Source: a virus. From it: a stretch of 33,062 nucleotides of DNA. The stretch spans positions 1-33,062 of IMG/VR virus record IMGVR_UViG_3300011114_000728. One strand, written 5' to 3'. Numbering within the stretch: position 1 is the stretch's first letter; each line of letters starts with the position of its first letter. The notes below the pieces were generated by a model that searched no databases, was not told where the DNA came from, and worked only from the letters and a program-made list of their open reading frames with translations. A program made the position numbers and the translations under genes. Shown here piece by piece: positions 1 through 33,062 of the stretch.

Positions 1-28
1 CCCATTTGGTTCGTTGCTTGTATCTCCT

Positions 29-484
29 ATGTTTAAGAAGAAACCTCAGATAGTAGAACGAGCTCAAAAGGTTCCCGCAGTCCTGGACTCGCTGGCGCAA
101 GCAGAAGCGATCTGGGGAATTGACCGTCGAGAAATGCTTCGCGCGAAGCACGCTGGATGCGCCGCGTTTCGCAACGGAAAGATTCAGCGCGATCCGTTGA
201 TGGATTGGCTCAAAGCAAATCCGCGCAGCTCCGAGGAATTGGCCGTGGATTCCGCAAACCTTTCCCTCCAGGATCAGAAACTCGCCAAGCAAATTGAGAA
301 GCTAGACATCGAGATCGCGCGAAGCCGTGAAGACTTGGTCGAGAAAGCTATCGTGACCGAGGAATGGGGGAATCATATCACGCGCCTTTTCGACATCGTC
401 ACGCAGAGCTGTCCGCGTGACATGGCGCTAATCATCACCAAGGAGTTTCGCGGCTATCTCGGAAAAGCCGCAAAGGATTTATGA
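29..484 (+). CDS. terminase small subunit-like DNA-packaging protein
   Basis: Probable small terminase, the protein that recognises phage DNA and hands it to the large subunit. The first ~60 residues look like a helix-turn-helix of the Nu1/TerS kind (AIWGIDRREMLRAKHAGC, then an FRNGKI turn and a WLKANP end), followed by a charged helical segment (about residues 75-110) and a hydrophobic C-terminus. The ATG at 29 is preferred; a TTG at 14 in the same frame would add five residues. It overlaps the next gene by ATGA and lies two small genes before the large terminase. The assignment rests on position and the HTH-like motif, not on a clear family signature. Confidence 0.55.
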   Translation: MFKKKPQIVERAQKVPAVLDSLAQAEAIWGIDRREMLRAKHAGCAAFRNGKIQRDPLMDWLKANPRSSEELAVDSANLSLQDQKLAKQIEKLDIEIARSREDLVEKAIVTEEWGNHITRLFDIVTQSCPRDMALIITKEFRGYLGKAAKDL

Positions 485-690
485 CCACCGACATACTCGC
501 CCGGCTTTCGGGCATCACACCATTGACCAAGATCGAGCTGCGCGACATTCGCCGAGCTGGCGACAAACGAAAGCGCGTGCAACTCTGCGAACCGGAGACG
601 AAAAGCCGACACTCTCGGGAGGAGCTAGCTCACGCATGGAAGACCCTAGAAAAGCGGAAGGCACAGCAGGAAAGGATCAAGCGCGGATAA
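481..690 (+). CDS. small basic hypothetical protein
   Basis: A 69-residue, highly charged protein, rich in Lys, Arg and Glu, ending in a helical basic stretch (about residues 45-69). I do not recognise it. Its ATG overlaps the upstream stop (ATGA) and its TAA overlaps the next ATG (TAATG at 688-692), so it is translationally coupled inside the packaging operon. The charge and position would fit a nucleic-acid-binding accessory of packaging, but that is inference. Confidence 0.6.
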   Translation: MTTDILARLSGITPLTKIELRDIRRAGDKRKRVQLCEPETKSRHSREELAHAWKTLEKRKAQQERIKRG

Positions 691-818
691 TGACGCTCCA
701 GAATACACCGTGGAATAGTCGGGTGCGGATCGTAGGCACCATCACGCGCAATGGCGTCGTGACCTATCTTGTCTGGCGCAATGGCGCGGTGCATCGTGTG
801 GCTAATCCCGAGGAATGA
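690..818 (+). CDS. small hypothetical protein between terminase subunits
   Basis: A 42-residue protein, MTLQNTPW to VANPEE, with alternating hydrophobic residues (RVRIVGTITRNGVVTYLVW) typical of a small beta-sheet protein. The same frame is open back to an ATG at 636, but the start at 690 is chosen because it forms a TAATG junction with the upstream stop and avoids a 55-base overlap; AGGAAAGGA lies at 667-675, rather far upstream. It overlaps the large terminase by ATGA. Function unknown. Confidence 0.5.
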   Translation: MTLQNTPWNSRVRIVGTITRNGVVTYLVWRNGAVHRVANPEE

Positions 819-2653
819 GTGACCGTCGCTGGCTAGCCGACATGCTCCACGGCATGGTGCCGGAACGATTCGCCGGCAGCATGGTCGAATACTTTGATGG
901 CACCTTGCGCCTACCGCACTCGACTCGTTACCCGGTGTATATCGCCGAGGAGTCGCCGTGGCTGATCGAGCCGATGCGAGCGGCAAATGATTCGACGGTT
1001 AAGCGCGTGGACGTGCGCGGGCCGGCGGGCGCCGCGAAGTCGCTGATTGGCGAGATGCACATCGCCTGGTGCGTGGACAACGACCCCGGCCTGTATTACT
1101 ACGTCCATCAATCCGACCCTGACGGCGTGGATGCGATGGAAGACCGCATCCTGCCGATGCTCCAGGCCAACGACTTTCTTGCGAAGCGCCTGCCGAATGA
1201 TCGGCACAAGCAACGCATCGCCAAGATCGCTTTCCCCCATATGAGTCTCTACTGCGTCGGAGCCAACATGAGCGCAGCACAGTCGAAGCGCGTGAAGTTC
1301 CTCACGATGGAAGAGCCCCACATGTATAAGCCTGGCATGATGTCGGCTTTTGAAAAGCGGTGCGAAGGCGTTCGCAACGCTAAGATCCTAACGCTCTCCA
1401 CAGGTAGCGTCCTCGGGGACGAGTCGGACAATGCCTTTCAGTCTGGCACTTGTGAGGAGTGGCAAGTGCCGTGTCCGCACTGCCGACAGTTTCAGCGGAT
1501 GACCGATGGGCGCGACCGGCTAATCTACACGCAGGGAGAAAAGACCACGGATGAGAATGGCCAGTATAACTGGAAAGACATTTTGCCAACCGTCCGCTAC
1601 AACTGCGAGCACTGCGGGCGGGACTGGCCGAGCGACGAAGCCAGCCGGCGCGCACAGGCGCAACAAGGGCGCTACGAAGCCACCAACCCCAACGCGCCGG
1701 AATGGCACCGCTCGTTCCATTGGGAGGCTGCTGCCGTTCATTACTTCCATCTTGGATCCTTGCTGATGGAGAAGCTCAAAGCGAGCTACGCGGCCAAGGC
1801 AGGGCAGATCGAACCGCTTCGGGACTACATACAGAAACGGCGGGCACTGGCATGGGACGAGTCGCCGACCGATGCGGACGGCGACTTGAATTTTGAGCGC
1901 ATGAAAGGGCAGTATCTAAAGGGGGACAAGTTCGAGGGAGAAATCTGCCGATTCCTCACCATAGACAACCAGGCAGGCCGAGCGAGCAAAGGCGAGGGCG
2001 CGCATCGCTGGTATGTGTGCAGGGCATACGGCGAAAAGGAGGCGCGGATCATTGATGAGGGACGCATCACGACATGGGAGGAACTAGAAGAAAAGCGGAT
2101 CGCGCTAGAAGTCGAACCGGGACGGACGCTGGTGGACATCGCATTCGATACGATGGCCGTGCAGGAGGTGATTGTGCGCTACGGATGGACCGGATTATGG
2201 GGCGATAATACGAACCGCCGCGACTTTCCTCACCACGAAATGGCGAACGGCCAGCGCATCACGCGCAAGTATCCCTTCTCGCCGGTTAACGTCGGGCACG
2301 TCGGCATCGGCACCGACAAAACGCGGCGGCAGGCAAGGTATTTTTTCTGGTGCCAGCAGCCGGTGAAGTCCATGTATCACCGGCTCAGGTCTGGACTCGC
2401 TACATACCGCTTCACCATCCCGCAGGACGTTTCGAGCGATTACCAAAAGCAGACTGCCGTGGAGTTCAAGCGGCAGGAAGTCAACCGGGACGGCTCGAAA
2501 AAGTGGACGTGGACGGTGATGAAAAGCCGGGCGAATCATCTACTCGACTGCGATCAAATGAATCTCGTTTCGGCTCTGCTCGATTCCCGGCTTCGCGCCG
2601 TGCTGTTCACGACCGAGGCGGAAGCGCCGGAGAAAGAGGAGGCGGAAAAATAG
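815..2653 (+). CDS. terL: terminase large subunit (GpA family)
   Basis: The packaging motor: an ATPase that pumps DNA into the prohead and a nuclease that cuts it. The 612 residues match lambda GpA-type terminases in length. Visible motifs are a deviant Walker A GPAGAAKS (69-76), Walker B ending in FLTMEE with the catalytic Glu at 167, coupling motif LTLSTGS (192-198), and two CxxC pairs (C220/C223, C264/C267) forming the zinc-binding insertion typical of GpA proteins. Acidic residues at D384 (TIDNQAG) and D441/D445 (DIAFD) are good candidates for the nuclease site. It starts at an ATGA overlap. Unusually, it is followed not by the connector gene but by a three-gene insert. Confidence 0.93.
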   Translation: MSDRRWLADMLHGMVPERFAGSMVEYFDGTLRLPHSTRYPVYIAEESPWLIEPMRAANDSTVKRVDVRGPAGAAKSLIGEMHIAWCVDNDPGLYYYVHQSDPDGVDAMEDRILPMLQANDFLAKRLPNDRHKQRIAKIAFPHMSLYCVGANMSAAQSKRVKFLTMEEPHMYKPGMMSAFEKRCEGVRNAKILTLSTGSVLGDESDNAFQSGTCEEWQVPCPHCRQFQRMTDGRDRLIYTQGEKTTDENGQYNWKDILPTVRYNCEHCGRDWPSDEASRRAQAQQGRYEATNPNAPEWHRSFHWEAAAVHYFHLGSLLMEKLKASYAAKAGQIEPLRDYIQKRRALAWDESPTDADGDLNFERMKGQYLKGDKFEGEICRFLTIDNQAGRASKGEGAHRWYVCRAYGEKEARIIDEGRITTWEELEEKRIALEVEPGRTLVDIAFDTMAVQEVIVRYGWTGLWGDNTNRRDFPHHEMANGQRITRKYPFSPVNVGHVGIGTDKTRRQARYFFWCQQPVKSMYHRLRSGLATYRFTIPQDVSSDYQKQTAVEFKRQEVNRDGSKKWTWTVMKSRANHLLDCDQMNLVSALLDSRLRAVLFTTEAEAPEKEEAEK

Positions 2654-2666
2654 CTGTTGCGCGAAT

Positions 2667-2684
2667 GTTTAGCGTCTGCTAAAC
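2667..2684. promoter_or_regulatory. GTTTAGC palindrome, candidate operator of the RHH gene
   Basis: A perfect inverted repeat, GTTTAGC-GTCT-GCTAAAC, lies 14 bp downstream of the terminase stop and 8 bp before the GTG of the ribbon-helix-helix gene. A weak promoter-like pair TTGCGC (2657-2662) and TAAACG (2680-2685), 17 bp apart, would place the palindrome across the spacer and -10. RHH proteins commonly repress their own promoters through such sites, so autoregulation is the natural reading; there is no T-tract, so a terminator is less likely. Confidence 0.5.
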
Positions 2685-2692
2685 GTAGCGGC

Positions 2693-2830
2693 GTGAAGAA
2701 ACTCAATGCAACCATCGCGGCGCGCGTTTCGCAGGAGACGCGCGACAAACTGACCAAAAAAGCAGCCAAGCGTAAAATACGCCTGACCGATATTGCGCGC
2801 GAGGCGCTGGAGGAAAAGGCCGCGCAATGA
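2693..2830 (+). CDS. ribbon-helix-helix (Arc/CopG-type) DNA-binding protein
   Basis: A 45-residue protein starting at GTG. The N-terminal strand KKLNATIAARVS, then helix ETRDKLTKKAAKRK and a second helix beginning LTDIAREALEEKA match the minimal RHH fold: beta strand, helix A, turn with a hydroxyl residue, helix B. Such proteins dimerise and insert the strand into the major groove, usually as small repressors. It overlaps the helicase start (ATGA at 2827) and lies just after a palindrome, so it probably autoregulates this cassette. The fold pattern is clear; the target is inferred. Confidence 0.72.
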   Translation: MKKLNATIAARVSQETRDKLTKKAAKRKIRLTDIAREALEEKAAQ

Positions 2831-3924
2831 AACTGCATGTCTTTCAGGATCGTGTGTGTGATGAGTTTTTCGCCAGTCTTGGCGAGCACAGGCGCATTGT
2901 CGTGGCCTGCCCGACAGGATCGGGAAAAACCGTCATCGCCATGCACGGAATCCTGCGCCATCTTCCCGCCCCCGTCCTGTGGGTGACGCATCGGCGCGAA
3001 TTGCTGAAACAGGCCGAACGCCACAAAATGCCCGTCAATGTGCAGATGGTTGGATCGTTTTCAGGCGGCGATTTCAAGTCGGTAATCATTGACGAAGGGC
3101 ACCATTGTTCTGCCGCGCAGTATCAGCAAATCTTTTGCGCGCTCCCAAAAGCCATCGTGGTCGCCCTGACAGCAACTCCCTATCGACTGGACGGAGTTGG
3201 CCTTGGCTCTTGCGGCTTTACCAAGATCATCAACGGGCCGGACACGCTGGAGCTAACCAAACTCCGCGTCCTTTGCCCCGCTGTCACTTTTGTTCCGGGA
3301 AGCGAATCCACTTCTTCATGGGCAGCGTCCGACTGTGCAAAACTAATCGCCGCAAGACGGTTCAAAAAAGCCATTGTCTATTGCCGGACAGTGGAGGACG
3401 CAGTTAATACTTCCTCCGCGCTGATTAAGCTTGGTGTTCGATCATCGGTAATTCATGGAGAAACAAAGGAACAGCACCGGGAAGACATTGAGGAGTCATT
3501 TAGGAACGGAAAAACCAAAGTTCTTTGCAATCATACCATTTTTACCGAAGGCTACGATCTGCCGGAAGTGGACATGATTGTTCTTAATCGCCACACCCAA
3601 AGCAGATGCCTGTGGAAGCAGATGACTGGGCGCGGACTTCGCCGCAGCCACGGAAAGACCCGTTGCATCATACTTGACCTTGCTGGAAACGGAGTGACGC
3701 ACGGAAGCATTTATGACAGGGAGATTTACGGTCTGGACGGAAGCGTGGAAAAAGTGGAACAGCGTGAATTGCCCGAATCATCAGAACGTGATGAAGCCGA
3801 ATATGAATACAACGCAGCCGAAAAACTAAAACTATGGAAACCACAACCGAAACCAATCAGCATAATCGAGAGCTTACACCGTCTGAAATCAAAATCGCCA
3901 TTGCTCAAATTGACGACCGCCTGA
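2827..3924 (+). CDS. SF2 DEAD/DEAH-type helicase (RadD/SSL2-like)
   Basis: A compact 365-residue superfamily 2 helicase or translocase. Motifs in order: a Q-motif-like F-Q-D near residue 6, Walker A PTGSGKT (29-35), motif II DEGH (89-92), motif III TATP (115-118), motif V around FTEGYDLP (239-246) and motif VI QMTGRGLR (265-272). Both RecA-like lobes are present but no accessory nuclease or DNA-binding domain is visible, so substrate specificity is unclear. It is co-transcribed with the RHH gene and sits between terminase and connector, where lambda-like phages have no helicase, so it is probably cargo rather than a packaging component. Role inferred: recombination, defence or counter-defence. 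Confidence 0.88.
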   Translation: MKLHVFQDRVCDEFFASLGEHRRIVVACPTGSGKTVIAMHGILRHLPAPVLWVTHRRELLKQAERHKMPVNVQMVGSFSGGDFKSVIIDEGHHCSAAQYQQIFCALPKAIVVALTATPYRLDGVGLGSCGFTKIINGPDTLELTKLRVLCPAVTFVPGSESTSSWAASDCAKLIAARRFKKAIVYCRTVEDAVNTSSALIKLGVRSSVIHGETKEQHREDIEESFRNGKTKVLCNHTIFTEGYDLPEVDMIVLNRHTQSRCLWKQMTGRGLRRSHGKTRCIILDLAGNGVTHGSIYDREIYGLDGSVEKVEQRELPESSERDEAEYEYNAAEKLKLWKPQPKPISIIESLHRLKSKSPLLKLTTA

Positions 3925-4367
3925 TACGTGTAGCCAAAGCTCAAACGGAGCTTATGGACACAGATGACTACGGGGACGATGATGCAGGCAAAGACCATAG
4001 AGCAAGCCTGCGGGAAAAATACGACATTCCAGTGGGCGTGCATCTTTTTGGTGATGCGGACAGCGCGCTTTCAACCAAGGATGTCTCGACATGCAGGCGT
4101 CACATCAACGCATTTGTTCGCGGCAAAATGACGGACAATCAGTTCAGCGATTTGTATTTCTTTTTTGAAGAATTTGCAGAGTGCGATTACGGATGGGTGT
4201 TGCTTGAAAAGCCGATGTTCAATTATCAAGCAATAAACGGATGGACAGAAACAATAAAGGAAGACCATATTGATTCAATCGTGGTCGAATTAAAATCAAT
4301 CGCTACAAGATCAAAGTCGAAGTCAGGAAAACTTCCGCACTTGTCAGGATATTGGTGCGACGAATGA
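3834..4367 (+). CDS. hypothetical protein of the helicase insert
   Basis: A 177-residue acidic protein with no motif I recognise. The N-terminal ~40 residues (Glu- and Thr-rich, then amphipathic) are followed by a central region with many aromatic residues (YFFFEEFAECDYGW) and a basic Ser/Lys-rich C-terminus. From the ATG at 3834 it overlaps the helicase gene by 91 bases, which is unusually long; an in-frame ATG at 3954 would remove the overlap but discards a plausible helix and has GGAG only three bases upstream. It looks more AT-rich than the neighbouring structural genes, which fits acquisition with the helicase. It ends just before a strong hairpin. Confidence 0.6.
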   Translation: METTTETNQHNRELTPSEIKIAIAQIDDRLIRVAKAQTELMDTDDYGDDDAGKDHRASLREKYDIPVGVHLFGDADSALSTKDVSTCRRHINAFVRGKMTDNQFSDLYFFFEEFAECDYGWVLLEKPMFNYQAINGWTETIKEDHIDSIVVELKSIATRSKSKSGKLPHLSGYWCDE

Positions 4368-4375
4368 AAAACCCC

Positions 4376-4405
4376 AAGGGCGGCACTGGAAACGGTGCCG
4401 CCCTT
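4376..4405 (+). terminator. strong hairpin closing the RHH-helicase insert
   Basis: A perfect 11-bp stem, AAGGGCGGCAC paired with GTGCCGCCCTT around an 8-base loop (TGGAAACG), lies nine bases after the stop of the unknown gene. The downstream run is only moderately T-rich (TTTG, then CATTTTT further on), so it is a good but not classical intrinsic terminator. It separates the inserted cassette from the promoter-like element at 4421. Confidence 0.7.
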
Positions 4406-4420
4406 AGCTTTGCTCCCATA

Positions 4421-4471
4421 TTCTCATTTTTGAGAAATAGCGTTGCAAAATTGAGAATCCCGCATTACAAG
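4421..4471 (+). promoter_or_regulatory. 38-bp repeated element, copy 1, with promoter-like hexamers
   Basis: It starts with the palindrome TTCTCA-TTTT-TGAGAA (4421-4436), then TTGCAA at 4443-4448 and a second TTGAGAAT at 4451-4458. The same arrangement with identical spacing is at 12431, matching at 31 of 38 positions. The two TGAGAA half-sites are 21 bp apart, two helical turns, which suggests cooperative protein binding. TTGCAA with TACAAG (4466-4471) 17 bp downstream resembles -35/-10 boxes. If that is the promoter, the transcript would start almost at the ATG at 4479 and be nearly leaderless. Promoter activity is inferred; the repeat is seen. Confidence 0.6.
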
Positions 4472-4478
4472 AGCGGAA

Positions 4479-4736
4479 ATGAAAGGCACGCTCGTCGGCC
4501 TGACCGGCACCGAACTGACCACGCTACGCACCTCCGCGCTGGCTTGCATCGTCGCGGGCACCGTGCGCGGCACCTCCTATTCCATCGCTGGTAGGACGTT
4601 CAGCTTCCCGAGTTTAGAATCCGCGCAAGACCTGCTCGCCGAGGCTAACTACGCCCTCGGGCTGCTCAACGGCACGCGCTCGGCAAACGTCCGCTCAAAC
4701 TTCAATCCTAGCCTCGGGCGCGGGGTGAACTTCTGA
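4479..4736 (+). CDS. gpW-like head-tail connector
   Basis: An 85-residue protein in exactly the position of lambda W, between large terminase and portal. gpW-family proteins are about 70 residues, with a helix, a small hairpin and a second helix; here LTTLRTSALACIVAG, then SYSIAGRTFSFP, then ESAQDLLAEANYALGLL fits that pattern, including the S-Y-x-I-x-G-R hairpin. The family joins the portal vertex to the tail. Its TGA overlaps the portal ATG (TGATG at 4734-4738). Confidence 0.65.
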   Translation: MKGTLVGLTGTELTTLRTSALACIVAGTVRGTSYSIAGRTFSFPSLESAQDLLAEANYALGLLNGTRSANVRSNFNPSLGRGVNF

Positions 4737-6880
4737 TGGAAGCGCCTGCGTTCAAGCCCTCGATCCTTGACCGCGCCATCTCGGCGATCTCACCCGTCGC
4801 CGGGATGAAGCGCCTGGCCGCGAGGCAAGTGCTACACCAATTCAGCTACGACGGCGCGCGGGCTACCACCAAGCGCGCGCAGGCGCCGGCACAGATCGCA
4901 CCCAACTCTTTTTCCGTCCAGCGCGACCGGCTCCAGCTTCTCCGCGAGGCTACCGACCTGGAGAACAACTTTGCACCCGCAAAAACCCTCAACCGAAAGT
5001 ATGCGATGTATGTGGCCCCGCAAGGCTACCACGCACAAACCGGGGATTCTCAGCTCGACACGGACGTTGAACACTACCTGAACCAAATATGGTTTCCAAA
5101 CGCCGACGTTGCCGGTCGGGCTGACTTTTTCCGGCTACTTGAGTTTGGCGTAATCGGGATGAATCGCGGCGGCGATTACGGCTGGGCTTTCATGCGTCCA
5201 GGATTTGAAGAAGGCATGAGCATTGACGACGCGGCGCAACTGCCGTTCGCAATTCAGCCGGTGGAAAGCGACCGAATCGGCGGCGTGTATCAAAACGTCG
5301 TCAGCGAAGACTACGTTTCCGGCGTCATCATCGGCGAGGACGGCGCGAAAGTCGGCTACCGGGTTTTCCGCCGCGGCATGGCGGCAGGTCAATACATGGA
5401 CCCGGTGGACGTGCCGGCCACGCAATTCGTCCACTACCTAGACCCCATGCTCGTCGATATGTATCGGGGCGTTTCCAAGCTGGACGCCGCGTGCGCGAAT
5501 CTCCGCGACCTTTACGAGATGATCGACCTCACGAAAGGCAAGGCCAAGCTCGCCGCCGCGCTAACGGTCTTCACCAACAGCATCGGCGCGACTGCGGGCA
5601 GCGGCGCGATGGACGGATACTCCAGCCAGCTTTTCGACAACCAGCAAAGCGGGATGCAGCAGGACATTCTATACGGGCAGATCAACCATCTGACCGCTGG
5701 GCAGGACATCAAATTCCCGTCCAACGAATCACCTGGCACAAGCGATCAGTATCTCATGAATCTGCTGCTGAAGCTCGTTGCGATGAGCTACAATCTGCCG
5801 TTCTCTTTCGCGCTCGACGCTACCGCACTCGGCGGTGTTTCGTCCCGGCTCGAAAGCGAGCAGGCGAAAGCGGAGTTTGAGCGTGGGCAAAAGGTTCTTG
5901 CACCACACGCGCACCGCATCAAGAACGCCGCGCTTATCGACGCCATCGGCAAAGGACTTTTCCCGGCCAGCGTAGCCGACAAAATTGGCAGCGGTCGGTG
6001 GAGCTATCGTCCGCATCCTCAGCCTGACATCGGCAAAGAGGCAAACGCCGCGATGAATCTATATCAAAACGGGCTGCTGAACCCGATGCAGTATTGGACG
6101 GACGACGCGCAAGACCCCGAGAACGTAGCCAAAGACATGGTGCGCTGGGCAATCATTAAGCGCGATGCAGCGGAAAGAGAAGGATTCACGGTCGAAGAAG
6201 TATTCGGCAGCGGTCCCGCCAAGCCAACAAACATCAGTCAGAGTGAAACGACGACTACGGACGAAAACGGCGAGCCGGTTAAAACAGAGAAAGAATTTCA
6301 CCGGCTGGCCGTTGATCCCAGCGTGAAAAGGGCGGTCACAATACGCTACATGGTTGATCTTCTTAAGGAGGTTTTGCCAACTGAGCAGGCCATTGCCGCC
6401 GCCTATAAAATATACGACAGCGATCAGGTCAGACCGTCTGTTGCCAATGAAGTTTCCGACAAAATCATTGAAAGGGACAAGGCAATAAAAGACCGCATAA
6501 AGTTCAGAGAAGAACAAGCGATTCAAAAAGCCAAGGAGCACGTCAACATAGTTCGTGAAGCCGTGGCGCTATTGAAAGGCATGGGTGTTTCCGAAAATTA
6601 TGCACAGATCATTGCCCAATACGTCCAAGACAATTTCAAGACGCGACGCCAAATGCTGGCCGTAGCAAGGCGCAAAGGAGAGGAATGGCTCAAATTGAAT
6701 AAGCCAGAAAACAAAGGAACAAAGAAGGAAGCGTCTAAGTTTGCTGCTGTTGGAGAGCGTGGCGGAATCAAGGCATCACCGAAGGCTCCAAAGTCCGATA
6801 CTCCCAACAAAGACCCACAGGGCAAAGGCACGGCAAAGGGCGATGCGTCAGGAAAGAGCGGAGCAAAGGTCACAAAATAA
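4736..6880 (+). CDS. portal protein (lambda B-like) with C-terminal extension
   Basis: The dodecameric portal ring through which DNA enters and leaves the capsid. The first ~490 residues resemble lambda-type portals: an N-terminal helical arm, a long mixed core and a segment rich in Asn, Gln and Pro around residues 440-480 (QNGLLNPMQYWTDDAQDPEN). At 714 residues it is long for this family. From about residue 500 it continues as a hydrophilic helical domain (VDLLKEVLPTEQAIAAAYKI, KAKEHVNIVREAVALLKGMG) and ends in a Lys/Gly/Ser-rich tail of ~50 residues. The extension may be a phage-specific addition or scaffold-binding region. It is flanked by TGATG and TAATG junctions. Confidence 0.85.
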   Translation: MEAPAFKPSILDRAISAISPVAGMKRLAARQVLHQFSYDGARATTKRAQAPAQIAPNSFSVQRDRLQLLREATDLENNFAPAKTLNRKYAMYVAPQGYHAQTGDSQLDTDVEHYLNQIWFPNADVAGRADFFRLLEFGVIGMNRGGDYGWAFMRPGFEEGMSIDDAAQLPFAIQPVESDRIGGVYQNVVSEDYVSGVIIGEDGAKVGYRVFRRGMAAGQYMDPVDVPATQFVHYLDPMLVDMYRGVSKLDAACANLRDLYEMIDLTKGKAKLAAALTVFTNSIGATAGSGAMDGYSSQLFDNQQSGMQQDILYGQINHLTAGQDIKFPSNESPGTSDQYLMNLLLKLVAMSYNLPFSFALDATALGGVSSRLESEQAKAEFERGQKVLAPHAHRIKNAALIDAIGKGLFPASVADKIGSGRWSYRPHPQPDIGKEANAAMNLYQNGLLNPMQYWTDDAQDPENVAKDMVRWAIIKRDAAEREGFTVEEVFGSGPAKPTNISQSETTTTDENGEPVKTEKEFHRLAVDPSVKRAVTIRYMVDLLKEVLPTEQAIAAAYKIYDSDQVRPSVANEVSDKIIERDKAIKDRIKFREEQAIQKAKEHVNIVREAVALLKGMGVSENYAQIIAQYVQDNFKTRRQMLAVARRKGEEWLKLNKPENKGTKKEASKFAAVGERGGIKASPKAPKSDTPNKDPQGKGTAKGDASGKSGAKVTK

Positions 6881-8331
6881 TGAAGCCACCCGACTACATC
6901 ATCAACGCGGCGAAGCGCGGCCTTGAGTTGCTCGACCAAGCAGGGGACGGACTCACCGAAGGCACCAAGGACGCCGCTAGGCGCATGGCAGCGGGCGAGA
7001 TCAGCGACGAGAAAATTGTGAAGGCCAACGCATGGGCGGAGCGTCACGCGGTGGATCTTGAGGCAGGCAAAAACAGCAATGCCGACGACAAGGACTGGCC
7101 GGGCGCCGGCGCAGTAGCCCACTATCTCTGGGGCATTAACCCGCTCTCCCCCGATGCCGCCCGCGAATGGTTCAAGCAACAGGCCGAGAAAATTCAAAAC
7201 CCGAAAAGCAACTTCTCAGCACCGCGCCATTACTTCGCTGCCATACCCGGCGAATCCCGAGTTGATGAGGCGAACCGCGTCATCCGTCGCGTCTCACTAA
7301 TCAGCGAGGGAGACGCCAAGGGACACAAGGACGATGAAGGTCGGCAGGTCGTAGTGGATCAGACTTGCCTCGATCAGATTTTCGAGTTCTGCCTAGCGTC
7401 GGAAACAATCAAGGTGAAGATCGACCACGGCAGCGGCGTTTTCGCAACGGCTGGCTACGTGGACAACTTCTTCCGCGAGACATCGCGCGTCACTGGCAAT
7501 CTGCACATCTACGAGACAGAGGACGAAGCACCTCGCATCTTTGAAATCGCACGCACAAACCCGAGGCACATGGGCATCTCTTTGGAGTTCATCGGACAGG
7601 ATGAGATCGACGGCAGAACCATACTGGCGCGCTGCTCGGAAGTAATGACCGCGGCACTTGTGTCTGACCCTGCTGCTAATCATTCTTTGTTCTTTTCTCA
7701 AAAATGCGAAAAAACAGTTGCAACAACTCTTAAGTCTGATATAACCCCAATCAATCCCGAATTTATGCCACCCAAAAAACTCGCAACTGACTCCGCCGAA
7801 AAAGAACTCGCAGAAACCCAGGACGAAGCGGCTCCTGAGCCGACCATGAAACAGATCGCGGAACAGATCACCGCGCTTGCCAGCGAATACGCGGCTTTCA
7901 AAAAAGCATTTGAAGATGCCAACCCGAAAGAAATGGCCGAGGACGACGAAGTGAACGATGCCGGGACTGAAGGCGAAGAACCCACGGAAGGCATTGATCC
8001 GAATGTCGAGCCAGTCGGTAAAGGCAAGGCCGTCATGGGCAAAGGCAATAAGATGGCCGCTGACGAAGAAGAGGAAAAGAAGATGTCGCGCGTGATCGAA
8101 GCGACGATCAAGCGGCTTTCCGCTGGTCTCGGTATCAAGCTCCCCGCCGCCGGAGCACCCGCCGCGACCAAGTCCGAAACGCCAGTTGACGCCGCGCAGA
8201 AATCTTTCGAGTCCGAATTGAAACGGCACGAAGGCAACCCCGCCGAAGCTGTCAAGACGTTCGCCCGCGTCAACCCGACCGCGTTCAAAGTCTGGCGCGA
8301 CAATGGCCAGCCAGGCCTCGCAAAGAAGTAA
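6880..8331 (+). CDS. prohead protease fused to scaffold
   Basis: A 483-residue protein with three parts. Residues ~30-100 carry a small domain with RRMAAGEIS, NAWAERHAVDLE and an AVAHYLWG motif, which I recall at the N-terminus of other phage head proteins. Residues ~135-270 look like a Ser-His prohead protease core: KVKIDHGSG with candidate catalytic H183 and HMGISLEF with candidate S234, ending AALVSDPAAN. Residues 296-483 form an acidic, Ala/Glu-rich, coiled, scaffold-like region. Protease plus scaffold in one gene with an internal start recalls lambda C/Nu3. The catalytic assignments come from motif spacing only. Confidence 0.7.
   Translation: MKPPDYIINAAKRGLELLDQAGDGLTEGTKDAARRMAAGEISDEKIVKANAWAERHAVDLEAGKNSNADDKDWPGAGAVAHYLWGINPLSPDAAREWFKQQAEKIQNPKSNFSAPRHYFAAIPGESRVDEANRVIRRVSLISEGDAKGHKDDEGRQVVVDQTCLDQIFEFCLASETIKVKIDHGSGVFATAGYVDNFFRETSRVTGNLHIYETEDEAPRIFEIARTNPRHMGISLEFIGQDEIDGRTILARCSEVMTAALVSDPAANHSLFFSQKCEKTVATTLKSDITPINPEFMPPKKLATDSAEKELAETQDEAAPEPTMKQIAEQITALASEYAAFKKAFEDANPKEMAEDDEVNDAGTEGEEPTEGIDPNVEPVGKGKAVMGKGNKMAADEEEEKKMSRVIEATIKRLSAGLGIKLPAAGAPAATKSETPVDAAQKSFESELKRHEGNPAEAVKTFARVNPTAFKVWRDNGQPGLAKK
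7695..7745 (+). promoter_or_regulatory. promoter-like element inside the protease gene
   Basis: Inside the protease-scaffold frame, TTCTCA-AAAA-TGCGAA (7695-7710) is followed by TTGCAA (7718-7723) and, 16 bp later, TATAAC (7740-7745). The order and spacing imitate the repeated element at 4421 and 12431, with one mismatch in the second half-site and a 23-bp instead of 22-bp offset. It lies 20 bp before an internal ATG. The match is weaker than between the other two copies and must also satisfy coding, so it may be chance. Confidence 0.4.
7765..8331 (+). CDS. candidate internal scaffold protein (Nu3-like)
   Basis: An in-frame ATG at 7765, exactly where the protease core ends, would yield a 188-residue acidic protein, MPPKKLATDSAEKEL onward, covering only the scaffold-like part. 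It is rich in Ala, Glu, Lys and Asp, with a helical segment (EQITALASEYAAFKKAFEDA), a Gly/Lys linker and a C-terminal helical region. Lambda makes its scaffold Nu3 from an internal start of gene C, and promoter-like hexamers lie just upstream here. Scaffolds are needed in large excess over protease, which an internal start would provide. Confidence 0.5.
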   Translation: MPPKKLATDSAEKELAETQDEAAPEPTMKQIAEQITALASEYAAFKKAFEDANPKEMAEDDEVNDAGTEGEEPTEGIDPNVEPVGKGKAVMGKGNKMAADEEEEKKMSRVIEATIKRLSAGLGIKLPAAGAPAATKSETPVDAAQKSFESELKRHEGNPAEAVKTFARVNPTAFKVWRDNGQPGLAKK

Positions 8332-8364
8332 CATCACCCTAACCAACTACCCACTACCACCACT

Positions 8365-8736
8365 ATGGCATCCCAAAACGAAATCGGCTTTCGCAGCTTC
8401 ATCGCAAGCGGCGCAATCTCCGCTTACAAAGCCGTCACCATCCAGTCTGACGGCACGATCACACCTTCCGCCGGAAACGCCGACATCGGAGTCGGAATCA
8501 CCCAGCAGGACATCGCGGACGCCGGCTACGGCACCGTGAAGCTCTGGACTGCTCCCGGCACCTTCCTAATCCAGGCCACCGGCAGCGCCGTGACGGCTGG
8601 CACCGCTTACGCCATTGTCACCGGCGGATTCGCCGCCGCTGTCAACGGCACCTTCGGGCCTGCCAAGCTCCAGGCGTTGCAGGCTGGCGTTGCCAGCAAC
8701 GGCATCACCTTGGAGTTTGCGTTCAAGCTTCCCTGA
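8365..8736 (+). CDS. capsid cement/decoration protein (DUF2190-like)
   Basis: A 123-residue, Gly/Ala/Thr-rich beta protein with the DUF2190 pattern: an early ISAYKAVTIQSDGTITPS strand pair, IGVGITQQD, then an AGTAYAIVTGGFAAAVNG hairpin near the end. Members of this family sit directly before the major capsid gene and reinforce the capsid lattice, the job of lambda D. No Shine-Dalgarno is visible; the 33 bases between the upstream stop and this ATG contain no G at all. Confidence 0.72.
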   Translation: MASQNEIGFRSFIASGAISAYKAVTIQSDGTITPSAGNADIGVGITQQDIADAGYGTVKLWTAPGTFLIQATGSAVTAGTAYAIVTGGFAAAVNGTFGPAKLQALQAGVASNGITLEFAFKLP

Positions 8737-8783
8737 TACCCACTCACCCACTCAACCCACTACCCACCGAGGAATAACACCAC

Positions 8784-9755
8784 ATGCCTTACACTAACGC
8801 ACAAGCAACTCCCCGCAGCGACATTTTCGCGCTCGTCATGCAGGCGAACAGCGACTTCAACAAGCTCTTCATCGGCGACAGCGTGTTCCCGGTAAAAGCC
8901 GAAAGCGTCCGTCGCGGCGTCTATATGAAGGCCAAGCTGGCTAATGCCGAGCTGATGAACGCCGATGCCGTCCCGCGCGAGCAGGGATCGGCCTACAACC
9001 GCGTGAATCGCAGATACGATACCGACACCTACGACACGCAGGAATACGGTCTGGAGGCTGTTATTGATGACAGCTACGAGTCAGAGGTTGAGCGTTTCAT
9101 GAACCTCGAAGCCGCTGAAGCCATGCTCTTGGAGCGTTCGCTCCGCATCAGCTACGAGGCGCGAGTTGCGGCACTCATCAACGCCACTACGTCCTGGAGC
9201 GCCACCGCACTGTCTGCCACCGCCGCCTACACCGTTGCCAACGTGGCCACGACCGACCCAGCCGCCGACGTAGATGCTGCGAAAACCGCGCTGCTCAAGC
9301 AGGGCATCATCGCAAACGCGGTGATCATGTCGCAGCCTGTCTTCAACCGCCTCCGCCGCGCCCAGCTCATGCAGAATCAGATCTACGGCGTTGTGCCTCG
9401 CGTAGCCAACCAGCGCGCGCTGCCGGCCGAGAATGATGTCGCGCAGGCGCTCGGCATTGATACCCTCTACATCGGCAAAGCGCCGAAGAACGGCAACCAG
9501 AAGGGGCAGACCTTCTCTGGCTCGTTTATCTGGTCTGATACCTACATCTGGGTCGGCCAAGTGCAGGGCGGCGAATATCAGGCAGGCGGATGCGGTCGCA
9601 CGATCCAATGGGACCGCGACACGACCGGCCTCTTCACGCCTGAGACTTATCGGGACGACGCCCGCCGCTCGAACATCCTCCGCGTTCGCCAGCACACCGC
9701 CGAGAAAGTAATCGACGAAACCGCGGGCATCCTAATCACCACCAGCTTCGCCTAA
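8784..9755 (+). CDS. major capsid protein
   Basis: A 323-residue protein that forms the icosahedral shell. Position (after protease, scaffold and cement protein; before a strong terminator), length and composition fit phage HK97-fold capsids: an N-terminal region with FPVKAESVRRGVYMKAK, a long helix around VERFMNLEAAEAMLLERS (the spine helix), a variable Ala/Thr-rich loop (~residues 135-165), then VIMSQPVFNRLRR and a C-terminal beta-rich domain ending GILITTS. GAGGA lies at 8769-8773, 10 bases before the ATG, in an otherwise G-poor leader. No internal protease site can be assigned by eye. Confidence 0.85.
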   Translation: MPYTNAQATPRSDIFALVMQANSDFNKLFIGDSVFPVKAESVRRGVYMKAKLANAELMNADAVPREQGSAYNRVNRRYDTDTYDTQEYGLEAVIDDSYESEVERFMNLEAAEAMLLERSLRISYEARVAALINATTSWSATALSATAAYTVANVATTDPAADVDAAKTALLKQGIIANAVIMSQPVFNRLRRAQLMQNQIYGVVPRVANQRALPAENDVAQALGIDTLYIGKAPKNGNQKGQTFSGSFIWSDTYIWVGQVQGGEYQAGGCGRTIQWDRDTTGLFTPETYRDDARRSNILRVRQHTAEKVIDETAGILITTSFA

Positions 9756-9774
9756 TCGGAAGCAACCCACTAAT

Positions 9775-9813
9775 GAGCCGCCGCCGAACTAAAAGACGGC
9801 GGCGGCTCTTTTT
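9775..9813 (+). terminator. intrinsic terminator after the major capsid gene
   Basis: Perfect 12-bp GC-rich stem, GAGCCGCCGCCG (9775-9786) with CGGCGGCGGCTC (9797-9808), 10-base loop AACTAAAAGA, immediately followed by TTTTT (9809-9813). This is a textbook Rho-independent terminator. It would stop most head-gene transcription before the glycosyltransferase, giving high capsid and lower downstream expression. Confidence 0.93.
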
Positions 9814-9820
9814 ATGACTT

Positions 9821-11641
9821 ATGAAAAACCAAAATAACCCACCATTCACCCAGCCGCTCATCGCACTGGCCGTCATCGTCGGCAACGAGGAAAAGGTAAT
9901 TGAGCGATTCATTCGCGGCTTTTACGATGTGGCAGACACCATGAGCTTCGTCATGGCTGTCGGAAACCGCGACTCAGACGGGACAGAGGCAATCATTCAC
10001 CGAGTCTGTCAGGAATTGAAAATGCCCTACGGCGTTCATCATTACAAAAACAAAGCCGACTTTCCCCACGTTGACAACTTTGGGGCAGCTCGCCAAGTAG
10101 CTTGGGAGATGGCACAAGACGGCGGGCCTAAGTATCTACTTTGGGCGGACTGCGACGACACCCTTGACGAAGGCGCAGCGGAAGCCATGAGTAACGCGGC
10201 AACTGAGGGGAAATATGACGTGTTCGTTTGTCCTTACAAAGTGCGCGGCGACATCCACGCACAGCAAGTCGTTCATCGGGAAAGGCTGATCCGCAACAAC
10301 GGACGCTCTCACTGGCGCTATCCGATCCATGAGCAACTCCGATTTGATGGAGAGGTATCTTACAAGATGCTCGATGCAGCTAAGTTCGTTCATTCTCCCG
10401 ACTCGACAAAAAGCGGAAGCCGGGAGCGAAACGTGGCGATCCTTAAAACGCGAATTGAAGACAATGCGCGGAACTACTTCTATCTCCATCAGGAGTATTT
10501 CGAGGGAAGCGACACGGTGCTTGCGAAGAAATACGGACTGGCTGCGCTTCACGCTCCCGGCCTTGAGACGTTAGAGAAATACGAGACGCTGCTGAACCTC
10601 GCGCAGCTTGAGCCTGGCGCACTGGCAAAGAAGCGAGCCAGCGAAGCTTTCGAGCTGATGCCTGACCGCAGGGAGGCGCTGGCGTTGCTTGTCAATTACG
10701 CGATCATTGACGGCAACCACGACAAGGCGATGACGCTTTGCCGAATGATGATGGGAATCCCAAAGCCGATTCGCACTTATTGGAGTCTAAATCATCTTTG
10801 GTATGGCTGGAAAGGTGCGGAGCTTTACGCGCAATGTTTGCGACTCAGCGGAGGCGACATCACCGCTTTCGAGGAGCTCTACAACACCGAAGAAGGCCCC
10901 ACATTCTCAATCGTTCACGCAACGCTAGCAAGGCCATTGCAAGCACTCCAAATGCGGGAGCTTTGGATGTCGCGCGCCAAGTATCCGAACAAGGTTGAAT
11001 ACATTTTCGGCACTCACGAAGGCGACGAGAGAAGCGCCAAAATGCTCAAGGGATTCCGGCACACCGTCGCGCCAAAGGGCTGCGGATGTCCGACGAACTA
11101 CGACATCGCCGCCGGCGCCGCACGCGGCAAGATCATCATCCAAGCGCAGGACGACATCATCCCGCCCTCGGGATGGGATGAGATGATCCTGGACAAGATC
11201 GAAGACTTGGATGCGCCTGTCTTCATCGCCGTTGCAGACGGACAGCGCACCGACAGGCTTTGTGTTTCGACAGTGATGACCCGCGCCTACATGGAGCAAA
11301 AGAAAGCCGAGGACGCGGACGGATCAAATGGGTTTATGCACCGCGAATACACCGGAGTCTTCGCCGACACAGAAAACACTTACCGCGCATACACCGACGC
11401 AGACAAGGGACGGTGCCAGCTAATCGAGGCGCGCGACATCATCCTTTTCCACGACCACCCGGCCTTCAATCAGGCGGTGCCGTGGGACGAAACCTACGCG
11501 CAAGAAAACAGCAGCGAAGCGAACAAGATCGGGAGCGAGGTATTCAACCGCCGCTTTCCTAATGCGAAAAGCGATGGGATACTTGAGCTTCCGCCAGGGC
11601 AACCCGCAGTGCGCGAAGAACTAGAGGAGGCTCTTTCATGA
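9821..11641 (+). CDS. two-domain glycosyltransferase
   Basis: A 606-residue protein with two GT-A-like regions. The N-terminal domain (~12-250) is GT2-like: LIALAVIVGNEE, RDSDGTEAII (the usual D-G-T nucleotide loop), NFGAARQVAWE and WADCDDTLDEGA with a DxD-type metal site at 110-113. A helical, TPR-like middle (~250-350) follows. The second domain (~357-570) has TFSIVHATLARP, NYDIAAGAARGKIII, QAQDDIIPPSGWDEM and a late FHDHPAF, again resembling a sugar-nucleotide transferase core. Such enzymes transfer sugars to proteins or polysaccharides in the cytoplasm. Standing between capsid terminator and head-tail joining gene, it may decorate virion proteins or alter host surface glycans; the acceptor is unknown. 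Confidence 0.8.
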   Translation: MKNQNNPPFTQPLIALAVIVGNEEKVIERFIRGFYDVADTMSFVMAVGNRDSDGTEAIIHRVCQELKMPYGVHHYKNKADFPHVDNFGAARQVAWEMAQDGGPKYLLWADCDDTLDEGAAEAMSNAATEGKYDVFVCPYKVRGDIHAQQVVHRERLIRNNGRSHWRYPIHEQLRFDGEVSYKMLDAAKFVHSPDSTKSGSRERNVAILKTRIEDNARNYFYLHQEYFEGSDTVLAKKYGLAALHAPGLETLEKYETLLNLAQLEPGALAKKRASEAFELMPDRREALALLVNYAIIDGNHDKAMTLCRMMMGIPKPIRTYWSLNHLWYGWKGAELYAQCLRLSGGDITAFEELYNTEEGPTFSIVHATLARPLQALQMRELWMSRAKYPNKVEYIFGTHEGDERSAKMLKGFRHTVAPKGCGCPTNYDIAAGAARGKIIIQAQDDIIPPSGWDEMILDKIEDLDAPVFIAVADGQRTDRLCVSTVMTRAYMEQKKAEDADGSNGFMHREYTGVFADTENTYRAYTDADKGRCQLIEARDIILFHDHPAFNQAVPWDETYAQENSSEANKIGSEVFNRRFPNAKSDGILELPPGQPAVREELEEALS

Positions 11642-11985
11642 GCATGAGGACGCAGCTAGCCACAGATTTGGCGGGACTTTTCACCAACGAGATGACCGCG
11701 ACCGCAACGCTCGTTCGTTCTGGGAAATCCACGACGTTTACCGTTCTGCTGGACGATCAGCAAAACATTGACGTGGAGGCTTACGGCGGAGCTGAAATGG
11801 ACAGTCCGCAGCGCATCCATTTCCAGACTTCCGATCTGGCTGACATCAACGACGGCGAAACGCTGACGCTTGCCGAGCCAAAGCCGGGACAGCCGGGACA
11901 GACCGTCCAGACGAAAAAGATCGTCACAGGCAGCGTAACCAGCGCAGACGGCGCAGAGTTGATCGTAACAGTCAGAGGAGCATGA
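11638..11985 (+). CDS. head-tail joining protein candidate
   Basis: A 115-residue beta-rich protein (TATATLVRSGKSTTFTVLLDD, an internal PGQPGQ loop, VTGSVTSADGAELIVTVRG). Position after the capsid gene and before tail terminator and tube candidates matches lambda FII or similar neck proteins, which are ~110-120 residues. The family is not certain by motif. It starts in an ATGA overlap with the glycosyltransferase, so it depends on readthrough of the 9775 terminator or on an unseen promoter. Confidence 0.5.
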   Translation: MSMRTQLATDLAGLFTNEMTATATLVRSGKSTTFTVLLDDQQNIDVEAYGGAEMDSPQRIHFQTSDLADINDGETLTLAEPKPGQPGQTVQTKKIVTGSVTSADGAELIVTVRGA

Positions 11986-12425
11986 GCACCACAAACAACA
12001 TCATCGGCCAAACGGAGCTTGCATTGCAGACGCAGTTGCTCGCCGCCGTTGTCGGCACCGTCTGCGAGGGCAAGGTTTACATCAGCGACTCGTCACTAAT
12101 CAAAGACCCGATGCCTTACATCATCGCCCGCGCAACTGGCAATGAGGAGGAAATATCGCCGGGATGCGGAATTTTCAAACTGACATGCGCCTCGATGTTT
12201 CGCAGCCACACCAAGGAAACCACGGAAGCCGAGCGGCAGGAGGTAATTACAGCGATGAATAACTTCGCTTACAGCGCGCCGGCCTCAGCCCTTTCCACGC
12301 TGGCAGAATTTCACTGCCACGGATTCGTTCCTACTAGCGGACAGATGACCGTGGACACCGACCTCAAGGCCTACATCTACGAGATGCAATACGAGCTTCA
12401 TGCAATGCCAAGAGACAACGTATGA
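11982..12425 (+). CDS. tail terminator/completion protein candidate
   Basis: 147 residues: an N-terminal helix (IIGQTELALQTQLLAAVVG), a central strand region with PYIIARATGNEEEISPG, a helix around EAERQEVITAMNNFAYSAP and a C-terminal strand YIYEMQYELHAM. The alpha-beta order, the size and the place just before the tube gene fit tail terminator proteins of the lambda U/HK97 group, which cap the tail tube. It overlaps the previous gene by ATGA. No catalytic features. Confidence 0.5.
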   Translation: MSTTNNIIGQTELALQTQLLAAVVGTVCEGKVYISDSSLIKDPMPYIIARATGNEEEISPGCGIFKLTCASMFRSHTKETTEAERQEVITAMNNFAYSAPASALSTLAEFHCHGFVPTSGQMTVDTDLKAYIYEMQYELHAMPRDNV

Positions 12426-12430
12426 CCAAT

Positions 12431-12481
12431 CTCTCATTTTTGAGAAAGCAACTTGCAAATTTGAGAATTTTGACGTAAAAG
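12431..12481 (+). promoter_or_regulatory. 38-bp repeated element, copy 2, before the tail tube gene
   Basis: The palindrome TCTCA-TTTT-TGAGA (12432-12445), TTGCAA (12453-12458) and second TTGAGAAT (12461-12468) repeat the element at 4421 with identical spacing; five of the seven differences fall in the spacer between the palindrome and TTGCAA. TTGCAA and TAAAAG (12476-12481) are 17 bp apart. It starts six bases after a stop codon and lies 40 bp before the tube ATG, a normal promoter distance. It would give a dedicated transcript for the abundant tube protein. Confidence 0.6.
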
Positions 12482-12520
12482 ACCCACTAACTACCAACGC
12501 AGAAACCAACCCACCTATTT

Positions 12521-12880
12521 ATGGCCGTCATCACTATTGGAACCACCGGAGCCCTTTTCGGACTTACCGCAGAAACCGGGATGCTTGTGCAGACCGTCAC
12601 GGCAAAAGTCGTTCGTGAAAAGAATGAAGTGCGGAATGAAGCTGGCGAATTTGTTGCCGTAGCGTTTTATAATCCGCTTCAGACGTTTTCCATCTCTGGC
12701 GTGCTCACCGGCACGATCACAAACGCGGCTCCTGGCCTAGCCTTGACCGTGGCGAACACCAACACGGTAAACGGCGTAACAACCGGAGGCATCTACGTAG
12801 ACGACATCGAGATCGCCAAGACCAACACCGAGTTTAAGAAGATCACAGCCAACGCTACGCAATACCCGCTTATCGCGTAA
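12521..12880 (+). CDS. major tail tube protein candidate
   Basis: A 119-residue, strongly beta protein without cysteines (MAVITIGTTGALFGL, then VREKNEVRNEAGEFVAVAFY, then TFSISGVLTGT). The central charged hairpin followed by FSISGVL resembles the sandwich of phage tail tube proteins, which polymerise as hexameric rings. It lies between tail terminator and tail chaperone candidates, where a tube gene is expected, with its own promoter-like element. It is short for a tube protein, so a different small tail protein remains possible. Confidence 0.55.
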   Translation: MAVITIGTTGALFGLTAETGMLVQTVTAKVVREKNEVRNEAGEFVAVAFYNPLQTFSISGVLTGTITNAAPGLALTVANTNTVNGVTTGGIYVDDIEIAKTNTEFKKITANATQYPLIA

Positions 12881-12899
12881 TTGCACGGGCCTATGACCT

Positions 12900-13304
12900 A
12901 TGGACAATCTCCCTACCTGCGACATTAAACTGGCCGCAATCCTTGTGGCGCTTGGAATACCCATCCGCCAAGTTGACCCGGTGACCTGCGTTGTCGATCA
13001 AGTGCGCGGACGCCGGAGCGAGGTCTTCACGTTCTGGTTTGACGTTTCTGGCTTTGGATTGCGCGACAAAGCCAAGGGATTGATGGAGGCATATAAGTCT
13101 GCGCGAGATTGGGCCGAGTTTAAACTCGACAAGGAGCACCCGCTCTACTGGATGAAAGGCGCGCTTGAAAACCGAGAGGTGCTGCTGAACTGGATTCGGA
13201 AAGACGTTAAGCCGATGCAAATCCTAACTGCCGGAAACAAAACTGTCCTAATCGGCGAACACGCCAGCGCCGGACTGCGCGCAAAAATGAAAGCAATGCT
13301 CTGA
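12900..13304 (+). CDS. hypothetical tail-region protein
   Basis: A 134-residue protein that I do not recognise. The first half has two hydrophobic strands or helices (IKLAAILVALGIPIRQVDP) and an FTFWFDVSGFGL segment; the second is helical with an ENREVLLNWIRKDVKP stretch and a basic end (RAKMKAML). It lies between the tube candidate and the tail chaperone, three bases before the next ATG, so it is probably a tail assembly protein. Confidence 0.6.
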   Translation: MDNLPTCDIKLAAILVALGIPIRQVDPVTCVVDQVRGRRSEVFTFWFDVSGFGLRDKAKGLMEAYKSARDWAEFKLDKEHPLYWMKGALENREVLLNWIRKDVKPMQILTAGNKTVLIGEHASAGLRAKMKAML

Positions 13305-13307
13305 CCT

Positions 13308-13670
13308 ATGAAAGACCCCAACGAAAACTTCCTCAAAACCTTTGAGTTTAAAGGCATCGAGATCAAACCACTCAGCTACGCTCGCAAGGCGTCGATCCTC
13401 GGACTGTTGGCAAACCCATCAGCTCCAACATTTACTGACATCCCAACTTTTGTTTACGGGACAATCTGTCCGGAGAGCGAACTGATTCGCGCACGCCGCA
13501 AGCCAGAGGCTTTTGATCTAGCCGTGAACCGATGGATGGATCAGGTGCAATATCAACCCGAGGACGTGGAAGCTGCCGCTGAACTTATCCGCGCTTTGCT
13601 TGAAAACAGCGAAGCAGACAAAGCGCAACCAATGGAGGACGTTAGCCTTGCATCTGACCCAAACTCCTAG
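13308..13670 (+). CDS. tail assembly chaperone, short form (gpG-like)
   Basis: A 120-residue protein, KTFEFKGIEIKPLSYARKAS at the start and helical thereafter, with the length and place of lambda G: after the tube and before the tape measure. Tail chaperones coat the tape measure during assembly. The frame ends in TAG at 13668, only one codon after a CCCAAAC slippery heptamer, and the -1 frame is then open for 65 codons. The termination product is therefore the short form of a frameshifted pair. Confidence 0.75.
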   Translation: MKDPNENFLKTFEFKGIEIKPLSYARKASILGLLANPSAPTFTDIPTFVYGTICPESELIRARRKPEAFDLAVNRWMDQVQYQPEDVEAAAELIRALLENSEADKAQPMEDVSLASDPNS

Positions 13671-13861
13671 AGCCGCCACCGTGCGCGGCCTATGTGGCGA
13701 CGTTAGCACGGTATTTCCGCTGGGACGAGCACTTCATCCTTTGGGAGCTGCCGCTCTGCCGAGGCAATGCCTATCACCACGCGCTGATGCGGATGCACTC
13801 CATCGCCACGGAGCCCGCGCAGATCACCGAGGAAATGGAGGCAATGCGTAATGCGCTTTGA
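13308..13861 (+). CDS. tail assembly chaperone, -1 frameshift product (gpGT-like)
   Basis: Reading in frame to AAC at 13662-13664, slipping back one base and continuing from CTC at 13664 gives a 184-residue fusion. The added 65 residues (LLEPPPCAAYVATLARYFRW, then DEHFILWELPLCRGNAYHHA and a helical end) are a sensible globular sequence, unlike the other frames, and end at TGA 13859-13861, overlapping the next gene by 11 bases. Lambda and many siphoviruses make a G/GT pair this way; the extension binds the tail tube protein. Confidence 0.75.
13658..13699 (+). promoter_or_regulatory. programmed -1 frameshift signal
   Basis: C-CCA-AAC at 13658-13664 is a canonical X_XXY_YYZ heptamer in the chaperone frame. 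It lies one codon before TAG. The -1 frame is closed upstream by TGA at 13655, so slippage must occur at or after this point. Downstream, CGCCAC (13674-13679) pairs with GTGGCG (13694-13699), or GCCGC (13672-13676) with GCGGC (13685-13689), giving a possible stimulatory hairpin 7-9 bases after the slip site. Confidence 0.78.
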
Positions 13862-14297
13862 TCCCTCGGGACTCACCCAGGCTTTTGATCGGATGCAAAA
13901 GGCCGCGAAGGACAAAGGGAAAAACCTTGCCACCGAGCAGGGCAACTTTTTCCTGCGGACTACGCGCAAACTGGGATACATAGTCGCGCCAACTAAGGAT
14001 GATTTATTTGCGGTATTCCGCAAACTAGGAGGCAAAATAAGGCGCAAGAAAGGCGTATCGCCGATGAAAGAGCTAATGCGTCGGATCAGGGCGCGCGGCA
14101 CCTTTGCGCGCGGATGGAAGATCGAAAAAGTGGAAAGCTCCGGCACTCGGATCCGCATTTACATCGGCAACGCCGTCAAATACGCCGGCATCGTCGAGAG
14201 CAAAGATCGCGTTGCCAGCCGCTCGGCGGATATTGTCGGGGCCGGATACAAAACCAAACTTCAAAAACTAGCTAAACAAGTGACCAGCATTTTCTAA
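13851..14297 (+). CDS. minor tail/tail completion protein candidate
   Basis: A 148-residue, very basic protein. The C-terminal part, GTRIRIYIGNAVKYAGIVE, resembles the I-x-N-x-x-x-Y-A-x-x-x-E motif of HK97 gp10-like and lambda Z-like tail completion proteins; the N-terminal half is helical and Lys-rich. Those proteins normally lie before the tube gene, so the order is unusual. The ATG at 13851 overlaps the frameshifted chaperone end. Assignment is by motif resemblance only. Confidence 0.5.
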   Translation: MRFDPSGLTQAFDRMQKAAKDKGKNLATEQGNFFLRTTRKLGYIVAPTKDDLFAVFRKLGGKIRRKKGVSPMKELMRRIRARGTFARGWKIEKVESSGTRIRIYIGNAVKYAGIVESKDRVASRSADIVGAGYKTKLQKLAKQVTSIF

Positions 14298-14300
14298 GAT

Positions 14301-15623
14301 ATGGCAGCAGCAGCAACAGCCACAGGATTTCTTGAGCTAAACATCGCGGGATTCGACAAGGCAATCTCGACCGCGAAAAAGGCGCTTGTCGCATTGACTG
14401 CTGTTTTCGCGGTATTCAAGACGGCAAATTTCTGGAAAGAGGGGATTGAGGGAGCAATCAATTTTGGAAACGAGATTTTTCACGCCAGCCAGCGACTTGG
14501 GGCAATGGACACCGGCAAGCTGTTAATCGCGCAGAAGATGCTCGAGAACGCGGGACTGGGCGCGGAGGAAGCTAGGACACAGATCAATGAACTTATCGAT
14601 AGTCAACGATCGATGGCCTCGCTTTTCGCGGGAACAACCGATTTTGCACAGGCACTTGAAAACGCCACGGCCAGCTATGGCTCGCAAGCGAAGGTTCTCA
14701 GCGAAAACGCGGAGAGACTAAGCAAAGTTTTCGAGATTATTCAAAGCGTCGGCAGTAAGCTGCAAACCTTCTTTCTTGCGATGACTGCGCGCTTTGTCAC
14801 GCCTTTGCTCGCAGTCTTGAATTTCCTTAATTCTATCGACTTGGCTGGGATCGGAGCTTCTTTTGGAGATGGAATTGCAAAGGCTGCCGCCTTTCTGGTT
14901 GGCATTGTAATCAATGGCAAAATTGGAGAAATTCTAGGGCTATCACTGAAGGTTGGCTTCATGATGGCAGTTGATTACCTAAAGGAAAAGCTAAGTGAGA
15001 TTCAAGAAACGCTTAAAAAATTTAAGTTCAATCCAAAAATCTTTGATGGAATTGTGCTGATATTTCAGGGCCTCGCAAAAATAATTGGAGGTGCTATAAA
15101 AGAATCGATAGTTAGCGCACTGAGTAACATCACTATTTTAGGAATGCCAATTTTGTCTGATGACAAAAAAGAGCAGTTATCAACGGAAGCGGCAAAAGCA
15201 AGCAACAAGGGAAACAAGATGCTTGCCAAGGGACAAGATAAACTTGAAAGCGCCGGTGGAATTTTTGGAGGCATTGGGGGATTCATCAAGGGTATAACCA
15301 CACCAACCGAAGGAGCTGCCGATAAGCTATCAGGACTTGTTGCGGATGCCTTAAAGGCGGGAGAAGATTACATAACAAAGGGTGCAGGCAATCAATCTAA
15401 AGCTAAATCCAGAACCGAGGCATTTGGCGCGCAAGACCCTTACAAGGTGATTGCATCCAGCATGGCTAAGGTCGGAGGCGGTGGAGGCTATATGGTGCAA
15501 GGAATGACCATTGAGGCGCGCAACCAGATCAAGATGATTCGACAGCAGGAATTTACAAACGAGCTTATTAAGGCGCAAACCAAGGCAATCGAAAAGCAAG
15601 GCCAGGACAAGATGAAAAAGTAA
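14301..15623 (+). CDS. tape measure protein (short)
   Basis: 440 residues, directly after the chaperone region. It has an Ala-rich N-terminus, coiled-coil-like stretches (about 30-150) and several long hydrophobic segments (KKALVALTAVFAVFKTANFW; FVTPLLAVLNFLN; AAFLVGIVING; IVLIFQGLAKIIGGAI), all typical of tape measures, which span the tail lumen and set its length. At 440 residues it predicts a tail well under half the length of lambda's (gpH 853 residues). No lytic transglycosylase or peptidase domain is seen. Codons in the middle look more AT-rich than the flanking genes. Confidence 0.72.
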   Translation: MAAAATATGFLELNIAGFDKAISTAKKALVALTAVFAVFKTANFWKEGIEGAINFGNEIFHASQRLGAMDTGKLLIAQKMLENAGLGAEEARTQINELIDSQRSMASLFAGTTDFAQALENATASYGSQAKVLSENAERLSKVFEIIQSVGSKLQTFFLAMTARFVTPLLAVLNFLNSIDLAGIGASFGDGIAKAAAFLVGIVINGKIGEILGLSLKVGFMMAVDYLKEKLSEIQETLKKFKFNPKIFDGIVLIFQGLAKIIGGAIKESIVSALSNITILGMPILSDDKKEQLSTEAAKASNKGNKMLAKGQDKLESAGGIFGGIGGFIKGITTPTEGAADKLSGLVADALKAGEDYITKGAGNQSKAKSRTEAFGAQDPYKVIASSMAKVGGGGGYMVQGMTIEARNQIKMIRQQEFTNELIKAQTKAIEKQGQDKMKK

Positions 15624-15626
15624 CGT

Positions 15627-16364
15627 ATGCCAGCCATTCAGATCGGAACATTTACAGCGCAGTATCAGCCGGACGGCGACGACGTAAGGCAGGGACCGGA
15701 CGGCAGCGGCGAGGCCGTGCTCACATACAAGGTGACATCGGCAGGATTTACGCTGTCCAGCATTCCGAATCCGCTTTCGCCGCATCCGGCATACCCGGCG
15801 TTGAAACTTTACGAAGCGCAAGCCAAGCGGGAGCCCGGCAACGTGATGGCCGTTACTTGCACCTATCGCGGCGTGATCGTCGGCAACAAATACACCTACT
15901 CGCAACAGGAGTTCAGCGTGAACACCAGCGCAGAGCCGGTTGAAACGCACCCAAGGTTCGCGTTTCCAGTCAATAATCCGCCTGTTTCGCCGACGGAACT
16001 TGCCACGATTCAGAAGTTTCTCGATAACAACACAGTTCCGGTTTATACAAAGGCCGTTGGGGGAGCAACGGATGCGGGAGTTCTGCTCTACAACAAAAAG
16101 CGCCGTGGAATTGACTCGTTTCTAAACATCGGAGGAACTTACAAGCTAACATATATTCAGGACAATATCCCGAGCATTTACTCAGGCATCGGGAACATCA
16201 TTCTTTCTCCTCCGCTCGCTCCTGTGTTACCCGGAGACCGCAACTACCTTTACACCGCGATCAACTGGCGCAAGCAAGGCGGAGTGGTGACGGTTTCCGA
16301 GGAATACACAATGAGCGGCATTGCGGGTTGGGACCCGGATTTATATTCACTATTCAAACGATAA
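15627..16364 (+). CDS. minor tail protein, hypothetical
   Basis: A 245-residue beta-rich protein with many Pro, Tyr and Thr residues (IQIGTFTAQYQPDGDDV at the start, a NIGGTYKLTYIQDNIPSIY stretch near the end, C-terminal WDPDLYSLFKR). Following the tape measure, it could fill the distal-tail or tip adaptor role of lambda M/L, but I see no diagnostic motif. It starts four bases after the upstream stop. Confidence 0.55.
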   Translation: MPAIQIGTFTAQYQPDGDDVRQGPDGSGEAVLTYKVTSAGFTLSSIPNPLSPHPAYPALKLYEAQAKREPGNVMAVTCTYRGVIVGNKYTYSQQEFSVNTSAEPVETHPRFAFPVNNPPVSPTELATIQKFLDNNTVPVYTKAVGGATDAGVLLYNKKRRGIDSFLNIGGTYKLTYIQDNIPSIYSGIGNIILSPPLAPVLPGDRNYLYTAINWRKQGGVVTVSEEYTMSGIAGWDPDLYSLFKR

Positions 16365-16370
16365 ACCAAT

Positions 16371-16748
16371 ATGGCAAACGAACTACAAGCAACAGCGCAA
16401 CTGAGCTACACCAAAGACAACGCGCGGATGGCAGTGCAGGCAACCGTGTCCATTACGGTGGCTGGAACCAAATACTGCGATGTCGTGCAAAACATAGGCA
16501 CCGCGCGCGAAGACATTGTTTTTGGCGACATCGGAACGCCGGGATACTTCATGGTTCAAAACCTGGACGCAACCAACTACGTTGAGCTTTCGTCCGATGC
16601 CGGATCAACCTATTCTATCAAGCTGACGCCAGCGGCCAGCGCGACCGTTGGAGGCGGCGCGGCGATGGTGGCAAACAACGGGGCAACATGGTCGGCACGG
16701 GCAAACACCGCCGCGTGTAATATCAGCGTCCAAGCCGTCTCTCCGTAA
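16371..16748 (+). CDS. small beta-sandwich virion protein, hypothetical
   Basis: 125 residues, rich in Ala, Thr, Val and Asn, with alternating hydrophobic strands (VSITVAGTKYCDVVQNIG, GYFMVQNLDATNYVELS, SYSIKLTPAASATVGGG). The composition suggests an immunoglobulin-like or jelly-roll structural protein of tail or fibre. It is coupled to the next gene by TAATG. No specific family recognised. Confidence 0.55.
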   Translation: MANELQATAQLSYTKDNARMAVQATVSITVAGTKYCDVVQNIGTAREDIVFGDIGTPGYFMVQNLDATNYVELSSDAGSTYSIKLTPAASATVGGGAAMVANNGATWSARANTAACNISVQAVSP

Positions 16749-17257
16749 TGCAATCCAACAACAAGCTGCCGACGTTTCGAGCAGGGGATTCCCTAGCCAA
16801 TCAGCTAACGGAAACCAAGCTGACGCAGCTTGTCGAATACGTGCGCGGAAACACTCCTGTCGCTGGCGTTGGCGTTCGAGTGACGCGAACCACAAGCGGA
16901 TCGCTGATTGAGGCCGTGAAGCCTCGCATGCCGTCGGGATCGTTCAGTCCTGGATACATTCTAGGCTCTACCAATTACGGAAGCTCGACCGCAGGGCCGG
17001 GAGGCATTACCGGTCCGTGGGGAGGAAGCGCAGACACGCAGAGCGGCGATCCGAATAACGCCTTCTCGGACACATGGGACGCCGACCGGCCGCCGCGAAA
17101 CACCAGCAACGCCAACACCAACGGCGTAAAATTGACTCTTTTGCGGTGCGTGACCGGAAGCTCAACCAAATTTTTCATTCGCTCGCCTGAGGTGGACAGC
17201 GCCGGCAGGATAATGCACATCCCAGGCGAGACGCTTCTGATCGAGCTTGCCATCTAG
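16748..17257 (+). CDS. hypothetical virion-associated protein
   Basis: 169 residues. The N-terminus is helical (FRAGDSLANQLTETKLTQLV); the middle is a Gly/Ser/Pro-rich, low-complexity linker (GSFSPGYILGSTNYGSSTAG); the C-terminus is beta-like. A helical anchor plus flexible linker is common in tail-tip or fibre-attachment proteins, and the fibre gene follows. I do not recognise a family. Confidence 0.5.
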   Translation: MQSNNKLPTFRAGDSLANQLTETKLTQLVEYVRGNTPVAGVGVRVTRTTSGSLIEAVKPRMPSGSFSPGYILGSTNYGSSTAGPGGITGPWGGSADTQSGDPNNAFSDTWDADRPPRNTSNANTNGVKLTLLRCVTGSSTKFFIRSPEVDSAGRIMHIPGETLLIELAI

Positions 17258-17265
17258 TTTTTCTC

Positions 17266-17293
17266 TTTACGAAACGCAGTTTCACTGTAAATA
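17266..17293 (+). promoter_or_regulatory. weak promoter candidate before the fibre gene
   Basis: In the 42-base gap before the fibre gene, TTTACG (17266-17271) and TAAATA (17288-17293) are 16 bp apart, with GAAAC-GCA-GTTTC (17271-17283) as a small inverted repeat between them. The gap is visibly AT-rich compared with its surroundings. The hexamers are poor matches, so this is only a candidate. Confidence 0.25.
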
Positions 17294-17299
17294 AATCCC

Positions 17300-19036
17300 A
17301 TGCCGTCCGCCATCGTCAAAACGATCTTCTTCGACCTCGACAAACTAGCGTGGACGATTACCGCCGGCGGCAATGCACTTTTGCAGCCGCTGACTATCGG
17401 CCAGAACGACACCATTGATTTCAATGTGCAGTTCATCAAAGGCGGCGTGGCGCAAACCCTGACCTCGCCGACGTTCAGCGCGGGAATCAAGGTTCTGAAC
17501 GGATTCAGCGATGCCTTTGTCGTTCAGTTCGGAGCTCCTACGGGAACGCCGCCGACCTACACATTCACAGCGACGATTTCCTCAACGGAGCTTTCCGCCG
17601 CGCTACTAACCGGCGTGCAGTTTGCTATTGAGTTTCGGGACTCGACAAACGGCATCGTGACGCTTCCGGCGCTGACGCTGAACATCGTAGCGAGCTACAC
17701 GATCAGCGGCACCACGCCAACCAGCGCGAACGGCACGCTCAACGTGACCGCAGGCAAGACAGTCACATTCCCGCAAAGCCTCACCTTTCCTAGCTCTCTA
17801 GGCACAAACACGTTCCAGCTTTCTACAGACGGCGCTGGCACACTCACATGGACGGCGGCAGGCGGAGTAACAGACGGCGACAAGGGGGAGATCACGGTAA
17901 GCGCAAGCGGTGCGACTTGGACTATCGACAACAATGTGGTGACGCTGGCGAAGCTAGCCCACATGGCTACCGCTCGCGTGATCGGTCGCACTACAGGTGG
18001 GACAGGCTCACCGGAACTGCTGACCATCAGCGGCACTGGCAGCGTGGCGATGACCAACACGCCGACGCTTGTGACTCCGGTGCTGGGAGCAGCCACGGCT
18101 ACTTCCATCAATGGCATTCCTATTTACGGAGACGCCACAGCACTTGGAATTGACATGACTGCTACTGGAGGGGCGCTAGACACAAGCGCAGGAGGTGGGA
18201 GCATATCTACCTCCACGAACGGCGGCAGCATCGACACCAGCGGCGGCGGCGGCTCCATCGACACTACAGGCACAGGCAGCATCCAGCTAGGAGTCACCGG
18301 AACGCGCACGACCTTCACTGGCGCGGCAAGCGGCACGAACAAGTCAATTGCGCTTCCTAACCTATCCGGCACCGTAGTCGTGACAGCCAGCGTTGGCACC
18401 ACAGCCACACATGCGTTGTTTGCAAATACCACCGGATTCCCTGCCTATCGTGCGATAGCCACGGCAGACATCGCCACCGCGCTGGCTTCACCGGGAACGA
18501 TTGGCAATACCGCCGCAGCTACAAGCGTCAAAATTGCAAACGGATCGGCTGCTTCAACAGCTTTGCAAATTGGGGCTGTTTCAAATGGAATCTATTCACC
18601 CAGCGGAGCAGGAACAGATGTAGGTATTAGCACAAATGGTTCATTAGTGGCATTTTGGAATAGCAGTTGGGGCCTTGTTGCATTGCAACCAATTATTCCT
18701 AACTCAAACGGCTTAACATCAGTGGGAACTTCTGGCTTAAGGTGGAGCAATGTGTTTTCTGTTCTAGGCAATTTCAGCGGTGCGGTGACCTGCTCGACCA
18801 CCTTAGCAGTCAGCTCAACGACTACGATGACCGGACTGCTTACGGCTAATGGTGGCATTACTGTTGTTGGCGGCACAAACTTGTTGACTACAAATACAGC
18901 TTTGACTGGCTTCAGCGGATCTAACTCTGCCACTATGTATTATGCTACTGATTCGCCAGTTTCTGGAGAGCCAACAAAGTGGATAGCTATCAACGACAAC
19001 GGAACAACTCGATACATACCAACTTGGAGTGCCTAA
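17300..19036 (+). CDS. tail fibre/receptor-binding protein
   Basis: 578 residues, nearly all Gly, Ser, Thr, Ala, Asn and Val, as in beta-helical phage fibres. An N-terminal domain (~1-140) with IFFDLDKLAW is followed by strand-rich repeats. Residues ~288-330 contain serial GGxIxT rungs (GGALDTS, GGSISTS, GGSIDTS, GGSIDTT), suggesting a regular beta-solenoid. The end (WIAINDNGTTRYIPTW) resembles C-terminal tips of other fibres. It is the last tail gene before lysis, so host recognition is the likely role. The last third looks more AT-rich, perhaps a swapped specificity region. Confidence 0.75.
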   Translation: MPSAIVKTIFFDLDKLAWTITAGGNALLQPLTIGQNDTIDFNVQFIKGGVAQTLTSPTFSAGIKVLNGFSDAFVVQFGAPTGTPPTYTFTATISSTELSAALLTGVQFAIEFRDSTNGIVTLPALTLNIVASYTISGTTPTSANGTLNVTAGKTVTFPQSLTFPSSLGTNTFQLSTDGAGTLTWTAAGGVTDGDKGEITVSASGATWTIDNNVVTLAKLAHMATARVIGRTTGGTGSPELLTISGTGSVAMTNTPTLVTPVLGAATATSINGIPIYGDATALGIDMTATGGALDTSAGGGSISTSTNGGSIDTSGGGGSIDTTGTGSIQLGVTGTRTTFTGAASGTNKSIALPNLSGTVVVTASVGTTATHALFANTTGFPAYRAIATADIATALASPGTIGNTAAATSVKIANGSAASTALQIGAVSNGIYSPSGAGTDVGISTNGSLVAFWNSSWGLVALQPIIPNSNGLTSVGTSGLRWSNVFSVLGNFSGAVTCSTTLAVSSTTTMTGLLTANGGITVVGGTNLLTTNTALTGFSGSNSATMYYATDSPVSGEPTKWIAINDNGTTRYIPTWSA

Positions 19037-19040
19037 TTTT

Positions 19041-19505
19041 ATGAAAGACCTATTCACCATCCAAACCGAATCCGGCCAACTCTGGCTCGACATCAAAGCG
19101 CACCTTGACGCGAAAGACGCGGAGCTTGCCAAGCTAACCGCTAGCCATGCCGAAGCTATCGCCGCCAAAGACGCGCAACTTGCAGAGCAAATTGACGAGG
19201 CTTGGAAGGAAACTAAAACCATTGCTAGAAAACACGCCGCTGCCATCACTGAGCTAGAATCCCAGCACGCCGCTGACCTAGCTGCCGCCGTAGAAGCCGA
19301 GGGACGCGCCGTTCACAACCGACTCGACGCTCTAGTGCAGGCAGGCCAAGAGGCGCACGCAGCAGGCGACCTCGACGCTCTTGGCAAGGTGCTGGCTGCG
19401 GCTTACGCTCACACCTCCAAGGCACGTCGTGCAAAGCTGGAAGCCGACCTAGCCGCCGCGCAGTCCGCAGTCGCTGCAGCCGCCGACAAGCTCGCCGCGC
19501 TCTGA
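19041..19505 (+). CDS. alanine-rich coiled-coil protein
   Basis: 154 residues, almost entirely predicted helix with heptad-like repeats (LAKLTASHAEAIAAKDAQLA; AAITELESQHAADLAAAVEA) and an Ala/Lys/Asp-rich C-terminus. The ATG at 19041 is chosen; a GTG at 19029 in the same frame would overlap the fibre stop. It may be a fibre-associated or chaperone protein, given its place right after the fibre, but no family is recognised. Confidence 0.6.
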   Translation: MKDLFTIQTESGQLWLDIKAHLDAKDAELAKLTASHAEAIAAKDAQLAEQIDEAWKETKTIARKHAAAITELESQHAADLAAAVEAEGRAVHNRLDALVQAGQEAHAAGDLDALGKVLAAAYAHTSKARRAKLEADLAAAQSAVAAAADKLAAL

Positions 19506-19510
19506 CACCT

Positions 19511-19810
19511 ATGAGCGACGAGGAAAGGCAGCATCAAGACCTCAGCGACATCCGCGCCATCGCGGAGAAGTCCTTCGGCTTTATCCGCATGGTGCTTGCT
19601 CCTTTGATCGCGCTAGGCATCGCCTCCCTTGTAGGCGGCTGCTGGCAAGTCCACGACATGGGCCGGGACTTTAAGGCAATGCAGACGCAACAGAGTGAGC
19701 TAAATGCGAAGTTGGAGTCCATGAACGAGAAGGTGCTGCGGATGTTTTACGCGGGCGGATGGGACAAGCGGGAGGTGCCAGGTCGAGCAGGCAAGGACGC
19801 GGTGCAGTAG
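19511..19810 (+). CDS. single-TM membrane protein, holin/antiholin candidate
   Basis: 99 residues with one strong transmembrane segment (about 26-45, MVLAPLIALGIASLVGGCW), preceded by an acidic N-terminus and followed by a helical charged tail (QSELNAKLESMNEKVLRM). It opens the lysis cassette, before the spanin, a second membrane protein and the endolysin. Small one-TM proteins there are often holin partners or antiholins. No sequence family recognised. Confidence 0.5.
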   Translation: MSDEERQHQDLSDIRAIAEKSFGFIRMVLAPLIALGIASLVGGCWQVHDMGRDFKAMQTQQSELNAKLESMNEKVLRMFYAGGWDKREVPGRAGKDAVQ

Positions 19811-19861
19811 AGCGTTGCGCTTCGCTGTTGACCACGGGCTAAACGGTGGCAAGGTGACCGC

Positions 19862-20371
19862 GTGAACCCGCGAACTATTAGCCTGCTGTCAACGGCGCGG
19901 AATTTGATAGTTCTCACAATTCTCCTGACCTCATGCCAAAGCGCACCGACCAAAGCTCGCAAGATCATGGGGCCGATGACGAAGAGTGCCGCACAGGCAA
20001 GCGCGCTAGTCGAGCGACAGACCGGAAGCATAGCAAGGCTACAGGGAAGCGTGATGGACGCCTCGCAGACGGCAAAGCGGCTCGCCGCAAGCCGACCGGA
20101 CGGCGACACAGCCGCTCTAATTCTTTCCCTCCGCATCGCAACGAGCGAGACGGATTTGCTACGTGGAACGAATGACGACCTCAGACTCAACATTGCCGGC
20201 ATGGAACTCGCCATCGCGCACGCGCAGGACAAGGTGGCGGTTGAGATCGCGGGGGCCGAGACGTGGAGGACGTGGGCGTGGCGCTGGTGGTGGGCGTTTT
20301 CGGCGACAGTTGCGACCATTGCTGCACTGGTATATTTTCGCCATTCAATCCCTCTCCTAAGATTCCTCTAA
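19862..20371 (+). CDS. unimolecular spanin (u-spanin) candidate
   Basis: 169 residues starting at GTG with AGGTG at 19853-19857. Residues 1-25 form a lipoprotein signal, LIVLTILLTSC, with lipobox L-T-S-C and the modified cysteine at 25; the +2 residue is Gln, which favours the outer membrane. Residues ~30-130 are a helical periplasmic region. A C-terminal transmembrane helix (142-159, WWWAFSATVATIAALVYF) follows with basic residues on its cytoplasmic side. An outer-membrane lipid anchor plus inner-membrane TM in one chain is the layout of phage T1 gp11, which fuses the two membranes at the end of lysis. Neighbouring holin and endolysin support this. Confidence 0.72.
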   Translation: MNPRTISLLSTARNLIVLTILLTSCQSAPTKARKIMGPMTKSAAQASALVERQTGSIARLQGSVMDASQTAKRLAASRPDGDTAALILSLRIATSETDLLRGTNDDLRLNIAGMELAIAHAQDKVAVEIAGAETWRTWAWRWWWAFSATVATIAALVYFRHSIPLLRFL

Positions 20372-20375
20372 CCAT

Positions 20376-20726
20376 ATGAAAATGATCACCCGCTACGGCT
20401 CGCCGCTCCTACTCTTCACCGCCTGCGTTGCATCTTGGCTATTGTCCTCGATGTGGACGGAGCAGTATCAAGCGAGCGTCGGGCCTGACTTCCTGACTCG
20501 GCTTCCCACGAAGGTAATCAACCTGGCCGTCGCGCTGCTTCTCACACGCTATCTTGTGGGCTTTGTGTTCCCGACTATCGGCAAATTCACAACAACCAGC
20601 GGAGGCAAAAAGGAAAGCCAGTTTGCGAATGCGTGGAAAAACGATCAAACCGACCCAAGACTATGGATTTCCGTTCTGGTTTATCTCGGAGCCTTATTTG
20701 TTCTCTCTCAGCTTTTGCTGGGATAG
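20376..20726 (+). CDS. three-TM membrane protein, probable class I-like holin
   Basis: 116 residues with three hydrophobic segments: about 7-26 (YGSPLLLFTACVASWLLSSM), 46-66 (VINLAVALLLTRYLVGFVF) and 96-114 (LWISVLVYLGALFVLSQLLL). Three TMs in ~100 residues and the place directly before the endolysin match class I holins, which form inner-membrane holes to release endolysin and trigger lysis. Its 3' end overlaps the endolysin 5' end by 64 bases. Family not identified by motif, so function is inferred from topology and context. Confidence 0.62.
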   Translation: MKMITRYGSPLLLFTACVASWLLSSMWTEQYQASVGPDFLTRLPTKVINLAVALLLTRYLVGFVFPTIGKFTTTSGGKKESQFANAWKNDQTDPRLWISVLVYLGALFVLSQLLLG

Positions 20727-21238
20727 CCTCGGCTGCTGAGGTAGATGCGCCAAGCAGCAAGCGACTGCTGCCTGTGGACGTGGCTGATTTGCTCAGGACG
20801 TTTGCAAGCTATGTCGGCATCAAAGAGTCTCCGATGGGCAGCAACAACGGCGTGATGGTCAACAAGTTCAACGCATCCTGTGGGCTTAAGCCATCCGACC
20901 ATGCCCCTTGGTGCGCCTCGGTAGCGCACTACGGCTACATGGTCAACGGCGCACCTGACCGACCCGGCGCCTACTCGCCAAGCTGGTATGCAAAGACGAG
21001 AGTTATACCTGCCGCGATGGTTCAGCCGGGAGACGTGGGACTGATCTACTTCCAAAGCAAGGGCCGATACGCGCACACCATCAGCGCCATCGAAAAGGTG
21101 AACCGTTCTGGCCGCATCGTATCCTCCTACACCACGCTCGAGGGTAATACGAACGCAATGGGAAGTAGGGAAGGCGACAGCTTTGCGCGAAGAGTAAGAC
21201 CAGCAGACACTGTAAAAATAGTAAGATGGACAAAATGA
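20663..21238 (+). CDS. endolysin, secreted CHAP-type peptidoglycan hydrolase
   Basis: 191 residues from ATG 20663 (a GTG at 20633 would add ten basic residues). An N-terminal signal, SLICSLSAFAGIASA followed by AE, has an A-x-A cleavage site at about residue 24. The catalytic domain shows the Cys of APWCASVAHYG (C84), the His of GRYAHTISAIE (H138) and a polar third position in TLEGNTN (E160/N162), the Cys-His-Glu/Asn order of CHAP amidase/endopeptidases, with QPGDVGLIYF before the His. It cleaves the peptide part of peptidoglycan. The signal implies Sec export, so lysis timing may depend on holin depolarisation less than in lambda. Confidence 0.85.
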   Translation: MDFRSGLSRSLICSLSAFAGIASAAEVDAPSSKRLLPVDVADLLRTFASYVGIKESPMGSNNGVMVNKFNASCGLKPSDHAPWCASVAHYGYMVNGAPDRPGAYSPSWYAKTRVIPAAMVQPGDVGLIYFQSKGRYAHTISAIEKVNRSGRIVSSYTTLEGNTNAMGSREGDSFARRVRPADTVKIVRWTK

Positions 21239-21492
21239 AAAAAACAAATGACACAAGATACGGGTTTAAAATCTTCAACGGCAGGGTCAAAGTTTATGTG
21301 AATGACTATGTGATGTTCACGTTTAACCAACTTGACTTCAAAGGCTACTACGCATACAAAGATGACACGCTTCTCTACGGCCTCGACATCTACCTGATGA
21401 ACGAAAAGGGAGGCGCGACCACTATGGAAATCTATTTTAAGACCAAAGAGAACTGGCTCGGCATCCTGCGCCTGCTGGATGAAAACCTATGA
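21235..21492 (+). CDS. hypothetical protein after the endolysin
   Basis: 85 residues from ATG 21235, which overlaps the endolysin stop by ATGA; an ATG at 21226 would add three residues. The sequence is strand-rich and aromatic (GFKIFNGRVKVYVNDYVMF, then FKGYYAYKDDTLLYGLDIY), with no cysteines or TM segment. Not recognised. It is coupled to the tiny membrane protein gene that follows. Confidence 0.6.
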   Translation: MKKTNDTRYGFKIFNGRVKVYVNDYVMFTFNQLDFKGYYAYKDDTLLYGLDIYLMNEKGGATTMEIYFKTKENWLGILRLLDENL

Positions 21493-21593
21493 TCCTGGCA
21501 GACTCCTATTCCGTCGGCGTCTCGTTCATCGCGCTGATCGGGCTCGTTATTTTTCTGTGGATCGTCTGGATCGCGGTGAGGGCGCAACCATGA
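21489..21593 (+). CDS. 34-residue single-TM membrane peptide
   Basis: A tiny gene coupled by ATGA at both ends. The product is almost only a transmembrane helix (GVSFIALIGLVIFLWIVWIA) with a short N-terminal tail and basic C-terminal end (VRAQP). Tiny membrane proteins near lysis genes often modulate holins or exclude superinfecting phage. The gene is too short for statistics, but the perfect coupling and hydrophobicity support it. Confidence 0.5.
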   Translation: MILADSYSVGVSFIALIGLVIFLWIVWIAVRAQP

Positions 21594-21673
21594 AGCCGCT
21601 TCACTGCTCGATCTGCTGGGCCGTTGCAGCGCTGGCGCTGGCCGGCGCCCTGCTCTGGACGGATAGAGAATAG
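21590..21673 (+). CDS. 27-residue membrane peptide
   Basis: Starts in the ATGA overlap with the preceding tiny gene and ends just before the big terminator. It has a short N-terminus with two cysteines (MKPLHCSICW), one hydrophobic stretch (AVAALALAGALLW) and an acidic end (TDRE). It could be a membrane-embedded lysis or exclusion accessory. Small size limits confidence. Confidence 0.4.
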   Translation: MKPLHCSICWAVAALALAGALLWTDRE

Positions 21674-21676
21674 CTT

Positions 21677-21752
21677 TGCGTCGAGGTGCCCGAACCCGCG
21701 AGGGCCGGGTGGGCTTTGTCTTGGCCCTCATACACCTCGACGCACTTTTTTT
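21677..21752 (+). terminator. large nested terminator ending the late region
   Basis: An outer perfect 12-bp stem, TGCGTCGAGGTG (21677-21688) with CACCTCGACGCA (21733-21744), encloses an inner 7-bp stem GAGGGCC/GGCCCTC (21700-21706, 21723-21729), and is followed after one C by seven Ts (21746-21752). The long two-stem structure is unusual for a simple terminator but the T-run is classical. It lies at the border between lysis and early genes, in the longest gene-free stretch (21674-21857). Confidence 0.85.
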
Positions 21753-21825
21753 GCAATTTTAAGGCGCTGAAAACCAGCGACTTGCAAACTAAATACAGGA
21801 AAGCGCAAAGTTTATTTTGACAAGT

Positions 21826-21852
21826 GCCCCACGCCGCCCCACTTTGCCCCAC
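21826..21852. repeat. three GCCCCAC iterons, 10-bp period
   Basis: GCCCCAC occurs at 21826-21832, 21836-21842 and 21846-21852, exactly one helical turn apart, ending five bases before the ATG of a small RHH-like gene. TTGACA, a perfect -35 hexamer, is at 21817-21822, with no convincing -10. Direct repeats at one-turn spacing on one DNA face are typical binding sites for RHH dimers, so this is a candidate autoregulatory operator; it would also cover the translation start region. Confidence 0.55.
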
Positions 21853-21857
21853 ACCAA

Positions 21858-22022
21858 ATGAAAACACGCCACGTTAGAATCCAAGGCTACATCTGCGAAA
21901 AGCTGATGTCGTTCTATAAAGACAACCCCTTTGCGCCTTCGCTTACCAATCTCGTAAACCGCGAACTGGCGGCAGCGATTAACGCAAAGCCAACCCGCAA
22001 ACCGCTGACGAAATCCAAATGA
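21858..22022 (+). CDS. small RHH-like DNA-binding protein candidate
   Basis: 54 residues. An N-terminal basic strand, KTRHVRIQGYI, a helix CEKLMSFYKDNP and a second helix starting at a Ser (SLTNLVNRELAAAI) follow the ribbon-helix-helix order, with a basic tail. It is the first gene after the late terminator and has CCCCAC iterons before it, a layout suited to an early-region regulator. The fold call is by pattern and less clear than for the protein at 2693. Confidence 0.5.
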   Translation: MKTRHVRIQGYICEKLMSFYKDNPFAPSLTNLVNRELAAAINAKPTRKPLTKSK

Positions 22023-22240
22023 CTACGCCTAACACATCGACATTTATTGCGAGCAAGTTTGTTTCTCGCTTGAGATACGACAAAGTTTTTGCTGACCGTG
22101 ATGCCTTGTCTGATAGACTAATGGACACCATGATTGCGCTTGCTGAGTGCGTAGAGCGCCGCGACTCTGCCGAGGGGATGCTGAAAAAGCTTAAATTCCA
22201 GCGCGAAGAAAACGGCATCTGGACAAATTCCGAACTATGA
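22019..22240 (+). CDS. small helical hypothetical protein
   Basis: 73 residues, mostly helical (DRDALSDRLMDTMIALAECV; SAEGMLKKLKFQREE), possibly a short coiled coil. Coupled to the preceding gene by ATGA and to the next by ATGA. Not recognised. Confidence 0.55.
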   Translation: MTTPNTSTFIASKFVSRLRYDKVFADRDALSDRLMDTMIALAECVERRDSAEGMLKKLKFQREENGIWTNSEL

Positions 22241-22455
22241 AACAAGAACCATACGGCGACACCGCGGAGCAACGGCGATCCGCTGACCTTAGATTCCAGC
22301 GATACCAAGAGCACCTCGAAAGCGAGGCAGCGTTTTTTCGATGCAAGATTCTTACGCTTGCTCTGTTGACTGCCACCGCGACTATAGTCTGGTCGCTTTC
22401 CAGCACGGAAAACGGCAAGCAAGTTTGTCAAATCATCTCGGAGATGTTCAAATGA
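22237..22455 (+). CDS. single-TM hypothetical protein
   Basis: 72 residues: a charged N-terminal helix (EQRRSADLRFQRYQEHLESE), one transmembrane segment at about 39-53 (ILTLALLTATATIVWSL) and a short polar tail. Topology is probably N-in. It belongs to the run of tiny coupled early genes. Function unknown. Confidence 0.55.
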   Translation: MKQEPYGDTAEQRRSADLRFQRYQEHLESEAAFFRCKILTLALLTATATIVWSLSSTENGKQVCQIISEMFK

Positions 22456-22748
22456 ATTTGCGCGCACCTAATAACTCGGTGGAGCCCCAAGCCTGTGGAG
22501 TGCAGGATAAAGGTTCGATCATTCCTGCAATTAAGCAGGATGGCCGCGCACCCCAACCCGATAACACTCTGCTAAGGCAGTTCTGCGAATGTGGAAACAG
22601 GGCCGAGATCAAGCGAGGCAACAGCAAAATCTGCCAGCGGTGCGCTAGAATCGATGGCAAGGTGCAGCCACATACAGCAGGCAAAAGCCGATACTGGGGA
22701 GCGCCGACGCAGCGGGAATACTCGGTCACGCTAGGAGGTTGGAAATGA
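22452..22748 (+). CDS. small zinc-ribbon-like protein
   Basis: 98 residues from ATG 22452 (ATGA overlap); the frame is open further upstream, but that part is the preceding gene read out of frame. C-E-C-G-N and, 13 residues later, C-Q-R-C form two cysteine pairs suited to zinc binding, followed by basic residues and WGAPTQREYSV. A small nucleic-acid-binding protein is possible, but there is no named family. Confidence 0.5.
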   Translation: MNLRAPNNSVEPQACGVQDKGSIIPAIKQDGRAPQPDNTLLRQFCECGNRAEIKRGNSKICQRCARIDGKVQPHTAGKSRYWGAPTQREYSVTLGGWK

Positions 22749-22912
22749 GCTACCACGACGAAAGCAGCATCGAGATGCGCTATGAGCTAGCCTCGCGCCG
22801 GCGGGAGGATCTCCAAGAACAACGCGCCGAGAGCCTGCGCGCACGGCAACAGGACGAGGACGACCAGGATCCAGACATCGAGCAGCCGCTGCCGCTTCCC
22901 GGCGCCGAATAG
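22745..22912 (+). CDS. acidic helical hypothetical protein
   Basis: 55 residues from the ATGA overlap at 22745. The middle is a long charged helix (SRRREDLQEQRAESLRARQQ), then an acidic stretch (DEDDQDPDIEQ) and a Pro-rich end. Unknown function. After it, 70 bases of A/C-rich leader precede the Sak4-like gene, with no clear promoter. Confidence 0.5.
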   Translation: MSYHDESSIEMRYELASRRREDLQEQRAESLRARQQDEDDQDPDIEQPLPLPGAE

Positions 22913-22982
22913 AATCACCAACAGGAACGCCGCTGAACTCTAGGCGTGAATCCGCAGAGCGGGAACAACCAACAAAAACAAA

Positions 22983-23864
22983 ATGGCACTAAAAGCAAAA
23001 GACCCGAAAACAGCCGAGCCGAGCAAACCGAAGATGTTGATCTTTGGAAAGCCGGGCGTCGGCAAAACATGGGGGGCGCTAGACTTCCCTTCCTGCTACT
23101 ACATCGACACCGAAGGCGGGGCAGACCTCGCCCACTACACCGACAAGCTCAAGAGAGCAGGAGGAGTTTACATGGGACCGGCGGACGGCTCCTTGGACTT
23201 TGCCACGGTGATTGAGCAATTTCACGACCTCGCCACAACGAAACACGATTACAGAACCGTTATCGTGGATAGCATTTCCAAGCTGTTCAATACCTGCATC
23301 GCCAACGAGGCGGAGCGGCTCGGTGACAAGGACGCTTTTGGTGCGTCCAAGAAGCCCGCCATCGCGTTTATGCGCCGACTTGTGGCATGGGTGAACCGAC
23401 TCGACATGAACGTCCTATTCATAGCACACAGCAAGAGCGAGTGGGGCGTGGATTCTAAAGGTGAACGCGCCGAGATCGGGCAAACGTTCGACTGTTGGGA
23501 CAAGCTAGAATACGAACTCCACCTGGCGCTCGAAATTTACAAGCAAGGGCCAAGCCGGAAAGCCCGCGTTCGCAAGTCTCGCATGATGGGATTCCAAGAT
23601 GCTGCTGTCCTAGATTGGAGCTTCGCAAAGTTCTCGGAGCTTTACGGTAAAGACATCATTGAGAAGGCTTCCACCGCGATCACGTTGGCGACAGCGGATC
23701 AGGTGGCAGAGATTGAGCGGCTGCTGGAGGTCGTGAAGATTGACCCTGCGGACGTAGAGAAGTGGAAGGTGAAGGCAGGAGCCGAAACCTTCGCGGAATT
23801 TACCACCGAACAAGCGGCAGGCGTTGTCTCAGTGCTGACCAAAAAACTAAACCCAATCAAGTAA
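22983..23864 (+). CDS. Sak4/AAA_24-type recombination ATPase
   Basis: 293 residues. Walker A GKPGVGKT (22-29), YIDTEGGADL after strand 2, Walker B VIVDSIS with D96 and a later LFIAHSKSEWG strand match the single-domain RecA-like ATPases called AAA_24, which include the phage recombinase Sak4. These bind ssDNA and promote strand annealing during replication and recombination. A C-terminal helical segment (~230-290) may bind partners. The following gene resembles an ssDNA-binding protein, the usual partner of Sak4. No Shine-Dalgarno is visible. Confidence 0.82.
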   Translation: MALKAKDPKTAEPSKPKMLIFGKPGVGKTWGALDFPSCYYIDTEGGADLAHYTDKLKRAGGVYMGPADGSLDFATVIEQFHDLATTKHDYRTVIVDSISKLFNTCIANEAERLGDKDAFGASKKPAIAFMRRLVAWVNRLDMNVLFIAHSKSEWGVDSKGERAEIGQTFDCWDKLEYELHLALEIYKQGPSRKARVRKSRMMGFQDAAVLDWSFAKFSELYGKDIIEKASTAITLATADQVAEIERLLEVVKIDPADVEKWKVKAGAETFAEFTTEQAAGVVSVLTKKLNPIK

Positions 23865-23867
23865 AAT

Positions 23868-24314
23868 ATGAAATTCACACCAAAAACTAAAGAACAACTC
23901 GACGCGGCAGACCTTATGCCGAAGGGAGAATACGACGCGGAGATACTTTCCGCTGAAGAAACAAAAAGCAAAAGCAGCGGCAAGCCGATGTTCAAGGTCA
24001 AGCTCGGCGTTTATGACGCGGGCGGGAGGCAGCAATGGGTGTTTGACTACATTGTTTTCGATACCTACAAACTGCCTTCCATTGCCAAGGCTTGCGGCCT
24101 AGCTGCACGATACGAGGCTGGCGAGCTTACTGCCGAGGAACTGCAAGGACAGGACGTTCGCGTGAAGATCGGGATTGAGCCAGCAAGCGGAGAGTTTCCA
24201 GCTAAGAACAAGGTCACTGATTACGTCCATAAAAAGGAAGGACAGGAACCGGAGAAAAGGCCAGCCGCAACAGCAAAGCAAGAAGCAGAAGCACAGGACG
24301 ACATTCCGTTCTGA
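23868..24314 (+). CDS. ssDNA-binding-like protein (DUF669-like) with SSB-type tail
   Basis: 148 residues. The first ~110 form a beta-rich fold (MPKGEYDAEILSAEETKSKS, then PMFKVKLGVYDAGG, then DVRVKIGIEPASGEF) like DUF669 or SSB-like phage proteins; then a Lys/Glu/Ala linker ends in DDIPF, the acidic, hydrophobic tip by which SSBs recruit partners. It begins three bases after the Sak4-like stop. Expected role: coat ssDNA and load the recombinase. The fold family is by recall; the tail is plain to see. Confidence 0.68.
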   Translation: MKFTPKTKEQLDAADLMPKGEYDAEILSAEETKSKSSGKPMFKVKLGVYDAGGRQQWVFDYIVFDTYKLPSIAKACGLAARYEAGELTAEELQGQDVRVKIGIEPASGEFPAKNKVTDYVHKKEGQEPEKRPAATAKQEAEAQDDIPF

Positions 24315-24334
24315 TCTAGCAAACTAACTCCGAC

Positions 24335-24363
24335 GCCGAGCGGAAGAATCTCGGCACCTTTTT
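24335..24363 (+). terminator. weak terminator-like hairpin
   Basis: GCCGAG (24335-24340) pairs with CTCGGC (24350-24355) around nine bases, followed by ACC and TTTTT (24359-24363). It lies between the SSB-like gene and the next ATG at 24367, only three bases after the T-run, so it may attenuate rather than stop transcription. Confidence 0.5.
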
Positions 24364-24366
24364 CCA

Positions 24367-24774
24367 ATGATCTGCAAAACGCTACTAGAAAAAAACCGGA
24401 AGGAATCCCCTAACCAGTTCAAGAAATACTCTCGCTGCTTTTATAAGCATTTTGAGACACCTACTTCTTGCCACTGCAATAACGATAAGACCGGAATCCA
24501 AGTCGAAGTTTCAGTCGCGGAGTGGCAGGAGATAGGAAGCTGTGAGCTAGAACTGAGCGGCGAGCTTGCGGATGGAACGTGGATGCGACTGCACAACCAC
24601 GGACTACCAAGAGACATAGACGCTGTTCTGGCCCTGATCCCGAGGATGCTCATGGTCTGGGAAGCATCAAACAAAGGAGCGCTGGAACTCATGGTCGAGC
24701 GAGGCGCGAAGGCTTGGAAGGATGTGCCAGATGCCAGCGCATGGGTGGAAGAGCTAAGAGGGAACGACGCCTAA
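24367..24774 (+). CDS. hypothetical early protein
   Basis: 135 residues. The N-terminal third is basic with three cysteines (KYSRCFYKHFETPTSCHC), the middle carries IQVEVSVAEWQEIGSCELEL, and the C-terminal part is helical (DIDAVLALIPRMLMVWEA). Conserved domain not recognised. Its stop overlaps the start of the first RusA-like frame (TAATG at 24772-24776), so it is linked to that locus. Confidence 0.6.
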   Translation: MICKTLLEKNRKESPNQFKKYSRCFYKHFETPTSCHCNNDKTGIQVEVSVAEWQEIGSCELELSGELADGTWMRLHNHGLPRDIDAVLALIPRMLMVWEASNKGALELMVERGAKAWKDVPDASAWVEELRGNDA

Positions 24775-25145
24775 TGATCCCAATAATGACAGACGCAATG
24801 CGGCGCTGCATGCACCGCGAAACAACCCTTAGAAAACCAAATGCTAACCATAACACTAACGATACCGGGACGCCTGCCAAGCTGGAACAAGATACTCGGC
24901 ATGGGTCACTGGCAAAGAAACCGATTGAAACACATACAACAAGCCGAGTTCATATCCGCTTTGAGTCTGTCCGAAAACGCCTGCTCGATCCCGACAATAT
25001 TTGCGAAAAGTGGACACTCGACTGTCTCCGCTATATCGGCGTCATTCGCGGAGATGAGCCGGACAAAATTACGCTCGAAACAAGCCAACGCAAAGCCGAG
25101 AAAGGCGAAGAGGAGAGGACGGAGATAACCATTACATATCCGTAA
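24774..25145 (+). CDS. RusA-like resolvase, C-terminal-half frame, copy 1
   Basis: The frame carrying the catalytic half of a RusA-like Holliday-junction resolvase: SRVHIRFESVRKRLLDPDN with the acidic D-x-D-N site, then EKWTLDCLRYIGVIRGDEPD and a C-terminal strand RTEITITYP. The start at 24774 overlaps the upstream stop (TAATG); the first ~45 residues are low-complexity and not RusA-like. The N-terminal half of RusA (IPGRLPSWN) is encoded in the other frame of the same DNA, starting at 24841. So this frame may be translated alone or joined to that one by a -1 shift. In the region before 24877 it is not conserved between the two copies. Confidence 0.6.
   Translation: MIPIMTDAMRRCMHRETTLRKPNANHNTNDTGTPAKLEQDTRHGSLAKKPIETHTTSRVHIRFESVRKRLLDPDNICEKWTLDCLRYIGVIRGDEPDKITLETSQRKAEKGEEERTEITITYP
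24841..25128 (+). CDS. RusA-like N-terminal-half frame, overlapping, copy 1
   Basis: This frame begins LTITLTIPGRLPSWNKILGM and continues with HWQRNRLKHIQQAEFISAL, the first strand and helix of RusA-like nucleases. After about residue 42 it becomes a Ser/Thr/Ala-rich shadow of the other frame yet stays open until 25128, 17 bases short of that frame's stop. Comparing codons 24862-24876 with the second copy, all five base differences are synonymous here and change five of six residues in the other frame, so this frame is really translated. The catalytic half lies in the -1 frame. No canonical slippery heptamer is visible between 24886 and 24975. Confidence 0.6.
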   Translation: MLTITLTIPGRLPSWNKILGMGHWQRNRLKHIQQAEFISALSLSENACSIPTIFAKSGHSTVSAISASFAEMSRTKLRSKQANAKPRKAKRRGRR

Positions 25146-25183
25146 AAATCATTAGAAATTAACAAGCCAACAAAGAAACAGTT

Positions 25184-25351
25184 ATGAGCGAAGACAACGA
25201 AAGATACTGGGCAGACCAAGCTGAGAAAGGCAGAGGCGAAACAAAGCGCAGGGTGTATCGCTGCCGCGACCGCATGTGCGGCGGGGAAGACTGTGCGACT
25301 TGCTACGGCGAGCAGGCAGCAAGTGATTTTGTAAACCAAGAAGAACAATGA
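25184..25351 (+). CDS. small Cys-rich protein, copy 1
   Basis: 55 residues; the middle, YRCRDRMCGGEDCATC, holds four cysteines (27, 32, 37, 40), a likely zinc-binding knuckle, between a charged N-terminus and an acidic C-terminus. It is preceded by an A-rich leader after the RusA-like stop. Identical in both copies of the 619-bp repeat. Function unknown. Confidence 0.55.
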   Translation: MSEDNERYWADQAEKGRGETKRRVYRCRDRMCGGEDCATCYGEQAASDFVNQEEQ

Positions 25352-25482
25352 GCGAAGAACTACAAGAACGCACCGAAGCACTCCGTCGCATGGTCGAGAC
25401 GCGTGACCTAATTATTGCAGACCTGGAGCGCGAGATCCGCGAACTGAACGCGATGCTGCACGGCGTCCCTGATCCGTCGTAG
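25348..25482 (+). CDS. small coiled-coil protein, copy 1
   Basis: 44 residues, helical with heptad pattern (ELQERTEALRRMVETRDLII, then ADLEREIRELNAML) and a Pro-rich end. ATGA overlap with the Cys-rich gene. The second copy differs at two residues (Glu to His in the helix, Val to Ile near the end). Function unknown; a dimeric accessory is plausible. Confidence 0.5.
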   Translation: MSEELQERTEALRRMVETRDLIIADLEREIRELNAMLHGVPDPS

Positions 25483-25520
25483 CAATATCGCGGATAACTA
25501 CCTGCTACCTTAAGACATTT

Positions 25521-25832
25521 ATGAAAACACCAGAACAACTCCACGCCTATCAATCGACGCTCCCGCCGCTTCGCAGCTACTTCGTCGTATGGGAGCGACC
25601 TCATGGCAGCTACACCTGGACGCAACTCGGCGGCATGTTCACGGAACGCGACGCCGCCAACGAGTTTGCCAAGTTGCGTGTTGACCACAAGGAACGGCCA
25701 ATCTGCGATTGCGTGGTGACTGAGGCGCAGCTTCAACGGATGCCGACGCCGGAAGGAAGCGAGCCTTGCGCTTCGCTAGCCAGCGAAAGCGTGGCAGGCT
25801 CGATCTACTACGGGAAAGGACACGCGCGATGA
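25521..25832 (+). CDS. hypothetical protein, paralogue 1 of a two-member family
   Basis: 103 residues: SYFVVWERPHGSYTWTQLGG, then FTERDAANEFAKLRVDHKER and ICDCVV. The gene at 29909 encodes a close homologue over the whole length; the first 29 bases are identical and most other changes are conservative. This copy ends with a longer Ser/Ala insert before YYGKGHAR. The W-x-R-P-H-G-S-Y-T-W stretch looks like a small alpha-beta domain with no known name. It lies between the two repeats. Confidence 0.6.
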   Translation: MKTPEQLHAYQSTLPPLRSYFVVWERPHGSYTWTQLGGMFTERDAANEFAKLRVDHKERPICDCVVTEAQLQRMPTPEGSEPCASLASESVAGSIYYGKGHAR

Positions 25833-26224
25833 GCGACCGCGGCCCACAATACTCGGAATCAGAGAGCAAGCCCGATTTGGTGCCGCTCACAAAAGCGCAG
25901 CTCGCAATCGCGTGTAAAATTGAAGCCGATACGCCGGAGATGTGTCCGCACCTGCGCATGAAAGACGAGTGCGGGTTTTGCGCCGCCGATGAACACCGCG
26001 CTGGATTGGAGCGGCGCATTGAATGTGAAAAGATTGCTGCCGTGCAGGAGTTCATGGACGCCGTGCTCGGTGCGCTGAACCGCATGGGAATTAAGACTGA
26101 CGACTGCGACGGGGAGGACGCGCCGGAAGTCATCTTTTCGGGGTGGATATACCACCAGATCGAACACGCGCGCACGATGTCGGCTTCACCGACATCGTGC
26201 GACGCACAGGGAAATCCAAAATGA
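25829..26224 (+). CDS. hypothetical protein with Cys/His cluster
   Basis: 131 residues from ATG 25829 (ATGA overlap). The cluster C-P-H-L, E-C-G-F-C and D-E-H (about 39-55) could bind zinc; a helix around AAVQEFMDAVLGALNRMGI follows. Codons near the 3' end contain a perfect 13-bp inverted repeat, so the C-terminal residues may be constrained by nucleic-acid structure. Not recognised. Confidence 0.55.
   Translation: MSDRGPQYSESESKPDLVPLTKAQLAIACKIEADTPEMCPHLRMKDECGFCAADEHRAGLERRIECEKIAAVQEFMDAVLGALNRMGIKTDDCDGEDAPEVIFSGWIYHQIEHARTMSASPTSCDAQGNPK
26171..26201. repeat. perfect 13-bp inverted repeat
   Basis: CGCACGATGTCGG (26171-26183) and CCGACATCGTGCG (26189-26201) are exact reverse complements around CTTCA. 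No T-tract follows. It lies inside the 3' end of one gene and 20 bp before the ATG of the next. It could be an operator, a translational hairpin or a processing site. Confidence 0.75.
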
Positions 26225-26508
26225 AAATCCATCCGAACACCCACAAGGGCGCTCCGCTTCAGGACGCCATAGACGACTTTGCAGAAGCCTACGAAGCGCA
26301 AAGCAAAAGCAGCCGCGAGGCGTGGCAGATTCGTCTCTACATGGCTGACAAGCTCGGCGTGAAAGAAGAGACGATCACAGAAAAGGACGTGCATTATTTC
26401 TGCCTTCGCATGGGCGTGGTCTATCTCGCCCGCAAGATTCGCGGCATCGGCACGAGCACAGCGGAACGGCTTTGCCGGGAGGCGCAGGAGGCGCTAGGAG
26501 CAAAATGA
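26221..26508 (+). CDS. helical hypothetical protein
   Basis: 95 residues from ATG 26221: MKIHPNTHKGAPLQDAI, then helices (YEAQSKSSREAWQIRLYMAD, EEALGAK end). The middle, GVKEETITEKDVHYFCLRMG, could be a small helical DNA- or protein-binding domain. A degenerate 13-codon relative of its first residues lies at 30214. ATGA overlap with the second RusA-like frame. Not recognised. Confidence 0.55.
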   Translation: MKIHPNTHKGAPLQDAIDDFAEAYEAQSKSSREAWQIRLYMADKLGVKEETITEKDVHYFCLRMGVVYLARKIRGIGTSTAERLCREAQEALGAK

Positions 26509-26885
26509 ACCCGCACGAGATATTGCGGCGCTTCCCTAATGCCTCGAAAAGCCTGCTGGCCGCAAACGCGCAAGACTATGGGACACACGATCAGACTGAA
26601 AATACCCGGCAGACTACCAAGCTGGAACAAGATACTAGGCATGGGTCACTGGCAAAGAAACCGATTGAAACACATACAACAAGCCGAGTTCATATCCGCT
26701 TTGAGTCTGTCCGAAAACGCCTGCTCGATCCCGACAATATTTGCGAAAAGTGGACACTCGACTGTCTCCGCTATATCGGCGTCATTCGCGGAGATGAGCC
26801 GGACAAAATTACGCTCGAAACAAGCCAACGCAAAGCCGAGAAAGGCGAAGAGGAGAGGACGGAGATAACCATTACATATCCGTAA
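26505..26885 (+). CDS. RusA-like resolvase, C-terminal-half frame, copy 2
   Basis: From the ATGA overlap at 26505 this frame gives 126 residues: NPHEILRRFPNASKSLLAAN, a linker, then the same catalytic half as copy 1 (RLLDPDN, LDCLRYIGVIRGDE). I recall RusA-like phage proteins starting with a similar P-N-A-S segment, so independent translation of this frame is plausible here, unlike copy 1 whose N-terminus differs. From base 26617 the DNA is the 619-bp repeat. The RusA N-terminal half is again in the other frame. Confidence 0.65.
   Translation: MNPHEILRRFPNASKSLLAANAQDYGTHDQTENTRQTTKLEQDTRHGSLAKKPIETHTTSRVHIRFESVRKRLLDPDNICEKWTLDCLRYIGVIRGDEPDKITLETSQRKAEKGEEERTEITITYP
26578..26868 (+). CDS. 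RusA-like N-terminal-half frame, overlapping, copy 2
   Basis: Starts MGHTIRLKIPGRLPSW and is identical to copy 1 from residue 9 (Ile) of both, although the DNA for IPGRL differs at five bases, all synonymous. The only later substitution in the overlap, 26637 (A for C), is silent in both frames. The start lies wholly inside the other frame. It either supplies a separate N-terminal polypeptide or feeds a -1 frameshift into the catalytic half. Confidence 0.6.
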   Translation: MGHTIRLKIPGRLPSWNKILGMGHWQRNRLKHIQQAEFISALSLSENACSIPTIFAKSGHSTVSAISASFAEMSRTKLRSKQANAKPRKAKRRGRR

Positions 26886-26923
26886 AAATCATTAGAAATT
26901 AACAAGCCAACAAAGAAACAGTT

Positions 26924-27091
26924 ATGAGCGAAGACAACGAAAGATACTGGGCAGACCAAGCTGAGAAAGGCAGAGGCGAAACAAAGCGCAGGGTGTATCG
27001 CTGCCGCGACCGCATGTGCGGCGGGGAAGACTGTGCGACTTGCTACGGCGAGCAGGCAGCAAGTGATTTTGTAAACCAAGAAGAACAATGA
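26924..27091 (+). CDS. small Cys-rich protein, copy 2
   Basis: Identical in sequence to the 55-residue protein encoded at 25184, including the four-cysteine cluster. It lies in the second 619-bp repeat after the RusA-like stop and overlaps the coiled-coil gene by ATGA. Complete identity suggests recent duplication or ongoing gene conversion. Confidence 0.55.
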   Translation: MSEDNERYWADQAEKGRGETKRRVYRCRDRMCGGEDCATCYGEQAASDFVNQEEQ

Positions 27092-27222
27092 GCGAAGAAC
27101 TACAAGAACGCACCGAAGCACTCCGTCGCATGGTCGAGACGCGCGACCTAATTATTGCAGACCTGCACCGCGAGATCCGCGAACTGAACGCGATGCTGCA
27201 CGGCATCCCTGATCCGTCGTAG
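27088..27222 (+). CDS. small coiled-coil protein, copy 2
   Basis: 44 residues, same as the protein at 25348 except His for Glu within the helix (GAG to CAC, two changes in one codon) and Ile for Val near the C-terminus. Most differences between the repeats fall in this gene, so it diverges faster than the RusA-like part. Confidence 0.5.
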   Translation: MSEELQERTEALRRMVETRDLIIADLHREIRELNAMLHGIPDPS

Positions 27223-27269
27223 CAATATCGCGGATGATGGAAAAAGAATCGCCAATGGAAAAATTTCGC

Positions 27270-27297
27270 TTGATATGCGAAGCGGTTCGCATAAATT
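27270..27297 (+). promoter_or_regulatory. promoter with palindromic operator between -35 and -10
   Basis: TTGATA (27270-27275) and TAAATT (27292-27297) are 16 bp apart, and the spacer is almost filled by a perfect 8-bp palindrome TATGCGAA-GCGG-TTCGCATA (27274-27293). A repressor bound there would block polymerase. The ATG of the next gene is at 27304, giving a very short leader. It would control the small genes, the SNF2-like helicase and the methyltransferase. Confidence 0.6.
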
Positions 27298-27303
27298 GAA
27301 TTT

Positions 27304-27489
27304 ATGAAAACGAAACAAACGTCCGCCCTCGATTCTGAAATCAACCGCCTTGCGCCCGGTGAAATGCTCCAAATCGGAGGTTCGGAAAAATGCTGGTCAA
27401 CGGTCGAACGCTCCGGCGACGGAAAGACGATTCGCTTCGTGCGCCACACCCCGACCGGCTTTGAGGTTTTCAAAACATCGCGCTTCTAA
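27304..27489 (+). CDS. small hypothetical protein at the start of the helicase-methylase operon
   Basis: 61 residues: a polar N-terminus (MKTKQTSALDSEINRLAPGE) and a beta-like second half (TVERSGDGKTIRFVRHTPTG). First gene behind the operator-bearing promoter, which makes a small regulator possible, though no DNA-binding motif is evident. Its TAA is directly followed by the next ATG. Confidence 0.55.
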   Translation: MKTKQTSALDSEINRLAPGEMLQIGGSEKCWSTVERSGDGKTIRFVRHTPTGFEVFKTSRF

Positions 27490-27630
27490 ATGACGCACAA
27501 ACAATTCAGCGCCAAGGGAGGCCGAGCCGGCAAAGGTTCAGCCCTAAAGCGAGTCGCCGCAATCAAGGCCAACAAGGCGCGATGGGATAAGCACAGGCAG
27601 AAGAAAATCCGCGATCCTCGCACCGCATAA
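27490..27630 (+). CDS. very basic 46-residue protein
   Basis: MTHKQFSAKGGRAGKGSALK onward, rich in Lys, Arg, Gly and Ala, ending HRQKKIRDPRTA. No gap to the preceding stop. Small basic proteins with such A-K-G-G-R starts recur in phages, but their role is unknown; nucleic-acid binding is likely from charge. Confidence 0.5.
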   Translation: MTHKQFSAKGGRAGKGSALKRVAAIKANKARWDKHRQKKIRDPRTA

Positions 27631-27633
27631 TTT

Positions 27634-28998
27634 ATGACAACCAAAACAAAAGAAACCGACTACTCGACATTCATCGAGCGCAAATCGCAACTCGGCAGCT
27701 TTGCGGGATTTGAACCGCTATTTATGCCAGACTTCCTTTTTCCGTTCCAGCGGGCGCTTGTCGAGTGGGCAGTTTGCAAGGGCCGGTGCGCGATCTTCGC
27801 AGACTGCGGACTCGGCAAGACGCCGATGCAGCTTGTCTGGGCCCAGAACGTAGTCGAGAAAACATGCAAGCCAGTGCTGGTTCTCACGCCGCTTTCCGTA
27901 GGCGCGCAGACCATACGCGAGGCCGGCAAGTTTGGCATTGAAGCAAAGCAATCACGCGACGGAACTATTGCGGCACCCATCACGGTGACAAACTACCAGC
28001 AGCTCCACAAATTCGACTGGCAGCAATTTGGCGGCGTTGTCTGCGATGAATCAAGCATCCTCAAAAGCGTAGACGGAGCTATCAAAAGCCAGGTCACAGA
28101 CTTCATGCGGAAGCTGCCTTATCGTCTGCTTTGCACCGCGACCGCGGCGCCGAATGACTACATCGAACTCGGGACCTCTAGCGAGGCGCTGGGAGAATTG
28201 AGGCGCGTCGAAATGATGGCGCACTTCTTCAATCACGACGGAGGCGACACGTCTAAATGGAGACTGAAAAAGCACGCAGCAAAGGGCGCTTTCTGGCAAT
28301 GGATTTGCTCATGGGCGCGCGCTGTTAGGCGTCCTGAGGATGTAGGATTTCCAGGCAAAGACTACATTCTGCCAAAGCTGACCACAGTTGAGCATATCGT
28401 AACATCAAGCGCGGCCAACCCGGACTTCCTTTTTGACATGCCTGCGGTTGGCTTAGACGAGCAGAGGAAAGAGCGCCGGCGCACAATCAACGAGCGATGC
28501 GAGATGGCCGCGAGTCTTATCACTGCCACCGACAAACCAGCACTGGCTTGGTGCCATCTTAACGAAGAGGGGAATTTGATTACCAAGATGATTCCTAACG
28601 CTGTCGAGGTATGCGGATCGGATTCGGATGAGTTCAAAGAGGAAACATTCGAGGCCTTCTGTTCGGGACAAATCCGAGTCATCGTAACAAAGCCAAGCAT
28701 TGCAGGCATGGGGCTCAACTTTCAGCATTGCTCACATCAAACCTTTTTTCCGTCCCACTCATTCGAGCAATGGTATCAGAGCATCCGAAGAAGCTGGAGA
28801 TTCGGTCAAAAGAACCCAGTGCGGATAGACGTTATTTCCAGCACTGGAGAATCAGGAGTCCTAAACAACATGAAGCGCAAGGCAGACCAAGCCGATGCGA
28901 TGTTCGCTAAAATGGTCGAGCTAATTAATCAAGAAATCAAAATCGAAAAACAAAAACCGCATACAACCCAACAAGACACACCAACATGGCTATCCTAA
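27634..28998 (+). CDS. SNF2-like SF2 helicase/translocase
   Basis: 454 residues. Motif I is CGLGKT (58-63) after FPFQRALVEWA, a Q-motif-like start; motif II is CDESS (DES at 138-140); motif III TATAAPND (168-175); the second lobe has WCHLNEEGN, VTKPSIAGMGLNFQHC (motif V) and SIRRSWRFGQ (motif VI, about 381-390). DExx with S in place of H and the arginine finger pattern fit the SNF2-type translocases that accompany phage and defence methyltransferases. It overlaps the methyltransferase by 13 bases. It is longer than, and unlike, the helicase at 2827. Confidence 0.85.
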   Translation: MTTKTKETDYSTFIERKSQLGSFAGFEPLFMPDFLFPFQRALVEWAVCKGRCAIFADCGLGKTPMQLVWAQNVVEKTCKPVLVLTPLSVGAQTIREAGKFGIEAKQSRDGTIAAPITVTNYQQLHKFDWQQFGGVVCDESSILKSVDGAIKSQVTDFMRKLPYRLLCTATAAPNDYIELGTSSEALGELRRVEMMAHFFNHDGGDTSKWRLKKHAAKGAFWQWICSWARAVRRPEDVGFPGKDYILPKLTTVEHIVTSSAANPDFLFDMPAVGLDEQRKERRRTINERCEMAASLITATDKPALAWCHLNEEGNLITKMIPNAVEVCGSDSDEFKEETFEAFCSGQIRVIVTKPSIAGMGLNFQHCSHQTFFPSHSFEQWYQSIRRSWRFGQKNPVRIDVISSTGESGVLNNMKRKADQADAMFAKMVELINQEIKIEKQKPHTTQQDTPTWLS

Positions 28999-29912
28999 AT
29001 CAAACCATCAAAAACAAATACGCGATCTACAACGGAGACTGCATTTCGGTAATGCAAGACTTGCCAGATGCTTCAGTGCATTTCTCATTGTTCAGTCCTC
29101 CCTTCGCCGATCTATATTGCTATTCAGATTCACCTATGGATCTCGGCAACTGCAAAAACTATGACGAGTTCTTTGTCCACTTTGGATTCGTCGTTGAGCA
29201 ACTGGCTCGCATCATTAAGCCGGGCCGAAACTGCGCGGTTCACTGCATGGATATTCCAGCAATGAAAGAGCGCGATGGATTCATCGGCATCAAAGACTTC
29301 TCAGGCGACATCATCCGCCTTTTCCAAAAGCACGGCTTAATCTATCACTCCCGACACACGATCTGGAAAGACCCGCTCATCGAAGCCACGCGCACGAAGG
29401 CGCTGGGCCTAATGCACAAGCAGCTCCAGAAAGACAGCACGCGCTCGCGCGCGGGACTGCCGGACTACTTGCTCGCATTTCGCAACGCTGGCGAGAATAC
29501 GATCCCTGTGACTCATCCCGATGGGCTAGAAAGCTATGCCGGCAGCGAAGCGATGCCGCGGGCTGATGGCATCAAGCGGTCGCACAACATCTGGCGCGCA
29601 TACGCATCGCCGGTCTGGATGGACATTCGCCAAACTAACACGCTCAACGCCAAGGCCGCGCGCGAAGCCGACGACGAAAAGCATTTGTGTCCGCTACAGC
29701 TCGACGTGATCGAGCGCGCATGCGTCCTATGGAGCAACCCTGGCGAGGTAGTGTTCACGCCGTTCATGGGTGTCGGTAGCGAGGTTTATGGCGCGGTGAT
29801 GAACGGTCGCAAGGGCCTCGGCGTTGAATTGAAAACAGCTTACTACACCCAAGCCGTGAGAAATCTCGCCGCGGTCGAAAGCCACGTTGAACAAGAATTG
29901 ATCCCTGTATGA
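28986..29912 (+). CDS. DNA methyltransferase (beta-class, N4-C or N6-A)
   Basis: 308 residues. Catalytic motif IV is SPPF (37-40), preceded by the AIYNGDCISVM strand; the SAM-binding motif I region (FTPFMGVGSEVYGAVMNGRK, from about 256) comes at the C-terminus, the beta-class order. SPPF suggests N4-cytosine more than adenine methylation, but the two cannot be separated by eye. A target-recognition region would be ~100-240. It overlaps the SNF2-like gene; no restriction endonuclease is nearby, so protection of phage DNA from host restriction is the simplest role. Confidence 0.85.
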   Translation: MAILNQTIKNKYAIYNGDCISVMQDLPDASVHFSLFSPPFADLYCYSDSPMDLGNCKNYDEFFVHFGFVVEQLARIIKPGRNCAVHCMDIPAMKERDGFIGIKDFSGDIIRLFQKHGLIYHSRHTIWKDPLIEATRTKALGLMHKQLQKDSTRSRAGLPDYLLAFRNAGENTIPVTHPDGLESYAGSEAMPRADGIKRSHNIWRAYASPVWMDIRQTNTLNAKAAREADDEKHLCPLQLDVIERACVLWSNPGEVVFTPFMGVGSEVYGAVMNGRKGLGVELKTAYYTQAVRNLAAVESHVEQELIPV

Positions 29913-30217
29913 AAACACCAGAACAACTCCACGCCCATCAAGCATCACTCCCACCGCTCCGCAGTTACTTCATTGTCTGGGAACGACCTCATGGAAGCTA
30001 CACTTGGACGCAACTCGGCGACATGTTCACCGAGCGCGATAAGGCTAACGAGTTCGCCAAGAACCGCGTTGACCACAAGGAGCGACCGATCTGCGACTGT
30101 GTAGTGAGCGAGTCAAAGATGGCTAGGATGCCAGCACCAGAAGGCAGTGAGCCGGTGGCTTTGCTAGCCGAGGAGAAACGAGGCTATCTGTATTATGGAA
30201 AGGGACATGCCCGGTGA
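29909..30217 (+). CDS. hypothetical protein, paralogue 2 of a two-member family
   Basis: 102 residues, homologous over the full length to the protein at 25521 (same MKTPEQLHA start, WERPHGSYTWTQLG core and YYGKGHAR end). DNA is identical for the first 29 bases and then diverges mainly at third positions, so both copies seem to be under selection. ATGA overlap with the methyltransferase and GTGA overlap with a 13-codon remnant. Confidence 0.6.
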   Translation: MKTPEQLHAHQASLPPLRSYFIVWERPHGSYTWTQLGDMFTERDKANEFAKNRVDHKERPICDCVVSESKMARMPAPEGSEPVALLAEEKRGYLYYGKGHAR

Positions 30218-30255
30218 AAATCTACAAGAACACACACAAGGAGGACGCACAGTGA
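30214..30255 (+). pseudogene. 13-codon remnant related to the gene at 26221
   Basis: GTG start overlapping the upstream TGA; the product MKIYKNTHKEDAQ resembles the first residues of the 95-residue protein at 26221 (MKIHPNTHKG), and the DNA shares TGAAAATC, AACAC and CACAAGG blocks. Because both follow members of the same paralogous family, this looks like a truncated leftover; it may still serve as a leader for coupling to the GTG at 30252. Confidence 0.35.
30238..30244 (+). promoter_or_regulatory. strong Shine-Dalgarno fixing a GTG start
   Basis: AAGGAGG at 30238-30244 lies seven bases before the GTG at 30252. It is one of very few near-perfect ribosome binding sites in the window and decides that start over the in-frame ATG at 30195, which would overlap the upstream gene. 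Confidence 0.7.
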
Positions 30256-30593
30256 ACGCTAACTGCAAATGCGGGAAGATACTGAGGCCGGGATACATTC
30301 GCTGCTGGAGGTGCGAGCGAGACACCGCGCTCGAAACGGTAGAGCGCAACGCAGGCGAGGAGTTTAAAGCGCGAGCGATGGCGTTCGCCTTGGACTGGAT
30401 GGCCGGCAAATGCATCGTAAGCGGCGAGGACATCACCGACGCCTGCAAGGCCGCAGGCATCGTCCCACATGAGGATCGGGCCTTCGGGCCTGTCTACCTC
30501 GCTCTCGCACGGCAAGGTGCCATTGTGCGCGTCGGCTACATCAGCAGGAGACGCGGCCACGGTGCGCCTGCACCGGGATGGAGGTTGGCATGA
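30252..30593 (+). CDS. zinc-ribbon plus winged-helix-like protein
   Basis: 113 residues. NCKCGKILRPGYIRCWRCE has cysteines in the C-x-C and C-x-x-C pairs of a zinc ribbon; the second half (GEDITDACKAAGIVPHEDRA, then ALARQGAIVRVGYI and a terminal PGWRL) looks like a winged helix, with the usual DACKAAG helix and V-R-V-G wing. A DNA-binding regulator or replication accessory is likely. ATGA overlap with the next gene. Confidence 0.55.
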   Translation: MNANCKCGKILRPGYIRCWRCERDTALETVERNAGEEFKARAMAFALDWMAGKCIVSGEDITDACKAAGIVPHEDRAFGPVYLALARQGAIVRVGYISRRRGHGAPAPGWRLA

Positions 30594-30796
30594 ACAACAC
30601 GAAAAATTCAGATCAACCCATCGACTTGCTGCGATCCGTTGCTAGACGACACTGCGCGCACATCAAAAAGCCTTTTGCGCTGAAAGAGATTTGCGAGCAA
30701 GTCCAAGGCAACGAATACAACGCTGAAATTATGTTACAGCACCTGCTGCTTTGGTGTTCCGATTGCATGAAGCTGCCGGGGAGGAAGCAAAAATGA
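30590..30796 (+). CDS. small helical hypothetical protein
   Basis: 68 residues from ATG 30590 (ATGA overlap). Helical, with three cysteines (RHCAHIKKPFALKEICEQVQ; LWCSDCMKL) and a basic end. Not recognised. It is directly coupled to the chimeric gene at 30793. Confidence 0.5.
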   Translation: MNNTKNSDQPIDLLRSVARRHCAHIKKPFALKEICEQVQGNEYNAEIMLQHLLLWCSDCMKLPGRKQK

Positions 30797-31038
30797 AGGC
30801 ACCTGCCTTTCAGTTTTACGCTGATGACTTCATCGGTGGCACAGTAGTCTTGACCGCCGAAGACGTTGGCGCTTACGGCATGAAAACAGTTGCCGAGGAA
30901 TCCTCGTTAACTGCCGCCGAGCAAGCCGCTCGAAAGGCACTGGTTGAGGCTCTGCTGATCTGCATCAGGTATGCCGATTCCAGCGCCGACACAGAGCAGG
31001 CTTACGCTGCGCTGGCACTTGCCGCAAAGCTGCCGTGA
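30793..31038 (+). CDS. chimeric protein with DUF1376-like N-terminus
   Basis: 81 residues. The first ~28 (MKAPAFQFYADDFIGGTVV, then TAEDVGAYG) are nearly identical to the start of the initiator-like protein at 31203, though the DNA differs at many third positions. Then the sequence changes completely to an Ala-rich helical tail (ESSLTAAEQAARKALVEALL). It therefore looks like a partial duplication fused to another small gene. Both parts are in frame, so it may be a functional decoy or regulator, or simply debris. Confidence 0.55.
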   Translation: MKAPAFQFYADDFIGGTVVLTAEDVGAYGMKTVAEESSLTAAEQAARKALVEALLICIRYADSSADTEQAYAALALAAKLP

Positions 31039-31046
31039 GTAACCGC

Positions 31047-31074
31047 TTGCAATCGGCTTAAACACAAGTATAAG
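31047..31074 (+). promoter_or_regulatory. promoter for the replication genes
   Basis: TTGCAA (31047-31052), 16-bp spacer, TATAAG (31069-31074): the best -10 match among the TTGCAA-type sites here. An inverted repeat CAATCGG/CCGATTG (31050-31056, 31082-31088) brackets the -10. The start would be near 31081, giving a leader of about 120 bases containing the hairpin at 31118. It lies in a 164-bp gene-free gap. Confidence 0.6.
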
Positions 31075-31117
31075 AAACGCGCCGATTGAATCCCGGCATT
31101 TCCTAACGTGAAAACCA

Positions 31118-31197
31118 CAAACCATAAAGTCCAGCTCCCGCACGCCGCCTCACGTCGGCAGGATTCAACTCTCGCGGGGGTTGGACTTTGTAGTTTG
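31118..31197 (+). promoter_or_regulatory. long leader hairpin before the initiator gene
   Basis: Bases 31118-31141 and 31174-31197 form a 24-pair stem with one mismatch and three G-U wobbles (CAAAC and AAAGTCCA in the 5' arm; TGGACTTT and GTTTG in the 3' arm) and a 32-base loop holding a small GCCG/CGGC hairpin. The GAGG preceding the ATG at 31203 touches the base of the stem, so folding could control translation of the initiator. The wobbles mean it pairs better as RNA than as DNA. Confidence 0.6.
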
Positions 31198-31202
31198 AGG
31201 AA

Positions 31203-31898
31203 ATGAAGGCACCGGCTTTTCAATTTTACGCGGACGATTTCATCGGAGGAACGGTGGTTTTTAGCGCCGAGGACGTGGGAGCATACATGCGGCTGCTCTG
31301 CTATCAGTGGGGCAATGGCGCGATTCCCACTCGCAAGGAGCTAGTGGATAGGATAGCGGGATGCGCGGTCGGGCCGGACGTGATGGCAAAGTTTCCAGAC
31401 GGCAAGAATGCACGCATGGAGCGCGAGCGCGAAAAGCAAGCCGATTACAGGCTGCAACAATCAGCAAAAGGGAAAGCATCGGCGCAGGCTCGGTTCAACC
31501 GCGGTTCAACCGCGGTTCAACCGAGTGGGGAACCGGAGGGGCAACCGAAAGTCAACTCTCCGTCTCCGTCTCCGTCTCCTATCTCCAATACCGTTACCGA
31601 ATCCGACTCCGGAGATTCTCCACCGGCACTTTCGCCCAAAGCGGCGAAAGTCCGGCGGAAGGCGAAAACGGAAACCGATGAAGATTGGATTTCTGATTTG
31701 GAAAAAATGGACTGCTTCCGCCTTGTCTCAGTTCGTGATGAGCTTGGACTCGCGCAAACGTGGTGCGCGGCTCACTCCAGACAATGCACCCGTCAGTTCT
31801 TCAACCGCTGGCTGCTGCGATCTGTAGAGAAATCGAGAACGATTAACGCAAACGGGACAAACCTTCATTCCCAAAAATCCGAAAAATATGGCTTCTAA
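31203..31898 (+). CDS. replication initiator-like protein (DUF1376 N-terminus)
   Basis: 231 residues. The N-terminal ~70 (FQFYADDFIGGTVVFSAEDV, GAYMRLLCYQW, AIPTRKELVDRIAGC) is the DUF1376 pattern, a winged-helix-like domain found in phage replication initiators. A long charged, low-complexity linker follows (Gln/Lys/Arg, then a SPSPSPSPIS stretch), then a C-terminal helical domain (~160-215, DWISDLEKMDCFRLV, TRQFFNRWLL). The linker codons contain three 11-bp iterons. Followed by a DnaC-like loader, this is organised like lambda O-P. GAGG precedes the ATG. Confidence 0.72.
   Translation: MKAPAFQFYADDFIGGTVVFSAEDVGAYMRLLCYQWGNGAIPTRKELVDRIAGCAVGPDVMAKFPDGKNARMEREREKQADYRLQQSAKGKASAQARFNRGSTAVQPSGEPEGQPKVNSPSPSPSPISNTVTESDSGDSPPALSPKAAKVRRKAKTETDEDWISDLEKMDCFRLVSVRDELGLAQTWCAAHSRQCTRQFFNRWLLRSVEKSRTINANGTNLHSQKSEKYGF
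31491..31523. repeat. three tandem CGGTTCAACCG iterons, candidate replication origin
   Basis: CGGTTCAACCG occurs at 31491-31501, 31502-31512 and 31513-31523, perfectly tandem, and each unit is itself a palindrome (CGGTT-C-AACCG). The 11-bp period is not a multiple of three, so each copy is read in a different frame (FNRGS, STAV, VQPS); protein repetition cannot explain it. Diverged relatives (AACCGGAGG, CAACCGAAA) follow. Lambda's origin likewise consists of iterons inside gene O. A 24-bp TCTCCG-type repeat (31557-31580) and an 8-bp hairpin (31629-31650) lie downstream. Confidence 0.7.
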
Positions 31899-32580
31899 AA
31901 ACGTAATCTGCACCGACTGCAAAGCGCCTTTCCAATACGACCCGATGTTTATTGGAGATCGAGAGTATTTTCCTCGCCAATGCTGCCCACCGTGCAGCGA
32001 AATACGCCTTGCCGACTGCACCAAGGAACTTGCCGCCAAAGAAGCAAAGCAGCGCGAAGATCAATGGTTCAAGGTTTGCCCTCCGCTTTACCGCGACACG
32101 GACATCATGCGGATCAACCAGCGGTGCGCCGAGGCTGCTCTATCGTGGGACTCAGCAGGAGCGCGCGGGATGGGAATAGTAGGAGAGACGGGCGCAGGGA
32201 AAACGCGCGCCCTTTTCTTTGCACTTCGTCGCGCCTTTGATTCTGGTTTGCGTTGCCTTTCAATTTCCCACAACTCTTTTTCCCGCGTGGTGCAGACCGC
32301 TTTTTCGGGCGATGGCTTGGACAAGGCGAACGCGAACGAGCAGCTCAAAAATCTACATCGCGTCCCTGTTATTCTTTTGGACGACCTTGGCAAGCCGCCT
32401 CCAACCGAGCGCGCGGACGCGGAGCTTGAGGAATTGATCGAGGTTAGAACGTCCAACCTTTTGCCGATACTTTGGAGCGCCAATGGATCGTCGGCATGGC
32501 TAATTAAGCGGATGGGGCCAGACAGGGGAGAACCGCTTGTGCGCCGCCTGAGTGAATTTTCGGAGGTAATCGCGCTATGA
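31888..32580 (+). CDS. DnaC-like helicase loader ATPase
   Basis: 230 residues. An N-terminal zinc-binding region (C8, C11, C32/C33, C36: CTDCKAPF and RQCCPPC) is followed by an AAA+ domain with Walker A GETGAGKT (99-106) and Walker B VILLDDLG (161-168), then RRLSEFSEV near the end in sensor/arginine positions. This is the DnaC/IstB-type loader that brings host or phage DnaB-type helicase to the origin. It overlaps the initiator-like gene by 11 bases, like lambda O-P. Confidence 0.85.
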   Translation: MASKNVICTDCKAPFQYDPMFIGDREYFPRQCCPPCSEIRLADCTKELAAKEAKQREDQWFKVCPPLYRDTDIMRINQRCAEAALSWDSAGARGMGIVGETGAGKTRALFFALRRAFDSGLRCLSISHNSFSRVVQTAFSGDGLDKANANEQLKNLHRVPVILLDDLGKPPPTERADAELEELIEVRTSNLLPILWSANGSSAWLIKRMGPDRGEPLVRRLSEFSEVIAL

Positions 32581-32660
32581 CCGATCCCGCGGATGCCGAG
32601 CGCATCGCGTCGGCTGCTCGGCAGGCTGCCAGGGAGTTTCGGGAGGGGATGGGGAGATGA
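32577..32660 (+). CDS. 27-residue hypothetical peptide
   Basis: ATGA-coupled at both ends. Product TDPADAERIASAARQAAREF then REGMGR, an amphipathic Ala/Arg-rich helix. Too short for any family; existence rests on coupling alone. Confidence 0.4.
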   Translation: MTDPADAERIASAARQAAREFREGMGR

Positions 32661-32860
32661 GCAGCCTCAAGGACATTCTCGCGGCGCTACAGGCCGCCGT
32701 GCGCGCTGGCGAGGCCGCGGGCGACTGCATCGCTGACCACGCTTCCGACCCGTTCGCCCGCATCCTCCTCCAGCAGACGCGGCTTGCGACCGCTCGACAC
32801 CGGGAGAGCCGCGACATGCTGAGGGCGGCAATAATTGCCTCCAAAAAAAAAGCAAAATAG
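32657..32860 (+). CDS. small helical hypothetical protein
   Basis: 67 residues, Ala-rich and helical (LKDILAALQAAVRAGEAAGD; LLQQTRLATARHRESRDMLR), ending in a Lys-rich tail. GGGGAG precedes the ATG. Unknown; replication or regulatory accessory by position. A perfect TTGACA hexamer at 32876 follows in the gap but has no convincing -10. Confidence 0.5.
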   Translation: MSSLKDILAALQAAVRAGEAAGDCIADHASDPFARILLQQTRLATARHRESRDMLRAAIIASKKKAK

Positions 32861-32909
32861 TTTGGCTCAACCCCTTGACAACCTGCCGAGATAGTGAGAA
32901 AGATAGCAC

Positions 32910-33062
32910 ATGAACATGACAACCAACAGCAAGATCAAAGTCCCAGCAGGCCACCTCCGCCTCGACGGCGCGACCTACCAGCACCGCGAGGTGCTCGCAA
33001 CCAACGGATGGAAATATGAAGGAAAAAGCAGCGCATGGTATCGGACAACGACGACCGCGATC
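32910..33062 (+). CDS. hypothetical protein, truncated by window end
   Basis: Starts MNMTTNSKIKVPAGHLRLDG and is open to the last base (51 codons). The sequence is basic with a GATYQHREVLATNGWKYEG segment. If the window is a circular molecule, the frame continues across the junction for 11 codons to a TAA at 34-36, ending inside the first gene's start region. Not recognised. Confidence 0.5.
   Translation, partial: MNMTTNSKIKVPAGHLRLDGATYQHREVLATNGWKYEGKSSAWYRTTTTAI

Follow-up and report, generated by a model that had tools for sequence, protein, structure and literature searches.

A putative split RusA-like junction resolvase encoded in two nested reading frames of a tailed-phage genome

Resolvases of the RusA family cut Holliday junctions as dimers. 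The RusA protein of E. coli (PDB 1q8r/2h8c; PHROG 34 and 1682) consists of one polypeptide of about 120 residues (PMC3485210). Another close known system is SPP1 gene 44, which was once annotated as two ORFs, the second of them without the N half, until resequencing merged them into one ORF (PMC3485210). The locus described here shares with RusA the catalytic Asp/Asp/Lys/Asp arrangement, a C-half fold suggested by the leading PDB matches, the order of motifs in the N half and a site near recombination genes (encoding an AAA_24 ATPase and a DUF669 protein); with the gene 44 product (G44P) it shares a RusA-like catalytic region carrying an N-terminal extension. It differs from RusA in that the fold is divided between overlapping frames and the catalytic chain has an extra module, and from SPP1 gene 44, a true single ORF, in that two real frames are present. 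Two overlapping frames at one phage locus are also known from the tail assembly chaperone genes G/GT; there, however, a slippery site makes a fusion, whereas no such conserved site exists here. The lambda spanin genes Rz and Rz1 are likewise nested in different frames and their products act in one complex, but the spanin subunits are different proteins rather than halves of one enzyme fold. In the open-access papers that we searched, we found no description of a RusA with overlapping frames or frameshifting.

The locus and its two copies

The locus lies in a 33,062-nucleotide stretch of viral DNA (the window, analyzed over its whole length), a tailed-phage genome encoding terminase GpA and a lambda-type portal. 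It is present in two copies, each located 3' of the genes for an AAA_24 ATPase and a DUF669 protein with a DDIPF end, a neighborhood that we read as typical of phage recombination modules. In each copy, RKRLLDPDN...GDEPD falls within one ORF (the C frame, encoding the C chain), and a +1 ORF nested inside it (the N frame, encoding the N chain) contains IPGRLPSWN...HWQRNRLK...FISALS. The first-pass annotation had placed the RusA N half and the catalytic half in two frames (-1) over shared DNA in both copies, which our analysis confirms with one refinement: the upstream start codons belong to the C frame itself, which is therefore a complete ORF and not merely the downstream end of a shifted gene. 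The C frame is open from 24579 in copy 1 and from 26472 in copy 2, with likely ATGs at 24774 and 26505. The features are as follows:

24774..25145, + strand: copy 1 C chain ORF (123 aa), with a variable N-terminal module, a linker and the RusA catalytic half; matches RusA profiles phrog_34 and phrog_1682
24774, + strand: ATG of the copy 1 C chain (alternative start at 24786)
24841..25128, + strand: copy 1 N chain ORF (95 aa), nested in the C ORF, with the RusA N half and a basic, sequence-unconstrained tail
24862..24888, + strand: copy 1 N-frame motif IPGRLPSWN
24933..24965, + strand: copy 1 dual-constrained interval (about 11 codons), predicted to encode the end of the helix of the N half in the N frame and the first strand of the C half in the C frame
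24987..25055, + strand: copy 1 catalytic core in the C frame, bounded by the first Asp of LLDPDN and the GDE Asp; D/D/K/D invariant in 34 sequences
24877..25495, + strand: 619-bp repeated segment, found again at 26617-27235 with five differences
26496..26500, + strand: AGGAG, possible ribosome-binding site of the copy 2 C chain
26505..26885, + strand: copy 2 C chain ORF (126 aa), modeled with AlphaFold, best Foldseek PDB match 2h8c (RusA); NAS-type two-helix module at residues 1-24, predicted disordered linker at about 25-60 and RusA catalytic half at 61-126
26578..26868, + strand: copy 2 N chain ORF (96 aa; alternative ATG at 26539)
26602..26628, + strand: copy 2 N-frame motif IPGRLPSWN
26673..26705, + strand: copy 2 dual-constrained interval
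26727..26795, + strand: copy 2 C-frame catalytic core (D75, D77, K82, D97)

The 619-bp duplication carries the shared part of rusA together with two small ORFs. Upstream of it, the C-chain modules of the two copies are unrelated, each divergent module being joined at the IPGRL codons, a pattern that suggests, from sequence comparison alone, module exchange by recombination. As had been pointed out before, five differences in these codons (24867, 24870, 24871, 24873 and 24876, in the P, G, R and L codons) are silent in the N frame but change DTGTPAK to NTRQTTK in the C frame, and the sole difference between the copies from 24877 to 25403, at 24897/26637, is silent in both (CTC/CTA in N, CGG/AGG in C). 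All 15 relatives checked carry one copy of the locus each. The window contains further internal duplications, namely a related ORF pair at 25521-25832 and 29909-30217 (MKTPEQLHA...) and a stretch, MKAPAFQFYADDFIGGTV, common to the ORFs at 30751-31038 and 31203-31898, the first of which looks like a partial copy.

Relatives, register and selection on the two frames

Searches with the copy 2 C chain yielded 31 viral loci and those with a C-chain alignment 62 viral loci plus one genome locus; a scan with the N-frame pattern only retained 80 loci, and a broader C scan retained 80 of 185. Deduplication left 60 sequences, including both window copies, and 15 more divergent ones, giving 75 distinct sequences, mostly from metagenomic fragments whose hosts are mostly unknown. 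The arrangement and register are identical in every locus found, regardless of whether C-frame or N-frame queries were used, and the N motif is present in all distinct C-keyed loci that extend far enough upstream (40/40 and 15/15). The similar two-frame loci that the first-pass annotation mentioned thus exist, and its reading of a RusA-like gene with a selected N frame and an active site in the other frame is borne out over about 75 distinct sequences. The two kinds of case that would have refuted it, loss of the N frame and a close homologue in a single frame, were sought among the relatives searched, and neither was found. Cultured phage and plasmid collections queried with proteins of the window or with a sequence joined by hand gave no convincing match, the C chain of one relative (L175) gave none as a viral query, and one further scan only reproduced the pattern seen in an earlier one. 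A predicted Methanomicrobiales virus (BK063671) is a further case of the same arrangement; in its record, the N-frame ORF is the only one annotated here. The locus also occurs in two genomes of the group that includes a Verrucomicrobiaceae MAG (Verrucomicrobiota group), and a wider survey produced only two convincing matches among 388 genomes of the phylum. In two loci (L030 and L148), the catalytic half ends abruptly after DEDNLCEK and is followed by unrelated sequence.

Overlap selection tests on these homologous loci, which had been proposed with the first reading, revealed constraint in both frames: on N only upstream, on C only from RKRL onward, and on both over about 11 codons. When changes are counted on a tree, most of those in the N motif hit third positions of N codons, and most of those from RKRL onward hit third positions of C codons. 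We further compared identity with expectation by holding the residues of one frame fixed and reshuffling codons in 37 sequences below 75% identity. Upstream, N identity is in excess (z 18-40) and C identity is close to the expected value in two of the three blocks; downstream, C identity is in excess (z 19-37) and N identity stays near expectation until the last 66 bases, where a mild excess (z 4-5.5) is unexplained. Strong excess in both frames is restricted to approximately [-39,-6) relative to the RKR codon, and a smaller set agrees. Shared ancestry was not fully corrected for in this test; most control blocks, that is, those without expected constraint in the tested frame, gave z of about 0.4-2.3.

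Both frames are also kept free of stops. None of the 37 sequences has a C-frame stop in the N-coding part (16.8 expected under codon reshuffling) or an N-frame stop within codons 1-33 of the C-coding part (16.0 expected), and over 44 codons a single sequence (L326) has an N-frame stop against 20.0 expected; the third frame is almost always closed. Since the residues in these kept-open parts are mostly unconstrained, openness is what selection keeps, as expected if both frames are translated through. Selection on both frames is well supported, and the two marks of a nested gene pair, protein-level selection and separate starts and stops in both frames, are both present.

Every listed locus has start codons for both frames, with the exception of L022, whose C frame has no usable start. 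In that locus, a one-base difference in an A-run (about 1460-1510) closes the C frame upstream, and the leader MTDAMRRCMHRE then falls in the N frame; this may be a sequence error or decay. The N and C ATGs lie only 5 nt apart in L173, and vir555 has a separate Shine-Dalgarno sequence for each ORF (AAAGGAA and AGGAGG). In most loci, the N start lacks a Shine-Dalgarno sequence; in the window phage, such a sequence accompanies 6 of the 37 starts inspected and is absent at the other 31.

Features of the two predicted chains

The C chain matches the RusA profiles phrog_34 (4e-7) and phrog_1682 (about 1e-6), the former being matched by 14 of 34 C chains, and D75, D77, K82 and D97 are invariant in all 34. 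In RusA, Lys76 reportedly serves catalysis and Arg69 DNA binding, according to a title cited in PMC3485210. Neither half matched Pfam, and a PDB sequence search returned no RusA match. AlphaFold predicts an ordered segment at residues 61-126 and a disordered linker, and the Foldseek PDB list for this model is led by RusA (2h8c; prob 0.96, E 0.098), a match that is suggestive only. Upstream of the overlap, the NAS module shows a C-frame coding pattern in 23 loci (changes of 2.0, 1.6 and 6.2 at C1, C2 and C3); other C chains show a weak resemblance to a double zinc ribbon (DZR, E 0.002) or have unrelated modules. A short G....PDG.W.KP-like motif recurs at the N termini of the C chains of L073, L166, L168 and L326 and appears to be another exchangeable module.

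The N half is predicted to carry the first strand of RusA, the PSWN loop and the long helix, followed by a basic tail, and in the AlphaFold model of the N chain a helix at residues 24-48 takes in the dual-coded part. A fold search with the N chain gave no informative match, and its NCBIfam and weak PHROG matches were rejected as chance-level. In three loci (L118, L160 and L166), the N ORF extends beyond the C stop and ends in VPF, PPPF or DPPF, similar to the C-terminal tip of SSB.

The N-terminal DNA-binding region that RusA has in the same chain is not found in the C chain, which carries a module and linker, but in the N frame. In distant, single-frame RusAs of gut, Gordonia and mycobacterial phages, positions 3-41 align with the N profile and positions 63-98 with the C profile, in colinear order. 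Once its two halves are joined, the window protein matches phrog_1682 at 2.2e-9 rather than 1.4e-6, and the match now covers profile positions 30-143. In single-frame RusA, about 8-11 residues lie between the end of the helix and the strand that precedes the catalytic aspartates, whereas here the same bases encode both.

A proposed two-chain enzyme and the alternatives

The locus probably encodes a split RusA-like junction resolvase made of two nested, separately started chains, although separate initiation of the N chain in the window phage, docking and resolvase activity are inferred, in the absence of protein data or a model of the complex. The C chain would start upstream and comprise a swappable N-terminal module (NAS-type in copy 2), a flexible linker and the catalytic half with its metal-binding aspartates; the N chain would start within the C ORF and consist of the RusA N half and a basic tail. 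On docking, the N half would complete the RusA sheet and the DNA-binding face. Such a split probably arose through an indel that shifted the halves into different frames, both remaining expressed. The main argument rests on the alignment and predicted structures, without experiment: with one frame switch, a single chain could hold only the helix end or the strand, and the conservation of both points to two chains.

Among the three options of the first-pass annotation, this one, two separately started polypeptides, is favored. In a programmed -1 frameshift, ribosomes would initiate at the N ATG and slip within the overlap to yield one RusA chain, leaving the upstream C frame incidental. The passage of codon-position constraint from N to C is what such a product would show, and PRFect lists RusA/RuvC among phage genes predicted to be joined but not annotated so (PMC10885494). 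However, with about 11 codons constrained in both frames there is no sharp single switch, and the shared bases of helix end and strand do not fit a single chain; moreover, the C module upstream is under constraint, with a start of its own, and the C frame stays open upstream and the N frame downstream. We found no conserved slippery heptamer: canonical ones occur in 13 of 46 loci, scattered without a common place, and neither window copy has any, as had been noted. Without a canonical heptamer at a conserved place, frameshifting is unlikely as the main route and we hold it to be improbable, although a minor fusion product is not excluded. The third option, true overprinting, in which the N frame would be a new protein laid over an old RusA gene and unrelated to RusA, could draw on the nesting of the N frame and its own stop; yet the N frame can be aligned with the N half of RusAs encoded in one frame, and adding it gives a better RusA profile score. 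The two frames encode parts of one known fold, so overprinting of this kind was not seen, and it is very improbable.

Every catalytic residue resides in the C chain, which could thus be the enzyme on its own, with the N chain, descended from the RusA N half, acting separately as a regulator or DNA-binding protein; the very basic N tails and the three N chains with a PF tip resembling SSB tails would suit such a role. Against this, the N half is constrained over the part used in RusA, is colinear with RusA and is present in every C-half locus that extends far enough upstream. An N chain with a regulatory role is still possible, though we judge it unlikely. That a sequencing or assembly error split an ordinary rusA has a documented precedent in a RusA-like phage gene, SPP1 genes 44/45 (PMC3485210), but is refuted here by the comparative data: the register is common to the two window copies and about 75 distinct sequences from many samples, no single indel can restore both dual-coded elements, and codon-level selection tracks the two frames. 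We therefore reject it.

Extending the two-chain interpretation to the whole lineage, we lean, with somewhat less assurance, toward a widespread phage resolvase that is an obligate two-chain enzyme with its halves in different frames of the same DNA, in which about 11 codons would specify a helix of one subunit and a strand of the other, locking them together genetically, and the N-terminal module of the catalytic chain would be exchangeable. This points to an ancient enzyme fold kept working after being split between frames of the same DNA across many phages and, if true, would offer a natural system in which split-enzyme assembly, dual coding and the fixation of overlapping genes could be tested directly. 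Annotation pipelines miss or mislabel such resolvases, as in the archaeal virus record and in UniProt, where viral proteins similar to the C chain are labeled uncharacterized.
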